From the NCBI RefSeq assembly GCF_003697785.1, contig NZ_QOKZ01000002.1:496001-560000 (forward strand): a stretch of 64,000 nucleotides of DNA, given 5' to 3'. This DNA is from Paracoccus alkanivorans. Lineage in GTDB: Bacteria > Pseudomonadota > Alphaproteobacteria > Rhodobacterales > Rhodobacteraceae. Within the stretch, counting starts at the first letter, position 1. Every line of letters starts with the position of its first letter. The notes under the pieces were generated by a model, which made no database searches, had not been told where the DNA came from, and saw only the letters and a list, made by a program, of their open reading frames with translations. Made by a program: the position numbers and the translations under genes. Positions 1 through 64,000 of this stretch are shown one piece after another.

Positions 1-847
1 CGGCCTCGTCCAGTTCGAACAGGGTCATGTCATAGCCGCCGGTGATGTTGATCAGCACGCCCTTGGCGCCGTTCAGGCTGATCTCGTCCAGGAGCGGGTT
101 GGCGACGGCACGCTCGGCCGCCTCCTGCGCCCGGTTGTCGCCGGAGGCCTCGCCCGTGCCCATCATCGCCTTGCCCATCTCGTCCATGACGGCACGGACA
201 TCGGCGAAGTCGAGGTTGATCAGGCCCGGGCGGACCATCAGGTCGGTCACGCCCTTGACGCCCTGATACAGCACGTCATCGGCCATCGCGAAGGCTTCGG
301 TAAAGGTGGTCTTCTCGTTCGCCAGCCGGAACAGGTTCTGGTTGGGAATGATGATCAGCGTGTCCACGACCTTCTGCAGTGCCTCGACACCCTCTTCGGC
401 CTGGCGCATCCGCTTTGTGCCCTCGAACTGGAAGGGCTTGGTCACGACGCCGACCGTCAGGATGCCCATCTCGCGCGCGGCCTGGGCGATGATCGGCGCG
501 GCGCCGGTGCCGGTGCCGCCGCCCATCCCGGCGGTGATGAAGCACATATGCGCGCCCATCAGGTGATCGACGATATCCTCGATGGTTTCCTCGGCCGCCT
601 TGGCGCCGATCGAGGGCTTGGCGCCGGCGCCCAGCCCCTCGGTCACTTTCGGGCCCATCTGCACGCGGCTGGTCGAGCGCGACTGCGCCAGGGCCTGCGC
701 GTCGGTATTGGCGACCACGAACTCGACCCCGTCGAGCTGTTTCTCGATCATGTTGTTGACCGCGTTGCCGCCCGCACCGCCAACACCGAATACGGTGATC
801 CTGGGCTTGAGCTCTTGTTCGTCGTTCATCATCAGATTGAGGTTCAT
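1..847 (-). CDS. ftsZ: Cell division protein FtsZ (3' end cut by window edge)
   Basis: Tubulin-like GTPase that polymerises into the cytokinetic ring. About 282 N-terminal residues are visible. The tubulin signature GGGTGTG is at residues 109-115, and the glycine-rich [10 protein letters not shown] nucleotide loop is at 21-30. The ATG at 847 gives the usual short N-terminal peptide before the GTPase core. The C-terminal half, including the linker and the FtsA-binding tail, lies left of the window. It is the last visible gene of the ddlB-ftsQ-ftsA-ftsZ series but is separated from ftsA by 221 bp, so it may have its own promoter. Family assignment is certain. Confidence 0.97.
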
Positions 848-1068
848 GGTTTCCGCCTGTTTGTCGCTGATCGTGGCGGGCTTAATTCACCCGTCCGAAT
901 CCCCCTTATTAGACCCAATCGTAGCGGACATGCCCCTGTCCGTCACCCGAAAAACACGATTCGACCGCAAAATATGGCGGTCTTTTCCGTAACTATCGGC
1001 GGTATCTTGCCAAATTACCTTGATATGGTGGTTGGCCGCGGGCCTTCCACCATCAGGACGCAACCCGG
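848..1068 (-). promoter_or_regulatory. ftsA-ftsZ intergenic region with two inverted repeats
   Basis: A 221-bp gap inside an otherwise tightly packed division gene series. It contains a perfect 6-bp inverted repeat, GACCGC at 963-968 and GCGGTC at 977-982, and a 5-bp repeat, GGACA at 926-930 and TGTCC at 937-941. I see no convincing -35/-10 pair. In other bacteria ftsZ is commonly driven by promoters in or upstream of ftsA, so the gap is a plausible ftsZ promoter or 5' UTR; this is inference. Confidence 0.4.
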
Positions 1069-2403
1069 CTACCAGTTATTGCGGAACCATCGATAGGCCC
1101 GCTTGAGACTGCGTGCCGGATAGGCATCCGCCGGCATCTCGAAATCCCACCACTCGTCCTGCGGATGGGCCGCGAACAGCGCCAGCCCGACGGCGCTGGA
1201 AAAGCTGGGATCGGTCAGCTGATGGGCCAGCCCGTCGATGCGCAAGGGCCGCCCACAGCGGATATTCGGCCCCAGGATACGCGTCGCAAGACCGTCCAGC
1301 CCCGGGATCTGGCTGCCTCCGCCGGTCAGCACGATCTGCTGGCTGGGCATGTGATCGAACCCCGCCGCATCAAGCACTTGCCGCACATTCTCCAGAATTT
1401 CCTCGACCCTCGGGCGCATCACTCCGATGACATCGGCGCGGCTGACGGTGCGGCGGTCGGCCTCCCAATCGCCGGTATCGCCGCCCACCTCGATCATCTC
1501 GCGATCGTCGCGCCCGGTGGCCTCGACACCGCCATTGAGGGTCTTGAGCCGCTCTGCCACCGGCAGGGAAACCCGCAGCCCCTGCGCCAGATCCTGCGTG
1601 ACCAGATTCCCGCCAATTCTAACATGGTCGGCGAAGATCATGTGTTTCTTTACAAAAATTGAAACGCTCGTCCCGCCGCCGCCGAAATCGATACAGGCGC
1701 TGCCCAGTTCCTGCTCATCCTCGACCAGGCTGGCCCGGGCCGAGGCATAGCCCGCCGAGGCGATCCCCGCCAGTTCCAGATCGCAGCGGCGGATGCATTG
1801 CACAAGGTTGCCGATCAGGTCGCCGTCGATGGTCAGCACATGCATGTCGCAGGCAAGCCTGTTGCCCGCATGGTCGCGCGGATCGCCCAGCCCGCTGCGG
1901 TTGTCCACGGCGAAATTCACCGGCTGCGCATGCAGCACCTCGCGCCCGCGCCCGAAATCGGGCGTGTCGCATGCGGCCATCACCGAGGCCACGTCATGCT
2001 CGGTCACCTTGCCCGATTGCAGGGTGATCTCGCCGTTCAGCCCATAGGAGGCCGGGCGCCCGCCCGACATGCAGGCGATGACATGATCGACCCTGACCCC
2101 GGCCAGCTTCTGCGCGGCGGCCACGACGGTGCGAATCGCGCGCTCGGTCTCGGCCATCGTGTCGATCTCGCCCCGGCGGACGCCGCGCGAACGGGTCGAG
2201 GCCGCGCCGATCACCCGGAAATTCGCCTGCCCGGCCATCGGGCCGACCCCATCGGTTTCGCGGAAGGTTCCGGTGCCGTCGAATTTCAGCACCATGCAGG
2301 CGATCTTCGAAGTTCCGATATCGAGGATCCCGATCACCCCGCGCTGCAAGGCCGCCCGGCGCATGTTCCGCATCGCCCGCTGCGTCTGATACAGTTCCGC
2401 CAT
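1069..2403 (-). CDS. ftsA: Cell division protein FtsA
   Basis: Actin-like ATPase that tethers FtsZ filaments to the membrane and recruits later division proteins. At 444 residues it is slightly longer than the E. coli protein. The phosphate-1 motif DIGTSK is at residues 28-33, and DFGGGGT and LTGGGSQIPG further on are the later actin-fold motifs. The arginine-rich stretch before the core (residues 9-21) is an alphaproteobacterial-style extension. The stop of ftsQ lies only 3 nt before the start, so the two are translationally close. The C-terminal segment SLKRAYRWFRNNW resembles the amphipathic membrane-targeting helix of FtsA. Confidence 0.96.
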   Translation of the reverse strand: MAELYQTQRAMRNMRRAALQRGVIGILDIGTSKIACMVLKFDGTGTFRETDGVGPMAGQANFRVIGAASTRSRGVRRGEIDTMAETERAIRTVVAAAQKLAGVRVDHVIACMSGGRPASYGLNGEITLQSGKVTEHDVASVMAACDTPDFGRGREVLHAQPVNFAVDNRSGLGDPRDHAGNRLACDMHVLTIDGDLIGNLVQCIRRCDLELAGIASAGYASARASLVEDEQELGSACIDFGGGGTSVSIFVKKHMIFADHVRIGGNLVTQDLAQGLRVSLPVAERLKTLNGGVEATGRDDREMIEVGGDTGDWEADRRTVSRADVIGVMRPRVEEILENVRQVLDAAGFDHMPSQQIVLTGGGSQIPGLDGLATRILGPNIRCGRPLRIDGLAHQLTDPSFSSAVGLALFAAHPQDEWWDFEMPADAYPARSLKRAYRWFRNNW

Positions 2404-2406
2404 ATT

Positions 2407-3348
2407 TCAGCCCCCTTTCCTTTCCTCGATCACCTTGCCGTCCGGCCCCAGTGGCAGCATGCCCCGTGCCGTGCGGAGGGTATTGCGCGCATCCAGCCCC
2501 AAGCGCACGATCGGCCGGGACGGGTCGCGCAGATCGACCACCGAGATATCGCGCCCCAACATGTCCTGGGCATGGTCCAGGGCGATGGCAGCCTCCAGCG
2601 CGGTCACCGCGCCCTCGGCGGGCAGCATGATCATCTGCCCCTTGTCCAGAATCACGTCCCAACGCCGCTCGCCCTTGCGCACCAGCCCGCGCAGCCGCGG
2701 CAGGATCGGTCCGGCCGCGTCGATCAGCGCCAGCGCCTCTTGGGTCACCAGATCGGCCCCGTCGCCGGCGATCAGCGGCAGGTTCGGGCGCACATCGCGC
2801 GAGGTGACGCTGGCGACCCGGTGCCCCGACTTGTCCAGCATGTCGATTCCGCGGGCATGGCGCCACAGCAGCGCAGGCTGGCGTTCCGTCACCGTCGCCG
2901 AGAGGATGCCACCCGGCTTGATCCGCAGGTCGATGCTTTCCACCGCGTCCAGCTGCAGCACCTGCAGGCGCAGCGCCGCAAGGTCGATATCAAAGCTGGA
3001 TGCGGGCAGATCGACCGGCAGCATTCCCCGCAGCGCCTTATCCACGGCAGGCGATGCGCCCTCGATGGTCATCATCGTGACCTGGAATGCCTCGCGGTTC
3101 TGGACCCTTTCGACCAGTCCGGCCAGACCTTCGCTCAGCGCCGCGCGCCGGCCTTCGTCGGCCAGCCAAAGCCCCGCCGTCATGGCGATCAGGAAGGCGG
3201 GCAGACCGACCCTGACCAGACGGCGGTAAAGCGGTGTCAGCCACATCCGCTCCAGCCGGTATTTCAGCCGCGACGGAGCCGGATCGCGCTTGGGACGCGA
3301 AGGCTGTTCGGCCTGGTTCCGGGAACGATGGTCGATCACGACGGACAC
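2407..3348 (-). CDS. ftsQ: Cell division protein FtsQ
   Basis: Bitopic inner-membrane protein of the FtsQLB divisome subcomplex. The 313 residues comprise a basic cytoplasmic N-terminus (about 1-45), one transmembrane helix (about 46-63), a POTRA domain (about 88-160, with the [15 protein letters not shown] region) and a FtsQ beta domain. The start is a GTG at 3348 lying inside the end of ddlB (13-nt overlap), so translation is probably coupled. A later in-frame start would cut into the basic region, so the GTG is preferred. Context between ddlB and ftsA is the classical arrangement. Confidence 0.95.
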
Positions 3349-4271
3349 AGTGCATCCTCCACCATCCAGCGCATCAGGGCAGGAAAATCGATCCCCTGAT
3401 ACGCGGCCTGTTCGGGGGCCAGCGATGTCGGCGTCATGCCGGGTTGGGTATTGACCTCCAGCAAGGCAAGCCCGTCCAGCCCGCGGCTATCGTCCCAACG
3501 GAAATCCGAGCGGGTCAGCCCGCGGCAGCCAAGCGCGCGATGCGCCCTGAGGGCATAATCGAGGCAGGCCGCCGTGATCTCTTCGGGGAGTTCCGCCGGG
3601 ATCACGTGGCGCGAGCCGCCTTCCTTGTATTTGGCATCGTAATCATACCAGCCATCGGTGATGATGTCGGTGACGGCAAGTGCCCGGTCACCCAGAACCG
3701 TCACCGTCAGTTCGCGCCCCGGCGCATAGGTCTCGACCATCACCCGGGCGGGCATGGCATCGGAAAGCTGCGGCGGCCCGTTCGCCGCCTCATGCACGAT
3801 ATATATCCCGACGGAAGACCCCTCGTTATAGGGCTTGACCACATATGGCGGTTTCAGGACATGGCGGCTGCGCACCTCCGCGGCATCGGCGATGACGCTT
3901 TCCAGCACCGGCAGCCCGGCGGCGCGGAAAACCTGCTTGGCGACGGTCTTGTCCATCGCCATGGCCGAGGCCAGCACGCCGGAATGCGTATAGGGCAGCC
4001 CCATCCATTCGAGAATGCCCTGCACGCAGCCATCCTCGCCCCAACGGCCATGCAGCGCATTGAAGACCACATCCGGGGCAATCCCGCTCAGCCGCGCGAT
4101 AATGTCATCGCTGCGATCCGAGGCCAGTTCGACCTCGATCACCTCATAACCTGCCACCCGCAGCGCGGCCGCGCATTCACGTCCTGACGACAGGGATACC
4201 TCGCGCTCGGCCGAGGGTCCGCCCATCAGAACGGCTACGGTGTGGGCTGTCCTGCTCGACCTGCCCGTCAC
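3336..4271 (-). CDS. ddlB: D-alanine--D-alanine ligase
   Basis: ATP-grasp enzyme that makes the D-Ala-D-Ala dipeptide for peptidoglycan precursors. It has the N-terminal motif [10 protein letters not shown], the HGRWGEDG substrate loop, the [11 protein letters not shown]-grasp region and the metal-binding EVNTQPGMT near the C-terminus. The open frame extends to 4346, but I chose the GTG at 4271: it is preceded by GAGAGG with 7 nt spacing and gives 311 residues, close to the family norm of about 306. The ATG at 4346 would add 25 residues with no homology-like character. The 282 bp upstream (4272-4553) separate it from the Hint gene and presumably hold the promoter of the ddlB-ftsQ-ftsA unit; I see no clear elements there. 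Confidence 0.95.
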
Positions 4272-4553
4272 GTTTCTGCCTCTCGAAACCCGGTTGATCC
4301 GGGTCTTGTTCAATCCGATGCGGCCGGGTTCATCCCGGTCCTGCACCTTGTCGTATCAGGATAGCCGCAAATCGCGAATCACAAAAGGGGCTTTTTCGAG
4401 GTTCGGCGGAAACTGTTGATTCGAACGGGCGAAAGCCATGGGCCCGAAAAATTCCGGCGCTCGCGCCTTCTGGGCCGCACGAACGCCGGTCACAGGGAAT
4501 ACGTTTCCGCAAAGCTCCCGGCCGATCACCGGAAACCGGGAGCGAAGACCAGG

Positions 4554-5714
4554 CTAGCTGATCAGTTCGCGGCCGGTCAGGGCATGGCGACCGATCAGGT
4601 GACGCGCCGTCCGTCCCTCGACCAGAGGCCGGGCCGGCTGCGCAACCACCTCCGAATCCAATTCGCGCAGTTCGGGGAACAGCGCGAGGATTTCATCGCG
4701 CGCTGCCGGACCGACCGCCTTCAGCGCTCCGGGGCCGGCATAGAGGCTTTCGGTTTCCGCGCCATTGGCCAGGACAAGCTGGTGATCGTCGAACATGAAG
4801 TGGAAATATTCGACCTCCGGCATGTCCCGGGCGATCTCGATCCCATCGACATCCAGCAACTGCCTGGCCGCGACCAGAACTTCGTCGATACCGAACATGC
4901 GCTGCGCAAGCTTGGAGCGGACCAGGATCCGATGCTGCGGGGAAACAATCAGATCGGATGCCGGTGTGTTTCTTCCAAGAGCGCCGGCCCTGATGCGGAT
5001 CGGGCGAAGCTTGGGATTGCATTCCAGAAAGATCCCGTCAACCTTGCGCGACCCGATCCAGCGGATCGGCTGAAGGCCGTTATCCCTTGTCAGGACCAGA
5101 TCACCGACGGCCAGATCCTCGACGGGTTTCTGACCGTCCCGAACCGTAATCGCGACGCCACGGGTAAAGCACGGGGTCTGATATTCCCATGCGTCCCGGC
5201 TCGCCGCAAGGCCCGAGTTCGTAGCCGTAGAAAGGGTCCCGAGTTTCAGGGCCTGGATGGGTTTCGCTTCCATCGCATCCTGAGAGCCGTTCTGCGTCAC
5301 CTGCGGCGCCCAGAAAGTCTCTCCGTTATAGTCCTGGAATATATGGGCCTGAATGGTCGCGGTCGTTCCATCCGTATAGGTTATGACGCTGTTGTTATAA
5401 ACGGCCAGCACATCATATGCGTGCGGTGTCCAGGTCTGCCCGCCATCTGCAGTTGTCCGGAAATATTCGTATTTTGAGCCGGTATTCTGATTGGGGTCGG
5501 CATTGTTGTTATAGGTGTCGGCGGGGGAGTTGGCGGTATAGCTCGTATAGCCCGGCCGGGTCGTGAGATGCCGGAAATCCTCCCAAAGCGGATCGGTTTC
5601 GGCTCCGAAAGTCCTGCCATTGAACTGGCTGGCGGCTTCGGTGGTACCGTTCCCCCTCGTGGTATCCATGAGGGGAAGTTTGCCCAAATATAGAACGTTG
5701 AATGCTGTCGGCAT
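4554..5714 (-). CDS. Hint-domain protein of the Rhodobacteraceae Hint_2 type
   Basis: A 386-residue protein of unknown role. The N-terminal half (about 1-178) is Asn/Thr/Gly-rich and resembles the secreted-type N-termini of Rhodobacteraceae Hint proteins (start MPTAFNV). The C-terminal half carries a Hint fold: the candidate nucleophile Cys is in TPCFTRG, followed by VEDLAVGDLVLTRDNG, QPIRWIGSR, IVSPQHRILV and the late block FDDHQLVLANGAE. No C-terminal His-Asn and no extein are present, so it is not an intein. The start at 5714 has AGAGG 6 nt upstream; the frame stays open to 5837. Codon use and base composition are more AT- and Asn-rich than the flanking dcw genes, suggesting acquisition. 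No secretion or processing partner lies nearby. Function unknown. Confidence 0.8.
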   Translation of the reverse strand: MPTAFNVLYLGKLPLMDTTRGNGTTEAASQFNGRTFGAETDPLWEDFRHLTTRPGYTSYTANSPADTYNNNADPNQNTGSKYEYFRTTADGGQTWTPHAYDVLAVYNNSVITYTDGTTATIQAHIFQDYNGETFWAPQVTQNGSQDAMEAKPIQALKLGTLSTATNSGLAASRDAWEYQTPCFTRGVAITVRDGQKPVEDLAVGDLVLTRDNGLQPIRWIGSRKVDGIFLECNPKLRPIRIRAGALGRNTPASDLIVSPQHRILVRSKLAQRMFGIDEVLVAARQLLDVDGIEIARDMPEVEYFHFMFDDHQLVLANGAETESLYAGPGALKAVGPAARDEILALFPELRELDSEVVAQPARPLVEGRTARHLIGRHALTGRELIS

Positions 5715-5826
5715 CAGAGACCTCTGTGAAACAATCGCGCCGATGCGCCACACGAATTCGCGACAAGCCGTTCTCTCGCGGAAACGTGGTGAATCATCGG
5801 CAGATGATTGGTTAACGAAATGGTAA

Positions 5827-5853
5827 ACGGTATACAATAAAAATGTATACCGT
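5827..5853. promoter_or_regulatory. Perfect 10-bp inverted repeat upstream of the Hint gene
   Basis: ACGGTATACA at 5827-5836 is mirrored exactly by TGTATACCGT at 5844-5853, with a 7-nt A-rich spacer. It sits 113-139 bp upstream of the Hint gene start, in a markedly AT-rich stretch, and does not belong to the neighbouring dispersed repeat. It could be an operator or a transcribed hairpin; the symmetry and lack of a T tract favour a protein-binding site. The whole gene-free stretch 5715-6055 holds this element, the 104-bp repeat at 5865-5968 and nothing else I can identify. Confidence 0.5.
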
Positions 5854-5864
5854 AGGCATTTCTA

Positions 5865-5968
5865 CCTACATCGCTTCGGTTTTCCGCTGAAGCACCGAAA
5901 CGATGTAAATTTTTGTTTTTACGCATTTCCGGACGCAAAACCGGTATCCACTTTCGCTGGAAATGCTT
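5865..5968. repeat. 104-bp dispersed intergenic repeat, copy 1
   Basis: Aligned without gaps with 16465-16568, exactly 10600 bp away, with about 12 mismatches by eye. The element has internal dyads: CATCG...CGATG arms (about 5869-5905) and GCATTTCC...GGAAATGC arms (about 5933-5966). The block TTTTGTTTTTAC and the block CCGGTATCCACTTT are fully conserved between copies. It lies between the murB stop and the Hint gene upstream region. Similar palindromic intergenic elements recur in many alphaproteobacterial genomes; I cannot name the family with certainty. Confidence 0.85.
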
Positions 5969-6055
5969 CAGGCGGCCTTCATTCGCCCATGGAGCCGCCC
6001 CGACAGCTCTGCCCGCTCGGGCCGCGGCGGTGTAACGCCGGCTCCTGCCGCGTTT

Positions 6056-6997
6056 TCAGCCTTGCTTGTCCCCGGGCAGGGGGTCGCCCACGCGGATCAC
6101 TTCCCACTGAAGTTCGTGGCCGCTTTCCTCCAGCACGCGGCGGCGCACCAGCTCACCCAGGGCTTCCAGGTCGGCCGCCGTGGCACCACCGGCATTCAAC
6201 AGGAAATTCGGGTGCTTTTCAGACATCTGCGCCCCGCCCCAGCTATGGCCGCGCAGCCCGGCCCGGTCGATCAGGGACCAGGCCTTCAGCTCATGCGTGT
6301 CGTCCTCCCGCCCGGTCGAGCTGAATCCGGCCGGGTTGCGGAAGGTCGAACCGGCGCTGCGCTCTTTCGTCGGCTGTGTCGCGTCGCGCCTGGCAAGCTG
6401 ATCAGCCATCTTACGGTGCAGCGCGTCGGGATCCCCCCTCTCGGCCCGCAGCACCGCCTCGGTGATGATCCAGCCCTCCGGCAGTTCCGAATGGCGATAG
6501 GCAAAGCGCAAATCCCCGGGCTTCAGCACCTCTTGGCGCCCGTCGCGCGTGACCGCTCTTGCCTCGATCAGGTGATCGGCCATATAGGATCCATAGCATC
6601 CCGCATTCATCCTGACCGCCCCGCCGATACTGCCGGGAATGGTGCGCAGAAAGGTCAGGTCCAGCCCCGCATCCGCCGCCCGCCTGGCGACATGGGCATC
6701 CAGCGCCGCCGCCCCTGCCGTGACCCGGTCCCCTTCGGTCGTGATCGCGTTGAAGCCGCGTCCAAGCCGGACCACCACGCCCCGGATGCCGCCATCGCGC
6801 ACGATCAGGTTGCTGCCGACACCGATGGGAAAGACCGGCATGGCCGGATCAAGCTCGCGCAGGAAACCGGCCAGATCTTCGGCATCGGCGGGTTGGAACA
6901 GCCAGTCGGCCGGCCCGCCCACACGCAGCCATGTGAGGCTGTCCAGGGAGCGGTTCGGCGTCAGGGCGCCACGGGGGGTAGGCAAATCGAACGTCAT
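6056..6997 (-). CDS. murB: UDP-N-acetylenolpyruvoylglucosamine reductase
   Basis: FAD enzyme that reduces UDP-GlcNAc-enolpyruvate to UDP-MurNAc with NADPH, the second committed step of peptidoglycan synthesis. It is 313 residues, matching the short type IIa-like MurB of Alphaproteobacteria. The FAD-binding motif [14 protein letters not shown] is at 57-70, and [15 protein letters not shown] at 122-136. Catalytic-type residues are Arg168 in FAYRHS, Ser217 in SAGSTFRNP and Glu299 in LQWEVIRVG. Unlike the canonical cluster, it is cut off from murC by a plus-strand YHS gene and from ddlB by the Hint gene, so it must be transcribed alone or from its own promoter in 6998-7136. Confidence 0.96.
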
Positions 6998-7136
6998 TCC
7001 ATGCTGGTAAACAGGGCATTGGCGAAGGTCAATCTGCCGGTCGCCGCCGCCCTGCCATCACGGAATCGCGAACACCTGTAAGATATCCGCTCCGGGATCG
7101 TAATGGCGATGGCAAACCAACAGCACAGGTATCGCC

Positions 7137-7655
7137 ATGAAAGCCTTTTTCCTTGCCACCATCCTCGCTTCCGGTCTCGCGTTCCCGGCCCTTGCGGGGG
7201 AGCAGTTCGTGGATCAGACCGGCTTTGCCGTATCCGGCTATGACGTGGTCGCCTATCGCGATATCGAACAGGCGCCTGTCGGCACGGCCCAGCCCGCCGC
7301 CATTCCCGGCAAGGCGGATATCACCGCCAAATATAACGGCGCGACCTTCGCCTTCGCCACCACGGCAAACCGCGACAGGTTCCTGGAGGATCCTGCCTAT
7401 TACGCGCCGCAATATGACGGTCATTGCGCCTATGGCGTTTCCAAGGGCGGCAAGGTGCCGGGCAATCCGAACCTGTGGCGGATCGTCGACGGCAAGCTTT
7501 ACCTGAACATCACCAGGAATGTGGTCGGTTTCTGGGAGGCGGACATCCCCGGCAATATCGAGCTGGCGGAGGACAGCTGGTCAAGGATCGAACCCGATGC
7601 CGCGTCAACCAGACCGATCCCGGGTTTCAAGTCCCCGGCTCCGCTCGGGGAGTGA
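7137..7655 (+). CDS. Secreted YHS-domain protein
   Basis: A 172-residue protein with a signal peptide (about residues 1-20, ending FPALAG). A YHS domain follows: DQTGFAVSGYDVVAYR, then YNGATFAFATTANRDRFLEDPAYYAPQYDGHCAYGVSKG. YHS domains are often linked to metal-containing enzymes and transporters; this secreted form is common as a stand-alone gene of unknown function in marine and soil Alphaproteobacteria. It is oriented against the dcw genes and diverges from murB. The 3' end has TCCCCG and CGGGGA arms around the stop codon. Nothing shows a role in cell-wall synthesis. Confidence 0.85.
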   Translation: MKAFFLATILASGLAFPALAGEQFVDQTGFAVSGYDVVAYRDIEQAPVGTAQPAAIPGKADITAKYNGATFAFATTANRDRFLEDPAYYAPQYDGHCAYGVSKGGKVPGNPNLWRIVDGKLYLNITRNVVGFWEADIPGNIELAEDSWSRIEPDAASTRPIPGFKSPAPLGE

Positions 7656-7657
7656 AT

Positions 7658-7696
7658 TTCCGCGCCGTCAGTGACCAGTGCAGAGGTAACGCGGAA
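7658..7696. terminator. Possible bidirectional hairpin between convergent genes
   Basis: TTCCGCG at 7658-7664 pairs perfectly with CGCGGAA at 7690-7696. The loop is long (25 nt) and contains a smaller CACTG-type dyad. It fills the 55-bp gap between the YHS stop and the DUF2484 stop on the opposite strand. There is no strong T tract on either strand, so this is a tentative terminator. Confidence 0.3.
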
Positions 7697-7710
7697 CAGA
7701 CAAGCGTGGT

Positions 7711-8001
7711 TCACGGGCTTCCCGGGCCGGGCGGTGGGGTGTCGCACATGATCACTCGCGTCACTTCGCCGCGCCTCGGGCGCAGAGGCTGAAAAAGCAG
7801 CAGGCAAAGTCCGAGCACGAAGGCGGCAACGCCGATAACCGGCCCCCAGTGCAAGGTCAGCCAGCCCAGCACCGGCACACCGAGAAAGATCACCGCCCAG
7901 AACGAGCGGGCCTGATGGCGCCGCGTCACCCGTGGCTGCAGGCTCGCCAATATGACCCAAAGCAACGCCATCGCGCCCGAGATGACGTGCAGCCCGGTCA
8001 T
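7711..8001 (-). CDS. Small membrane protein, DUF2484-like
   Basis: A 96-residue protein with an N-terminal membrane helix (about 3-22), a short basic loop and two more hydrophobic segments (about 33-50 and 55-72). It ends in a basic, then proline-rich tail. Its start overlaps the murC stop by 4 nt (ATGA), so it is co-translated with murC. A DUF2484 gene between murC and murB is typical of Rhodobacteraceae dcw clusters, which together with length and topology is the basis for the call. The role is unknown; position suggests something in envelope assembly. Confidence 0.75.
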
Positions 8002-9425
8002 GCGGCCTGTCCCCGCAACCGTTCGGGCAGCGCATTGGCCCAGCCAGAGATCGTCCCCGCACCAAGGCAGACGACCATGTCTCCGGGACGGGCCTGCTCG
8101 CGCACCAGGCGTGTCAGGTCATCTTCGTTCAGGATCGCGCGGGCATGGCGGTGGCCATGGGCGATCAGGCCGGCGACCAGGTCGTCACGGGTGGCGCCGG
8201 GGATCGGGTCCTCGCCCGCCGCATAGACCTCGGCGATGGCGACGACATCGGCCTCGTTGAAACAGGTGCAGAAATCGTCGAACAGGTTCGAAAGCCGCGA
8301 ATAGCGATGCGGCTGATGCACGGCGATGACCCGGCCGCTGCTGGCCTGCCTCGCGGCCTTCAGAACGGCGGCGATCTCGACCGGGTGATGGCCGTAATCG
8401 TCGATGATGGTCACGCCGTCCACCTCGCCCACGCGGGTAAAGCGCCGCCCGACCCCGGCGAAATTCGCAAGCGCGCCGCGGATCTCGGATTTCTTCATGC
8501 CCAGGTGACGGGCAACCGCCACGGCGGCAAGGCAGTTCGAGACATTGTGATCGCCCGGCATCGGCAGGGTGCAGCCTTCAATCAGCCCGCCCTCATCGCC
8601 GGTTTCGTCACGCTCGCCCTGCAAGGCGATGTCGAAATGCGCAATGCCCTTGTCGTAACGCAGGTTCACCGCACGCACATCCGCCTGCGCATTGAAGCCG
8701 AATGTCACCACCCGGCGGTCCGTCAGACGGCCGACCAGCGCCTGAACCTCGGGATGGTCGGTGCAGCACACTGCCAGCCCGTAGAAGGGGATCCTTGAGG
8801 TGAAATCGTAAAAACCCTGGCGCAGCGCATCGAAGCTGCCCCAATGCTCCATATGTTCGGGATCGATATTGGTGACGATGGCGATATCGGCGGGCAGGCG
8901 GTTGAAGCTGCCGTCGCTCTCGTCGGCCTCGACCACCATCCACTCGCCCTCCCCGGCCCGCGCGTTCGAGCCATAGGCGTGAATCACCCCGCCATTGATC
9001 ACCGTCGGATCCAGCCCGCCCGCATCCAGCAGAGTGGCGACCATGGTGGTGGTGGTGGTCTTGCCATGGGTGCCCGCGATGGCGATGTTCGATTTCATCC
9101 GCATCAGCTCGGCCAGCATCTCGGCGCGGCGGACGACGGGAAGGCCGCGGCGGCGCGCCTCTTCCAGCTCGGGATTGCCCTTCCTGATCGCGGTCGAGAT
9201 GACCACCACGCCGGCCTCGCCGATATTGTCAGCCTGCTGCCCCTCGAAGATGGTTGCTCCCAGCCCCTCCAGGCGGTCGGTGATCTTCGAACGCTTCAGG
9301 TCACTGCCCTGCACGGTATAGCCAAGGGTCAACAGGACCTCGGCGATGCCGGACATGCCGATACCGCCAATGCCGACGAAATGGATCGGTCCGAGATCGA
9401 AGGGCAATTTGGTCGCCGCGTTCAT
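7998..9425 (-). CDS. murC: UDP-N-acetylmuramate--L-alanine ligase
   Basis: Mur ligase that adds L-Ala to UDP-MurNAc in the cytoplasm using ATP. It is 475 residues. The N-terminal UDP-binding motif [12 protein letters not shown] is followed by the P-loop [12 protein letters not shown], the central-domain [11 protein letters not shown], and the C-terminal [10 protein letters not shown] typical of MurC. Its stop overlaps the DUF2484 start and its start overlaps the murG stop (ATGA, 4 nt), so ftsW-murG-murC-DUF2484 is one transcription unit. GGAG lies 8 nt before the ATG. Confidence 0.97.
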
Positions 9426-10507
9426 CCTGTTATCTCCGTCACTATAGCATAAAGACGCCGCGCCGCATCGGGGCGGCCAAGCTCCAGCGCGGCGGCCGCC
9501 ATGGCCCGAGCCTGCGCGGGATCGGTCAGAAGGCCGCGGATGTCGCCCATCAGGCCCCCGGCGTCAAGCGCGGATTCCGGGCGGACGAGTGCTGCACCAT
9601 GCTCGGCCAGCGCCCGCGCATTGGCGGTCTGGTGATCGCCGGTCGCACTCGGCAGCGGAATCAGGATCGCGGGCCGTCCGATCACCGTGATATCGGCGAT
9701 CGAGGACGCGCCCGAACGGCTGATGACCAGTTGCGCTTTCGCGAGACGCTCGGGCACGTCGTTGAAAAAGGGCTGCACATCGGCCCGAACCCCCGCTGCA
9801 CTATAGGCCGCAGTGACCCTGTCGCCATCCTCGGCGCGAGCCTGGTGGCTGACATGCAGCCGGGCGCGAATATCCTCGGGCAGCGCGGCGATGGCATCGG
9901 GCACCACCTTTGACAGCACCCGCGCGCCCTGCGAGCCGCCGATCACCAGAAGATGCAGATCATCCCCGGCCGGAGGGCCATAGGGCGCCCCGGCATGATC
10001 CAGCACCGAGGCGCGCACCGGGTTGCCGGTATGGACCGCCCCGACACCCCGGGGCAATTCGGTCGGCCATGTCCCGCAGGCGATGCGATGAACGCGGCGC
10101 GCGAATATCCGGTTCACCCGTCCCATTACGCCGTTCTGTTCATGGATCATGCGGGGCAGCCCCATGGTGACAGCCGCCGCCAGCGCCGGAATGGTCGGAT
10201 AGCCGCCAAAGCCGATCACCACGGCAGGCCGGTCACGGCGGAACCCGCTCCGCGCGGCCACGACCCCGGCCAGAATCTTGAAAGGCGCCGTCAGCTTGCC
10301 CAGGGCCCCGCCCCGCGCCGTGGTTGCCGATGGCACCACCGAACGCTCGACCGCCTCGGGAAATCCCCCCGCATATCGCGCGCCCCGGTCATCGGTGGAC
10401 AACCTGACGCGCCAGCCCTCGGCCAGCAGCAATTCGGCCAGCGCCTGCGCGGGAAACATGTGACCGCCGGTCCCGCCGGCGGCAATCAGGGCCAGGGGTG
10501 GGGACAT
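9422..10507 (-). CDS. murG: Lipid II synthase (UDP-GlcNAc transferase MurG)
   Basis: Peripheral inner-membrane glycosyltransferase that adds GlcNAc to lipid I to form lipid II. It is 361 residues. The N-terminal G-loop [10 protein letters not shown] is at about 11-20, [12 protein letters not shown] follows, then the second G-loop [11 protein letters not shown], and the C-terminal nucleotide-binding part [13 protein letters not shown]. The start ATG shares a base with the ftsW stop (TGATG) and the stop overlaps murC, indicating translational coupling. Confidence 0.96.
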
Positions 10508-11670
10508 CAGCGCCCCCGCCGCAGGATTTCGGCCATCTCACCTTGTGGCCGGGTGCGGGTCAGCGCCAGCAGGGCCCCCATCGCGACCGCCGAGGCAATG
10601 ACCGACGAGCCGCCGTAACTCACGAATGGCAGCGTCATCCCCTTGGCCGGCAGCAAGCGCACCGCCACCCCCATGTTGATCAGCGCCTGCACACCAAAGG
10701 AACAGGCCAGCCCGGTGCCGGCGATCCGCGCGAAGGGATCACGCTCTTTCAGCAGGCGCAGGAGGGAACGCACGACAATGGTGCAGTAGAGCGCTATGAT
10801 CGCCAGCACCATGATCAGGCCGTATTCCTCGGCCGCAACCGCGATGATGAAATCGGTATGCGCATCCGGCAGCGACCACTTTACCGTGCCCTCGCCCACG
10901 CCGACTCCGAAGAAACCGCCCTCCTGGATGGCATTCGTCGCATAGCCTATCTGCGTGCGCGGATCGATCTCGGATGACAGGAAACCGTTGATACGCCGGG
11001 CGAAGTGATCCGAGGCGCCATAGGCAAAGAACCCGCCCAGCCCGGCCAGGCCCGCCACGCCCATCAGCAGCACCATCGGCGCCCCGGCCACGAAATACAT
11101 CACCAGCCACGCGAACAGCACCAGTGAGGCCTGCCCGAAATCGGGCTGCAGGGCCAGAAGCACGACAATGACAGTCGTGGCAATGAAGGAATAGAATTTG
11201 CCCGGCGGGCCGCCCACTTCCTGGCTGGCCGCCATGAACCACGCGCAAAGCGCCACGAAGCCCGGTTTCAGGAATTCAGAGGGCTGCAGTGACGTCCCGC
11301 CGATGCTGAGCCAGCGAACCGCGCCCTTGCCATGATCGGTTCCGATGATCGGCAGGGCGAGGATCAGCAGGAACGCCCCCGCGAAGCCCAGCACGCCGAG
11401 CCGCCGCACCTGCCGCGGCGACATCATCGAGAAGACCAGCATCACAAGCAGCGCGAGGCCGCCGAACGCGGCCTGCCTTTCGACGTAGTAGAACCGTGGC
11501 AGGTTGTTCTTTTCGGCCAGCGGAACCGAGGCTGCCAGCCCCAGGAGCAGCCCCATCGCGAAAAGCCCCAGCACACAGGCCAGGGACCATTTGTCGATGG
11601 TGCGCCACCATCTGGGAAGAATCGGATCACCTGCCCGCGCGGGGGCCGTGCCAAAGACCATCTCGGTCAT
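10507..11670 (-). CDS. ftsW: Peptidoglycan polymerase FtsW
   Basis: SEDS-family integral membrane protein that polymerises septal peptidoglycan with FtsI. The 387 residues contain about ten hydrophobic helices. The SEDS signatures are visible: [13 protein letters not shown] in the middle, [11 protein letters not shown] with the essential Asp of the family, and near the end PFVSYGGSS. It is the first gene of the ftsW-murG-murC group here; the expected upstream neighbour murD is absent, replaced across 115 bp by a DUF1989 gene. The start at 11670 lacks a strong Shine-Dalgarno; Met4 is an alternative. Confidence 0.95.
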
Positions 11671-11785
11671 GGGAATACTGCCGTCACTGCCTCGATCATG
11701 TCCGGTTTATCCGGATCTGGGGGCAGCATAGCGCGAAATGCAATGCCGCGCCACTACCTATTGTGTGATAGCGGAACAACGCCGC

Positions 11786-12652
11786 CTAAGCCTCTGCCCC
11801 GTGGCTGCGGTCATAGCCGTTCGGCCGGGGCGAGGCCCAGCCCGCAGGCGGGGCCTTGGGCCGGAAAACCTCGACCAGCAGCGGATGACATGCCGCCTCG
11901 TCCGAGGAATGTTCGCTGCCGCAATCGCCGCCGGGACAGGCCGACAGCGCGCCCAGCAGATCGATCTCGGCAAAGAATTCCAGGTAGTCGCCGGGACGCA
12001 CCGGGCTGGCCTTCATGAAATATTGCCCGGTGTCACGGGTAAAACCGGTGCACATGAATACATTGAGCACGTCATGCACATGCTGCTCGGCCTCGGCCGG
12101 CGGAATGTTCAGCCGTTCGGCCAGCGCGCGGGTCAGGTTCGAATGACAGCAATGGTGATACTGCCCGCCATCGGACAGAAGGTTATGCGTATAGGGATCG
12201 CAGCGCGTGCCGATCACGTCATGGACGCCGCCGCCATATTCGTCGAACCCATACCAGTCCAGCGTATCCTCGGTGATCGTCGCCATCGGCCTCAATGTCG
12301 GGAAACCCGACCACATCCGGTCGCCAGCCCCCAGATGAGTGCCGTGCAGCGCCCGGCTCTTGCCGGAATAGAAACGCTCGGACAGGTCGGCGGACCACAG
12401 GTTCAGATCGCCGACCTGCGGCCCTTCGACACTGGTGATACGAAAGAAATGGCCCGCCGGCACGTCGAAGCATCGCGCCTCCCGCGGCGGCACCGTCACC
12501 TGCGCAACCCGGCTCCAGCCCGCGCGGACGGCGCGGCAGGCGGCAAGGTCGGGACGTGGCAGGGCATCGACCGGGTAACAGATGACCGGGGCGACAGCGC
12601 GGCGCTGCGCGGCATCGGCGGGTGCGGGGTGATCGGGATATTCGGGTTTCAT
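11786..12652 (-). CDS. DUF1989 / urea carboxylase-associated family protein
   Basis: A 288-residue cytoplasmic protein. Family-type motifs include PPREARCFDVPAGHFFRI, EGPQVGDLNLWSA, DVIGTRCDPYT and the Cys/His-rich GGQYHHCCHSNLTRAL, followed by a C-terminal Cys pair in SACPGGDC. Members of this family occur beside urea carboxylase or in aminomethyltransferase-like contexts, and their chemistry is unsettled. No urea or allophanate gene is nearby. The start has AAGGAG 6 nt upstream. It is divergent from the chromate transporter gene, with a 93-bp shared upstream region. Confidence 0.8.
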   Translation of the reverse strand: MKPEYPDHPAPADAAQRRAVAPVICYPVDALPRPDLAACRAVRAGWSRVAQVTVPPREARCFDVPAGHFFRITSVEGPQVGDLNLWSADLSERFYSGKSRALHGTHLGAGDRMWSGFPTLRPMATITEDTLDWYGFDEYGGGVHDVIGTRCDPYTHNLLSDGGQYHHCCHSNLTRALAERLNIPPAEAEQHVHDVLNVFMCTGFTRDTGQYFMKASPVRPGDYLEFFAEIDLLGALSACPGGDCGSEHSSDEAACHPLLVEVFRPKAPPAGWASPRPNGYDRSHGAEA

Positions 12653-12745
12653 GGCGGCTCCTTTTCCGACATCCTGCCAAAAAAACGCGAACGGAACATC
12701 CCGGATTTCGTGATCCTGTCACAACCCGGTTCTAGGGACACAGAA

Positions 12746-13933
12746 ATGGCCGAAACATCCCGCTCCCAGCTGCCCGAGATCGCCTCGGCTTTCCTGCGCC
12801 TCGGCCTGACCAGCTTTGGCGGCCCGATCGCGCATCTGGGCTATTACCGGGCCGAGCTGATCCAGCGCCGCCGCTGGATCAGCGATGACGCCTATGCCGA
12901 GATTCTCGCGCTCAGCCAGTTCCTGCCCGGCCCGGCCTCGTCACAGACCGCCTTTGCACTGGGCTGGCAGCGGGGCGGCTTTGCCGGGGCGGTGACGGCG
13001 GTGCTGGCCTTCACCCTGCCCTCGGCGATCCTGATGATCTTGCTGGCGGCACTGGTCGGGACGGCGCCGCCGCAGGCGGGACTGGCCGGAGGGCTGATCG
13101 CGGGGCTGAAGATCACCGCCGTCGCGGTTGTCGCCCATGCGGTTCTGGGCATGGCGCGAAGCCTTGCACCAGAAGGTCCACGCGCAGGTATCGCCCTTGC
13201 GGCGCTGGCCCTGATCGCCCTGTTGCCGGCAGGCTCATTGGCACAGATCGCCGCCATCCTGCTTGGCGCGGGGCTGGGATTCGCGCTGCGCGTCGCGCCG
13301 CCATCCGGCGATATCGCCACCCCGCCCCTGCGCGCATTGTCGCGCCGGGCAGGCGCGTCATGCCTTCTGGCATTCCTGCTGCTGCTGGTCGGCCTGCCAT
13401 TGATCGCGGATAGCGGAGCGCTAGCGAAAATCGCGGATGTCTTCTACCGCGCCGGCGCGCTGGTCTTTGGCGGCGGGCATGTGGTGCTGCCCCTGCTGCA
13501 AAGCGGCACCGGCGACATGGTGCCGCAAGGCAGTTTCCTTGCCGGTTACGGAGCGGCGCAGGCGATGCCGGGGCCGGTCTTTACCTTTGCGGGCTGGCTG
13601 GGCCAGGTGGCCGCCGGATTGCCCGGCGCGCTGGTGGGGCTGGTCGCGATCTTTTTGCCGGGCTTTCTGCTGATGGCCGGGGCGATGCCCTTCTGGGCCG
13701 CGCTGTCGCGCCTGAACCCGGCGCGGCACGCCATGGCCGGGGCCAATGCGGCGGTTGTCGGGATACTTGGGCACGCGCTTTACGATCCGGTCTTCACCGG
13801 CGGTATCCGGGGCGATGCCGACCTGGCGCTGGCGGTCGCGCTGTTCCTGATGCTGGCCTTGTGGCGCAGGCCCGCATGGCAGGTCGTGATCGCCGGCGCG
13901 CTTGGCGGCATGGCGCTGGCCCTGATCGCCTGA
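12746..13933 (+). CDS. chrA: Chromate efflux transporter (two-domain ChrA)
   Basis: A 395-residue membrane transporter of the CHR superfamily, long-chain form with two homologous halves. The first CHR domain carries FLRLGLTSFGGPIAHLGYY and LSQFLPGPASSQ; the second carries YRAGALVFGGGHVVLPLL and GAAQAMPGPVFTFA. The repeated FGG and PGP signatures are those of ChrA. The ATG at 12746 is preceded by AGGGA; the frame stays open upstream to 11738 but has no protein-like content before this ATG. The substrate is presumed to be chromate; related proteins are also seen without chromate resistance. Confidence 0.88.
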   Translation: MAETSRSQLPEIASAFLRLGLTSFGGPIAHLGYYRAELIQRRRWISDDAYAEILALSQFLPGPASSQTAFALGWQRGGFAGAVTAVLAFTLPSAILMILLAALVGTAPPQAGLAGGLIAGLKITAVAVVAHAVLGMARSLAPEGPRAGIALAALALIALLPAGSLAQIAAILLGAGLGFALRVAPPSGDIATPPLRALSRRAGASCLLAFLLLLVGLPLIADSGALAKIADVFYRAGALVFGGGHVVLPLLQSGTGDMVPQGSFLAGYGAAQAMPGPVFTFAGWLGQVAAGLPGALVGLVAIFLPGFLLMAGAMPFWAALSRLNPARHAMAGANAAVVGILGHALYDPVFTGGIRGDADLALAVALFLMLALWRRPAWQVVIAGALGGMALALIA

Positions 13934-13939
13934 ACGCCC

Positions 13940-14398
13940 CTATTCGTCCACCACGTTCAGGATTTGCGGCAGGGCCGGGCATGGCAGCAACTGGTTTCTG
14001 GCCACATCGGCCAGCGAGTGGTTGTGCAGGAACACGTAGACATGCGCCGACAGCCCCTCCCACAGCCGGTTCGACAATGTCTGCGCGCGCGAACCCGATA
14101 CCCCGCCCGAGGCACCCGCGCCCACATGCATGGCGCTGACGGTTTCGTCCACGGCCTCGAGGATCTCGGCGATGCGGATGGTTTCGGGCGGGCGTGCCAG
14201 CCGATAGCCGCCACCCGGGCCGCGCACCGACGTCACCAGCTCGGCCCGCCTCAGGCGGACGAAAAGCTGTTCGAGATAGGGCAGCGAGATATCCTGGCGT
14301 TTCGAGATCTCGGCCAGCGAGGTCAAGTCGTCCCCGCGCGCGATCGCCAGATCGACCAGCGCGATGATTGCGTAGCGGCCCTTGGTTGACAGTTTCAT
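13940..14398 (-). CDS. iscR: Rrf2-family regulator, IscR of the single-cysteine Rhodobacter type
   Basis: A 152-residue winged-helix regulator. The N-terminus MKLSTKGRYAIIALVDLA, SLPYLEQLFVRLRRA and VRGPGGGYRLARP are standard IscR/Rrf2 motifs. The three cysteines at 92-104 of E. coli IscR are absent; residues 90-110 are Gly/Ser-rich and cysteine-free. The only cysteine is Cys140 near the C-terminus. Rhodobacter sphaeroides IscR has been described as an unusual Fe-S regulator with a single cysteine, which fits. There is no suf/isc operon beside it here: downstream is chrA, convergent, and upstream is a divergent hydrolase. Predicted role: repressor of Fe-S assembly and iron genes. Confidence 0.85.
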   Translation of the reverse strand: MKLSTKGRYAIIALVDLAIARGDDLTSLAEISKRQDISLPYLEQLFVRLRRAELVTSVRGPGGGYRLARPPETIRIAEILEAVDETVSAMHVGAGASGGVSGSRAQTLSNRLWEGLSAHVYVFLHNHSLADVARNQLLPCPALPQILNVVDE

Positions 14399-14568
14399 CG
14401 TTATTGTTCCTTCCCTGCGGCATTACCGCCACAGATTGACGGCCCCTGCACCGCTGCGTTATGCCCCGAAGGCCCGTTTCTTGCGCCCGCTGCGCAGGCT
14501 TCCCAGATATCGGTCTAGAAGCCTGGCGCGAATGCGTCAAGAAACCTCCAAGCCGCTGAAGGAAGACG

Positions 14569-15231
14569 ATGCCAGAGTTGATTTTTCCGGGCCCCGAAGG
14601 CCGCCTCGAAGGCCGCTACCATCCGCAGGCCGGCATACCGGACGCCCCCATCGCCATCATCCTGCATCCGCATCCGCAATATGGCGGCACGATGAACAAC
14701 CGTGTCGTCTATAACCTGCATTATGCATTCCACAACATGGGCTTTACCGTGATGCGGTTCAACTTCCGCGGGGTCGGCCGCTCGCAGGGCGAATTCGATC
14801 AGGGTATCGGGGAATTGTCCGACGCCGCCTCGGCACTCGATTACCTGCAGGCGATGAACCCGAATTCCAAGCATTGCTGGGTCGCGGGTTTCAGCTTTGG
14901 CGCCTGGATCGGAATGCAGCTCTTGATGCGGCGGCCCGAGATCACCGGTTTCATCAGCGTGGCGCCGCCCGCGAACATGTATGATTTCAGCTTCCTCGCC
15001 CCCTGCCCCAATTCCGGGCTGATCATCAACGGCACCGCCGACCGGGTGGCCCCTCCCAAGGACACGCATTCGCTGGTCGCCAAGCTGCGCGAACAGAAGG
15101 GCATCACCATCACCCACGAGGAAATCGAAGGCGCCGATCATTTCTTCCGCGACGACGAGGCGCATATGAAGCCGATGATCGAAACCGTGCAAGGTTATGT
15201 CCGGCGGCGGCTGACCGAAAGCACGCGCTGA
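14569..15231 (+). CDS. Alpha/beta hydrolase
   Basis: A 220-residue serine hydrolase with the nucleophile elbow GFSFGA (GxSxG), an acid candidate in NGTADRVAPP and a base candidate in GADHFF. The opening LIFPGPEGRLEGRYHP and HPHPQYGGTMNN are typical of the small dienelactone-hydrolase-like family found beside iscR in Rhodobacteraceae. The substrate is unknown. It diverges from iscR, with a 170-bp intergenic region in which I see no clear operator. Confidence 0.85.
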   Translation: MPELIFPGPEGRLEGRYHPQAGIPDAPIAIILHPHPQYGGTMNNRVVYNLHYAFHNMGFTVMRFNFRGVGRSQGEFDQGIGELSDAASALDYLQAMNPNSKHCWVAGFSFGAWIGMQLLMRRPEITGFISVAPPANMYDFSFLAPCPNSGLIINGTADRVAPPKDTHSLVAKLREQKGITITHEEIEGADHFFRDDEAHMKPMIETVQGYVRRRLTESTR

Positions 15232-15275
15232 CGAGGCGGCCTGCCGGGCCATCCGCTGCGGGGAGGGCAATATCC

Positions 15276-16406
15276 ATGCATGGCAATCTTCCCCACCGCT
15301 TCGCCTTCCTTTGCGAGGCCGACCGGCTGAAATCGGTCAAGCGGGCGAATGTCCTGATGGATCTCTCCCGCCCCGAGAACAGCGCCGAGCACAGCTGGCA
15401 TGTCGCGCTTTACGCGATGGTGTTCGGCGCTTCGGACCGCTCCATCGCCATGGCCCTGCTGCATGATCTGGTCGAGATCGACAGCGGCGATCATCCGATC
15501 CACCTGCCCCATGACGGCACCGCCCTGGCCAAGGCCGAGGCGCAGGCCGCCGCGCGCCTGTTTGGCCTGATCCCCGGCGGCGAGGCGCTGCATGCGCTGT
15601 GGCGGGAATTCGAAGCGGGCGAAACGCCGGATGCCCGGATGGCCAAGCGGATGGATCACGGCCAACCGCTGTTCCAGGTTCTGATGGCACCGGCGCCCCT
15701 GCCCGATCACGTCGCCATCGTCCGCGACAACATGTCCGGCGGGCGCGCGGCCCGGTTGCGCCGCGAATGGCCCGATGCGATGGATGCGGCGGATGCGCTG
15801 CTGGAGGGCCGGGACCTGCCCGGCAGCGACCTGACCGCCCGCCTGCGTTTCCTGTCAGAGGCGGACCGGCTGAAATCGGTCTATCGCGCCAATACGCTGA
15901 TCGATGGCTCGCGCCGCGAGAACAGCGGCGAGCATAGCTGGCATCTGGCGCTCTATGCGCTGGTCCTGGCCGGATATGCCGGGGCCGGTGTCGATGTCAC
16001 CCGCGTCATCCGCATGCTGTTGCTGCATGACCTGGTCGAGATCGACACCGGGGATGTGCCGCTGCATTCGGCCGGCGGGCAGGCCCATCATTCGGTGGCG
16101 GTTCAGGCGGCCGAGTCCGCGGCGGCCGAACGGATATTCGGATTGCTGCCCGCGTCTCAGGCGGCGGAGTTCATGGCGCTCTGGCAGGAATTCGAGGCGG
16201 TGGAGACGCCTGACGCCCGCTTTGCCAAGGCGCTCGACCGAAGCCAGCCCGTCCTGCAGAACCTGCGATCCGGCGGGGCCGGATGGGTCGAATATGACGT
16301 GACGCTGAGCGATATAGAGGCACGGGTGGGCCCCTGGGTCGAACGGGGCGCGCCGGAAATCTGGGACTGGTTATGGCATGAACTGCGGCGGTTCTTCGGG
16401 CAATAG
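15276..16406 (+). CDS. Tandem HD-domain phosphohydrolase (two fused YfbR/HDDC2-like domains)
   Basis: 376 residues made of two homologous HD domains. Both halves repeat the same motifs: EADRLKSV, EHSWH, LLHDLVEID followed by GD and P, and DARMAKRMD or DARFAKALD. Metal-binding candidates are His39, His63-Asp64 and Asp127 in the first half, and His220, His251-Asp252 and Asp321 in the second, so both sites look intact. Single-domain relatives (YfbR, HDDC2) are 5'-deoxynucleotidases that dimerise; here the dimer appears to be covalently fused. It follows the hydrolase gene by 44 bp, same strand. Substrate is inferred from family only. Confidence 0.85.
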   Translation: MHGNLPHRFAFLCEADRLKSVKRANVLMDLSRPENSAEHSWHVALYAMVFGASDRSIAMALLHDLVEIDSGDHPIHLPHDGTALAKAEAQAAARLFGLIPGGEALHALWREFEAGETPDARMAKRMDHGQPLFQVLMAPAPLPDHVAIVRDNMSGGRAARLRREWPDAMDAADALLEGRDLPGSDLTARLRFLSEADRLKSVYRANTLIDGSRRENSGEHSWHLALYALVLAGYAGAGVDVTRVIRMLLLHDLVEIDTGDVPLHSAGGQAHHSVAVQAAESAAAERIFGLLPASQAAEFMALWQEFEAVETPDARFAKALDRSQPVLQNLRSGGAGWVEYDVTLSDIEARVGPWVERGAPEIWDWLWHELRRFFGQ

Positions 16407-16464
16407 GCCAGCGGGCCGAAACCCCCGGCCTTTCAGGACCGATATCCGCGTTTGCCGACAATGC

Positions 16465-16568
16465 CCTACATCGTTCCGGTTTTTCGTTGAAGCACCCAAA
16501 CGATGCAGGTTTTTGTTTTTACCCATTTCCGGACGGAAAACCGGTATCCACTTTTGCTGGAGATGCTT
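16465..16568. repeat. 104-bp dispersed intergenic repeat, copy 2
   Basis: Gapless match to 5865-5968, about 88 percent identical by eye. It fills most of the gap between the convergent HD gene (stop 16406) and the NAD kinase gene, and its right edge touches the NAD kinase stop codon at 16568-16570. The CATCG...CGATG dyad is less perfect here than in copy 1. A bidirectional terminator-like or transcript-end role is possible. Confidence 0.85.
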
Positions 16569-17329
16569 TAAACAAACTGTTCCCTGATCAACCGCTCTTC
16601 CAGCCCATGGCCGCTATCGAACAGCAGCCGGTGCGAGATGTCGGCGGCGCTGTGGATATGCACCCGCGTGACATGACGGACCGAGCGCGAATCGGCATCG
16701 GCCATGACCGGGCGGCGCTCGGGGTCGAGCACTTCTATCTCGACCTGCGCATTCTTGGGCAGCAGCGCCCCCCGCCAGCGGCGAGGCCGGAAAGGCGCGA
16801 TGGCCGTCAGGGCCAGAACCTCGGAATCTATAGGCAGAATAGGGCCATGCGCGGAATAGTTATAAGCCGTCGAACCCGCCGGGGTCGAGACCAGCGCCCC
16901 GTCGCAGACCAGTTCTGCCATCCGCATCTTGCCATCCACATGAATGCGCAGCTTGGCCGCCTGCGGGCCTTCGCGCAGAAGGCTGACCTCGTTGATGGCC
17001 AGTGCTTCATGCAGGGATCCGTCCTTGCATGTGGCGCTCATGCGCAGCGGGTTGATGATCGTCTCCTCCGCCTCGGCCAGCCTGCGCGGCAGATCCTCCT
17101 CGCCATAGGCGTTCATCAGGAAGCCGACCGTTCCCCGGTTCATCCCGTAGACCGGCAGGTCGCGCCCCTCCATGGCATGCAATGTCTGCAGCATGAACCC
17201 GTCCCCGCCCAATGCGACGACCAGATCGGCGCTGTCCGCATCGGCACAGCCATATCGCGCGGAAAGACTGGCCAGCGCCTCGCGCGCGGCCTCGGCCAGG
17301 CTGGCGGTGAAATGGATCCTCGGCATCAT
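16568..17329 (-). CDS. nadK: NAD kinase
   Basis: ATP-dependent NAD kinase that makes NADP in the cytoplasm. The GGDG motif is at residues 41-44; the family's NE motif appears in [10 protein letters not shown], and the conserved glycine-rich segment [16 protein letters not shown] follows. At 253 residues it is on the short side of the family, as in other Alphaproteobacteria. The start is the ATG at 17329 or the next one at 17326; neither has a strong Shine-Dalgarno. It diverges from glyA. The stop codon abuts a dispersed repeat. Confidence 0.94.
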
Positions 17330-17503
17330 CTGTTACGGCTTGCCCCTCTCGCTGCGCAGCATCGGCGCTGACGGTGACAAAGACAAGCCCCGCCCTTGAC
17401 GCAACCGGCCCCGAAGCTGTCGTTTTGCTGCTTTCAGCCTGACCGGGCTTGGGCTATGAGGGCCCATCCCTGCCGCAGCTTAGCCAGAAAGGACGCGTGA
17501 CAG

Positions 17504-18799
17504 ATGAACGCCCCCACCCGCGACAACGGATTTTTCACCGAAACCCTGACCAGCCGAGACCCCGAGATCGCCGGTGCCATCGGCAAGGAACTGGGCCGCC
17601 AGCGCGACGAGATCGAATTGATCGCCTCGGAAAACATCGTCTCGAAGGCGGTGCTGGAGGCGCAGGGCACGGTCCTGACCAACAAATATGCCGAAGGCTA
17701 TCCGGGCAAGCGTTACTATGGCGGCTGCCAATATGTGGATATCGTCGAGAACCTGGCCATCGAGCGCGCCAAGGAGCTGTTCGACTGCGAATTCGCCAAT
17801 GTCCAGCCCAATAGCGGCAGCCAGATGAACCAGGCGGTGTTCCTGGCGCTGCTGAAGCCGGGCGATACCTTCATGGGGCTGGATCTGAATTCCGGCGGCC
17901 ACCTGACCCATGGCTCTCCCGTCAACATGTCGGGCAAATGGTTCAACGTGGTCAGCTATGGCGTCCGCCAGCAGGATCAGCTGCTGGACATGGAGGCAAT
18001 CGCCGAGGCGGCGCGCACCCACAGGCCCAAGCTGATCCTGGCCGGCGGCACCGCCTATAGCCGCATCTGGGACTGGGCGGCCTTCCGCAAGATCGCCGAC
18101 GAGGTGGGTGCCTATCTGATGGTAGACATGGCCCATATCGCCGGGCTGGTCGCGGGCGGACAGCATCCCTCGCCGCTGCCGCATGCGCATGTCGTGACCA
18201 CCACCACGCATAAATCGCTGCGCGGCCCCCGTGGCGGGATGGTGCTGACCAATGACGCCGATATCGCGAAGAAGATCAATTCGGCGGTGTTCCCCGGCCT
18301 GCAGGGCGGTCCGCTGATGCATGTGATCGCCGCCAAGGCGGTGGCCTTCGGCGAAGCGCTTGAGCCCGGCTTCAGGGATTACGCGGCGCAGGTCGTCGCC
18401 AATGCCCGTGCCATGGCGGATGAGCTGATGAAGGGCGGCATCGACATCGTGTCGGGTGGCACCGACAACCATCTGTGCCTCGCCGACCTGCGCCCCAAGG
18501 GCGTGACCGGCAAGGCGACCGAGGCGGCATTGGGCCGCGCCCATATCACCTGCAACAAAAACGGCGTGCCCTTCGATCCCGAGAAACCCTTCGTCACCTC
18601 GGGCATCCGCCTTGGCGCACCGGCAGGCACCACCCGCGGTTTCGGAGAGGCCGAGTTCCGGCAGATCGCCCGCTGGATCGTCGAGGTCGTCGATGGCCTT
18701 GCAGCCAACGGCGAGGAAGGCAACTCCGCCACCGAGGACAAGGTCCGCGCCGAAGTGGCCGAACTTTGCGCGCGCTTCCCGCTCTATCCTGATCTGTGA
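17504..18799 (+). CDS. glyA: Serine hydroxymethyltransferase
   Basis: PLP enzyme interconverting serine and glycine with transfer of a one-carbon unit to tetrahydrofolate. At 431 residues it is the usual length. The PLP lysine is Lys237 in [14 protein letters not shown], and YYGGCQYVD and [11 protein letters not shown] are standard. AAGGAC precedes the ATG by 9 nt. The 174-bp upstream region shared with nadK contains a TTGACG at 17396-17401 but no good -10 partner. It appears monocistronic: a strong terminator follows. Confidence 0.98.
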
Positions 18800-18824
18800 T
18801 CCGGTCCTGACTGCAACCACGACC

Positions 18825-18856
18825 ATACCCCGCCGTTCCTGAATACGGCGGGGTAT
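18825..18856 (+). terminator. Intrinsic terminator of glyA
   Basis: A perfect 11-bp stem, ATACCCCGCCG at 18825-18835 and CGGCGGGGTAT at 18846-18856, with a 10-nt loop, 25 nt after the glyA stop. A short T-rich stretch (TTCATT) follows. The convergent hydratase gene ends at 18900, so it may also act on the opposite strand. Confidence 0.85.
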
Positions 18857-18899
18857 TTCATTGCCGGCGCATGACAGAAACCGGATTTGCGGCCGGTTT

Positions 18900-19679
18900 T
18901 CACTGCCAGCCCGGTTTACGTTTCTCGAAGAAGGCGCTGATGCCCTCGGGGGCCTCCTGCCCTTCCCAGACTGCCACCAGCCGGTCGATGCTGTCCTCGA
19001 TCTCGGCCTTGGTGATGCGTGGGCCGAGAAAGCGGCACTGTGCCTTGGCCGCCGCGATCGCCCCCGGCGCGCCAAGAAGGAAAGGCGCAACCTCGGCCTC
19101 GACCGCCTTGTCGAGATCGTCCGGGGCAACGCTGCGCGCGGCAAGGTTCAGCGCCACCGCCTCGGATGCATCGAAGACCCGCCCCGAGAAGAACACCCGC
19201 CGCGCCCGGTCCTCGCCCATCCGGGCCAGCACATAGGGGCCGATGGTCGCCGGGATCAGGCCCAGCTTGACCTCGGTCAGTCCGAATTTCGCGGTCCCGG
19301 CGACGATGGCGATATCGCAGACCGACATCATCCCGATCCCGCCGCCAAAGGCATTGCCATGCACCCGCCCGATCAGGGGCTTTGGCAAAAGGTTCAGTGC
19401 CGAGAGCATGCCCGCAAGAACCCGCGCGCCCGCCCGTCTTGTATCGGCATCGGCGGCGATCTGCTGTTTCATCCAGCCCAGATCCCCGCCCGCGCAGAAG
19501 CTGGCGCCCTCGCCCGCCAGCACCACGACCCGCACAGCCGGATCGGCGCCAAGCTGCGCCGCCGCCGCCGTCAGATCCTCGATCAGTTGCTGCGAGAGTG
19601 CGTTATGCTTGTCGGGGCGTGCCATCCATAATGTGGCGACGCCGCGCGTGTCGGTTTCGGTCCGGATCGTCTCAAACAT
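18900..19679 (-). CDS. Enoyl-CoA hydratase family protein, probable methylglutaconyl-CoA hydratase
   Basis: A 259-residue crotonase-fold protein. The first oxyanion-hole segment is GASFCAGGDLGWM and the second HGNAFGGGIGMMSVCD, with LGLIPATIGPYV after it. Being last in an operon with isovaleryl-CoA dehydrogenase, methylcrotonyl-CoA carboxylase and HMG-CoA lyase, it most likely hydrates 3-methylglutaconyl-CoA to HMG-CoA. The ATG at 19679 is chosen because GGGAGG lies 6 nt upstream; a GTG at 19685 is in frame. It overlaps the lyase stop by 8 nt. The family is certain, the substrate comes from context. Confidence 0.85.
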   Translation of the reverse strand: MFETIRTETDTRGVATLWMARPDKHNALSQQLIEDLTAAAAQLGADPAVRVVVLAGEGASFCAGGDLGWMKQQIAADADTRRAGARVLAGMLSALNLLPKPLIGRVHGNAFGGGIGMMSVCDIAIVAGTAKFGLTEVKLGLIPATIGPYVLARMGEDRARRVFFSGRVFDASEAVALNLAARSVAPDDLDKAVEAEVAPFLLGAPGAIAAAKAQCRFLGPRITKAEIEDSIDRLVAVWEGQEAPEGISAFFEKRKPGWQ

Positions 19680-20535
19680 TCTCACCCTCCCGCATGGCGC
19701 GCGCCATGGCCGCGGCCCTTTCGATCACATCCATGTCCAGCCCGGTCGCATAGCCCGCCGCCGCCAGATGCGCCGCCACGGCTTCGGTCGCGACATTTCC
19801 CCTGGCGCCCGGAGCATAGGGGCAGCCGCCCAGGCCCCCGACCGCCGCGTCGAACACGCGCAACCCGCGCGCCAGCGAAGCATCGATATTTTCGAGCGCC
19901 CGGCCAGCGGTATCGTGATAATGCCCGGCGAGCCGTTCCGGCGGCAACTCGTCCAGCACCGCCGCCAGCATGGCGTCGATGGTCTCTGGGCGGCCCCGGC
20001 CGATGGTGTCGCCAAGGCTGACCTCGTAGCAGCCCATATCGCGCAGCGCCGCCGCCACGCGGGCCGCATTGGACGGGGGAGTCGGGCCGTCAAAGGGGCA
20101 ATCGGTCACCACACTGACATAGCCGCGCACGGGAATCCCGTCGGCCCGCGCGGCCTCGGCCACCGGGGCGAAGCGTTCCAGCGACTCGGCAATCGTCGCG
20201 TTCAGATTGGCCTTGCTGAAGCCTTCGGATGCGCTGGCAAAGATCGCCACCTCGCTGGCCCGCGCGGATTTCGCCGCCTCAAAGCCCTTCATGTTCGGCG
20301 TCAGCACCGCATAGCTGACACCCGGCTTACGGGCGATCCCGGCCATGACCTCGGCGGCGTCGCCCATCTGCGGCACCCATTTCGGGGAGACGAAGCTGGT
20401 CACCTCGATGCGCCGGAAACCGGCCTGCGAGAGCAGATCGACCAGCGCGATCTTTTCCGCCGCCGGGATCAGGCGCTTTTCATTCTGCAGCCCGTCGCGG
20501 GGGCCCATCTCGAATATCTCGACGGTCTCAGGCAT
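19672..20535 (-). CDS. mvaB: Hydroxymethylglutaryl-CoA lyase
   Basis: TIM-barrel, divalent-metal enzyme that splits HMG-CoA into acetyl-CoA and acetoacetate, the last step of leucine breakdown. Motifs: EMGPRDGLQNEK near the N-terminus, EVTSFVSPKWVPQ, SLGDTIGRGRP, AGHYHDTAG, and the catalytic-loop segment GGLGGCPYAPGARGNVATE with its conserved cysteine. The start at 20535 has GAGG about 7 nt upstream and overlaps the GST stop by 8 nt; a longer frame to 20562 adds nothing recognisable. It is 287 residues, normal for the bacterial enzyme. Confidence 0.95.
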   Translation of the reverse strand: MPETVEIFEMGPRDGLQNEKRLIPAAEKIALVDLLSQAGFRRIEVTSFVSPKWVPQMGDAAEVMAGIARKPGVSYAVLTPNMKGFEAAKSARASEVAIFASASEGFSKANLNATIAESLERFAPVAEAARADGIPVRGYVSVVTDCPFDGPTPPSNAARVAAALRDMGCYEVSLGDTIGRGRPETIDAMLAAVLDELPPERLAGHYHDTAGRALENIDASLARGLRVFDAAVGGLGGCPYAPGARGNVATEAVAAHLAAAGYATGLDMDVIERAAAMARAMREGENV

Positions 20536-21193
20536 CGGGCACCTCGTAGAATTCCCTGGCATAGATCAATTGCCCGCCCGGTTCCGGCAGGGTCGCCCGG
20601 AATGCCGGGCGCGCCTTGCAGCGCTCTAAATACGCGATCAGCGCGGGGCGGTCATCGAAGCGCACGAAACGCGCGGCGATATAGACCGAATAGCCCACCG
20701 CGCAATCGACGCCCGAGAAGCCCTCGGGCATCAGCCAGTCCTGCCCGGCGACGGTCTGCGCCACCAGCCCGAGCGTGCGCGACAGGCGTGCCGCCTCCAG
20801 CCGCATCACGGTGGGCGAGCGCATGTAATCCTCGCGCAGCACGATGTGATGCTGGGTCAGGTTGGCCAGATGCTGTCCCAATGTTTCCGCGAAATGCAGC
20901 CAGTTCAGCCAGTCGGCCCGCCCCTCGGCGCCGGGCGCGCGCATCAGTTCGGGGGCGCGGGTCTCGCAGAGATACTCGATGCAGGCGCCGGATTCGCGGA
21001 TCAGATGCCCGTCCACCTGCAGCGCCGGGACGCGCCCCGCCGGATGGATATCGCTATAGGGAGGCTGGCGCATGGACTTGTCGAAAAACGACAACTCGCG
21101 CAGATCGTAATCGCAGCCGATCTCTTCCAGCAGCCAGCGCACCCGCATCGAGCGCGACAGCGGCACATGCCACAGGACGGGACGGTCGCTCAT
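20528..21193 (-). CDS. Glutathione S-transferase family protein
   Basis: 221 residues with a thioredoxin-fold N-terminus (LWHVPLSRSMRVRWLLEEIG, then HPAGRVPALQVDGHLIRESGACIEYL, where ES is the glutathione-binding pair) and an all-helical C-terminal domain with the SGVDCAVGY N-capping-like segment. The start at 21193 overlaps the stop of the carboxylase alpha gene (ATGA) and has a GGAGGA Shine-Dalgarno. It is embedded between two leucine-degradation enzymes, so it is co-expressed with them. Possible roles are detoxification of reactive unsaturated acyl-CoA products or an isomerase-like step; neither is shown by the sequence. Confidence 0.88.
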   Translation of the reverse strand: MSDRPVLWHVPLSRSMRVRWLLEEIGCDYDLRELSFFDKSMRQPPYSDIHPAGRVPALQVDGHLIRESGACIEYLCETRAPELMRAPGAEGRADWLNWLHFAETLGQHLANLTQHHIVLREDYMRSPTVMRLEAARLSRTLGLVAQTVAGQDWLMPEGFSGVDCAVGYSVYIAARFVRFDDRPALIAYLERCKARPAFRATLPEPGGQLIYAREFYEVPDA

Positions 21194-23118
21194 TCCTCTT
21201 CCTCCTCCAGACGGATCAGCGGCGCGCCCGCCTCGACCTGATCCCCGGCCGCCGCCATCACCTCGGCCACCACGCCGTCGCGCCATGCGGTCAGGCTATG
21301 CTCCATCTTCATCGCCTCCAGAACGGCAAGCCGGTCGCCCGCCTTCACCGCCTGCCCGGCCTTCACATGCACGGATTTCACCAGCCCCGGCATGGGCGCC
21401 AGCGTAACCTCGTCACCCGCAGCGGAGGCATCGCGGGCCAGCGGATCCAGCGGCACCAGATGCACGGTGCGGCCCCCGAAGACGCTGACTCCGGCATCAT
21501 GGCTGACGATCCGGTGACGCATCAGGGTCTCGTCCACCCACCAGCGCCCGTCCCGCCAGCGAACCTCATGGGCGGAGCCGGCGTCCAGCGTGACCCGCGC
21601 GGCACCGGGGCCAAGGACTTCCAGCACCGCCTCGCCGCCCTCCCATGCAATGGTCCGGCGCAAAGGCTGCCACAGCGTCGCCCCGCCCTTCACCCGCGGA
21701 TCGGCCAGCCCGGCCAGCCCGATCACCGCCAGTGCCCTGACACGGGGATCGGCTTCGGCCGCCGCAACCAGCGCCTCCAGGTCGCGGCCGATCAGGCCGG
21801 TATCCACCTCGCCCTCGCGGAAACCCTCATGCCTTGTCAGCGCGATCAGGAAATCGAGATTGGTGACAGAGCCCGCCACCTCGGTATCGACAAGGGCCGA
21901 TTCCAGCGCCCGCAAGGCGACCGCGCGGGTCGGGCCATGGGTCACGATCTTGGCGATCATCGGGTCATACCACGGGCTGATCGCGTCGCCCTGCCGCACG
22001 CCGGTCTCGATCCGCGCGGCATCGGGAAATTGCAGATGCGCCAGCCGACCGGTCGCGGGCAGGAAACCCGCAGGGACATCCTCGGCATAAAGCCGCGCCT
22101 CGAAGGCATGGCCGGTGATCCGCAGATCCTCCTGCCGGGCGGGCAAGGGCTCGCCGCTGGCGACGCGAAGCTGCCATTCGACCAGGTCGATGCCAGTGAT
22201 CGCCTCGGTCACGGGATGCTCGACCTGCAGCCGGGTGTTCATCTCCATGAACCAGAAACCGTCCGTGCGCAGCCCGCCCGAGCCATCGACGATGAATTCG
22301 ATCGTGCCCGCGCCCTTGTAGCCGATCGCCTCGGCGGCACGGGTCGCGGCAGCGCCCATGACCTTGCGCATCTCGGCCGTCATGCCGGGGGCCGGGGCCT
22401 CCTCGATCACCTTCTGGTGGCGGCGCTGCAAGGAGCAATCCCGCTCGAACAGATGAACCGCGCGATGCCCGTCGCCAAAGACCTGCACCTCGATATGGCG
22501 GGGCCGCAGGATGTATTTCTCGATCAGCACGTCGGGATTGCCGAAAGCGTTCCTCGCCTCGGACTGGGCCGAGGCCAGCGCATCGGCGAACGCGCCCGGG
22601 TCGTCCACCCGGCGCATCCCCTTGCCGCCACCGCCCGCCACGGCCTTGATCAGCACCGGGTAGCCGATCCTCCCGGCCTCCTGCGCCAGATGGGCGGGGT
22701 CCTGATCCGCGCCGTGATAACCCGGCACGACCGGCACCCCGGCCTCTTCCATCAGCGCCTTGGCGGCATCCTTCAGCCCCATCGCCCGAATCGCCCTGGC
22801 CGACGGACCGATAAAGACCAGCCCCGCCGCCTCGACCGCATCGACGAAATCGGGATTCTCGGACAGGAAGCCGTAACCGGGATGGATCGCCTGCGCCCCG
22901 GTGGCCTTGGCGGCCTCGATGATCCGGTCGCCTTGCAGGTAACTGTCCGCCGGAGCGGGACCGCCCAGATACACGGCCTCGTCGGCCATGGCGACATGGC
23001 GGGCGGCGCGGTCGGCATCGGAATAGACGGCGACGCTCGCAACTCCCAAGCGGTGGCAGGAATCGATGACTCGGCAGGCGATTTCGCCGCGATTGGCAAT
23101 CAGGATCTTTTGGAACAT
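21190..23118 (-). CDS. mccA: Methylcrotonyl-CoA carboxylase biotin-containing alpha subunit
   Basis: A 642-residue biotin carboxylase/biotin carrier subunit. It has the N-terminal IANRGEIACRVI, the ATP-grasp glycine loop KAVAGGGGKGMR, EMNTRLQVEHPVTE and the C-terminal biotinyl motif EAMKMEH with Lys604 as the biotinylation site. It acts with the beta subunit encoded upstream to carboxylate 3-methylcrotonyl-CoA. The ATG at 23118 has AAGGA 6 nt upstream; the frame continues to 23277, but that extension is encoded by a dispersed repeat and is rejected. Adjacent beta subunit, dehydrogenase and lyase make methylcrotonyl-CoA the likely substrate rather than propionyl-CoA. Confidence 0.95.
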   Translation of the reverse strand: MFQKILIANRGEIACRVIDSCHRLGVASVAVYSDADRAARHVAMADEAVYLGGPAPADSYLQGDRIIEAAKATGAQAIHPGYGFLSENPDFVDAVEAAGLVFIGPSARAIRAMGLKDAAKALMEEAGVPVVPGYHGADQDPAHLAQEAGRIGYPVLIKAVAGGGGKGMRRVDDPGAFADALASAQSEARNAFGNPDVLIEKYILRPRHIEVQVFGDGHRAVHLFERDCSLQRRHQKVIEEAPAPGMTAEMRKVMGAAATRAAEAIGYKGAGTIEFIVDGSGGLRTDGFWFMEMNTRLQVEHPVTEAITGIDLVEWQLRVASGEPLPARQEDLRITGHAFEARLYAEDVPAGFLPATGRLAHLQFPDAARIETGVRQGDAISPWYDPMIAKIVTHGPTRAVALRALESALVDTEVAGSVTNLDFLIALTRHEGFREGEVDTGLIGRDLEALVAAAEADPRVRALAVIGLAGLADPRVKGGATLWQPLRRTIAWEGGEAVLEVLGPGAARVTLDAGSAHEVRWRDGRWWVDETLMRHRIVSHDAGVSVFGGRTVHLVPLDPLARDASAAGDEVTLAPMPGLVKSVHVKAGQAVKAGDRLAVLEAMKMEHSLTAWRDGVVAEVMAAAGDQVEAGAPLIRLEEEEE

Positions 23119-23233
23119 GGCAGGTCCTTGGCTTGGCGGGCGCCGGGGGCTTCGCGCCCGCCGCCGGCTGGTTCTCGAACCGGTGGCGCACCAACCGGCG
23201 GCCCCGCGAGGTATTTGCACAAAGAAGAAGAGG
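23119..23233 (-). repeat. TTCTTCTTTG-type intergenic element with two hairpins, upstream of mccA
   Basis: Read on the minus strand, the element at 23233-23210 (CTCTTCTTCTTTG, then AAATACC) starts immediately after the macrodomain stop. Two GC-rich inverted repeats follow: 23160-23171 with 23191-23202 (12-bp stem, one mismatch) and 23135-23142 with 23155-23162 (8-bp perfect). The two stems share bases 23160-23162, so they cannot both form fully. The whole gap before mccA is thus repeat-derived and could modulate its expression. Confidence 0.6.
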
Positions 23234-23719
23234 TCATCCGAGCGCCTCTTCGAGATATCGGGCAGTGACTTCGTCAAAGGCGACCAGCGTCACCTGAAGG
23301 GATTCTCCATGAGCCCGGATCGTTTCAACGGCGATACGGGCGGCGCGGTCGGGCGGAAAACCGTAGATGCCGGTCGAGATGGCCGGGAAGGCGATGCTGG
23401 CAAGCCCGTGCTCGCGGGCCAGCACGAGACTGTTGCGATAGGCCGAGGCAAGCAGGCCGTCCTCGCCCTGATCGCCTCCGCGCCAGACCGGGCCGACCGT
23501 ATGGATGACATGCCGGGCGCGCAGATCGTAGCCGCCGGTGATGCGCGCCTCCCCCGTCGGGCAGCCGCCGATCCTGCGGCATTCCTCCAGCAAACCGGGT
23601 CCTGCCGCGCGATGGATCGCGCCATCGACGCCGCCGCCGCCAAGCAGCGTCCCGTTGGCCGCGTTGACGATGGCATCCACGGTCAATGTGGTGATATCTC
23701 CCTGCCAGACCCGTATCAT
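23234..23719 (-). CDS. Macrodomain protein (O-acetyl-ADP-ribose deacetylase-like)
   Basis: A 161-residue stand-alone macrodomain. Signature segments are [55 protein letters not shown] and [13 protein letters not shown], matching the MacroD/YmdB class that hydrolyses O-acetyl-ADP-ribose and mono-ADP-ribose. The start at 23719 has AAGGA 6 nt upstream, and this Shine-Dalgarno lies inside a dispersed intergenic element; the frame continues to 23812. The gene sits between mccB and mccA. O-acetyl-ADP-ribose is made by sirtuin deacylases, so a link with acyl-CoA-driven protein acylation is conceivable; that is inference. Confidence 0.9.
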
Positions 23720-23726
23720 TCCGGTT

Positions 23727-23759
23727 CCTTCTTCTTTGCCAAAATACCTCCGCCGGAGG
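23727..23759 (+). repeat. TTCTTCTTTG-type intergenic element before the macrodomain gene
   Basis: Plus-orientation copy (CTTCTTCTTTG then AAAATACC) followed by the perfect palindrome CCTCCGCCGGAGG at 23747-23759. It fills the 58-bp gap between mccB and the macrodomain gene. On the minus strand its reverse complement supplies the AGAAGGA that serves as the macrodomain gene's ribosome binding site. Confidence 0.65.
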
Positions 23760-23777
23760 CATCCATCGCTGCCACAA

Positions 23778-25382
23778 TCACATCCGGAAGACACCGAAGC
23801 GCGTCGGCGCAATCGGCGCGTTCAGGCTGGCGCGCAGCGACAGGGCCAGCACATCGCGGCTCTTGCACGGATCGATGATACCGTCATCCCAAAGCCGCGC
23901 CGAGGCATAGAGCGGGTGCGACTGGCGCTCGAACATCTCGATGGTGGGGCGCTTGAACTCCGCCTCTTCCTCGGCGGACCAGCTGCCGCCCTGCCGCTCG
24001 ATCCCGTCGCGCTTGACGGTGGCCAGCACGCCCGCCGCCTGTTCCCCGCCCATCACCGAGATCCGGCTGTTGGGCCATGTCCACAGGAAACGCGGCGAAT
24101 AGGCGCGGCCTGCCATGCCATAGTTCCCTGCCCCGAAAGAGCCGCCGACCAGCATGGTGATCTTGGGCACCGAAGTCGTGGCCACAGCGGTCACCATCTT
24201 GGCGCCGTGGCGGGCGATGCCCTCGTTCTCGTATTTGCGCCCGACCATGAAGCCGGTGATGTTTTGCAGGAACACCAGCGGGATGCCGCGTTGCGAGCAC
24301 AATTCGATGAAATGCGCGCCCTTCTGCGCGGCCTCGGAGAACAGCACGCCGTTATTCGCCACGATGCCGACCGGGCAGCCCTCGACATGGGCGAAACCCG
24401 TCACCAGCGTCTCGCCGAAACGCGCCTTGAACTCGTCGAAGCGCGAGCCGTCCACAATGCGGGCGATCACCTCGCGGATGTCATAGGGGGTGCGCAGATC
24501 CGCGGGCACGACGCCAAGGATCTCGTCGGGGTCATAGGCCGGGGGTTCGGGCGATTGCCAGAGGACGCTTTCGGGCATCCGGCGGTTGAGATTGCCGATG
24601 GTGCGGCGGGCCAGCGCCAGTGCATGGGCGTCATCCTCGGCCAGGTAATCGGCCACGCCCGACAGGCGGGTATGGACATCGCCGCCGCCCAGATCCTCGG
24701 CCGTCACGACCTCTCCGGTGGCGGCCTTGACCAGCGGCGGACCGGCGAGGAAGATCGTGCCCTGGTCGCGGACGATGATCGTCACGTCCGACATGGCGGG
24801 CACATAGGCGCCGCCCGCGGTGCAGGAGCCCATGACCACGGCGACCTGCGGGATGCCTTTGGCCGACATCTGCGCCTGGTTGTAGAAGATGCGTCCGAAA
24901 TGGTCGCGGTCGGGAAAGACCTCGTCCTGGTTGGGCAGGTTCGCGCCGCCGCTATCGACCAGATAGACGCAGGGCAGATGACATTCCGCCGCGATCTCTT
25001 GCGCACGCAGGTGCTTTTTCACCGTCATCGGGTAATAGGTGCCGCCCTTCACCGTGGCGTCATTGGCGACGACCATCACGTCCTGGCCATGAACCCGCCC
25101 GATCCCGGCGATCACTCCCGCCCCCGGCGCTGCGCCATCATACATGCCATGCGCCGCCACAGCCCCGATTTCCAGAAAGGGCGAGCCGGGATCGAGCAGG
25201 TTCGCCACCCGTTCACGCGGAGGCATCTTGCCGCGGCTGACATGGCGCTCCATCGACCTGGCCCCGCCCCCGGCGGCGGCTGCCTCGGCGGCCTCGCGGG
25301 CGGTGGCGAGCAGCGCGAGATGCGCTTCGCGATTAGCCTTGAAAGCATCGGACGTGGTCAGGGCGGCGGATCTGAGTTTCAT
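23778..25382 (-). CDS. mccB: Methylcrotonyl-CoA carboxylase beta (carboxyltransferase) subunit
   Basis: A 534-residue biotin-dependent carboxyltransferase of the crotonase-like fold. Motifs include [68 protein letters not shown] and [16 protein letters not shown]. The long N-terminus and the [11 protein letters not shown] segment are characteristic of methylcrotonyl- rather than propionyl-CoA carboxylase beta. It transfers carboxyl from the biotin of MccA. The start ATG at 25382 has GGAG 11 nt upstream, a little far. The alpha subunit follows after the macrodomain gene. Confidence 0.95.
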
Positions 25383-25445
25383 GCGCGGCGGGCTCCGATC
25401 TGGAAAAATTCGGTCGTCATCTGGCGTCGGTTGCGGGGAAATGCG

Positions 25446-26999
25446 TCATCCATCCCTGCCTCCCTCGTTCTCGGCAATCGCCAGTTGCCGCAATTCCCGC
25501 CGCATCACCTTGCCGGTCACGGTCATTGGAAGAGCGTCAAGAAAGGCGATCTCGCGCGGGTAGGAATGAGCGGCAGAGAGGCGTCTGGCGTGGGACTGCA
25601 ATTCGCAGGCCAGTTCGTCCGATGGATGAAATTTATCCCGCAACACGATGTAAGCCTTGACGATTTCTGTTCTTACGGGGTCGGGCTTGCCGATAACCCC
25701 TACCTGTGCGACCGCGGGATGTTTCAGCAGGCAGTCCTCGATCTCGGAGGGGCCGATGCGGTAGCCCGCCGATGTGATCACGTCATCGTCGCGCCCGACA
25801 AAGCGGATATAGCCGTCCTCGATCACGCCTCGGTCGCCGGTAACAAGCCAGTCGCCACGAAATTTCCCGGCCGTCGCATCGGGGCGGTTCCAGTATTCCA
25901 GCATCATCGAACCGGCCCCGCGCCGCACGGCGATATCGCCCTCGGCATCGGTCGGCTGGCCGCTTTCGTCGATCACCCGGACATCGAAGCCCGGCACGGC
26001 CTTGCCGATCGATCCGGGGCGGGCGGCGAACATCGACGAGGCCGAGGATGCCACCATGTTGCATTCGGTCTGGCCGTAGAACTCGTTGATCGTCAGGCCG
26101 AAGGCCCGCCGCCCCCAATCCAGCATCTCGGCCCCGAGCGTCTCTCCGCCCGAGGCGACCGAGCGCAACCCGATAATCGAGATATCGGCGGCCTTCAGCA
26201 TCTTCAGCGCGGTCGGCGGGAAGAAGATGTTCCGCACGCCGCAATCGGCGATCAGCCGGACCGTTTCGGAAGGATCGAATTTCGGCATCCGAACCGCCAC
26301 CACCGGCACACCGAGCGCGAGCCCCGGCATCAGCACGTCGAACAGCCCCCCGATCCATGCCCAATCCGCCGGCGTCCACAGGCAGTCGCCGGGCTGGCCC
26401 AGCAGGTCATGGCTCATCTCGACGCCCGGCAGATGGCCGGTCAGCAGGCGATGGCCGTGCAGCGCGCCCTTGGGCGCCCCGGTCGTGCCCGAGGTATAGA
26501 TGATTACCGCCGGGTCTTCGGGACCGGTCGGAAGGGTGGCGAAGGGGCCAGGCTTGGGCAATCCATCCTCGGGCACGATCACCCGCAGATCCGGGAAGGC
26601 GCGCAGCATCTCGCGCCCCTCGGCATCGGCGATCACCGTGCGGACACCGGCATCGCGCAGACGCAGTTCCAGTGCCTCGGGACCGAACAGCTTGAACAGC
26701 GGGATCGAGATCGCCGCCGATTTCCACACCGCCAGATGCGCCGCCGCCGTCCATGCCGATTGCGTGCGCAGCACCGCCACCCTCTCGCCCCGCTCCGCCT
26801 GCAGCGCATGGGCCAATGCCGCCGCCATCTGCGACAGTTCCGCATAGGTCACGGGATGCGGGGTGCCGTCATACTCGATGATCGCCACGCGCGCGCCGTG
26901 ATGCGACAGGCATTGATCGGCCATGTTCAGGCGGGCGGGCCATTCCCATCTGAAGTCGCGCCAAAGCGCAGGATAGTCATGACCGGCCAACATGGTCAT
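25446..26999 (-). CDS. AMP-forming acyl-CoA synthetase
   Basis: A 517-residue ANL-superfamily enzyme with the P-loop-like YTSGTTGAPKGALHGH, the adenine-binding EFYGQTECN, the hinge region GDWLVTGDRGVIEDGYIRFVGRDDDVI and the C-terminal catalytic lysine in TVTGKVMRREL. The arrangement resembles acetyl/medium-chain acyl-CoA synthetases. Within this operon it could activate isovalerate or a related branched-chain acid, or acetoacetate; sequence alone does not decide. Its start at 26999 overlaps the stop of the LprI-like gene by 4 nt (ATGA); an open frame to 27152 runs through that neighbour and is not used. Confidence 0.9.
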   Translation of the reverse strand: MTMLAGHDYPALWRDFRWEWPARLNMADQCLSHHGARVAIIEYDGTPHPVTYAELSQMAAALAHALQAERGERVAVLRTQSAWTAAAHLAVWKSAAISIPLFKLFGPEALELRLRDAGVRTVIADAEGREMLRAFPDLRVIVPEDGLPKPGPFATLPTGPEDPAVIIYTSGTTGAPKGALHGHRLLTGHLPGVEMSHDLLGQPGDCLWTPADWAWIGGLFDVLMPGLALGVPVVAVRMPKFDPSETVRLIADCGVRNIFFPPTALKMLKAADISIIGLRSVASGGETLGAEMLDWGRRAFGLTINEFYGQTECNMVASSASSMFAARPGSIGKAVPGFDVRVIDESGQPTDAEGDIAVRRGAGSMMLEYWNRPDATAGKFRGDWLVTGDRGVIEDGYIRFVGRDDDVITSAGYRIGPSEIEDCLLKHPAVAQVGVIGKPDPVRTEIVKAYIVLRDKFHPSDELACELQSHARRLSAAHSYPREIAFLDALPMTVTGKVMRRELRQLAIAENEGGRDG

Positions 27000-27487
27000 T
27001 CGGGCATGTCCCTTAACCGGGCATTCAGCAGCGCCCAATGCCGTGCGGCCTCGTCCCTCTGGCATTCCAGCCGGGCGAGTTCGCCGCTCGCCTCGCGGGC
27101 AGTTGCGGCATCCGCCCTGTAATCGCACAGGCTGTCGCGGAAACCGATCCATGCATGCTCGGTCTGCCGCAGCATTTCCTGCGGCTTGATCCCCGCCTCG
27201 GCTTCCTTGTCCAAAAGCGCCTGATAGGTTTCGCTCAGCTTCGCCTCCCAGGCCTGATGCGAAGCGTCGAGACAGTTTTTCTCGACAAAATCGGGATCAT
27301 CTCCGGTATATTTCGTCTCTGCATATTCACGGCAAGCCTGCATCCCGGCATCCGCGCAATTGCCGCCCTCTCCCGCCCCGATGCACCGGTCGATCGCCGC
27401 CGGGTCCAGCCCCGAGGCATCGCCCGCAAATACCGGCGCGGATACCGTCAGCCCTGCCACGGCGAAAAGAAGCTGCAACAGTCTCAT
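26996..27487 (-). CDS. Secreted LprI-like (DUF1311) protein, downstream paralogue
   Basis: 163 residues with a signal peptide (about 1-21, cleavage after PVFAG) and a cysteine-rich mature part. The DUF1311 signature appears as AWIGFRDSLCDYRAD followed by a conserved LECQRDEAARH segment. Cysteines are paired across the chain, suggesting periplasmic disulfides. LprI-type proteins are described as lysozyme inhibitors in mycobacteria, and DUF1311 proteins are widespread with unknown roles. It is one of two paralogues in tandem; the start lies 21 bp after the upstream paralogue's stop. Why they are in a leucine-catabolism operon is not evident. Confidence 0.8.
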   Translation of the reverse strand: MRLLQLLFAVAGLTVSAPVFAGDASGLDPAAIDRCIGAGEGGNCADAGMQACREYAETKYTGDDPDFVEKNCLDASHQAWEAKLSETYQALLDKEAEAGIKPQEMLRQTEHAWIGFRDSLCDYRADAATAREASGELARLECQRDEAARHWALLNARLRDMPE

Positions 27488-27508
27488 ATTTTTCCTCCTC
27501 CTCGCTGC

Positions 27509-28027
27509 CTAGCGTTCCCTGTATCGCTCCAGCCGCAATGCCTGCTCCGCTGTGATCGACAGCGCGCATCCCGCCAAGGCAACCGCCGCGCCGCTACCGC
27601 TTCCCCACAAGGAGCGCTCATAGGCGCAACTGCTGTCACGGAACGCGATCCAGTCGCGCTGCATCTGCTTCAGGGCGGCCGCCTGTTTCGGGGCGGATGG
27701 GTCGGCCTTGGCGTTGATCCGGTCCATCTCCTCGGCCTGCGCCATCGCCGCCGCGTAGGCATCGTTCAAACGGGCATCCCAAAACCCGGTTTCCCGGCTT
27801 TGGCATTGCACCATTCCGGCCGTGGTATCTCCGCCCTCTTCTTTCATGCATTGCCCTGCGGCCAGACCGATGCAGCTTTCGGCATCCCGTTCCTCGCCTT
27901 GTTCGGCCCGCAAGGATGCGTTGTCGAGACAGGTCTCGAGCAAGGAAGGGTCGAACGCCGGCATGCCGTCATCCTGTGCCATGGCCGCGCCCGCCATCAT
28001 CATGAGCGCAATGACAACCCCGCGCAT
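27509..28027 (-). CDS. Secreted LprI-like (DUF1311) protein, upstream paralogue
   Basis: 172 residues with a signal peptide (about 1-17, ending GAAMA). The mature part has DWIAFRDSSCAYE and GCALSITAEQALRLERY, the characteristic C-terminal half of DUF1311. It shares layout, length and the central W-x2-FRD-x2-C-x-Y motif with the gene just downstream, but overall similarity looks moderate, implying an old duplication. The start ATG shares a base with the stop of isovaleryl-CoA dehydrogenase (TGATG), so it is translationally coupled to the first catabolic gene. Confidence 0.8.
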   Translation of the reverse strand: MRGVVIALMMMAGAAMAQDDGMPAFDPSLLETCLDNASLRAEQGEERDAESCIGLAAGQCMKEEGGDTTAGMVQCQSRETGFWDARLNDAYAAAMAQAEEMDRINAKADPSAPKQAAALKQMQRDWIAFRDSSCAYERSLWGSGSGAAVALAGCALSITAEQALRLERYRER

Positions 28028-29187
28028 CAGACCAGCCCCATCAGTTCCCGCCCGATCAGCATCCGGCGGATTTCGCTGGTGCCCGCGCCGATCTCCATCA
28101 GCTTGGCGTCGCGGAACAGGCGGCTGACCACGCTGTCATTCAGGAAACCGGCTCCGCCCAGGGCCTGCACCGCCTGATGCGCCTGAACCATCGCCTGCTC
28201 GGAGGCGTAAAGCACCGCGCCCGCCGCGTCCTGCCGCGTCACCTTGCCCGCGTCGCAGGCCCTAGCCACCTCGTAGACATAGGCGCGCGCGGTGTTCAGG
28301 GCGACATACATATCGGCGATCTTGCCCTGCATGAGCTGGAACGACCCGATCGGCTGGCCGAACTGCTTGCGCTCGGCGACATAGGGCATCACCTCGTCCA
28401 GGCAGGCCGCCATAATTCCGGTGCCGATGCCCGACAGCACCAGCCGCTCGTAGTCGAGGCCCGACATCAGGACACGCACGCCGCGGCCCTCCTCGCCCAG
28501 CACGTTCTCGAACGGGATCTCGCAATTCTCGAAGATCAGCTCGCCCGTGTTCGAGCCGCGCATCCCCAGCTTGTCGAAATGCGGGCTGGTCGAGAAACCC
28601 TGCATCCCGCGTTCGACGATGAATGCGGTGATGCCCTTGCTGCCGGCATCCGGGTCGGTCTTTGCATACACAACCAGCGTCTGTGCATCCGGCGCATTGG
28701 TGATCCAGTATTTATTGCCGTTCAGCACGTAGCGGTCATTCTTCTTCTCGGCCCGCAGCTTCATGCCAACGACATCGCTGCCCGCCCCTTCCTCGGACAT
28801 GGCCAGCGCGCCGACATGCTCACCGCTGCACAGTTTGGGCAGGTATTTCGCCCGCTGCTCATCGGTGCCGTTCAGCTTGATCTGGTTCACACACAGATTC
28901 GAATGCGCGCCATAGGACAGGCTGACCGAAGCCGATGCCCGGGCGATCTCCTCTGTCGCCACGACATGCGCCAGATAGCCCATGCCGGAACCGCCGAACT
29001 CCTCGGGCACGGTGATGCCCAGCAGGCCCAGTTCGCCCATCTCTGTCCATAGCTCGTTGGGAAATTCGTTCTTGCGGTCCACCTCTGCCGCCATGGGCCT
29101 GACGCGATCCTGCGCCCAACGATGCACCATCTCGCGCAGCGCATTCACATCCTCGCCCAGATCGAACTGCATTCCTCGGGTGAACAT
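28027..29187 (-). CDS. ivd: Isovaleryl-CoA dehydrogenase
   Basis: 386-residue FAD acyl-CoA dehydrogenase, first dedicated enzyme of leucine breakdown, oxidising isovaleryl-CoA to 3-methylcrotonyl-CoA and passing electrons to ETF. The catalytic base is Glu247 in [11 protein letters not shown], the position used by isovaleryl-CoA dehydrogenases rather than the C-terminal Glu of short- and medium-chain enzymes. FAD-binding segments are [10 protein letters not shown] and WITNAPDA. The ATG at 29187 follows GGAGG closely; an upstream ATG at 29205 precedes that Shine-Dalgarno and is rejected. It is the first gene of a ten-gene operon. Confidence 0.94.
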
Positions 29188-29209
29188 CGCGCCCCCTCCT
29201 CCCATTTAT

Positions 29210-29260
29210 TGAACATATGTTCATTTAATGTAAATACGCCAAGCAGATCCCCTGCGTCAA
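29210..29260 (-). promoter_or_regulatory. Leucine operon promoter with 14-bp palindromic operator
   Basis: On the minus strand: -35 TTGACG (29260-29255), 18-nt spacer, -10 TATTTA (29236-29231). Just downstream is the perfect palindrome TGAACATATGTTCA at 29210-29223, which would cover the transcription start and lies 23 bp before the ivd ATG. The arrangement is that of a repressor-controlled promoter. The size and symmetry fit a TetR-type or similar dimeric repressor; no regulator gene is adjacent. Confidence 0.6.
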
Positions 29261-29364
29261 GCAAAAGCCTGCGCCCGATCCCGCTACAGGTCAATATTGC
29301 CGCTTTCGACCCTGGAATGATTGCGATAGTCCTGCCTGGTGTCGAAACCGGGACGGAGCGGCTC

Positions 29365-29919
29365 ATGCGGCTGAAACTTCTGCGCCACGCCCCGCCGCTG
29401 AGCGGGGGACGATTGGCCGGCCGCCGCGATATCGATGCCGATTGCAGCGATTCGACCGCCTGCGCGCGGATGCGGCGCATGATCGGCGATCCCGGGCGGG
29501 TGATCTGCAGTCCGGCGCTGCGCTGTCTGCAGACCGCCGCCGCATTGGGGCTTGAGGTCACCGGCACCAGCCCGGCCTTGTGGGAGCAGGATTACGGCGA
29601 TTGGGAGGGGCGGCGCTACGAGGATTTGCCCGATCTTGGCAATCTTGAGCCGGAGCGGATCGCCGCGCATCGGCCCGAGGGTGGCGAAAGCTTCGACGAC
29701 ATGGCCGCGCGTGTCCGGCCCGAATTGCAGGCATTGACGGATGATACCTTGATCGTCGCCCATGCCGGAACCGTCCGGGCGGCATTGTCGCTGGTGGTGG
29801 GCGCAGCGGCCCTGTCCTTTTCGGTCGCGCCGCTATCGCTGACGATCATGCGCCGGACCGGCAGGGGGTGGGCGGTCGAGGCGGTCAACCTGACGGCGGA
29901 GGCGGAATGTTTGCCCTGA
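29365..29919 (+). CDS. Histidine phosphatase family protein, probable alpha-ribazole phosphatase-like
   Basis: 184 residues of the phosphoglycerate-mutase/histidine-phosphatase fold. The catalytic motif reads LLRHAPP (RHA in place of the common RHG), the second arginine is in CSPALRCLQTA, the acid in EQDYGDWEGRRYEDL and the second histidine in LIVAHAGTVRAAL. CobC enzymes of this type remove the phosphate from alpha-ribazole-5'-phosphate or adenosylcobalamin-5'-phosphate. The next gene is cobD, overlapping by 13 nt, which supports a cobalamin role. The frame is open upstream to 29122 but that part lies over the operon promoter. Confidence 0.75.
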   Translation: MRLKLLRHAPPLSGGRLAGRRDIDADCSDSTACARMRRMIGDPGRVICSPALRCLQTAAALGLEVTGTSPALWEQDYGDWEGRRYEDLPDLGNLEPERIAAHRPEGGESFDDMAARVRPELQALTDDTLIVAHAGTVRAALSLVVGAAALSFSVAPLSLTIMRRTGRGWAVEAVNLTAEAECLP

Positions 29920-30815
29920 GTGCCCTGATCGCCCTGCTGGCCGATGCGCTTCTCGGCTGGCCCGATGCGCTATATCGCCGTCTTGGCCATCCGGTGGTCT
30001 GGATCGGCGCATTGATCGAGCGGCTGGACCACCGGATGAACCGGGGCAGTGAACGCTTTGGCAAGGGCATGGCGGCCAGCCTGATCGTCATCGCGGCGGC
30101 GGTCCTGCCCGCACTGATCCTGCAATCCTTGCTGGGTCCGGTCATCGCCGGGCTGCTGGCATGGCCGCTGGTCGCTGCACGGTCCCTGCATGATCACCTG
30201 CGCGCGGTTGAAACACCGCTTCTGGCGGGCAATCTGAAAGCCGCGCGCGAGGCGACATCGATGATCGTGGGGCGTGACGTCTCCCGCGCCGACGAGGCCG
30301 CCCTGTCCCGCGCCGGCATCGAGAGCCTGGCCGAGAACGCCTCGGACGGTGTGGTCGCGCCGCTGTTCTGGGCGGCGGCGGCCGGGCTGCCCGGAATCGC
30401 GGCCTACAAGGCGATCAACACGCTGGACTCGATGATCGGGCACCGGACGCCGCGTCATCAGGAATTCGGCCGTTTCGCGGCAAGACTGGACGATTTCGCG
30501 AACTGGTTGCCGGCGCGGCTGACGGCATTGCTGTTCACGCTCGCCTCCGGCTCCCTGCATCCCTGGCGGATCGCAAGACGCGACGCGGGGGGCCATCGCT
30601 CGCCCAATGCCGGCTGGCCCGAGGCCGCAATGGCCGCCGCCCTGAAAGTGCGGCTTTCCGGTCCGCGCATCTATGGCAGCCAAATCGCGGATGAGCCATG
30701 GCTGAACGGATCGGATCGCGATCCCGACGCCACCGATATCGAGCCCGCGCTGGCGCTGTATCGGCGGGCAATCATCGCGGGCGGGCTGGTTTTGCTGGTG
30801 ATCGTCCTGCTTTAA
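29907..30815 (+). CDS. cobD: Adenosylcobinamide-phosphate synthase CobD/CbiB
   Basis: 302-residue inner-membrane protein that attaches aminopropanol (phosphate) to adenosylcobyric acid. Motifs: the opening LSALIALLADALLGWPDALYRRLGHPV is shortened here to LLADALLGWP and LGHPVVWIG, then GIESLAENASDGVVAPLFW, YKAINTLDSMIGH and SPNAGWPEAAMAAAL, all diagnostic of CbiB/CobD. Four to five hydrophobic helices are visible. It starts inside the end of the phosphatase gene with GGCGGA just upstream. No other cob genes are present in the window. Confidence 0.92.
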   Translation: MFALSALIALLADALLGWPDALYRRLGHPVVWIGALIERLDHRMNRGSERFGKGMAASLIVIAAAVLPALILQSLLGPVIAGLLAWPLVAARSLHDHLRAVETPLLAGNLKAAREATSMIVGRDVSRADEAALSRAGIESLAENASDGVVAPLFWAAAAGLPGIAAYKAINTLDSMIGHRTPRHQEFGRFAARLDDFANWLPARLTALLFTLASGSLHPWRIARRDAGGHRSPNAGWPEAAMAAALKVRLSGPRIYGSQIADEPWLNGSDRDPDATDIEPALALYRRAIIAGGLVLLVIVLL

Positions 30816-30909
30816 GCATTTGCGGACAGCCCGGCACAAGGCGGGCGCCCGCCATTCGCCTCACCCGAATCACTGGCAAACAGATCCCGCAACTGCTAAA
30901 TCTGGTAGA

Positions 30910-32736
30910 ATGAACAACCACAGCCCCAATATCCGCCCGATCATCCGGCAACTGGACGAGGCCACCGCCAACCGCATCGCGGCGGGCGAGGTGGTGGAGC
31001 GGCCGGCTTCGGCGGTCAAGGAACTGGTCGAGAATGCGCTGGATGCGGGCGCGACCCGGATCGACATCGCCATAGAGGAAGGTGGCAAGCGGCTGATCCG
31101 CGTCAGCGATGACGGCTGCGGCATGACGCCCGACGACCTGCCGCTGGCGCTTTCACGCCATGCAACCAGCAAGATCGACGGCAATGACCTTCTGGCGATC
31201 AACAGTTTCGGGTTCCGCGGCGAGGCGCTGCCCTCACTGGGCGCGGTGGGACGGCTGACCATCACTTCGCGCGTGGACGGCGATGAGGGTGCGGAAATCT
31301 CGGTCACTGCGGGCCGGATCACTCCGCCCCGTCCCGCCGCCGGAAATCGCGGCACGGTGGTCGAGCTGCGCGATCTGTTCTTTGCCACCCCCGCGCGGCT
31401 GAAATTCATGCGCAGCGAGCGTGCCGAGACGCAGGCCGTGGCCGAGACCGTTCGCCGCCTCGCCATGGCCGAGCCCTATACCGGCTTTACCCTGAGCGCC
31501 GACGGCAAGGAGGCGTTCCGCGCCGATGCCGAGCAAGGGGAACTGTTCGGCGCGCTTCAGGCCCGCCTGGCCCGGGTCATGGGCCGCGATTTCATCGACA
31601 ATGCCATCGCCATCGATGCCGAGCGCGACGGGTTGACGCTGACCGGCTTTGCCGCCCTGCCGACCTATTCGCGTGGCGCGGCGGTGGCGCAGCATCTTTA
31701 CGTCAATGGCCGCCCGGTGCGCGACAAGCTGCTGACCGGGGCACTGCGGGCGGGCTACATGGATGTGCTGGCCTCGGGACGGCATCCGGCGGCGGTGCTG
31801 TACCTGACCTGCGATCCGCAACTTGTCGATGTGAACGTCCATCCCGCCAAGGCCGAGGTCCGGTTCCGCGATCCCACCGCCGCGCGTGGGCTGGTGGTCA
31901 GCGCGCTTCGGCACGGGCTGGCCAATGCCGGGCACCGGGCCTCCTCGACCGTGGGCGATGCGACGCTGGCCGCGTTCCGGCCTGAGCCCGCCCGGTTGAA
32001 CGCGCCGCCGCCGCGCAATTACCAGATGGATTACCGCCCCTCTGGCGGGGCGATCCGGGCAAGCCTCGATCTGCAGGCGCCCGTGCCGATGCAGGAGACC
32101 GGCTTTTCCGAGGCACCCTCCGCCCGGTTCGAGCCCGCGGGTGACGACGCCCCAGCCACGGCCCCCCTTGGGGCGGCACGCGCCCAGATCCACGAGAATT
32201 ACATTATCGCGCAAAGCGATGACGGGCTGGTCATCGTCGATCAGCATGCCGCGCATGAACGGCTTGTCTACGAACGGCTCAAGGCCCAGGCAGAGGCCAA
32301 TGGCATCGCCAGCCAGGCCCTGCTGATCCCCGAGATCGTCGAACTGTCCGAAGCCGACGCCGCCCGCATCCTGTCCATCGCCGGTGAACTGGCCGAACTC
32401 GGCCTTGTCATCGAGGCATTCGGCGGCGGCGCGGTGGCAGTGCGCGAGGCGCCCGCGATGCTGACCAGGCTGAACGCACAGGCCTTGATCCGCGACATTC
32501 TGGACGACCTGTCCGACCAAGGCACCTCGGACCGCCTGCGCGCGCGGCTCGACGCGGTGCTGTCCTCGATGGCCTGCCACGGCTCGGTGCGTTCCGGCCG
32601 GCGGATGACCGCCGACGAGATGAACGCATTGCTGCGCGACATGGAACGAACCCCGAAATCCGGCCAGTGCAACCATGGCAGACCCACCTGGGTCAAGCTG
32701 CGGCTGGCGGATATCGAGCGGCTCTTCGGCCGCTAG
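30910..32736 (+). CDS. mutL: DNA mismatch repair protein MutL
   Basis: 608 residues. The N-terminal GHKL ATPase has IAAGEVVERPASAVKELVENALDAG split here as IAAGEVVERP and KELVENALDAG, DDGCGM, and FGFRGEAL; the transducer domain follows, then a Pro-rich linker (about 360-440) and the dimerisation domain. The C-terminal endonuclease motif DQHA(x2)E(x4)E is intact (DQHAAHERLVYE), and the terminal CNHGRPT motif is present, so this is the nicking type of MutL expected in a genus without MutH. The ATG at 30910 is chosen for family length; its Shine-Dalgarno is weak. Confidence 0.96.
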   Translation: MNNHSPNIRPIIRQLDEATANRIAAGEVVERPASAVKELVENALDAGATRIDIAIEEGGKRLIRVSDDGCGMTPDDLPLALSRHATSKIDGNDLLAINSFGFRGEALPSLGAVGRLTITSRVDGDEGAEISVTAGRITPPRPAAGNRGTVVELRDLFFATPARLKFMRSERAETQAVAETVRRLAMAEPYTGFTLSADGKEAFRADAEQGELFGALQARLARVMGRDFIDNAIAIDAERDGLTLTGFAALPTYSRGAAVAQHLYVNGRPVRDKLLTGALRAGYMDVLASGRHPAAVLYLTCDPQLVDVNVHPAKAEVRFRDPTAARGLVVSALRHGLANAGHRASSTVGDATLAAFRPEPARLNAPPPRNYQMDYRPSGGAIRASLDLQAPVPMQETGFSEAPSARFEPAGDDAPATAPLGAARAQIHENYIIAQSDDGLVIVDQHAAHERLVYERLKAQAEANGIASQALLIPEIVELSEADAARILSIAGELAELGLVIEAFGGGAVAVREAPAMLTRLNAQALIRDILDDLSDQGTSDRLRARLDAVLSSMACHGSVRSGRRMTADEMNALLRDMERTPKSGQCNHGRPTWVKLRLADIERLFGR

Positions 32737-32749
32737 GGACCAGCCCCGG

Positions 32750-34036
32750 TCAGCCCTTCCGCCCGGCTTCCAGCGCGTCCTCGAAAGTGCGCAGCCCGGT
32801 GGTCGGGGCCTGCACCAGCACCGACATGTTGCCGGGCTTGTGCTCGTTTTTATACATCTTCATATGCGCCTGCGGGATCTCGGCCCAGGGGAAAACCTCG
32901 GACATGCAGGGATCAAGGCGGCGCTCCAGCATAAGCTGGTTGGCGGCGCTGGCCTGTTTCAGATGAGCGAAATGGCTGCCCTGCACGCGCTTTTGATGCA
33001 TCCACAGGTAGCGGACATCGAAGGTGCAGTTGAACCCGGTGGTGCCCGCGCAGATCACCACCATGCCGCCCTTCTTGCACACGAAGGTCGAGACCGGGAA
33101 GGTCGCCTCGCCCGGATGTTCGAAGACGATATCGACATTGTTGCCCTTGCCGGTGATGTCCCAGATGGCCTTGCCGAACTTGCGGACTTCCTTGAACCAA
33201 TCGGCATATTCGGGGGTGTTGACCTTGGGAAGCTGACCCCAGCAGTTGAAGTCCTTGCGGTTGATGACGCCCTTGGCGCCAAGGCTCATGACGAAATCGC
33301 GCTTGTCCTCTTCGGAGATTACGCCGATGGCATTGCCGCCTGCGGCGTTGATCAACTGGATGGCATAGGAGCCAAGCCCCCCGGAGGCGCCCCAGACCAG
33401 CACGTTCATGCCCGGTTTCAGTTCATGCGGTTCATGGCCGAACAGCATCCGGTAGGCGGTGGCCAGCGTTAGCGTGTAGCAGGCCGATTCCTCCCATGTC
33501 AGGTGACGCGGGCGGGGCATGAGCTGCTGCGCCTGCACACGGGTGAACTGGGCGAATGAACCGTCCGGCGTCTCGTATCCCCAGATGCGCTGGCTGGGCG
33601 AATACATCGGATCGCCGCCATTGCAATGCTCGTCATCGCCATCGTCCTGGTTGCAATGGATGACGACCTCGTCGCCGACCTTCCAGCGCTTGACCTTGTC
33701 ACCCACCGCCCAGACAATCCCGGAGGCATCCGATCCGGCGATGTGATATTCCGCGCCATGCCCGTCAAATGGGCTGATCGGCTGGCCCAGCCCGGCCCAG
33801 ATACCGTTGTAGTTGACGCCAGCCGCCATCACCAGGACCAGCACCTCGTTGCTGTCGATCGCCGGGGTATCCACGATTTCCAGCTGCATCGCCTTGTCCG
33901 GCTCTCCGTGGCGTTCGCGGCGAATGGCCCAGGCATGCATCTGCCTGGGCACATGCCCGAGGGGCGGCATCTCGCCGATCTCGTAAAGATCTTTCTGGGG
34001 CGCCTCATAGGGCGCGATCGGGGCATCAAGGGCCAT
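32750..34036 (-). CDS. ccr: Crotonyl-CoA carboxylase/reductase
   Basis: 428-residue MDR-family enzyme that reductively carboxylates crotonyl-CoA to ethylmalonyl-CoA with NADPH and CO2, the key step of the ethylmalonyl-CoA pathway. The N-terminus MALDAPIAPYEAPQKDLYEIG and AAGVNYNGIWAGLG are shown here in part (KDLYEIGEMPPLG, GVNYNGIWAGLG); CNQDDGDDEHCNGGDPM and the Rossmann segment VWGASGGLGSYAIQL are diagnostic of Ccr rather than ordinary quinone reductases. The start has AAGGAG 6 nt upstream. It is divergent from ecm, the next-but-one enzyme, across 210 bp. Its 3' end is 13 bp from the convergent mutL stop. Confidence 0.96.
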   Translation of the reverse strand: MALDAPIAPYEAPQKDLYEIGEMPPLGHVPRQMHAWAIRRERHGEPDKAMQLEIVDTPAIDSNEVLVLVMAAGVNYNGIWAGLGQPISPFDGHGAEYHIAGSDASGIVWAVGDKVKRWKVGDEVVIHCNQDDGDDEHCNGGDPMYSPSQRIWGYETPDGSFAQFTRVQAQQLMPRPRHLTWEESACYTLTLATAYRMLFGHEPHELKPGMNVLVWGASGGLGSYAIQLINAAGGNAIGVISEEDKRDFVMSLGAKGVINRKDFNCWGQLPKVNTPEYADWFKEVRKFGKAIWDITGKGNNVDIVFEHPGEATFPVSTFVCKKGGMVVICAGTTGFNCTFDVRYLWMHQKRVQGSHFAHLKQASAANQLMLERRLDPCMSEVFPWAEIPQAHMKMYKNEHKPGNMSVLVQAPTTGLRTFEDALEAGRKG

Positions 34037-34101
34037 CTGCATCTCCTTCACCGTGCCGCGGTGCAGAATCACCGGGTATCCGAGCTTGTTCCTATGATGG
34101 C

Positions 34102-34117
34102 TTGCGCAATTTTGCAA
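34102..34117. promoter_or_regulatory. Candidate TTGCGC-TTGCAA operator between ccr and ecm
   Basis: TTGCGC at 34102-34107, 4-nt spacer AATT, TTGCAA at 34112-34117, located 66-81 bp upstream of the ccr start and between the two divergent genes. A similar pair with a 5-nt spacer lies upstream of mcd at 53550. TTGCAA-type half-sites are known for RamB/ScfR-family acyl-CoA regulators, including PccR of Rhodobacter sphaeroides. No such regulator is encoded in the window. Confidence 0.45.
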
Positions 34118-34183
34118 CCATAAGAACTGATAATTTGTAATATTGTGTCTATGCGGTTGTTGAAATTGCCGCGACGCGGCGAA

Positions 34184-34212
34184 TTGACTGCGCATCAATG
34201 TTTCTGTATCTG
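34184..34212 (+). promoter_or_regulatory. Sigma-70-like promoter of ecm
   Basis: TTGACT at 34184-34189, a 17-nt spacer, and TATCTG at 34207-34212. Transcription would begin about 27 nt before the ecm ATG at 34247. This is one of the best -35/-10 pairs in the window. Confidence 0.55.
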
Positions 34213-34246
34213 GGATTCAGTCGAAAGATTGTTGCGAGGACTTGAA

Positions 34247-36205
34247 ATGGCCGAGAAAGACAAACCCTGGCTGTTCCGCACCTATGCGGGCCATTCCACG
34301 GCCGAAAAGTCGAATGCACTGTACCGGGGCAATCTGGCCAAGGGGCAGACCGGCCTGTCGGTAGCTTTCGATTTGCCCACGCAGACCGGCTATGACAGCG
34401 ATCACGTGCTGGCACGGGGCGAAGTCGGCAAGGTCGGCGTGCCGATCTGCCATCTTGGCGACATGCGGCTGCTATTCGACCAGATCCCGCTGGAACAGAT
34501 GAACACCTCGATGACGATCAACGCGACGGCGCCATGGCTGCTGTCGCTCTATATCGCCGTGGCCGAGGAACAGGGGGCGGATGTCACGAAACTGCAGGGC
34601 ACGGTGCAGAACGACATCATCAAGGAATACCTCTCGCGCGGGACCTATATCTGCCCGCCCAAGCCCTCATTGCGGATGATTACCGACGTGGCGGCCTATA
34701 CGGCGAAGCACCTGCCGAAATGGAACCCGATGAATGTCTGCTCCTACCACCTGCAAGAAGCCGGGGCGACGCCGCAGCAGGAACTGGCCTATGCGCTGGC
34801 CACCGGGATCGCGGTTCTGGACGACCTGAAGGGCAAGGTCCCGGCCGGAGACTTCCCGGCCATGGTCGGGCGAATCAGCTTTTTCGTGAATGCCGGCATC
34901 CGCTTCGTGACCGAGATGTGCAAGATGCGCGCCTTCACCGAGCTGTGGGACGAGATCACCGCCACCCGTTACGGTATCGAGGAGCCGAAATACCGGCGTT
35001 TCCGCTATGGTGTGCAGGTCAACAGCCTTGGCCTGACGGAGCAGCAGCCGGAAAACAACGTCTACCGCATCCTGCTGGAAATGCTGGCGGTGACGCTGTC
35101 GAAAAACGCGCGGGCGCGGGCGGTGCAGCTTCCCGCATGGAACGAGGCGCTCGGGCTCCCCCGGCCATGGGACCAGCAATGGTCGCTGCGAATGCAGCAG
35201 ATCGTCGCCTACGAGACCGACCTTCTGGAATATGGCGACCTGTTCGACGGTAACCCGGTCATCGCCGCCAGGGTCGAGGAACTCAAGGCGGGTGCGCGCG
35301 ACGAATTGAAGCTGCTGGACGAGATGGGCGGCGCGATCGCGGCCATCGACTACATGAAATCCCGGCTGGTCGAGTCGAATGCCGAGCGTTTCAACAGGAT
35401 CGAATCGAACGAGACCGTGGTGGTCGGCGTGAACCGTTGGGAACAGGGCGAGCCCTCGCCGCTGACGGCAGGCGATGGCGGCATCATGACCGTCGATCCG
35501 GAGGTCGAGCAGGACCAGATCGCCCGCCTGAACGAATGGCGCGAGACCCGCGACGAGGGTGCCGCCCGGGCCGCGCTGGCCGCGCTGCGCGAGGTGGCGC
35601 GGAACGGTGGCAATATCATGCCCCCCTCTGTCGAGGCGGCCAGGGCCGGCGTCACGACCGGCGAATGGGCCGGGGTGATGCGGGAAATCCATGGCGAGTA
35701 TCGCGGACCCACCGGCGTGTCGGCCTCGCCCTCGAACCGGACCGAGGGGCTGGAGGAGATCCGCGAGGCGGTGGATGCGGTCAGCACCCGCTTGGGGCGG
35801 CGTCTGAAATTCGTGGTCGGCAAACCGGGGCTGGACGGGCATTCCAACGGCGCCGAGCAGATCGCCTTCCGCGCCCGCGATTGCGGCATGGATATCACCT
35901 ATGAAGGCATCCGCCTGACGCCCGAGCAGATCGTCACCCGCGCCCTGGAGGAAGAGGCCCATGTCGTCGGCCTGTCGATCCTGTCGGGCAGCCACCTGCC
36001 CCTGATCGAGGAATTGATGGAACGCATGCGCGAGGCGGGGCTGGGTCATATCCCCGTCATCGCCGGCGGGATCATCCCCGAGGAAGACGCGAAACGGCTG
36101 CTCGCCATGGGCGTGGCGCGGGTCTATACGCCCAAGGATTTCCAGCTCAACAGGATCATGATGGATATCGTGGCGCTTGTGGAACCGGGAGCGGCGGCGG
36201 CCTGA
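34247..36205 (+). CDS. ecm: Ethylmalonyl-CoA mutase (B12-dependent)
   Basis: 652-residue adenosylcobalamin mutase converting (2R)-ethylmalonyl-CoA to methylsuccinyl-CoA. The N-terminal substrate barrel starts KPWLFRTYAGHSTAEKSN and contains SVAFDLPTQTGYDSD; the C-terminal cobalamin domain has the DxHxxG motif as DGHSNG (His532), then SILSGSHLPLI and AGGIIPEEDA. Subunit and cobalamin domains are on one chain, as in Ecm/MeaA. Length and divergence from ccr separate it from methylmalonyl-CoA mutase. GAGGA precedes the ATG at 34247; a longer frame from 34145 covers the promoter and is rejected. Confidence 0.95.
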   Translation: MAEKDKPWLFRTYAGHSTAEKSNALYRGNLAKGQTGLSVAFDLPTQTGYDSDHVLARGEVGKVGVPICHLGDMRLLFDQIPLEQMNTSMTINATAPWLLSLYIAVAEEQGADVTKLQGTVQNDIIKEYLSRGTYICPPKPSLRMITDVAAYTAKHLPKWNPMNVCSYHLQEAGATPQQELAYALATGIAVLDDLKGKVPAGDFPAMVGRISFFVNAGIRFVTEMCKMRAFTELWDEITATRYGIEEPKYRRFRYGVQVNSLGLTEQQPENNVYRILLEMLAVTLSKNARARAVQLPAWNEALGLPRPWDQQWSLRMQQIVAYETDLLEYGDLFDGNPVIAARVEELKAGARDELKLLDEMGGAIAAIDYMKSRLVESNAERFNRIESNETVVVGVNRWEQGEPSPLTAGDGGIMTVDPEVEQDQIARLNEWRETRDEGAARAALAALREVARNGGNIMPPSVEAARAGVTTGEWAGVMREIHGEYRGPTGVSASPSNRTEGLEEIREAVDAVSTRLGRRLKFVVGKPGLDGHSNGAEQIAFRARDCGMDITYEGIRLTPEQIVTRALEEEAHVVGLSILSGSHLPLIEELMERMREAGLGHIPVIAGGIIPEEDAKRLLAMGVARVYTPKDFQLNRIMMDIVALVEPGAAAA

Positions 36206-36314
36206 TCGTCAGGCCGGCCGGGCCGGTCGGTCTTGCAGGGACGCATTCCTGTCTGGCTCAATCTCCGCAGGCCTGGCGCAATATCCCGGCGTTATCATCC
36301 ACGAGCGAACCCCT

Positions 36315-36365
36315 CTCTTCTTCTTTGTTCAAATACCTTGCGGCGCCGATGCCACGCAGCGCCGC
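36315..36365 (+). repeat. TTCTTCTTTG-type intergenic element with GC hairpin
   Basis: CTCTTCTTCTTTG followed by AAATACC at 36315-36337, then a perfect 7-bp stem GCGGCGC (36340-36346) and GCGCCGC (36359-36365). It lies in the 205-bp gap between the convergent ecm and oxidoreductase genes. A GGCCGGCC-rich stretch just after the ecm stop (about 36210-36228) may also fold. No gene is visible in this gap. Confidence 0.6.
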
Positions 36366-36410
36366 CGTCACGAAAACCGCCCGGCAACGAAACGCGGGGA
36401 TACCTTGCCG

Positions 36411-38447
36411 TCAAAGCACCTTTACCAGCCGCAGCGCATCATAGATCGCGGCATGGGTATTGCGCGCGGCCACGGCGTCGCCGATGCGAAACAGCCGGTA
36501 ACTGCCCCCGGGATTGCGTTGAACCTGTTGCGGCTGACCGGCGACAAGGGCCTCGTAATCCACCTCGCCCAGATTGACCGAGCCGGGACGCAGATCGAAA
36601 TAAAGATCGTCCAGCGGTCTCGTGCCGTGATTGACGATCACCTGGTCCACCCGGTGCTCGCGGGTGACGCCGCCGTAATCGCTGCCGATCCCGGCCAGCA
36701 ATTCATTGCCATCGCGCCGCACCCGGTCCAGCTTCCATGTTACCGTGAAGGTCACGTCGCGCTTTTGCAACTCGCGCATGGACGGGGTCAGCGACATCGC
36801 CATGACCTCCGGGGCAAAGATGCGGTCACGGGTCATGATCTCGACCTTCGCGCCGGTGGCGGCGATCTTCTCGGCTGCCTGCAGCGCGGCATAATCGCCC
36901 GCATCGTCATAGATCAGCACATTCTGCCCCGGCTGCGCATCGCCTGACAGGATATCCCATGCCGATACGACCAGCGCATTGCCTTCCTCCAGCACCCCAG
37001 TATGCGGCAACCCGCCGGTGGCGACGATGACGGCATCGGGATTGTCGGCAAGCACGGTCCCGGCATCGGCGAAGCTGTTGAAGCGGAAATTCACGCCCAT
37101 CCGCTGGCATTCCTCGAAGCGCCACTGGACGATCTGCATCATCTCGGCCCGGCGCGATGTCTGGGCCGTCAGGCGGATCTGCCCGCCCGGGTCATTCGCC
37201 GCCTCGTGCAGGATCACCTCGTGCCCCCGCTCGGCGGCGACACGCGCGGCCTCCAGCCCTGCCGGGCCGGCACCGACGATCACCACGCGCCGCCGGGTTT
37301 GGGCCTTGGCGATCTCATGCGGCTGCTCCAGTTCGCGCCCCGTTGCCGGGTTGTGCAGGCACAGTGCCATGCCACCCTGATAGATCCGGTCGAGGCAGTA
37401 ATTCGCACCGACGCAGGGGCGGATGCGATCCTCTTCGCCGCGCATGATCTTGGCCACGATATGCGGATCGGCCATATGCGCGCGGGTCATGCCGACCATG
37501 TCCAGCTTGCCGCTGGCAATGGCGTGGCGGGCGGTGGCCACGTCCTGGATCTTGGCGGCGTGGAAGGTGGGGAACTCAGTCGCAGCCCGGATCTCTCCGG
37601 CGAAGTCCAGATGCGGCGCGGAACGCATGCCCTGCACCGGGATCACGTCGGTCAGGCCCGCATCGGTATCGATATGACCCTTGATAACGTTCAGGAAATC
37701 GACCATCCCGCAATCCTTCAGGCGGCGCGAGATCTCCAGCCCGTCCTGCTTGGTCAGCCCGCCCGGCAGATCCTCGTCGCCGGTATAGCGGATGCCGACG
37801 ATGAAATCCGGCCCCACCCGGTCGCGGATCGCCCTCAGCGTGTCAAAGGTGAAGCGCAGCCGGTTGTCGAGACAGCCGCCATAGGGCCCGTCCAGCTCAT
37901 TGGTCAGGGGCGACCAGAACTGGTCCATCAGGTGGCCATAAGCCTGCAGTTCGATCCCGTCGAGCCCCGCCGCCTGCATCCGCTCTGCCGCGTCGGCGTA
38001 ATCCTCGATGATCCGGGCAATGTCCCAATCCTCGGCCTTCTTGGGGAAAGCCTTGTGCGAGGGCTCCCGCTCATGCCCTGCCGAGACCACGGGCAGCCAG
38101 TCGGCCTTGTCCCACCGTGTGCGGCGGCCCAGATGGGTGAGCTGGATCATCACCGCGCAGCCGTGATCGTGGCACTCGTCGGTCAGCTGCTTCATCCAGC
38201 CGACCACCTCGTCTTTCCAGGCCAGGATATTGTTGAAGACCGGCGGGCTGTCGCGGGCGACTGAGGCCGATCCGGCGGTCATGGTCAGCGCCACCCCGGC
38301 CCGCGCCCGCTCGGCATGATAGGCGCGGTAACGCTCTTTCGGCATGCCATCCTCGGGATAGGCGGGCTCGTGGCTGGTGATCATCAGCCGGTTCTTCAGC
38401 GTCAGGTGCCTGAGCTGGTAGGGCTGGAGGAGCGGATCGTTGGTCAT
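36411..38447 (-). CDS. FMN/FAD/Fe-S NADH:flavin oxidoreductase (dienoyl-CoA reductase / TMADH / N-methylproline demethylase-like)
   Basis: 678 residues in the order Old-Yellow-Enzyme-type TIM barrel (about 1-335), Fe-S ligand region (about 343-365) and FAD/NAD(P)-binding domain (from about 378, with VVIVGAGPAGLEAARVAAERG as GAGPAGLEAAR). The overall plan is that of 2,4-dienoyl-CoA reductase, trimethylamine dehydrogenase and the demethylases of N-methylated amino acids. The Fe-S motif is atypical: Cys345, Cys351 and Cys363 are present but Ala348 sits where the second of four cysteines is expected. It is divergent from a TetR gene, probably its repressor. Substrate unknown; an N-methyl compound is a reasonable guess. 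Confidence 0.8.
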   Translation of the reverse strand: MTNDPLLQPYQLRHLTLKNRLMITSHEPAYPEDGMPKERYRAYHAERARAGVALTMTAGSASVARDSPPVFNNILAWKDEVVGWMKQLTDECHDHGCAVMIQLTHLGRRTRWDKADWLPVVSAGHEREPSHKAFPKKAEDWDIARIIEDYADAAERMQAAGLDGIELQAYGHLMDQFWSPLTNELDGPYGGCLDNRLRFTFDTLRAIRDRVGPDFIVGIRYTGDEDLPGGLTKQDGLEISRRLKDCGMVDFLNVIKGHIDTDAGLTDVIPVQGMRSAPHLDFAGEIRAATEFPTFHAAKIQDVATARHAIASGKLDMVGMTRAHMADPHIVAKIMRGEEDRIRPCVGANYCLDRIYQGGMALCLHNPATGRELEQPHEIAKAQTRRRVVIVGAGPAGLEAARVAAERGHEVILHEAANDPGGQIRLTAQTSRRAEMMQIVQWRFEECQRMGVNFRFNSFADAGTVLADNPDAVIVATGGLPHTGVLEEGNALVVSAWDILSGDAQPGQNVLIYDDAGDYAALQAAEKIAATGAKVEIMTRDRIFAPEVMAMSLTPSMRELQKRDVTFTVTWKLDRVRRDGNELLAGIGSDYGGVTREHRVDQVIVNHGTRPLDDLYFDLRPGSVNLGEVDYEALVAGQPQQVQRNPGGSYRLFRIGDAVAARNTHAAIYDALRLVKVL

Positions 38448-38487
38448 GGGCGTCTCCCTTGGCTTCGCGGAGGATTCCAGAAATGTT

Positions 38488-38505
38488 CACTAGTGTCAAT
38501 ATTGA
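38488..38505. promoter_or_regulatory. Adjacent palindromes in the oxidoreductase/TetR divergent region
   Basis: CACTAGTG at 38488-38495 and TCAATATTGA at 38496-38505 lie side by side in an AT-rich patch of the 115-bp region between the two divergent starts. Two GTTCA half-elements flank them in the same direction (38486 and 38506). This is the expected place for a TetR-family operator controlling both genes. Confidence 0.45.
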
Positions 38506-38562
38506 GTTCATTAATGTATATTCCTGCTTGTGAGCCTGAAGGCGGAGCGATAGGATCAGGAT

Positions 38563-39225
38563 ATGAGAATGTCGGATCATCAGGGTCAGGAGGCCAAGGC
38601 ATCGGGCTGGCGCGGTTCGCGTGAACTCTGGCTTGCGGCGGCCAAGCAGGCCTTCCTCGATACCGGCCTCGAGGCGGTGAAGATCCAGCCGCTCGCAAGC
38701 CGGCTGAATATCTCGCGCACCAGCTTTTACTGGTTCTTCAAGGATCGCAACGCGCTTCTCGACGCGCTGCTTGAGGAATGGGAGCGAAAGAATACCGGTG
38801 CCTTCATCGACGCGGGCAAGGCCTATGCTGAAACCCCGGCAGAGGCGGTGCTGAACCTGATCGGGGTGTTCCTGGACGAAACGCTTTTCGAACCGCGCCT
38901 GGATTTCGCGGTGCGCGGTTGGGCGCATCAATCCGATGCCGTGATGGCGCGAGTCAATGCCGCCGATGAACACCGGCTGGCGGCGATACGGTCGATCTTC
39001 GAGCGGTTCGGCTATGCGCCGGACGATGCCGATACAAGGGCGCGCACCGTCTACCTGACCCAGATAGGCTATATCTCGATGCAGGTGCGGGAAAGCCTGC
39101 GGGTCCGGATGAGGCGTATTCCCCGATATGTCGAGATCTTCTCGGGCCACGCCCCGACCGCCAGCGAACTGGCGCGCTTTCATGCGCGGCACGGATTCCG
39201 GCCCGGGGAAAACGGCGCGGGCTGA
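38563..39225 (+). CDS. TetR-family transcriptional regulator
   Basis: 220 residues with an N-terminal helix-turn-helix: ELWLAAAKQAFLDTGLEAVKI leads into the recognition part LNISRTSFYWFFKDRNALLDALL, quoted here only by its key features (ISRTSFYWFF, KDRNALL). The C-terminal ligand-binding domain is all-helical. Its position divergent from the flavin oxidoreductase suggests it represses that gene and itself. The ligand is unknown. The start may be ATG 38563 or the in-frame ATG two codons later. Confidence 0.88.
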   Translation: MRMSDHQGQEAKASGWRGSRELWLAAAKQAFLDTGLEAVKIQPLASRLNISRTSFYWFFKDRNALLDALLEEWERKNTGAFIDAGKAYAETPAEAVLNLIGVFLDETLFEPRLDFAVRGWAHQSDAVMARVNAADEHRLAAIRSIFERFGYAPDDADTRARTVYLTQIGYISMQVRESLRVRMRRIPRYVEIFSGHAPTASELARFHARHGFRPGENGAG

Positions 39226-39349
39226 GAAAGCCTCGGCCATGCACGAATAACGGCACTTCGTCGACCGAGCCGCTAAACCACCCCTGCCCGGTGGCCAAAC
39301 CGCATGAAACACGCATAAGATTTCCTTCATATGAGAACAGGAGGAAAGC

Positions 39350-40018
39350 GTGACCTATGAACCAGTGCCCCTGCCCGACCGGGTGCAATTGTCGCCCGAG
39401 GCTTCACTGCGATCGGTGCGGGCGTTCCGGGATCACATGCGCAAAAGGCATAGCGTGCGCGATTTTTCGGATACGCCCGTCACGCGCGAGGTGATCGAGG
39501 CCTGCATCGAAACCGCCGGAAGCGCCCCTTCGGGCGCGAACCAGCAGCCATGGCATTTCGTCGCGATCAGCGACCCGGCGATGAAGGCCCGCATCCGGCA
39601 AGCCGCCGAAGAAGAGGAACGCGCCTTCTATGCCGGTGGCGGCGGCGATGAGTGGCTGGCGGCGCTGGAACCCGTGGGCACCGGGCCGGACAAGCCGCAT
39701 CTGACCACCGCGCCCTGGCTGATCGTGGTCTTCGCGCAGCGCTACGGGCTGGAGGACGGACAGCGGCACAAGCACTACTATGTCCCCGAAAGCGTCGGCA
39801 TCGCCTGCGGGATGCTGATCGCGGCGATCCATCACGCCGGGCTGGTCACGCTGACCCATACGCCCAACCCGATGAAGTTTCTCAACGAGCTTTGCAGCCG
39901 GCCCGACAACGAAAAACCCGTCATGATCCTGCCCGTGGGCCTACCCGCCGAGGCGGCGGTCGTCCCGGCCATGGCAAAACGCAAGAAGCCGCTGGACGAG
40001 ATCCTGTCGGTTTTCTGA
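39350..40018 (+). CDS. Nitroreductase-family flavoprotein
   Basis: 222 residues with FMN-binding KRHSVRDFSDTPV, APSGANQQPWHF and a C-terminal GIACGMLIAAIHHAGLVTL segment. The overall spacing is that of the nitroreductase/iodotyrosine-deiodinase-like group; substrate unknown. The start codon is GTG at 39350, supported by a strong AGGAGG 5 nt upstream. The structured leader of the sulP gene begins directly after its stop, so read-through into sulP is possible. Confidence 0.88.
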   Translation: MTYEPVPLPDRVQLSPEASLRSVRAFRDHMRKRHSVRDFSDTPVTREVIEACIETAGSAPSGANQQPWHFVAISDPAMKARIRQAAEEEERAFYAGGGGDEWLAALEPVGTGPDKPHLTTAPWLIVVFAQRYGLEDGQRHKHYYVPESVGIACGMLIAAIHHAGLVTLTHTPNPMKFLNELCSRPDNEKPVMILPVGLPAEAAVVPAMAKRKKPLDEILSVF

Positions 40019-40035
40019 GGAACGCGCAGCCCGGC

Positions 40036-40215
40036 CTGCAGCCACTTTCCCGCGGCGGTTTCATCGCGGGCGAAAGCTTGCAGTCCGCCCTCTATCGGGC
40101 TATGCGACGCGCGACCGTCTGGACCCGGGTGAGATTCCCGGGTGGCTCTTCCGGCCGCCGATCCGCCGGATAACCGTGAAAACTGAAGAAAACGCCAGAA
40201 CGCAGCAAGGCTGCG
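40036..40215 (+). promoter_or_regulatory. Structured leader upstream of the sulP-usp genes (candidate cis-regulatory RNA)
   Basis: Within the 222 bp before sulP several inverted repeats line up. P1 is a long bulged stem: CTGCA 40036-40040, CTTTC 40045-40049 and CCGCG 40050-40054 pair with CGCGG 40065-40069, GAAAG 40072-40076 and TGCAG 40079-40083. P2 is GCCC/GGGC (40087-40100). P3 is ACCCGGG 40123-40129 with CCCGGGT 40137-40143. P4 is TCCGGC 40150-40155 with GCCGGA 40165-40170. P5 is CGCAGC 40201-40206 with GCTGCG 40210-40215. P5 ends just before the GAGAGG at 40221. A candidate RNA motif called sul1 has been reported upstream of sulfate-permease genes in Alphaproteobacteria; membership is unverified. 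Confidence 0.6.
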
Positions 40216-40240
40216 CACTGGAGAGGAACGGGACATTTTG

Positions 40241-41722
40241 ATGACATTCGACGATTACCGACGCCAGTGGCTCGGCAATATCCGTGGCGACCTGCTGTCC
40301 GGGCTGGTTGTTGCCCTGGCTCTCATTCCCGAGGCTATCGCCTTCTCGATCATCGCCGGCGTGGATCCGAAAGTCGGACTCTATGCCTCTTTCTCGATCG
40401 CCGTGGTCACTGCCATCGCGGGCGGGCGGCCGGGGATGATCTCGGCGGCCACGGCCGCGACCGCCGTTCTCATGGTGACGCTGGTGAAGGATCATGGCCT
40501 GCAATACCTGCTGGCCACGACGGTGCTGGCCGGGTTGCTGCAGATCGCGGCCGGGTTCGCCCGCCTCGGGCAGTTGATGCGTTTCGTGTCGCGTTCGGTC
40601 ATGACCGGATTCGTGAATGCGCTGGCGATCCTGATCTTCATGGCCCAGCTTCCCGAGCTGATCGGCGTGCCCTTCCTGACCTATCCGCTGGTCGCCGCCG
40701 GGCTTGCCATCATCTATTTGTTTCCCTATGTCACCCGCGCGGTGCCCTCGCCGCTGGTCACGATCATCGTGCTGACCACATTGGCGATAATCTTTGGCTG
40801 GGACGTTCGGACCGTGGGCGATATGGGCGCGCTTCCCGACACCCTGCCGATGTTCCTGATCCCGGATATCCCGCTGAACCTCGAAACCCTGACGATCATC
40901 TTTCCCTATGCGGCTGCGGTCGCGGTGGTCGGGCTGCTGGAAAGCCTGATGACAGCGAATATCGTCGATGATCTCACCGACACGACATCGGATCGCAACC
41001 AGGAATGCATCGGTCAGGGCCTTGCCAATACCGCCACCGGCTTTATCGGCGGCATGGCGGGCTGCGCGATGATCGGCCAGTCGATGATCAACGTCAAATC
41101 AGGCGGTCGCGGGCGGCTTTCCTGCTTTGCGGCGGGTGTCTTCCTGCTGTTCATGGTGGTCTCGCTTGGCGACCTGGTCGCGCGGATCCCCATGGCCGCG
41201 CTGGTCGCGATCATGATCATGGTCTCTGTCGGCACATTCTCCTGGTCCTCGGTCAAGCAACTCAGGACGCATCCGAGATCCTCGTCGCTCGTCATGCTGG
41301 CGACGGTCGCTGTGGTGGTCTACACTCACAACCTCGCCATCGGGGTGCTGGTCGGCGTGCTTTTGTCGGGACTGTTCTTCGCCGGTAAGATCGCGCAGCT
41401 GTTCCGCGTCAGGCCCAGCCTGTCCGAGGACGGGCGCTGCCGGACCTATTTCGTGGAGGGACAGCTTTTCTTTGCCTCGGCCGAGCAATTCATGCGCGCC
41501 TTCGATTTCAGGGAGGCGGTCGACCACGTGGTGATCGACGTCAGCGGCGCACATATCTGGGACATTTCCTCGGTTGCCGCGCTGGACATGGCGGTGCTGA
41601 AATTCCGCCGTGACGGTGCCGAAGTCGAAATCGTCGGCATGAACGAGGCGTCCGAAACCATCGTCGACAAGCTCGCCCTGCATGACAAGCCCGGCGCGCT
41701 CGACAAGCTGATGGCGCATTGA
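40241..41722 (+). CDS. SulP-family anion transporter with STAS domain
   Basis: 493 residues: a membrane domain of about 10-12 helices (1 to about 385), opening with [28 protein letters not shown] in part ([13 protein letters not shown]), and a C-terminal STAS domain (about 400-490, with [19 protein letters not shown]). SulP members carry sulfate, bicarbonate or other anions; the substrate is not fixed by sequence. ATG 40241 is preceded by GGGA at 7 nt and a GAGAGG further up. A universal stress protein gene follows after 13 bp, a pairing seen with bicarbonate-type SulP genes. Confidence 0.9.
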
Positions 41723-41735
41723 GGGAGGAAATCTG

Positions 41736-42587
41736 ATGACAAGGAAGCTTATCGCGCTGGTCGACGGATCGGTCTATTCGAAAACGGTCTGCGACCACGC
41801 CATCTGGATCGCCGGACGCACCGGCATGGATGTCGAGCTGATGCATGTGCTCGGACGGCGCGAGACCGGCCCCGGACAGGACCTGTCGGGTTCGATCACG
41901 CTCGGCGCGCGCAGCGCCCTGCTCGAACAGCTCGCCGGCATCGACGAACAACGCGCCCGGCTGGCTGTGCAACGCGGCCGCGCAATCCTCGAGGACGCGC
42001 AGTCGCTGCTGGAGCAGGCCGGGATCACGGCAAGCGAATATCTCCGGCATGGCGACCTGATCGAGGCTGTCTCGGAAAAGGAGGGCGGGGCGGACCTGAT
42101 CGTCATGGGCAAACGCGGCGAAGGCGCGGATTTCGCCAAGGGGCATCTCGGCTCCAACCTGGAGCGGGTGATGCGGGCAACGACCCGCCCCCTCTTCGTG
42201 GCCTCGCGCGCCTTCAATCCGATCGAAAAGGTTCTGGTCGCCTTTGACGGCAGCGCCAATGCGATCCGCGCGGTGGAACATGTCAGCCGCAACCCGCTCT
42301 ATGCCGGGCTCCCGCTCGAGATCGTGACGGTCGGCCCTGACAGCCCCGCCGCAAAGACGGCGCTGGCGGATGTGAAAAGCCTGCTGATCAAGGCCGGCTT
42401 CGAAACCGGGGCGCGCATATTGCCCGGCCAGCCCGAAGAGGTTCTGGGCAAGCTGATCGAGACCGAAAACTTCGGTCACATGGTCATGGGCGCCGCGGGA
42501 AACAGCCGTCTGCGCGCCTTGTTCGTCGGCTCGACCGCGCTCGAAATGATCCGCAGTTGCAAGGTGCCGATCCTGCTGATCAGGTAA
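41736..42587 (+). CDS. Tandem universal stress protein (UspA family)
   Basis: 283 residues with two Usp domains. The first (about 1-150) starts KLIALVDGSVYS and ends with VMGKRGEG and HLGSNLERVMRATTRPLFV; the second (about 158-283) starts EKVLVAFDGSANA and ends VMGAAGNSRLRALFVGSTALEMIRSCKVP in part (GAAGNSRLRALFVGST). The G-x2-G-x9-G-(S/T) ATP-binding pattern is present in the first half and approximated in the second. Thirteen bp after sulP on the same strand, so co-transcribed; it may be a regulatory partner of the transporter. Confidence 0.92.
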   Translation: MTRKLIALVDGSVYSKTVCDHAIWIAGRTGMDVELMHVLGRRETGPGQDLSGSITLGARSALLEQLAGIDEQRARLAVQRGRAILEDAQSLLEQAGITASEYLRHGDLIEAVSEKEGGADLIVMGKRGEGADFAKGHLGSNLERVMRATTRPLFVASRAFNPIEKVLVAFDGSANAIRAVEHVSRNPLYAGLPLEIVTVGPDSPAAKTALADVKSLLIKAGFETGARILPGQPEEVLGKLIETENFGHMVMGAAGNSRLRALFVGSTALEMIRSCKVPILLIR

Positions 42588-42598
42588 TGTGCAGGCAA

Positions 42599-42632
42599 GG
42601 GGCGGCCTGTTGCCGGTGTAACATGCCGCCCC
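42599..42632 (+). terminator. Probable terminator of the sulP-usp operon
   Basis: A perfect 8-bp stem, GGGGCGGC at 42599-42606 and GCCGCCCC at 42625-42632, with an 18-nt loop, 11 nt after the usp stop. No T tract follows, so termination strength is uncertain. Confidence 0.4.
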
Positions 42633-42712
42633 GGCAAATCTGGGCAGGGCGGGCGGCGAAGCCTTTTCATTTCCCGCCGCAACCCCCATATTGCCGGTAA
42701 GGAGAGAACCAC

Positions 42713-42886
42713 ATGCCCTTGCCGCATTTCCTGTTGCTGATCGTGGCGGTGATCCTTGCAGCCGCCGTCACCCTGTGGGCAAGCCTCGCCGCAGGCGTGC
42801 CGCTGATCACCCTGCTTCTCGTGGGCCTGACCGGTGCGGCGCTGATCCATTTCTCGACCCGGAACTGGCACGACCACGACCGCTGA
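42713..42886 (+). CDS. 57-residue hydrophobic membrane protein
   Basis: A short gene with a strong AAGGAG Shine-Dalgarno 9 nt before its ATG. The product has two predicted transmembrane helices (about residues 4-25 and 28-46), beginning MPLPHFLLLIVAVIL and ending in the polar, His/Asp-rich tail FSTRNWHDHDR. Codon use is like its neighbours. It stands alone between the usp operon and the convergent HNH gene (9 bp gap). I do not recognise a family. Confidence 0.7.
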   Translation: MPLPHFLLLIVAVILAAAVTLWASLAAGVPLITLLLVGLTGAALIHFSTRNWHDHDR

Positions 42887-42895
42887 TCGGCCGGA

Positions 42896-43495
42896 TCAGC
42901 TTTCCAGCTCGGCATCCCAGTAAAGAAAATCCATCCAGCTTTCATGCAGGTGGTTGGGCGGGAAACGGCGGCCGACAGCATGCATTTCTTCGGGCGTGGG
43001 CCGGCGCGGCTTGCGGCGCAGGCTCATCCCGCAATGGCGCAGGCTGCGATTCGCCTTGCGCAGGTTGCAGGGCGAACAGGCCGCGACGACATTTTCCCAA
43101 CTGGTGATTCCGCCACGCGAGCGCGGCACGACATGATCGAAGGTCAACTCGCCCTTCGCACCACAATACTGGCAACAGAATTCGTCCCGCAGAAAAAGAT
43201 TGAAGCGCGTGAATGCCACGCGCTTCTGGGGTTTCACATAATCTTTCAGAACGACGACGGAGGGTATCCGGTAGGCCTGCCGCTGACTTCGCACGACCTC
43301 GTCATATTCGGCGATGATACTGACCCTGTCGAGAAACACCGCCTTGATCGCCTCCTGCCAGGGCCAGAGCGAGAGCGGGTAATAGCTCAGCGGCCGGTAA
43401 TCCGCATTCAGCACCAGCGCCGGATGATGGCGCAGGCTGGCCGGTTCCCGCACGAACTGGGTCCGAAACTCCGTCTGATGAGATTTATCCAGCAT
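42896..43495 (-). CDS. HNH endonuclease family protein
   Basis: 199 residues. A short N-terminal domain containing LVLNADYRPLSYYPLSLWPWQEAI is followed by a zinc-ribbon HNH nuclease: CQYCG, then TFDHVVPRSRGG, WENVVAACSPCNLRK. This N-terminal signature marks the chromosomal HNH family that is nearly universal in Alphaproteobacteria and not a homing endonuclease; its cellular role is not established. Cys pairs and the DH/N residues of the active site are intact. Confidence 0.9.
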   Translation of the reverse strand: MLDKSHQTEFRTQFVREPASLRHHPALVLNADYRPLSYYPLSLWPWQEAIKAVFLDRVSIIAEYDEVVRSQRQAYRIPSVVVLKDYVKPQKRVAFTRFNLFLRDEFCCQYCGAKGELTFDHVVPRSRGGITSWENVVAACSPCNLRKANRSLRHCGMSLRRKPRRPTPEEMHAVGRRFPPNHLHESWMDFLYWDAELES

Positions 43496-43681
43496 TCCGC
43501 CTTCCCGACTGCCCCATCCTGACCTGAACCGGGGCGCTCATCACTCCATAAGCCAACTATATATCGTGGCCCGCTTCTGACAAGCCCCCGGATGTATCCG
43601 ATCCATGGATCAGATAGCGCATCAGAATGAACAAACCATGACAACTTGCCCCGGGCCTGTCCGAATGGCAGTCTGTCGGCC

Positions 43682-44116
43682 ATGACAAAATCAGCCCCGC
43701 CGGTTCTCGGCACATTGGAAACAGCCCTCTATGCGGAGGATCTGGACATCGCGGCCAGCTTCTGGACGGATGTCATGGGACTCACGCAGATCGTGGCCGT
43801 ACCCGGCCGCCATGTCTTCTTCCGTGTGACCGATACGCCACGCCCGCAAGTATTGCTGATCTTTCGCGCGGAAGCGACCGAAAAGCCGCCCGCGCCGGGC
43901 GCGAGCCTGCCGGTGCCGCCCCATGGCGCCCGCGGGCCTGGGCATGTCTGCCTCGCGGTGGCCCCGGACCGGCTCGATAACTGGCGCCGGCACCTCGCCT
44001 CGCATGATGTCGGGATCGAGGCCGACTTTCGCTGGCCGAACGGCGCCCGCTCGATCTATTTCCGCGACCCTGCCGGAAATTCCATCGAACTGGCCGATCC
44101 GGCACTCTGGGCCTGA
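43682..44116 (+). CDS. VOC-family (glyoxalase/dioxygenase fold) protein
   Basis: 144 residues with the two beta-alpha-beta-beta-beta modules of the vicinal oxygen chelate fold: LETALYAEDLDIAASFWTDVMGL at the start, GPGHVCLAVAPDRLDNWR in the middle and SIYFRDPAGNSIELAD at the end. Metal-ligand candidates are the His of GHVCLAV and the Glu of SIELAD. Substrate unknown. The ATG at 43682 lacks a clear Shine-Dalgarno. A terminator-like dispersed element follows the stop by 4 nt. Confidence 0.85.
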   Translation: MTKSAPPVLGTLETALYAEDLDIAASFWTDVMGLTQIVAVPGRHVFFRVTDTPRPQVLLIFRAEATEKPPAPGASLPVPPHGARGPGHVCLAVAPDRLDNWRRHLASHDVGIEADFRWPNGARSIYFRDPAGNSIELADPALWA

Positions 44117-44119
44117 TCA

Positions 44120-44171
44120 CTTCTCCTTGATGAAAATACCTTCGGGGGAGTCCAGCCTGAGCAGGCTGGAC
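44120..44171 (+). repeat. TTCTTCTTTG-type element followed by 8-bp hairpin
   Basis: CTTCTCCTTGATGAAAATACC at 44120-44140 is the divergent core (written here as CTTCTCCTTGATG plus AAAATACC), followed by a perfect stem GTCCAGCC (44150-44157) and GGCTGGAC (44164-44171). It begins 4 nt after the VOC gene stop and likely ends that transcript. A CGGGGGCAGACAGCCCCC tract follows at about 44171-44190. Confidence 0.6.
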
Positions 44172-44254
44172 GGGGGCAGACAGCCCCCTCGCGCCGGCCG
44201 ATCGGGCCGGCATGTCGCGCGCCCGGCCAGGCCGGGCCCGATCGGGTTGCCCGG

Positions 44255-44911
44255 CTACTTGCCCAAACGGTCCTTCAGGAAGCCCAGGGCCACCGACAGC
44301 CCGTCGGGCGCGATTCCGTGCCCCGTGCCCTTCATCACATGCCCATAGACAGCGAAACCCGCGCCTTCCAGCGCCTTGCCGGCCAGTCCCATATCCTCGA
44401 AGGGAACCATCGGGTCGGCATCGCCATGGATCAGCAGCACCGGCGGCTTTACCTTGACCTCGGCCTCCAGCCGTTCGGGCAGCAAGAGCCGCCCCGAGAA
44501 ACCGACGATCCCGGCCACCTCACGGTCCCGGCGCGGCAGGACATGCAGCGCCATCATCGTGCCTTGCGAAAAGCCGACCACCACCATCCGGTCAGGAGTA
44601 AGCCCCTCATCGGCCAGCACCCTGTCCAGATAGGCGTTCAGCGCCTCGATCGAACGGGCCATCGCCTCCTTTGCCTGCTCTTCGGTCGAACCGTCCAGCC
44701 ACGGGATCGGAAACCACTGGTAGCCCATCGGATTGTTGACGCTGCGCTCGGGCGCGTCCGGGGCGTAAAAAGCGGTTCCGGGCAGATGCGGCGCAAGGGG
44801 ATCGGCCAGCCCCAGAAGATCGGCGCCATCGGCGCCATAGCCATGCAGGAACACCACGACCGCATCGGCCTTCCCGGGGCCCTTTCGGGCGGATTTCAAT
44901 TCCATGTTCAC
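44255..44911 (-). CDS. Phospholipase/carboxylesterase-type alpha/beta hydrolase
   Basis: 218 residues. Motifs: VVFLHGYGADGADL (oxyanion region), GFSQGTMMAL (nucleophile Ser), LIHGDADPMVPF (acid Asp) and GTGHGIAPDG (base His), all in the order of the YpfH/acyl-protein-thioesterase-like carboxylesterases. The GTG at 44911 overlaps the glycosylase stop; the ATG at 44905 is an alternative with AAGGGA at 10 nt. It is third in the GntR-glycosylase-esterase group. Substrate unknown. Confidence 0.88.
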   Translation of the reverse strand: MNMELKSARKGPGKADAVVVFLHGYGADGADLLGLADPLAPHLPGTAFYAPDAPERSVNNPMGYQWFPIPWLDGSTEEQAKEAMARSIEALNAYLDRVLADEGLTPDRMVVVGFSQGTMMALHVLPRRDREVAGIVGFSGRLLLPERLEAEVKVKPPVLLIHGDADPMVPFEDMGLAGKALEGAGFAVYGHVMKGTGHGIAPDGLSVALGFLKDRLGK

Positions 44912-45561
44912 CTGATCCCTTCACGTCCCTTGAGCTGCCGGTAATAGGCCCACAATCCCCGCGCCGCAACCGAGCGCCAAGGCCGCCACGGCTCGGCCAT
45001 TTCCCGCAGCGCCGCCGGACCGGGGCGTTCCTCCAGCCCGTAAAGCATCCGCGCGGCCTCCTGCAGCGCCAGATCGCCCGCCGCCAGGACATCCGCCCGC
45101 CCCAATGCGAATTTCAGGTAGATCTCGGCGGTCCACAGACCGATCCCCGGCAACGCGACCAGCGCGGCAATCGCCTCGTCATCGGGCATGCCGCGCAGAC
45201 CGGGCCAGTCCAGCCCCGCCCCGGCAATCCCGCGCAGATAGCGAATCTTGGGGCGTGACAGGCCCACGGCGCGCATCTCCTCATCGCTTGCCGCCACGAT
45301 CCCGGCGGGAGTGGTAAGGCCCGCAGTCACCATCCGCTCCCAAATCGAACCCGCCGCGGCAATCGAGATCTGTTGCGACACGATCGCACTCGCAATTGCT
45401 TCGAACCCGTCAGGACGGCGGCGCAAGGGCAAGGGGCCCAGTTCCGGCAGCACCCGCGCCCAGACCGGGCAGATCCGCATCAGATAGGTCACACCCTCGG
45501 CCAGATCGGCCTCGGTTTCGATCAGTCGCCCCGGCCCGCGCGGCGATGACGGCTCAGCCAT
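44908..45561 (-). CDS. DNA-3-methyladenine glycosylase II (AlkA-like, HhH-GPD)
   Basis: 217-residue base-excision repair glycosylase for alkylated purines. The HhH-GPD signature is ALVALPGIGLWTAEIYLKFALGRADVLAAGDLALQ in part (ALPGIGLWTAE, then VLAAGDLALQ), where the Asp of GDLAL is the catalytic acid. The N-terminal half has IVSQQISIAAAGSIW. There is no N-terminal Ada domain. The ATG at 45561 overlaps the GntR stop by 8 nt; two further upstream codons were rejected because the frame there is in the regulator. Confidence 0.9.
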   Translation of the reverse strand: MAEPSSPRGPGRLIETEADLAEGVTYLMRICPVWARVLPELGPLPLRRRPDGFEAIASAIVSQQISIAAAGSIWERMVTAGLTTPAGIVAASDEEMRAVGLSRPKIRYLRGIAGAGLDWPGLRGMPDDEAIAALVALPGIGLWTAEIYLKFALGRADVLAAGDLALQEAARMLYGLEERPGPAALREMAEPWRPWRSVAARGLWAYYRQLKGREGIR

Positions 45562-46183
45562 GATCCGCCTGCGCTTCAAGCTTCAGCCGGGTCTCCCATG
45601 CCATCGAGATATGCTGGCGCAGCGCCTGATCCGCCGTATTGCCATCCCCTGCCGCGATCGCATCCACGATCCGCTTGTGCTCGGCCAGCGCCGTCTCGCT
45701 GCGCCCCTCGGCGGCCAGCGAGGTGCGGGCCATCAGCGCCATGCTGCGATGCACGAGATCAAGCTGCTGCACCAGATAGCGGTTATGCGAGGCCAGATGG
45801 ATCTGCCGGTGAAAGCGCTTGTTCGCCCGCGCCAATGCCTCGGGATCGCCGACCGCCTTCTGGTCCTCGGCCACCATCTGCGCCAGCACCCGCACCTCTT
45901 CGGGCGTTGCGTGGCGGGCAGCCAGCCGCGCAGCCAGTGCCTCCAGCTCGGCCCGCACGACGTAAAGCTCGGCCAGTTGATTGTGATCGAGCGAGGCGAC
46001 GATCAGGCTGCGCCCGTCGCGCACCAGCATCTGTTGCGTCTCAAGCCGCTGCAACGCCTCGCGCACCGGGGTCCGCGAGACGCCGAAACGCTCGGCCAGT
46101 TCGGATTCGACCAGCCGGTCACCGGGGCGATAGGTGCCGGATTCGATGGCGGCGAGGATCAGGGAATAGGCATCATCTCTCAT
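45554..46183 (-). CDS. GntR-family transcriptional regulator (FCD type)
   Basis: 209 residues. N-terminal winged helix with PGDRLVESELAERFGVSRTPVREALQRLE in part (ERFGVSRTPVREAL), followed by an all-helical FCD effector domain with metal-binding type histidines in FHRQIHLASHN and EHKRIVDAI. The start ATG at 46183 has no obvious Shine-Dalgarno and may be leaderless or start further upstream. It is divergent from the nucleotidase gene and first in a group with the glycosylase and esterase. Ligand and targets are unknown. Confidence 0.87.
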   Translation of the reverse strand: MRDDAYSLILAAIESGTYRPGDRLVESELAERFGVSRTPVREALQRLETQQMLVRDGRSLIVASLDHNQLAELYVVRAELEALAARLAARHATPEEVRVLAQMVAEDQKAVGDPEALARANKRFHRQIHLASHNRYLVQQLDLVHRSMALMARTSLAAEGRSETALAEHKRIVDAIAAGDGNTADQALRQHISMAWETRLKLEAQADHG

Positions 46184-46248
46184 GACCGACACGATTGGCC
46201 GGACGCACGGCAATTGCAAGCGCGCAATCGCCGGGATATGCGACAAGT

Positions 46249-46920
46249 ATGGATTTCACGAACACCGATATCTGGATCTTCGATCTGGACAATACGCTCT
46301 ACCCGCCCGAGATGGCGCTGTTTCCACAGATCGAGGCCCGCATGAATGCCTATGTCATGCGCAGGCTTTCGGTCGGGGCGGATCATGCCGACCGGCTGCG
46401 CCGCGATTACTGGCACCGCTATGGCACCACGCTGGCCGGGCTGATGGCCGAGCATGCGATCGATCCTTCCGCCTATCTGGCGGAGGTGCATGACATCGAT
46501 TTTTCCGAATTGACCCCGGCCCCGGATCTTGCCTCCGCGATTTCCGCCCTGCCGGGCCGCAAGCTGATCCATACCAATGCCGATGCCCGCTATGCACGCA
46601 GGGTGCTGACCGCGCGCGATCTCGACCTGTTCGAGGCGGTCTATGGCGTCGAGGAAACCGGCTTTCATCCCAAGCCGCGATCCGAGGCCTATCAGTCGGT
46701 CATCGAACAGGCCGGGATCGATCCTGCCCGCGCGGCATTCTTCGAGGATGATCCCCGCAATCTTGCCGTGCCGCATGAATTGGGAATGCGCACCGTGCTG
46801 GTCGGGCCGGGGCGCGACGGGCCGAACGCGCTTGCCGGGCCCGGGACAATCGGCGATCATGTCCAGCATCGCACCGGGGACCTGACCGGGTTCCTGCAAG
46901 GGATCGTGACCGCCTGCTGA
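46249..46920 (+). CDS. HAD-family pyrimidine 5'-nucleotidase
   Basis: 223 residues of the haloacid dehalogenase fold: motif I WIFDLDNTLYPP with the nucleophile Asp, motif II in LIHTNADARYARR, motif III Lys in HPKPRSEAY and motif IV FFEDDPRNL. The cap and DLDNTLYP wording match the alphaproteobacterial and yeast SDT1-like pyrimidine 5'-nucleotidases. ATG 46249 lies just after the promoter-side of the divergent GntR gene, 65 bp away. Confidence 0.88.
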   Translation: MDFTNTDIWIFDLDNTLYPPEMALFPQIEARMNAYVMRRLSVGADHADRLRRDYWHRYGTTLAGLMAEHAIDPSAYLAEVHDIDFSELTPAPDLASAISALPGRKLIHTNADARYARRVLTARDLDLFEAVYGVEETGFHPKPRSEAYQSVIEQAGIDPARAAFFEDDPRNLAVPHELGMRTVLVGPGRDGPNALAGPGTIGDHVQHRTGDLTGFLQGIVTAC

Positions 46921-46955
46921 ACAGGACGGAACCGAAACGCGCCGAGAGGACCAGC

Positions 46956-48170
46956 ATGACCGCCAAGATCGAAGATATCGACATCCTGGTCTCGGGCGGC
47001 GGGATCGCCGGGCTGATCGCGGCGGCTGCCTTCGGCTCCGAAGGGTTCTCGACCCTTTGCGTCGATCCCACCCCCCCGGTGACCGAGGAAAGCGCCCACG
47101 GCGCCGATTTGCGCAGCACCGCCTTTCTTGCCCCGTCGGTCGATCTGCTGGAGCGCATCGGGCTGTGGGGCCGCCTTGCGCCCTTTGCGACGCCCTTGCA
47201 GATCATGCGTATCGTCGATGCGGGCGGCGCCCGGCCCGAGGCACGCCTGACCCGCGATTTCGATGCCGCCGAGATCGGCGATGCGCCCTTTGGCTGGAAC
47301 CTGCCGAACTGGCTCTTGCGGCGCGAGCTGTCGGCCCGGATCGAACATCTGCAAACCATCCGCTTTTTGCCCGGCATCGGCACAGCCGACCTGATCCCCC
47401 GCAATGAGGGCGCCATGGTTACCCTGTCGGACGGCCGCCGCCTGCGTGCGCGGCTGGTCGTTGCCGCCGATGGGCGCAACTCGCCCACCCGGCAGGCCCT
47501 GGGAATCGGGGTGCGGACATTCCGCTATGGCCAGAAGGCGCTGGCCTTCGCCGTCACCCATGAACGCCCGCATGAAAATGTCTCGACCGAGATCCACCGC
47601 TCGGGCGGTCCCTTCACGCTGGTTCCCCTGCCCGACCGCGACGGCTTGCCGTCCTCGGCTGTCGTGTGGATGGAGAACGGCCGCGAAATCGCCCGGCTGA
47701 GCGCCCTGCCCCGCGAGGATTTCGCCGCAGAGCTGAACGCGCGTTCGGCCGGGGTTCTTGGCCGGCTCACCCAGGCCACCGCGCTGACGCAATGGCCGAT
47801 CATCAGCCAGATCGCCGACCGCTTCAGCGGCCCCCGCACGGCACTGATCGCCGAGGCCGCCCATGTCGTCCCGCCCATCGGCGCGCAAGGCCTGAACATG
47901 AGCCTTGCCGATCTTACCGCGCTGATCGAGTTGTCACGGAACGATCCTGGCAGCGCGGAAAGCCTCGACCGCTATAACCGCAGCCGCCGCCCGGATGCCT
48001 ATGCCCGATTGCTGGGTATCGACGCGCTGAACCGTGCCAGCCAGGCCAAGGCCCGCCCGCTGCGCGATTTGCGGGCAGCCGCGCTTGGCGGTCTTTACGG
48101 TATCGGCCCGATCCGCCGGATGGTGATGCGCGCGGGGCTTGGGCTGGGTTCGGGCGAGACGAATGCATAG
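46956..48170 (+). CDS. UbiH/UbiF-family FAD monooxygenase (ubiquinone ring hydroxylase)
   Basis: 404-residue flavoprotein hydroxylase. The dinucleotide-binding motif DILVSGGGIAGLIAA is at about 9-23, the conserved DG motif in VVAADGRNSPTR, and the second FAD motif AEAAHVVPPIGAQGLNMSLAD near the C-terminus. The GAQGLN signature is that of ubiquinone-biosynthesis hydroxylases (UbiH, UbiF, UbiL, UbiM); which ring carbon it hydroxylates cannot be decided here. It is 35 bp after the nucleotidase on the same strand. Confidence 0.88.
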   Translation: MTAKIEDIDILVSGGGIAGLIAAAAFGSEGFSTLCVDPTPPVTEESAHGADLRSTAFLAPSVDLLERIGLWGRLAPFATPLQIMRIVDAGGARPEARLTRDFDAAEIGDAPFGWNLPNWLLRRELSARIEHLQTIRFLPGIGTADLIPRNEGAMVTLSDGRRLRARLVVAADGRNSPTRQALGIGVRTFRYGQKALAFAVTHERPHENVSTEIHRSGGPFTLVPLPDRDGLPSSAVVWMENGREIARLSALPREDFAAELNARSAGVLGRLTQATALTQWPIISQIADRFSGPRTALIAEAAHVVPPIGAQGLNMSLADLTALIELSRNDPGSAESLDRYNRSRRPDAYARLLGIDALNRASQAKARPLRDLRAAALGGLYGIGPIRRMVMRAGLGLGSGETNA

Positions 48171-48229
48171 AGGACCCTGCCCGGTCCTCGACCTGGAAGC
48201 CCATCGCAACCGTTGATCAAAGGTGACAT

Positions 48230-48745
48230 ATGCCTAACCGGGAATATGCCTTGGCCATGGCCAGATACAATCTCTGGCAGAACGAGAACCTGCTGAATGC
48301 GGCGGACGGTCTTTCGCCAGAAGAACGCGCGCGGGACCGCGGTGCATTCTTCGGCTCGATACACAAGACCTTTTCCCATGTCCTGTGGGGGGACATGATG
48401 TGGATGAGCCGCTTCGCCGGAACAGCCCGGCCCCCTGGCGGCCTTGCGGAATCGGTCGGGCTTGCCGATGACTGGCCCGCTTTCCGCGAAAAACGGCGGG
48501 AGCTGGACGAGCTTATCCTGCAATGGGCGCACGAGGTGCCGTCGGAATGGTTCGAGGGCGAATTAAACTGGTTCTCGGGCGCGATCGGGCGCGAGCTGAG
48601 CAAGCCGAAGAAAATGCTCGTGCTGCAGATGTTCAATCACCAGACCCATCACCGCGGCCAGATCCACGCAATGCTGACTGCTGCAGGGATCAAGCCCGGC
48701 GATACAGATGTGCCTCTCATGCCCGAGCACTACCTGAACCTGTAG
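48230..48745 (+). CDS. DinB-family protein
   Basis: 171 residues forming a four-helix bundle of the DinB/YfiT superfamily. The expected metal-binding His triad can be seen as the His of SIHKTFSHVLWGD and the two in FNHQTHHRGQIHAML. It opens with YNLWQNENLLNAADGL, common to the group. Family members are metal-dependent thiol-transferases or are uncharacterised; the function here is unknown. It lies 59 bp after the hydroxylase gene and convergent to RNase R. Confidence 0.88.
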   Translation: MPNREYALAMARYNLWQNENLLNAADGLSPEERARDRGAFFGSIHKTFSHVLWGDMMWMSRFAGTARPPGGLAESVGLADDWPAFREKRRELDELILQWAHEVPSEWFEGELNWFSGAIGRELSKPKKMLVLQMFNHQTHHRGQIHAMLTAAGIKPGDTDVPLMPEHYLNL

Positions 48746-48800
48746 CTGCGTCTCATGGGCAACGGGGGAAGCAGTTCGTCAGCGCGCGCCCTGAAGCGCC

Positions 48801-51062
48801 TTACTTCTTTCGGCGGCGTTTCTGGGCGCGCTTGATCTCGGCCAGCCGGGATTTCGTCGAGACCCGGCGCGGGCTGCGGCTGCGCTTGCTCTTGCCCGGC
48901 GCGCGCGGCAGGGCCTCGCCCTCCAGTTCCAGCAGTTCCAGCGTAAGGCCGCCGGTGACCGGCACCGCTTCTGTCAACCGCACGGTGACCCGCTGGCCGA
49001 TGCCGATCTCCAGCCCGGTATCGGCACCGATCAGCATCTGCGCGTCAGGGTCGAAATGGAAATATTCCTGCCCGATATCGCGGATCGGCAACAGGCCATC
49101 CGCCCCTGTCTCGTCCAGCTTGATGAAGGCACCGAACCGCTGGATGCCACTGATGCGCCCGGTCATTTCCGTGCCCACCCGGTCGGCCAGATAGGCCGCA
49201 AGATAGCGGTCGGTCGTGTCGCGCTCGGCCGCCATCGAGCGGCGCTCGGTCTCGCTGATATGGGTGGCGGTTTCCTGCATGCGCTCGATATCGCCTTCGG
49301 ACAGCCCGTCGGTTTCCTTGCCACGCCCCCCGCCCCAGCCATGCCCGGTGATCAGCGCCCGATGCACGATCAGGTCGGAGTAACGGCGGATGGGCGAGGT
49401 GAAATGCGCATAGCTTTTCAGCGCCAGCCCGAAATGGCCGAAATTCTCGGGGTGATAGTAAGCCTGCGTCATCGAGCGCAGCGTGGTGATATTGATCAGC
49501 TCGTCGAAATCTGTGCCTTCGGATTGGGCCAGCAGCCGGTTCAGATGGCTGGTCTGCAGGACCTGCCCCTTGGCCAGCGTGAAGCCCGATGCCTGCGCCA
49601 CCTCGCGCAGCGCGTCGATCTTGTCGAGCGAGGGCTCCTCGTGCACCCGGAACAGGAGCGGGCGCTGGCGGCGGGACAGTTCCTCGGCGGCGGCGACATT
49701 GGCCAGCACCATGAATTCCTCGATCAGCCGGTGCGCGTCCAGGCGTTCACGGAAATTCACCGATTTGACGCGGCCATCCTCGGTCAGTTCGATCCGGCGC
49801 TCGGGCAGGTCCAGATCAAGCGGCTGACGCCGGTCACGCGCCGATTTCAGCAAACCGTAAGCATGCCAGAGCGGCTTGATCACCGCATCCACCAAGGGTT
49901 CGGTCTGCTCGTCAGGCTTGCCATCGGCCGCCGCCTGCGCCTGCCCATATGACAGGCTGGCCCGGCTGTTCATCATGCCGCGATGGAAAGCGTGGCTGAC
50001 CTTGTTGCCCTGCGCATCCAGCCGCATGCGCACCGCGATCACCGGGCGGTCCTCGCCCTCGTGCAGCGAACACAGATCCGCCGAGAGCGCCTCGGGCAGC
50101 ATCGGCACCACGCGGTCGGGGAAATAGGTCGAGTTGCCACGGTTCCATGCCTCGCGGTCAAGTGCCGAACCGGGGCGGACGTAATGCGCCACATCGGCGA
50201 TGGCGACCCAGATGGTGGCGCCGCCGTCTTTCTCCATCATACCTGCCACGGCGTCGTCATGGTCGCGCGCATCCGCCGGGTCGATCGTGACCAGCGGCAG
50301 ATCGCGCAGATCGTCGCGCCCCTTCATGGTCGCGGGCTTTTGCGCCTCGGCCTCGGCGATGACCTTGTCGGGGAATTCGTCGGGGATGCCGTGCTGATGG
50401 ATGGCGATCAGGCTGACGGCACGCGGGGCCGAAGGATCGCCCAACCGCTCCACGATCCGTGCCAGAGGCAGACCAAGCCGGTTTTTCGGCCCCGCCTGCT
50501 CGGCCTGCACCAGTTCCCCCGGCTGCGCCCCGAGCGTGGCGTCCGGCCGGACCCGCCATTCGCGGTCCTGCCCCTTGTCGATGGGCACGATACGCCCGCC
50601 CTCCGCCTCCTTGCGGAACACCCCCACGATCCGGTTCGGCGCGGCAGTGATGCGGCGCATGAGACGCGCCTCGTATTGATAATCCTCGCCATGTATCTCG
50701 ACCAGCCGGGCGAGGAAGCGTTCCCCCTGCCCCAATGCCGGATCGGATTCGCGCGGGGTAAAGAGGATACGCGGCATCGGCCCCTCGCCACGCCATTCCA
50801 GCGGGCGGGCGAAAAGATCGCCCGAGCCGTCCGGGGCCAGCAGTTCCAGCACCGTCACGGGGGGCAGTTTCTCGGGGTCGAGATAATGGCGGCGGCGGCG
50901 CTCAAGCTGGCCTTCGGCCTCAAGCTCCTTCAGCACCCGCTTGAGTTCGATCCGATCCGCGCCCTTGATGCCGAAGGCCTTGGCGATGTCGCGCTTGGAA
51001 CTGGCGTCGGGATGTTCGGCAACCCAATCCATGATCTGTTGCTTGCTGGGAATCTGGGTCAT
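48801..51062 (-). CDS. rnr: Ribonuclease R
   Basis: 753-residue 3'-5' exoribonuclease. Order: N-terminal winged-helix (about 1-60), cold-shock OB domains (to about 240), RNB catalytic domain with DPADARDHDDAV as the metal-binding aspartate cluster, and an S1 domain near the C-terminus (GRISGIQRFGAFIKLDETGADG in part), then a strongly basic tail rich in Lys/Arg/Ser, written KRSRSPRRV and RAQKRRRKK. The basic tail is the usual RNase R feature. It degrades structured RNA, including in quality control. Confidence 0.95.
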   Translation of the reverse strand: MTQIPSKQQIMDWVAEHPDASSKRDIAKAFGIKGADRIELKRVLKELEAEGQLERRRRHYLDPEKLPPVTVLELLAPDGSGDLFARPLEWRGEGPMPRILFTPRESDPALGQGERFLARLVEIHGEDYQYEARLMRRITAAPNRIVGVFRKEAEGGRIVPIDKGQDREWRVRPDATLGAQPGELVQAEQAGPKNRLGLPLARIVERLGDPSAPRAVSLIAIHQHGIPDEFPDKVIAEAEAQKPATMKGRDDLRDLPLVTIDPADARDHDDAVAGMMEKDGGATIWVAIADVAHYVRPGSALDREAWNRGNSTYFPDRVVPMLPEALSADLCSLHEGEDRPVIAVRMRLDAQGNKVSHAFHRGMMNSRASLSYGQAQAAADGKPDEQTEPLVDAVIKPLWHAYGLLKSARDRRQPLDLDLPERRIELTEDGRVKSVNFRERLDAHRLIEEFMVLANVAAAEELSRRQRPLLFRVHEEPSLDKIDALREVAQASGFTLAKGQVLQTSHLNRLLAQSEGTDFDELINITTLRSMTQAYYHPENFGHFGLALKSYAHFTSPIRRYSDLIVHRALITGHGWGGGRGKETDGLSEGDIERMQETATHISETERRSMAAERDTTDRYLAAYLADRVGTEMTGRISGIQRFGAFIKLDETGADGLLPIRDIGQEYFHFDPDAQMLIGADTGLEIGIGQRVTVRLTEAVPVTGGLTLELLELEGEALPRAPGKSKRSRSPRRVSTKSRLAEIKRAQKRRRKK

Positions 51063-51103
51063 GGGATGAGCCTAACAGGGAAAGGGCAAGAAGCGACAGG
51101 GGT

Positions 51104-51520
51104 TCAAAGCTCGCGTATCATGTCACGATGCGGGATGCCCGCGTCATCGTAAACCTCGCCTGTCACCGTGAAGCCCAGTTTCTCGTAGAACCCGATGGCA
51201 TGCACCTGTGCGCCAAGCCTGGCATGGGTCACGCCGGGGCGCGCCCGCAGCACATCCACCGCCGCCCGGATCAGCTTGGTGCCAAGGCCGGTGCCGCGTG
51301 CCCTGGCCAACACGCAGACCCGCCCGATCTTGCCGGTCGAGCCCGATTGCAGGATGCGGGCCGTCCCGACCGGCTCGTCCTCTTCCCAGGCCAGAAGATG
51401 GATCGCCTGCCCGTCCAGATCGTCCCACTCATCGGCCTCGGCGATGCCCTGTTCCTCGATGAACACGGCCCGGCGCAATGCGCGGCAGGCGTCGATGTCA
51501 CCGGTTTCTTCTATCCTCAT
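51104..51520 (-). CDS. GNAT-family N-acetyltransferase
   Basis: 138-residue acetyltransferase with the acetyl-CoA binding segment [19 protein letters not shown] (R-x2-G-x-G pattern as RGTGLG) and the C-terminal [15 protein letters not shown]. The overall shape resembles the ElaA/YjcF group. Its start overlaps the dapE stop by 4 nt (ATGA), so it is translated with dapE, but a role in lysine synthesis is not implied. Confidence 0.87.
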
Positions 51521-52653
51521 GCGAAATACCTCTCCAGGATGCGCTGGTAGATCCCCTTGAGCTGTTCGACCTGTGCGGCGGGCACGCGTTCATCGACCTG
51601 ATGCATGAAATGCCCGACAAGGCCGAACTCGACCACCGGGCAATGGTCCTTGACATAGCGCGCATCCGAGGTCCCGCCCGAGGTCGACAATTCCGGCTGC
51701 CGCCCGCATTCCGCGGTCACGACATCCCGGACCAGATCGACGAAGGAGCCGGGTTCGGTCAGGAATGCCTCGCCCGAGATATCCGCCTCGATTGTCAGCG
51801 CGACACCGGTTTCGGCGCTGACCGCCTCGGCGCGGGCGCTCAGGTCGCGGGTCAGCGAGGCGCCGCTATGCAGATCGTTGAAACGGATATTGACCACCGC
51901 CACCGCTGTTTCGGGAATGACATTCGAGGCGGGGTTGCCGCAATCGATGCTGGTGATCTGCAGGCCGGTGGGGTCGAAGTGATCGGTGCCCTGATCGAGC
52001 GGCTCGGAGATCAGCCCATCCAGGTAGCGGGTCAGCGCATGCAGCGGGTTCTTTGCGCGATGCGGATAGGCGGCATGGCCCTGCACGCCCCGGGCAGTGA
52101 TGCGGAAAGTGACCGAACCGCGGCGGCCGATCTTCATCATCTCGCCCATCTGGTCGGGATTGCTGGGCTCGCCGACCACACAGACATCCATCCGCTCGCC
52201 ATTCGCGGCCATCCAGTCAAGGATTGCCGGGGTTCCGTCCTTCGACGCGCCCTCCTCGTCGCCGGTGACGGTCAGAATCACGGCGCCATCGGGCGGGGTC
52301 CGGGTGACGAAATCAATGGCGGCGACGGTGAAAGCCGCGACGCCCGACTTCATGTCGGTGGCGCCCCGACCCCAGATGATCCCGTTCTCGACATGGCCGC
52401 TGAAAGGCGGATGCGTCCAGGAGCCCAGATCGCCGGGCGGAACCACATCGGTATGGCCGTTGAAACCGAAGCTCTTCGCCCCCTTCGCGCCCCAACGCGC
52501 GAACAGGTTCGGCGTGCCGTTCCGATCCACCCGGTGCACCTCGAATCCCGCGGCAGTCAGCATGTCGCCCAAAAGCACCAGCGCGCCGCCCTCTTCTGGC
52601 GTCACGGAAGGGCAGCGGATCAGGCGGGCGGTCAGGTCGGCGGCGTCGGTCAT
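51517..52653 (-). CDS. dapE: Succinyl-diaminopimelate desuccinylase
   Basis: 378-residue di-zinc M20-type hydrolase of the succinylase branch of lysine/diaminopimelate synthesis. Motifs: [12 protein letters not shown] (zinc His), [14 protein letters not shown] (bridging Asp), TGDEEG (catalytic Glu and zinc Glu), [10 protein letters not shown] and the C-terminal [11 protein letters not shown]. The ATG at 52653 gives the usual length; two upstream Met codons lie over the TauE gene end. DapE supplies meso-diaminopimelate for the peptidoglycan made by the dcw genes. Confidence 0.95.
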
Positions 52654-52657
52654 ATGT

Positions 52658-53422
52658 TCAGATCCAGATTTCAAATGCGCGGCGGACAAGGTTCAGCCCG
52701 GTCAGCACCAGAAGCACCAATGTCCAGCGCCGAAACTGCACCACATCAAGCCGGTCCTGCAAGCCAAAGCCCGCCAGCATCCCGGCAAAGGCCGGAATGC
52801 AGAGCACCAGCGACAGCGAAAATGTCTGCGCGTTCAGTATACCCGAGGTCAGATGCGCCGCCGTCAGCACGACCGCCCCCAGCAGGAACACCACGCCCTG
52901 CACCCGCACCTGCTCGCGCTTATCGACTCCGACGGAAAGCAGATAGACGATCAGCGGCGGCCCCCAGATACCCGAAATGCCGCCATAGAGCCCGCCGATG
53001 ATACCCGTGACCGCCTCGGCACGGCGGCGGTGATGCAAGGGTAATATCAGCGACCGGCCCGCAAGCTGCCACAAGGCAAAGCCGACGATCGGCGCCCCCA
53101 GCAAAACATACATCACCGGCTGCGGAAGCACCTTCACGAAACCTGCCGAGATGCAGATGAAGATCACCACCATCGAGATATGCAGCCGAAAGCGGCAGAT
53201 CGATCCCCATGCCTCTTGCGGACCCTGCCGGAATGCCTGTTGGGTATTGGTCAGCAGGGTGGGCAGGATCAGCGCCGCCAGCGCCGTCGTGGCCGGCAGG
53301 ATCGAGCCGAAAGCCGACAGCATGATCATCGGCATGGCAAAACCCACCGCGCCCTTCACAAAGCCCGCAAAGGCCGTGATCACGACTGCTCCCCAGAATT
53401 GCCAGGCTTCAATACCGAACAT
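52658..53422 (-). CDS. TauE/SafE-family sulfite exporter-like protein
   Basis: 254-residue membrane protein with eight or so hydrophobic segments. It has the duplicated glycine-rich motifs of the family: [19 protein letters not shown] near the N-terminus and [22 protein letters not shown] in the second half (given in part). Family members export sulfite, organosulfonates or acetate-like anions, and the substrate is unknown. The stop is 4 bp before the dapE start, so the two are likely co-transcribed. ATG 53422 has no clear Shine-Dalgarno; a GTG lies three codons upstream. Confidence 0.86.
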
Positions 53423-53549
53423 GTGCGGCACGCTAGACCGAGCACGAAGGATTGGAAATGCCCCTTTTTTCCCATCCGCATGTCCGAGTGACAGCGCGAA
53501 AACAGCCGCGACATTTTCGGTCTAAAAACACACAAATTTCGCATTATAG

Positions 53550-53566
53550 TTGCGCTGCGATTGCAA
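53550..53566. promoter_or_regulatory. Candidate TTGCGC-TTGCAA operator upstream of mcd
   Basis: TTGCGC at 53550-53555, 5-nt spacer TGCGA, TTGCAA at 53561-53566, located 41-57 bp before the mcd start and next to a TATAGT (53545-53550) that could serve as a -10 element. It resembles the element between ccr and ecm, with one nucleotide more in the spacer. Functional meaning is inferred from the shared pathway. Confidence 0.45.
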
Positions 53567-53606
53567 AGGATCTAGCAATGCTGCAACGCCGCGAAAGGAC
53601 GAATCG

Positions 53607-55214
53607 ATGAAAGACATGCAGCACCGGGCCGGAACCGTCCTGTCCGAGATCGAGGATCTGCAAAAACGCGCGACCGAAGCCTTGCGGAACATGGTCGCCC
53701 CCGAGGGCAAGCCCGATGCCGAGTTGCTGGAACAGCATCAGCACGCTGCCCACGCCCTGTCATGGCTGACGACCTATGTTGAAGCGCTCAAGCAGCTTGC
53801 AGCATGGGCTGGCCGTGTCGAAGGAGAAATGGAAAAGCTGATCCTGCAGATCGGCTTTGGCGAATACCTGGCGCAGATCGGCGGCGGAATACCGATGAGC
53901 CAGAACGAATTCGCCCGCCTGTCCGATCTGGCGGTCGAATGGCAGCCCTCGGATGCGGCACGGGCAATGATGGCCGGCAATTCGCCCGATGCCCGCGCCC
54001 GGCTGGCCACGCTGATCGCAGACAACCGGGGCAGCGCGACATTCGGTGCCACCGGGCTGGACGAGGATCTGGAGATGATCCGCGACCAGTTTCGCCGCTG
54101 GTCCGACGACAAGGTCGTGCCGCATGCCCATGAATGGCATCTGAAGGACGATTTCATCCCGATGGAGATCATCGAGGAGTTGGCCGAACTGGGCGTCTTC
54201 GGCCTGACCATTCCGGAAAACCTCGGCGGGCTGGGCATGTCGAAGGCGGCGATGGTCGTGGTCAGCGAAGAGCTTTCGCGCGGTTATATCGGCGTGGGCT
54301 CGCTCGGCACCCGCAGCGAAATCGCGGCAGAGCTGATTCTGGGCGGCGGCACCGATGAACAGAAGGAACACTGGCTGCCCCGGCTGGCCAGCGGTGAGAT
54401 CCTGCCGACGGCAGTGTTCACCGAGCCCAATACCGGCAGCGATCTTGGCAGCCTGCGGACCCGCGCCGTCAGGGATGGCGACAACTGGAAGATCACCGGC
54501 AACAAGACCTGGATCACCCATGCCGCCCGCACCCATATCATGACCCTTTTGGCCCGCACCGATCCCGAGACCACGGATTACCGGGGCCTGTCGATGTTCA
54601 TCGCCGAGAAAACCCCGGGCAGCGATGACGATCCGTTCCCGAGCCCCGGCATGACCGGCGGCGAAATCGAGGTGCTCGGCTATCGCGGCATGAAGGAATA
54701 CGAACTCGGCTTTGACGGCTTCGAGATCAAGGGCGGGAACCTGCTGGGCGGCACTCCTGGACAGGGCTTCAAGCAGCTGATGCAAACCTTTGAATCGGCT
54801 CGTATTCAAACCGCCGCCCGGGCCATAGGAGTGGCCCAGAACGCGCTTGAGCTGGGGCTGCAATACGCGCTAGACCGCAAGCAGTTCGGCAAGGCGCTGA
54901 TCCATTTCCCGCGCGTCGCCGACAAGCTGGCGATGATGGCGGTCGAGATCATGATCGCCCGGCAGCTCACCTATTTCAGCGCGTGGGAGAAGGATCACGG
55001 CCATCGCTGCGACCTCGAGGCCGGGATGGCCAAGCTGCTGGGTGCGCGCGTCGCTTGGGCGGCAGCGGACAATGCGCTGCAAATCCATGGCGGCAACGGC
55101 TTTGCGCTGGAATATCAGATCAGCCGGGTCCTGTGCGACGCCCGAATCCTGAATATCTTCGAGGGCGCGGCGGAAATTCAGGCCCAGGTTATCGCAAGGC
55201 GTCTTTTGGGCTGA
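53607..55214 (+). CDS. mcd: (2S)-methylsuccinyl-CoA dehydrogenase
   Basis: 535-residue acyl-CoA dehydrogenase family flavoprotein that oxidises methylsuccinyl-CoA to mesaconyl-CoA in the ethylmalonyl-CoA pathway. It carries a roughly 150-residue helical N-terminal extension absent from ordinary acyl-CoA dehydrogenases, a recognised trait of Mcd. The dehydrogenase core begins near DLEMIRDQFRRW; FAD and substrate motifs are FTEPNTGSDLGSLRTRA and the C-terminal HGGNGFALEYQISRVL. ATG 53607 has AAGGA 7 nt upstream. The third EMC-pathway gene in this window, about 17 kb from ecm. Confidence 0.9.
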   Translation: MKDMQHRAGTVLSEIEDLQKRATEALRNMVAPEGKPDAELLEQHQHAAHALSWLTTYVEALKQLAAWAGRVEGEMEKLILQIGFGEYLAQIGGGIPMSQNEFARLSDLAVEWQPSDAARAMMAGNSPDARARLATLIADNRGSATFGATGLDEDLEMIRDQFRRWSDDKVVPHAHEWHLKDDFIPMEIIEELAELGVFGLTIPENLGGLGMSKAAMVVVSEELSRGYIGVGSLGTRSEIAAELILGGGTDEQKEHWLPRLASGEILPTAVFTEPNTGSDLGSLRTRAVRDGDNWKITGNKTWITHAARTHIMTLLARTDPETTDYRGLSMFIAEKTPGSDDDPFPSPGMTGGEIEVLGYRGMKEYELGFDGFEIKGGNLLGGTPGQGFKQLMQTFESARIQTAARAIGVAQNALELGLQYALDRKQFGKALIHFPRVADKLAMMAVEIMIARQLTYFSAWEKDHGHRCDLEAGMAKLLGARVAWAAADNALQIHGGNGFALEYQISRVLCDARILNIFEGAAEIQAQVIARRLLG

Positions 55215-55231
55215 TCGGAATTAGGCTAGAA

Positions 55232-55266
55232 GTTTGGAACCAAAGCGGATTTACCGCGTTCCAAAC
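55232..55266 (+). promoter_or_regulatory. Long nested hairpin between mcd and the META lipoprotein gene
   Basis: GTTTGGAAC at 55232-55240 pairs with GTTCCAAAC at 55258-55266 (9 bp perfect), enclosing a second 4-bp stem GCGG/CCGC (55245-55257, loop ATTTA). It lies 17 nt after the mcd stop and 27 nt before the META gene ATG. No T tract follows, so it may be an mRNA processing or regulatory hairpin rather than a terminator. Confidence 0.45.
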
Positions 55267-55293
55267 CGATCAGACTGCCCAAGGAGATTTATC

Positions 55294-55761
55294 ATGTCCC
55301 GCCTTGCCCGCCTCGGCCTTCCCATCGCTGCCATCGCAGGGGTGTTTGCGCTTGCCGCCTGCGAACCGACACAGCCCGTGTCACCCGACGACCATGGTTT
55401 CATTCCGGGCGGCGATTACGTGCTGGTGGGCATGGACGGCGCGGCGGTTCCCCTGCGCGATGTCACTCTGCGGGTCGAGGAAACGCGCATTTCGGGCAAG
55501 GGGCCGTGCAATGGCTATTCGGCCCAGAACCAGGCCGAGCTGCCCGCCGTGGCATTGTCGCCGATCGTTTCGACCAAGGCCGCCTGCAAGAACTTGGAAC
55601 TGGAGAACCGCTTCCTCTCGGTGCTACAATCGGCGACCGAGATGGAGTTCTACGGCGGCGTGCTGAAGGTGAAATCGCCCTCTACATGGCTGATCTTCGA
55701 GCGCGGAGTCCGCGCATCGAGCGCCGTCACCGCGCTGGATACCGTTCGCGGCACTCAGTAA
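55294..55761 (+). CDS. META-domain lipoprotein
   Basis: 155 residues with a lipoprotein signal peptide ending VFALAACEP, so the lipidated Cys is Cys23 or close to it. The mature part is a META (HslJ-like) domain with GGDYVLVGMDG, GPCNGYSAQN and SPIVSTKAACKN. AAGGAG precedes the ATG by 7 nt. META-domain proteins are cell-envelope proteins of unclear role. The 3' end overlaps the convergent recO 3' end by 7 bp. Confidence 0.88.
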   Translation: MSRLARLGLPIAAIAGVFALAACEPTQPVSPDDHGFIPGGDYVLVGMDGAAVPLRDVTLRVEETRISGKGPCNGYSAQNQAELPAVALSPIVSTKAACKNLELENRFLSVLQSATEMEFYGGVLKVKSPSTWLIFERGVRASSAVTALDTVRGTQ

Positions 55762-56495
55762 TCGCCGGCCGATCCGGCGGCCCCTGTCAGCCGCCGGACC
55801 AAACGCCCGCGGGCGGCAGGCAGCGGCCGGCCGATCAGTTCCGCTGCCAATCGCGCCTCAAGAAAATGCCCGGTGATGGTCAGCCCTTCGGCAAGGCCAT
55901 TGCCGCGATTGCTGTCCGCACCTCCCAGTATCGCGGGTAGCGGCAACAGCCGGTCGGCCCATTCCCCCGCCCCCTCCCGGCTGACCGCCCGGCCGGAGCG
56001 CGGGCTGACATAGGCAAGCCCTTCGCGCGCACCGGTCACCGCGCATGCGCTCAGGTCGAGACCGTAGCCCATCTCGTCGAGCAGCCGCATTTCCCAGTGC
56101 AGGTAATCCTCGGCCCAATCCTCCCCGGCCTCCATCCTGTCCAGCAGGGCCTCGGTCATCGCGGCCAGGGCCGGATGCGGATCTCGCTCGGGCAATGCGA
56201 AACACAGCAGCGCGCAAACCGCGTTCAGCCCCGCCAGCCCCAGGGGATCGCCCAGCAGCGAAACGCGCTGCCTGAGCGGCTCGGCGGTAAAATGCCCCAG
56301 ATGGTCCTCTTGCCGCGCGCGCCAGTGCAAATCCAGCCGCGCACCGGGTTGCAGCATCGCCGCCCGCTTGCGTGACGCTCCTCCGGGCACCAGCCCTGCA
56401 TGGCGGCCATGCTGCAGCGTCAGCACTTCGATGATCACCGCCGTTTCGCCATGCGGGCGCCGCGCGATCACCGTGCCTTCGGCCTGCCACTCCAT
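55755..56495 (-). CDS. recO: DNA repair protein RecO
   Basis: 246 residues. N-terminal OB domain (MEWQAEGTVIARRPHGETAVIIEVLT in part: WQAEGTVIARRPHGETAV), a helical middle domain and a C-terminal Cys-containing zinc-type region (LDLSACAVTGAREGLAYVSPRSGRAV in part). It loads RecA with RecR in the RecF pathway. The ATG at 56495 is preferred over 56501 because TTGAGA lies about 6 nt upstream of it. It belongs to the conserved acpS-lepB-rnc-era-recO block, but a VOC gene, rarD and DUF1491 are interposed here. Confidence 0.92.
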   Translation of the reverse strand: MEWQAEGTVIARRPHGETAVIIEVLTLQHGRHAGLVPGGASRKRAAMLQPGARLDLHWRARQEDHLGHFTAEPLRQRVSLLGDPLGLAGLNAVCALLCFALPERDPHPALAAMTEALLDRMEAGEDWAEDYLHWEMRLLDEMGYGLDLSACAVTGAREGLAYVSPRSGRAVSREGAGEWADRLLPLPAILGGADSNRGNGLAEGLTITGHFLEARLAAELIGRPLPAARGRLVRRLTGAAGSAGDY

Positions 56496-56502
56496 CGCCA
56501 TC

Positions 56503-56943
56503 TCAATCGGGATCGGGCAGGGTCAGCGCGCCATCATCGGCCAATGGCCAGAAGGGATTGGTGGCGATCTCCCAGACATGCCCGTCGGGATCGGCGAAGT
56601 AACCCGAATAGCCACCCCAAAAGACCTTTTCCGGCTGCTTGAGGCAGGTCGCCCCGGCAGCCAGCGCGGCGGCGAATACCTCGTCCGTCTCGGCATCATT
56701 GGGGCAGTTCTGCGCCAATGTCACCGCACCGGTTCCCAGCTCTGCCCCCGGCCGTCCCTGATCGGCGGCCAGGTCGGCCTTGCCGAACAGTGCCAGCACC
56801 GCCCCGTTCATCTGGTAGAACGCCACCCCTTCCTGCGAGGCGCCATGCGGCTGCCACCCCCAAGCGGCATAAAATTCCTGCGCCCGCGCCAGGTCGGCAA
56901 CGCCAAGCGTGATCAGAGTCACGCGCTGTCTTGGATGCGCCAT
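56503..56943 (-). CDS. VOC-family glyoxalase-like protein
   Basis: 146 residues, glyoxalase/bleomycin-resistance fold. It opens with ITLGVADLARAQEFYAAWGW and closes with SGYFADPDGHVWEIATNPFW, where Glu and the His of DGH are possible metal ligands. The stop lies 7 nt before the recO start, so it is transcribed with recO. Substrate unknown. Confidence 0.87.
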   Translation of the reverse strand: MAHPRQRVTLITLGVADLARAQEFYAAWGWQPHGASQEGVAFYQMNGAVLALFGKADLAADQGRPGAELGTGAVTLAQNCPNDAETDEVFAAALAAGATCLKQPEKVFWGGYSGYFADPDGHVWEIATNPFWPLADDGALTLPDPD

Positions 56944-57032
56944 CTCAACCTCGTTTCAAATGCGTGTCCCAAAGGCTGACATGCGCAGGAGTTTCCGGCA
57001 AGCCCTGTCCCGTCACGGCGTCCCGAAAGCAT

Positions 57033-57053
57033 CTTCTTCTTTGTCCAAATACC
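57033..57053 (+). repeat. TTCTTCTTTG-type intergenic element between rarD and the VOC gene
   Basis: CTTCTTCTTTG followed by AAATACC at 57033-57053, in plus orientation inside the 195-bp gap between two minus-strand genes. The adjacent CCGGCC-rich tract (about 57055-57067) forms only a weak stem. No gene is visible in the gap. Confidence 0.55.
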
Positions 57054-57138
57054 TTCCGGCCTCGCGGGCGGATCGGGACAGCGGCGTATGGGGCCTGACC
57101 ACGACGGGATCCCCGGCCGGCGCGGATTGATGCCGCCT

Positions 57139-58077
57139 TTACTGGATCCGGTGCGCAGCGATGTCGCGGCGATTGCGGCGGCGTTCCCCCGCCTCGCGGA
57201 ACAGCGAGACGGAATAGATCGCCAATGCCGCCCAGATCATCGGGAAGGCGATCATCCGGGCCGGGCCGAAGGGCTCGTCGAACATGAAGACCGCCGTCAG
57301 AAAGATCATCGTCGGAGTCAGGTATTGCAGGATACCGATGGTCGACAGCCGCAGCAGCTTGGCGCCATTGGCATAGAACAGCAGCGGGATCGCCGTCACC
57401 GGCCCGCAGCCCAGCAGCATCAGGATATCGAATGTGCTGCCATCGCCCCAAGCCCCCTGCCCGGTCACGCTCAGCCAGAGCAGATAGGCAAGCGCGAAAG
57501 GACTGAGCAGCAGAACTTCAAGCGTAAAGCCCTGATTGGGCCCAAGCGGCAGGCTTTTCTTGCAATAGGCATAGATGCCCCAGCTGAAGGTCAGCCCCAC
57601 GGCAACCAGGGGCAAGCGCCCGGCCTGCACGGTCAGGACCACCACCGCCGCCACGGCCAGCGCGATGGCCAGCAACTTGGTGCGGTTCAGTTTCTCACCC
57701 AGCAGCAAGGCTCCAAGAAACACGCTGAACAGCGGGTTGATATAATAGCCAAGCGCCGCGTCCAGCGCGTGATCATTGGTCACCGCCCAGACATAGATCG
57801 TCCAGTTGGCGGTGATCAGCACAGCAGTCAGTGCCGCCATGGCCAACAGGCGCGGATTCTTCAGCGCGGCCATCACGTCGCCACCGCGGCGCTGCCAGAT
57901 CAGGACCGCCGCCGCGATAGGCAGCGCCCAGAGGGCGCGATGGGCGATCACCTGCATGGGCGGGATATGTGCCAATGTCTTCATGTAAAGCGGCAGCACC
58001 CCCCACAGCACATAAGCGCTCAGGGCAAAGGCGAAACCTCGCGGCGAATCGCTGTTTATGGCGGCAGAACTGCTCAT
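57139..58077 (-). CDS. rarD: EamA-family permease RarD
   Basis: 312-residue membrane protein with ten predicted helices, the double-EamA layout of drug/metabolite transporters. RarD-specific signatures are YVLWGVLPLYMKTLAHIPPMQVIAHRALW in part (GVLPLYMKTL, IAHRALW), ALGYYINPLFSVFLG and GGPVTAIPLLFYANGAKLLRLSTIGILQYL in part. The substrate is not known; RarD was first linked to chloramphenicol sensitivity. ATG 58077 is the family-length start. Confidence 0.9.
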   Translation of the reverse strand: MSSSAAINSDSPRGFAFALSAYVLWGVLPLYMKTLAHIPPMQVIAHRALWALPIAAAVLIWQRRGGDVMAALKNPRLLAMAALTAVLITANWTIYVWAVTNDHALDAALGYYINPLFSVFLGALLLGEKLNRTKLLAIALAVAAVVVLTVQAGRLPLVAVGLTFSWGIYAYCKKSLPLGPNQGFTLEVLLLSPFALAYLLWLSVTGQGAWGDGSTFDILMLLGCGPVTAIPLLFYANGAKLLRLSTIGILQYLTPTMIFLTAVFMFDEPFGPARMIAFPMIWAALAIYSVSLFREAGERRRNRRDIAAHRIQ

Positions 58078-58127
58078 ATGCCGTGCATAATCTGCAATTC
58101 CGGCAGGCACCAGATGCCGTTTACCGC

Positions 58128-58472
58128 TCAGCCCAGCCCCTCTTCGTCCAACAGGGTGCGGCCGTCCCGGCTTTCGATCTCGATCGCCCAGATGTCAGGG
58201 TCGAAACTGCGCTGCCGGCGGATCGCCTCGTCGATCTCGGCCTCGGAGCCTTCGGCCACCATCTGCCATGACCGGATGCCGGTCTCGAAATCCCATTCGC
58301 GGGCGTAAAGCTGCGCGCTGCCATCCAGCCGGGCGCATTTGATCAGCACCGCCCCGGCGGTATCGTCTCCATGCGCGACCACATAGGCCGGGATATTCGC
58401 CAGCCCCAACCGGGCCAGATAGGCCGAGACCCAGACACCGCTTGCCAGCCGCGCCTCAGCCATGGCCGTCAT
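58128..58472 (-). CDS. DUF1491-family protein
   Basis: 114 residues with the DUF1491 pattern: RLASGVWVSAYLARLG, GDDTAGAVLIK, SAQLYARE and FDPDIWAIEIESRDGRTLLDE. This small family is restricted mainly to Alphaproteobacteria and is often next to era. The ATG at 58472 overlaps the era stop (ATGA); Met4 at 58463 is possible. The role is unknown. Confidence 0.85.
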   Translation of the reverse strand: MTAMAEARLASGVWVSAYLARLGLANIPAYVVAHGDDTAGAVLIKCARLDGSAQLYAREWDFETGIRSWQMVAEGSEAEIDEAIRRQRSFDPDIWAIEIESRDGRTLLDEEGLG

Positions 58473-59383
58473 TCGCCATCGCGGAAATCGAGGCCCATCT
58501 CGTTATAACGCTCTGCCTCGTCCTGCCAGTTCTCGCGCAGGCGGACTTGCAGGAACAGGTGGATGCGGCGGCCCATGAACTCTTCCAGTTCCGCGCGCGC
58601 GGCCTGCCCGACCGTCTTGATCGTCTCGCCCCCCTTGCCCAGCACGATACCCTTGTGACCGTTACGGGCCACGTAAACCACCTGATCGACACGGGCCGAG
58701 CCGTCCTTGCGCTCCTCCCAGGCCTCGGTTTCGACCGTCAACTGGTAGGGGATTTCCTCGTGCAGCCGCAGGGTCAGCTTTTCGCGGGTGATCTCGGCGG
58801 CGATCATGCGCATGGGCAGGTCGGCGATCTGGTCCTCGGGATATAGCCACGGTCCCTCGGGCAGCGCCCCCGCCAGCCATCCGCGCAAATCATCGCAACC
58901 ATAGCCCTTTTCGGCCGAGATCATGAACGTCTGCTCGAAGGTGAAAGCCTCGTTCAGTTTCTGCGACAGCGCCAGAAGAACTTCGGATTTCACCCGGTCG
59001 ATCTTGTTGATGATCAGCGCCACCGGAGTCCTGCCGCCCAGTTCCCTCAACGAGGCGATGATCGCCTCGACCCCCTCGGCCATCCCGCGATGCGCCTCGA
59101 CCAGAAGCAGGATGATATCGGCATCCGACGCGCCGCCCCAGGCTGCCGCGACCATGGAGCGGTCCAGCCTGCGGCGGGGGCGGAAAATGCCGGGCGTATC
59201 GACAAAGACGATCTGGCTGCCACCCTCGATCGCGATGCCGCGAATGCGGGCGCGGGTGGTCTGGACCTTGTGGGTCACGATAGAGACCTTGGCCCCGACC
59301 ATCCGGTTCAGAAGCGTGGATTTGCCCGCATTGGGCTCTCCGATCAGCGCGACGAAACCGGCGCGGGTGGTGGTATCGTTCAT
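58469..59383 (-). CDS. era: GTPase Era
   Basis: 304-residue ribosome-assembly GTPase that binds 16S rRNA near its 3' end. G1 GEPNAGKST at about 15-23, G3 DTPG in [10 protein letters not shown]4 NKID, and the C-terminal KH domain containing [22 protein letters not shown] in part ([11 protein letters not shown]). It is co-translated with rnc (ATGA overlap) and with DUF1491. This is the conserved lepB-rnc-era unit. Confidence 0.97.
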
Positions 59384-60069
59384 TCGCGGCCCTCCAGCCG
59401 GTCCAGCAGGGCCTGTGCGGCGGCCTGTTCGATGCTGCGCTTGGTGCCCGAGCCGCTGGCCTCGGCGGATTGGCCATCGGCCAGGCGCACGGTGATGAAA
59501 AACACCGGCGCATGGTCAGGACCGCTGCGGTCGGTCTGCTCGTAGACCGGCGGCCCCATTCCCTGCGACTGCGCCCATTCCTGCAGCGCGGTCTTGGCGT
59601 CGCGGGGATCGTCGTCGATACTCTCCAGCCGGTCCGCCCAAAGCCGCAGGATCACGTTGCGCGCGGCCTCGAAACCGGCATCCAGATAGATTGCGGCCAG
59701 CACCGCCTCCATCCCGTCGGCCAGCAGCGCCTCCTTGCGGCGCCCGCCCGACAGCATCTCGGAGCGGCCCAGCTTCAGCACCTCGCCCAGGCCGATCTCG
59801 CGGGCGATGGCCGCACAGGTTCCGCCCCTGACCAGGGCATTGAAACGCGGCGCGAGTTGCCCCTCGCTGGCCTGCAGATCGGCGGAGAACAGCGCCTCGG
59901 CCATCACCAGCCCAAGCACCCGGTCGCCCAGGAATTCCAGCCGCTGGTTGTCGGGCCGGGTGGGTGTCGCGACCGAGCCATGGGTCAGCGCACGGATCAG
60001 CAGTTCCGGATGCCCGAACTCATGGCCAAGCCGGGTCATGAAGGCGCGGATATCGGCCCCCGGCTTCAA
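59380..60069 (-). CDS. rnc: Ribonuclease III
   Basis: 229-residue double-strand-specific endoribonuclease for rRNA and mRNA processing. The signature [12 protein letters not shown] is at 41-52, with Asp49 and Glu45 in the metal site, [13 protein letters not shown] carries the second acidic pair, and a C-terminal dsRNA-binding domain follows ([30 protein letters not shown]). Start and stop overlap lepB and era respectively (ATGA each), showing tight coupling. Confidence 0.97.
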
Positions 60070-60860
60070 TTGACCGCCTTGAAGAAGCGATCCCCCCGCC
60101 AGGTCCAGAAATACAGCAGGGACCGGCCGGCAGACGAGAACATGATGCGGTCGGCCCGGCCGATCAGAAATTCGGCGGGAACGAAGCCGAGACCGCCGAC
60201 CTCCTGCGGAAAGCGCGAATCCTCGGAATTGTCGCGATTATCGCCCATGAAGAAATACTGGCCCTCGGGAACGGTGAAAGCCGGGGTGTCGTCGGCGACC
60301 CACCCATCGGTGATGTTCAGGATGCTGTGGCTGACACCGTTCGGCAGCGTTTCGTTAAAGCGCTGCTTGACGCATTCGCCGCCCTCGGGCACCGGGTCGT
60401 TCGCGCAGCGCGGGATCAGCCCCTGCGGACCCTGCTGCTCCTTGACCTCGATGAAATCCTCGGCCGGTTCCATGGCGGTCTCTTCGCCATTGATCCACAA
60501 GCGCCCGCCCTTCATCTGGATCTCGTCACCGGGCAGGCCGATCACGCGCTTGATGAAATCGACGCCGCGCGTGGGGTGGCGAAACACCACGACATCGCCG
60601 CGCTCGGGCTCGGATCCCATGATGCGGCCCGAGATCGGGCAAAGCGAGAAGGGGCAGGAATATTGCGAATAGCCATAGGCCATCTTGTTGACGAAAAGGA
60701 AATCCCCGATCAGCAAGGTGTCCTTCATGCTGCCCGAGGGGATCCAGAATGGCTGGAAGAACAGGGTGCGGAAGATGCCCGCGATCACCAGCGCCCAGAA
60801 GATCGTCTTGATCGTCTCCCAGATGCCTTCCTTCTTCTTGCCGGCCGTGCTGTCAGCCAT
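60066..60860 (-). CDS. lepB: Signal peptidase I
   Basis: 264-residue membrane-bound serine/lysine protease that removes Sec signal peptides. A single N-terminal anchor helix (about 17-38) is followed by the catalytic Ser44 in [11 protein letters not shown], Lys104 in [11 protein letters not shown] and the [12 protein letters not shown] box. The ATG at 60860 has AAGGA upstream; the frame to 60914 would add a basic extension and is not used. It is the natural upstream partner of rnc and era. Confidence 0.96.
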
Positions 60861-60935
60861 GGTCCTTGTCCTTCCGAGCAGTGCGCGAGCGATACCCCGC
60901 ATTCGCGCGTTCATGGTCCGGTGCGGGGGGCAAAG

Positions 60936-61349
60936 TCAAGCCGAGCCACGCGATTTGGGTAACGCCTCGATCACCACGAAAGCCTGCGCCCATGGGTGAT
61001 CGTCGGTCAGCGTGACATGGACCGTCGCATCGTGATCCGCAGGCGTCATCCGCGCCAGCCGGTCCGCCGCCCATCCGGTCAGTTCCATGACCGGCTGACC
61101 GCTTGCCAGATTGCTGACCGCCATGTCCCGCCAACTGATCCCCATCGCGAGCCCGGTGCCCAGGGCCTTGGAGCAGGCCTCTTTCGCGGCCCATCGCTTG
61201 GCCAATGTCCCGGCCTCGTCCTTGCGGCGGGCGGCCCTGGCGAGTTCGGTTTCGGTAAAGACGCGCTTGCGGAAACGGTCGCCGAACCGGTCCAGCGTGC
61301 CCTGGATCCGTTCGATATTCGCGAGGTCGGTGCCGATACCGAGAATCAT
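60936..61349 (-). CDS. acpS: Holo-[acyl-carrier-protein] synthase
   Basis: 137-residue phosphopantetheinyl transferase that activates acyl-carrier protein. It has [12 protein letters not shown] with the metal-binding Asp8, and [14 protein letters not shown] with the catalytic Glu, followed by [16 protein letters not shown]. The start ATG at 61349 follows a dispersed hairpin element; the long open frame upstream (to 61589) is antisense-like over the preceding gene. It follows the small secreted-protein gene in the pdxJ-acpS-lepB block. Confidence 0.95.
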
Positions 61350-61365
61350 GCGCCTGGCCGCCCTG

Positions 61366-61399
61366 CCGGAATTCCGGATATTTTCATCAAGAAGAAGGG
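61366..61399 (-). repeat. TTCTTCTTTG-type element with palindrome between the secreted-protein gene and acpS
   Basis: On the minus strand CCCCTTCTTCTTG, then ATGAAAATATCC, at 61399-61376, followed by the perfect 12-bp palindrome CCGGAATTCCGG at 61366-61377. It begins 11 nt after the stop of the preceding gene and 17 nt before the acpS start, so it may end one transcript or mark an intra-operon processing site. Confidence 0.55.
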
Positions 61400-61410
61400 G
61401 CGACAGCCGG

Positions 61411-61884
61411 TCATTTGAAGCCCTGCGTGGTGATCTCGCCGCTTTGCTGATTGATCGTGATGTAAAGCTGGAACCATCCGTCATCCCCGCCCTGATCGCT
61501 TTCGGGCAGGTATTGCCGGGCGGGCATGCTGATGGTGAGCCCCCGCTGCGGATCGTAGCTGGCCTCCCGCCGCGCGAAATCGATATCATAAAAGCCCATG
61601 CCGTCGCTCAGGCTGACCACGCGGCACTGGCGCAGGCCAAGCTCGTCACGGGGCGGGCTGAGGACCAGAAGCTTCACCGCCGCCGCCGCGGGTTCGGTGA
61701 AATCCAGGCGCGCGATGCGGATGGCGCCATCCGAATAGGTGGCGGTGTTTTCCTCCCAGGGTTCGGCAATGGTATCGGCGCGGGTCGCATCATCGCATTT
61801 CCGAACCATGCCGCTATTCGAAACATCCTGGGACAATGCAGGAGCCGCAGCAAGGATGAGGGTCAGGAGCGACGCCCGGATCAT
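61411..61884 (-). CDS. Secreted protein of unknown function between pdxJ and acpS
   Basis: 157 residues with a signal peptide (about 1-18, ending APALS). The mature part is acidic with two cysteines (MVRKCDD and LGLRQCRVV) and a C-terminal beta-rich segment ([31 protein letters not shown]). The start overlaps the pdxJ stop by 4 nt (ATGA), so it is part of the pdxJ operon. I do not recognise a characterised family; a small secreted protein at this position is seen in related genomes. Confidence 0.75.
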
Positions 61885-62615
61885 TTGCGGGCCTCGTCCA
61901 TGCGGCGGCGCATTTCGCGGATGGCATCGCCAAGCCCCGTAAAGACGGATTCGGCGATCAGGAAATGACCGATATTCAGCTCGGCGACCTGCGGCAGCGC
62001 GGCGATGGGACCAACCGTGCCGAAGGTCAGGCCATGGCCGGCATGAACCTCCAGCCCGAGATCGGCGGCAAGCCGCGCGCCCTCGGTCAGGCCGGCAAGT
62101 TCGGCATCGCGTTCGGCAATCCGGCCCTCGGTGTCGAGGTCGCAATAAGCGCCGGTATGCAGTTCCACGACTGCCGCACCGATGCGGGCGGCGGCCTCGA
62201 TCTGGGCGGGCTCGTGGCCGATGAACAGCGAGACGCGGCAGCCCGCCTCGCGCAGGGGGGCGATGAAATCGGCCAGCATGCTGTCATTGCCCGCCACATC
62301 GAGACCGCCTTCGGTGGTGCGTTCCTCGCGCTTTTCGGGGACAAGGCAGACCGCGTGCGGCCGGTGGCGCAGGGCGATCCGCTGCATCTCCTCGGTCGCG
62401 GCCATCTCGAGATTGAGCGGCAAGGCAAGATGCTCCATCAGCGCATCGATATCGGCATCGCTGATATGGCGGCGATCCTCGCGCAGATGGGCGGTAATAC
62501 CATCGGCCCCCGCCGCTTCGGCGATGCGGGCGGCGCGCAGAGGATCCGGCCATGGGGTGCCGCGCGCATTCCGGATCGTGGCAACGTGATCGATATTGAC
62601 GCCGAGACGCAGCAT
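61881..62615 (-). CDS. pdxJ: Pyridoxine 5'-phosphate synthase
   Basis: 244-residue TIM barrel that condenses deoxyxylulose 5-phosphate with aminoacetone phosphate to give pyridoxine 5'-phosphate. Motifs: [58 protein letters not shown] in part and [11 protein letters not shown]. The ATG at 62615 is preceded by GGAGGA. Its DXP substrate links it to the isoprenoid gene ispE next door. Confidence 0.97.
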
Positions 62616-62643
62616 GTCTGTCCTCCGATATTTCCCTGACAGC

Positions 62644-63477
62644 TTAGCCGGGCACGGGCGGTTGCGCCAGTTCCGTCGCCATCGCCCACCAGCCATGCCG
62701 TTGCAAGGTTTCGGCGGATTCCGCGGCCCGAGGGGCGGTATCGAAAATGCCGAAACATGTCGCGCCCGAGCCGGACATGCGCGCGAATCCGGCACCCATG
62801 GCGTTCAGTGCCGCCAGCACCTCGCCGATCACCGGGGCAAGATGGCGTGCGGGAGCCTCCAGATCGTTCCTCGTGCCGCGCAGCCATCGGATCAGCGCCT
62901 CGGCAGCCGCGAAGTCGGGGATCTCCGGCAGGGCCGGGTTTTCGCGCTGTTCCAGCGCCGCGAAGACCTGCGGCGTGGACAAAGCCACGCCCGGATTGAC
63001 CAGCACCAGATGCAGGGGCGGAAGAGCGGGAAGCGGAACGATCCTCTCTCCGATCCCCTGCATCCGGGCGGGAACGGAGGCGAGGCAGACCGGCACGTCG
63101 GCCCCGAGTTGCTGAAGATCGGCAGGCAGGGCATGGCCCAGCCTTTCAAGCCCGCGCAGCACCGCCGCGGCATCCGCGGAACCACCGCCGATGCCGGAGG
63201 CGACGGGCAGGTTCTTGGTCAGGCAAATCCCGATATCGGCCCCGGCAAGGCGCGCGGCACGCAGGCAGAGATTGTCGTCATCGACCGCCAATCCATCGCC
63301 AAACGGACCATCGATGCTTAGCGACAGCGGACCGGGCGACAGGCGCAACTCGTCCCCGAGCGAAGTAAAACAGACCAGCGAATCAAGCAGGTGATAGCCG
63401 TCCGTCCGCCGGCCGGTCACATGCAGCGCCAGATTCAGCTTGGCCGGGGCCGGTTCGGACAGGCACGTCACGGACAT
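62644..63477 (-). CDS. ispE: 4-diphosphocytidyl-2-C-methyl-D-erythritol kinase
   Basis: 277-residue GHMP-family kinase, fourth step of the MEP isoprenoid pathway. It has [21 protein letters not shown] near the N-terminus (in part), the ATP-binding loop [16 protein letters not shown] and the C-terminal [18 protein letters not shown]. The start is 6 nt after the TPR gene stop and the stop 28 bp before the pdxJ start. It supplies the isoprenoid backbone used, for example, for undecaprenyl phosphate and ubiquinone. Confidence 0.95.
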
Positions 63478-63483
63478 GAAATA

Positions 63484-64000
63484 TCAATCGGCAGAAGCGG
63501 CACCAGCCTCGGCTTCGGCCTCGGGCTGAGGCAGCTGCTCGCTTTCTCCGGCGGCTTTCTCCTCGGCCAGCACCCTGTCCAGGCCACGTTCCAGCTTGGC
63601 GCGGATGCGGTCGGCATCCACCTCTCCGCTTTCACCGGGTTTCAGCGACAGGGCGCGCTGCCACTGGATTTCCGCCTCGCGCTTGCGGCCGACCTTCCAA
63701 TAGATATCGCCCAGATGATCGTTGACCAGCGGATCCGAGGACATGGTGGCAATCGCCTGCTCCATCGGCTCGACCGCCTCCTCGTAGCGGCCCATGCGGA
63801 AATACGCCCAGGCCAGCGAATCGAGGATATAGCCGTCATCGGGCGACAGCTCGACCGCCTTGCGGATCAGTTCCAGCGCCCGGTCCAGATTCTCGTTCCG
63901 GTCGATCCAGCTGTAACCCAGATAGTTCAGCAGGCTCGGCTCTTCCGGCTGGATCTCGATCGCTTCCAGCAGGTCCTTTTCCGCCCGGTCGAACTGTCCC
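63484..64000 (-). CDS. Tetratricopeptide-repeat protein (5' end outside window)
   Basis: Only the C-terminal 171 residues are visible. At least three TPR motifs can be read (for example LNYLGYSWIDRNENLDRALELIRKAVEL in part, then DSLAWAYFRMGRYEEAVEPMEQAI in part and NDHLGDIYWKVGRKREAEIQWQRAL in part), followed by an acidic, Glu/Ala-rich tail ending in AGAASAD. A TPR protein upstream of ispE is usual in Rhodobacteraceae. It is 6 bp before the ispE start. Partners are unknown. Confidence 0.85.
   Translation of the reverse strand, partial: GQFDRAEKDLLEAIEIQPEEPSLLNYLGYSWIDRNENLDRALELIRKAVELSPDDGYILDSLAWAYFRMGRYEEAVEPMEQAIATMSSDPLVNDHLGDIYWKVGRKREAEIQWQRALSLKPGESGEVDADRIRAKLERGLDRVLAEEKAAGESEQLPQPEAEAEAGAASAD

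Follow-up and report, generated by a model that had tools for sequence, protein, structure and literature searches.

The gap of 222 bases at 40019-40240 (+) in the window, a stretch of 64,000 nucleotides from the genome of Paracoccus alkanivorans, lies ahead of a gene for a SulP transporter and contains inverted repeats, which raises the question of how much of it is a structured RNA, and of which kind. The gene that ends at the gap on its upstream side belongs to the nitroreductase family (39350-40018, +) and is BluB-like, with a score far under the cut-off of the BluB model. An initial annotation had read the gap as a single structured leader of 220 bases, had suggested the sul1 RNA class as a candidate, and had named a search against Rfam with Infernal as one way to check it. 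This search was run with cmscan on the whole 64 kb and returned a single match at the gathering threshold, sul1 RNA (RF03058) at 40118-40175 on the forward strand, with 75 bits against a gathering cut-off of 36.2 and an E-value of 8.1e-12 in 64 kb. The match is full length, spanning positions 1-56 of the 56 in the model, and its 3' end is found 65 bases ahead of the SulP ATG, so that the window element shows the position upstream of SulP that is associated with RF03058. The region 40118-40175 is a genuine member of the known RNA class sul1, and the suggestion made in the initial annotation was borne out both by this score and by the compensatory changes in the stems that are described below. 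The extent of 220 bases was not, as sul1 itself takes up only 58.

The sul1 class was reportedly described by Weinberg et al. in 2017. In the literature that we searched, it appears as a table row in PMC7371854 and is absent from the main texts of PMC9646797, PMC9337991 and PMC10043782, and neither a ligand for sul1 nor a 'sulfate riboswitch' was found there. The type 'riboswitch' that Rfam assigns to sul1 is a label and not a test. Note that an excerpt of PMC10636060 (trRosettaRNA) gives sul1 RNA under RF01070 and with a citric-acid-cycle description, in conflict with the Rfam accession RF03058.

We further studied whether the folding of the complete gap exceeds chance expectation. The five stems of the proposed leader can be drawn and do occur in the minimum-energy structure of the gap, including in its 5' domain a stem of CCCGCG (40049-40054, +) with CGCGGG (40065-40070, +) and another of GCCC (40087-40090, +) with GGGC (40097-40100, +). 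However, the energy of -87.9 kcal/mol corresponds to a z of no more than -0.18 with respect to 200 dinucleotide shuffles, and of 108 stretches of 222 bases that served as controls, taken from 54 places in the window on both strands, 60 reach an equal or lower z, so that the claim of an unusual density of stems had to be given up. The halves of the gap yield z values of -0.79 (40019-40111) and -1.36 (40112-40240), and sul1 alone one of -0.78. Fold energy thus does not single out sul1, and it is the comparison of sequences that does; in GC-rich DNA, the density of stems is a poor guide to structured RNA and covariation is a better one.

A second line of evidence comes from the predicted start of transcription. 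A generic consensus promoter scan of the window stretch did not reveal a promoter ahead of sul1. In a comparison of registers, a TTG at -46 to -43 from the GG that precedes the first sul1 hairpin and a TA at -23 to -20 are jointly present in 143 of 207 non-redundant sul1 instances, while 18 shifted control registers gave between 0 and 3 instances. In the window this register corresponds to a predicted sigma-70-like promoter at 40078-40106 (+), composed of TTGCAG (40078-40083), 17 bases and TATGCG (40101-40106), and by this register transcription is predicted to begin at 40112-40114 (+), some 6-8 bases past the -10 hexamer. As the register puts the predicted start near 40112, the 5' part of the gap (40019-40111, +) is likely promoter and upstream DNA, and the stems predicted in it would not be part of the leader RNA. 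The initial annotation had considered its structured leader refuted if transcription started downstream of the stems, and according to the promoter register this is predicted to be the case for the 5' half of the gap. Based on the z value, the control stretches and the promoter register, the single structured leader of 222 bases was rejected, and we regard it as extremely improbable.

What sequence comparison defines instead is a compact element with two hairpins. A nearly invariant GG (40121-40122, +) is followed by hairpin P1 (40123-40143, +; 40123-40129 paired with 40137-40143), by the linker GGCTCT (40144-40149, +), of which GGCT is nearly invariant, and by hairpin P2 (40150-40170, +; 40150-40155 paired with 40165-40170), whose loop of nine bases, CGCCGATCC (40156-40164, +), conforms to a nearly invariant CGCYNAUCC. 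Across 214 distinct sul1 sequences, a standard pair occupies 2535 of the 2568 pair cells (in shuffles 2400 on average and 2412 at most), and compensatory double changes are seen in 93 cells as compared to a shuffle mean of 7 and a maximum of 14, with shuffles that do not preserve the relatedness among the 214 sequences. Both sides have changed at 5 of 6 counted pairs in P1 and at 4 of 6 pairs in P2, so that the double changes are spread over nine of the twelve pairs. Before the count, exact duplicates were dropped (257 to 215), as were two matches below the cut-off (L041, L042), one in which no GG was found (L229) and one cut by the end of its stretch (L178). Note that 119 instances, among the matches listed, were found with a pattern that fixed the linker and four P2 pairs (2-5), and conservation in the linker and P2 is therefore partly by construction. 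P1 was outside this search pattern, and the GG together with five or more P1 pairs is present in 115 of these 119 instances, again among the matches listed. Judging from this covariation, P1 and P2 are real stems. The check for compensatory changes that the initial annotation had proposed thus speaks for these two, whereas the other inverted repeats are present in the fold but have no comparative support.

Both P1 and P2 are contained in the window's own whole-leader fold, and a crude detection script located P1 in only 75 and P2 in only 60 of 179 whole-leader minimum-energy folds, counts to which we attach no weight. We also considered pairing between the two hairpins. The bases GGC are pair-compatible with GCY of the loop in 212 of 214 sequences, and GG is likewise compatible with the last CC of the loop in 212 of 214; the loop position opposite the first G is a C in 185 and a U in 29 of the 214. 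This compatibility agrees with the P1 foot touching the P2 loop but is no proof of it, and it does not amount to a covariation test because hardly any variation occurs in the predicted tertiary contacts.

The genes downstream are as initially described, a SulP/SLC26 transporter of the SLC26Dg-like type with a STAS domain (40241-41722, +; PF00916, PF01740), for which we took the start at the ATG at 40241 while the list of open reading frames starts it at a TTG at 40238, and a universal stress protein with two Usp matches (41736-42587, +; PF00582). Further along, at 42896-43495 on the reverse strand, the window encodes an HNH endonuclease-domain protein that is weakly similar to IscB and Cas9d, under the cut-offs of the models. 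The nearest solved relative of the window SulP by sequence is 5da0, with 632 bits over residues 5-493. Although deposited as 'Sulphate transporter', this entry stands for Deinococcus geothermalis SLC26Dg in PMC6497670, where the protein was assayed with fumarate. The window SulP reaches 292.7 bits with the curated sulfate-permease model TIGR00815, against a cut-off of 380.45, and also stays under the cut-offs of the NCBIfam models for DauA and BicA. With SLC26Dg as the closest solved structure and all three models under their cut-offs, 'sulfate' is a family label for this transporter, and its link to sulfate is weak. The name of the RNA class points to sulfate; its main target likely belongs, by substrate, to the SLC26Dg-like class, with fumarate in vitro. 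Among the 78 named loci that could be scored, 33 have a Usp relative after SulP; where the SulP shares at least 75% identity with that of the window, the count is 32 of 33.

The association of sul1 with SulP is not particular to the window. In a first set of 140 instances (138 loci, including the window), SulP follows sul1 in the same orientation and no more than 400 bases downstream in 118, and in a second set, which partly overlaps the first (L266 is the contig of L009), sul1 lies ahead of SulP in 113 of 119 cases among the matches listed, three of the six others being situated at the edge of a stretch. At an E-value of up to 0.001, sul1 was found in at least 79 of 196 relatives, at least 37 of 295 family genomes and at least 11 of 385 class genomes, and over the cut-off in at least 78, 37 and 9 of these, respectively, all of which are lower bounds because stricter search filters were used. 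The SulP gene can do without the element, as evidenced by a class sample of 22 SulP loci with at least 60% identity to that of the window (the window included), in which sul1 was detected by pattern within 260 bases in seven; the 15 others show none by pattern, and one of these (L283) was not scorable. As a separate observation, a palindrome TGTTGC-N3-GCAGCA (or TGCTGC) was noted in the 300 bases ahead of SulP. Its exact form is present in 7 of 30 SulP loci, five in which no sul1 was seen (L286, L290, L291, L292, L308) and two in which it is present (L300, L302), and with one mismatch allowed the palindrome occurs in 17 of the 113 named loci with sul1.

Among the 22 instances of the first set that lack a SulP gene in this position, sul1 precedes a cyclopropane-fatty-acid synthase at five loci (L002, L121 and L123 assigned by Pfam, L124 and L125 by closely similar translations), a membrane acyltransferase-3 at six (L009, L019, L032, L075, L102, L126), hexapeptide transferases at L053 and L059, glycosyltransferases at L117 and L137, and an NYN-domain protein at L113. 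The remaining cases are a SulP gene at 430 bases (L073), an interrupted SulP (L122), a contig end (L130), a locus in which no gene was recognised after sul1 (L136), and the sul1 matches below the cut-off, L041 and L042. The window's own genome contains a second sul1, with 47 bits, ahead of a cyclopropane-fatty-acid synthase. This genome has two synthase-family matches, of 302 and 36.5 bits; the sul1 copy precedes the stronger one, and the weaker is located elsewhere. The synthase-type sul1 has a compensated P1 of its own (GGACUCGA...UCGAGU), and among 125 genomes of the genus, a 28-base pattern derived from it is found in five, which are those of the synthase loci. In the two loci inspected (L148, L149), an L,D-transpeptidase gene follows the synthase. 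Separately, we noted three sul1 copies within about 4 kb in a single genome of the genus, at L140 (5356-9431), ahead of SulP, an NYN-domain gene and a family-8 glycosyltransferase. The promoter register is kept in 105 of 137 first-set instances, but only in 5 of 17 non-SulP copies and in none of 5 synthase copies, and copying of the whole promoter-sul1 unit is thus unsupported for most of the side-target copies.

These copies allow for a wider reading, which we judge unlikely, namely that sul1 is no sulfate switch but senses a small ion or metabolite indicative of envelope or carbon stress, and stands at the head of an envelope regulon. Its main target would be an SLC26 transporter of the dicarboxylate type, often accompanied by Usp, and within Paracoccus and its family sul1 would have been copied ahead of the cyclopropane-fatty-acid synthase with its adjacent L,D-transpeptidase, of membrane acyltransferases and of glycosyltransferases. 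The SLC26Dg-like main target, together with synthase, acyltransferases and glycosyltransferases as side targets, changes the list of candidate ligands. The promoter register and the copies ahead of envelope genes are additions of the present study, and we do not claim that they are unpublished.

The mode of control was addressed in the leader downstream of sul1. Here a third hairpin, P3 (40195-40221, +), is predicted from folds of the window and from positional enrichment, and it runs with its last two bases into the likely Shine-Dalgarno sequence GGAGAGGA (40220-40227, +). A domain of at least seven pairs that ends 10-22 bases ahead of the start codon is found in 91 of 179 leaders, as compared to 34.7 expected from shuffles. 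RNAalifold, applied to 28 leaders (27 of the 30 enrichment leaders and the window), returned P1 and P2 only; as this alignment, in which MAFFT aligns the variable P3 region poorly, lacks P3, the third hairpin is the weaker claim. A Shine-Dalgarno-like string occurs in 42 of 179 long leaders, versus 21.6 in shuffles, and in none of ten SulP paralogues with short leaders. In short-leader paralogues (L007, L014, L022, L028, L043, L047, L083, L171) the start codon is found 18-33 bases past sul1 and the linker reads GGCUAU, not GGCUCU; in L014 the SulP frame is interrupted. Direct pairing of the Shine-Dalgarno and start region with sul1 was considered and dropped, being weak with a mean z of -0.47. 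A scan of 39900-40400 did not detect any intrinsic terminator-like site, and runs of five T are present in 8 of 179 linkers. Since no terminator was found, control at the level of translation is favoured.

In the reading that we consider probable, although far from assured, sul1 sits where the mRNA for the SLC26Dg-like SulP and Usp is predicted to have its 5' end and acts in cis, likely as a translational riboswitch. Transcription is predicted from the sequence to start a few bases ahead of sul1. The P1 foot and the P2 loop would hold a small ligand between them, the likeliest being a small anion or carboxylate with a tie to the substrate of the transporter. Binding would alter the access of the ribosome, the candidate third hairpin being the part that touches the ribosome-binding site. 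That the ligand is linked to an anion or to carbon is possible. Counted against a translational switch are the weak pairing of the start region, the RNAalifold result without P3, and the short leaders without a Shine-Dalgarno-like string.

The short, nearly invariant and single-stranded linker and loop would also suit a docking site for a factor acting in trans, be it an RNA-binding protein or a small RNA, that controls translation or decay without any small ligand, and the copies ahead of unrelated genes have the appearance of a regulon. We nevertheless hold such a factor to be rather unlikely. Both strands of the window's own genome are without a second site within three mismatches of the 21-base core, in a search for which the reversed pattern, used as a control, gave three matches; this argues against a long antisense RNA with such a match, while a short seed is still possible. 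In addition, sul1 is found with SulP in records named Paracoccus, Sphingomonas, Methylobacterium, Devosia, Rhizobium and Caulobacter and in one Rhodanobacter, and its occurrence across many genera would require an equally widespread factor. The promoter register predicts which RNA 5' end to make.

Among known systems, sul1 invites comparison with the Na+-I (DUF1646; Sodium, RF03071) and Li+-I (nhaA-I, RF03057) riboswitches, and it might be argued that it belongs with them and senses an alkali ion. The three are of equal size, with 55-56 model positions, and excerpts of PMC9337991 for Na+-I and PMC9646797 for Li+-I describe the same two-hairpin layout with conserved bases at the P1 foot and in the P2 loop. 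We consider this kinship very unlikely, however, as at E-values of up to 10 the nhaA-I and Sodium models did not match the window element or any of eight other sul1 loci, two of which (L041, L042) themselves fall below the sul1 cut-off. A comparison by eye, made for the nhaA-I consensus, revealed no conserved string in common with sul1. Membership of the window element in RF03057 or RF03071 was discarded for want of a model match at E up to 10. Because the models miss the scanned sul1 elements, the likeness is one of layout only. In a search of the class, nhaA-I gave one match, below the cut-off, in 142 genomes, and in a search of the phylum Sodium gave none in 200; in each search 1 of 14 control genomes was positive. 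Na+-I differs from sul1 also in its associated genes, which are described as sodium-relevant. The authors of the Li+-I study speculate, in the excerpt of PMC9646797, that most members act on the ribosome binding site. On the side of the protein, SLC26Dg (5da0), whose host is Deinococcus geothermalis, aligns with the window SulP over residues 5-493. The window copy of sul1, finally, agrees with RF03058 in all 56 model positions, in both stems and in the association with SulP, and we find no differences between the two.
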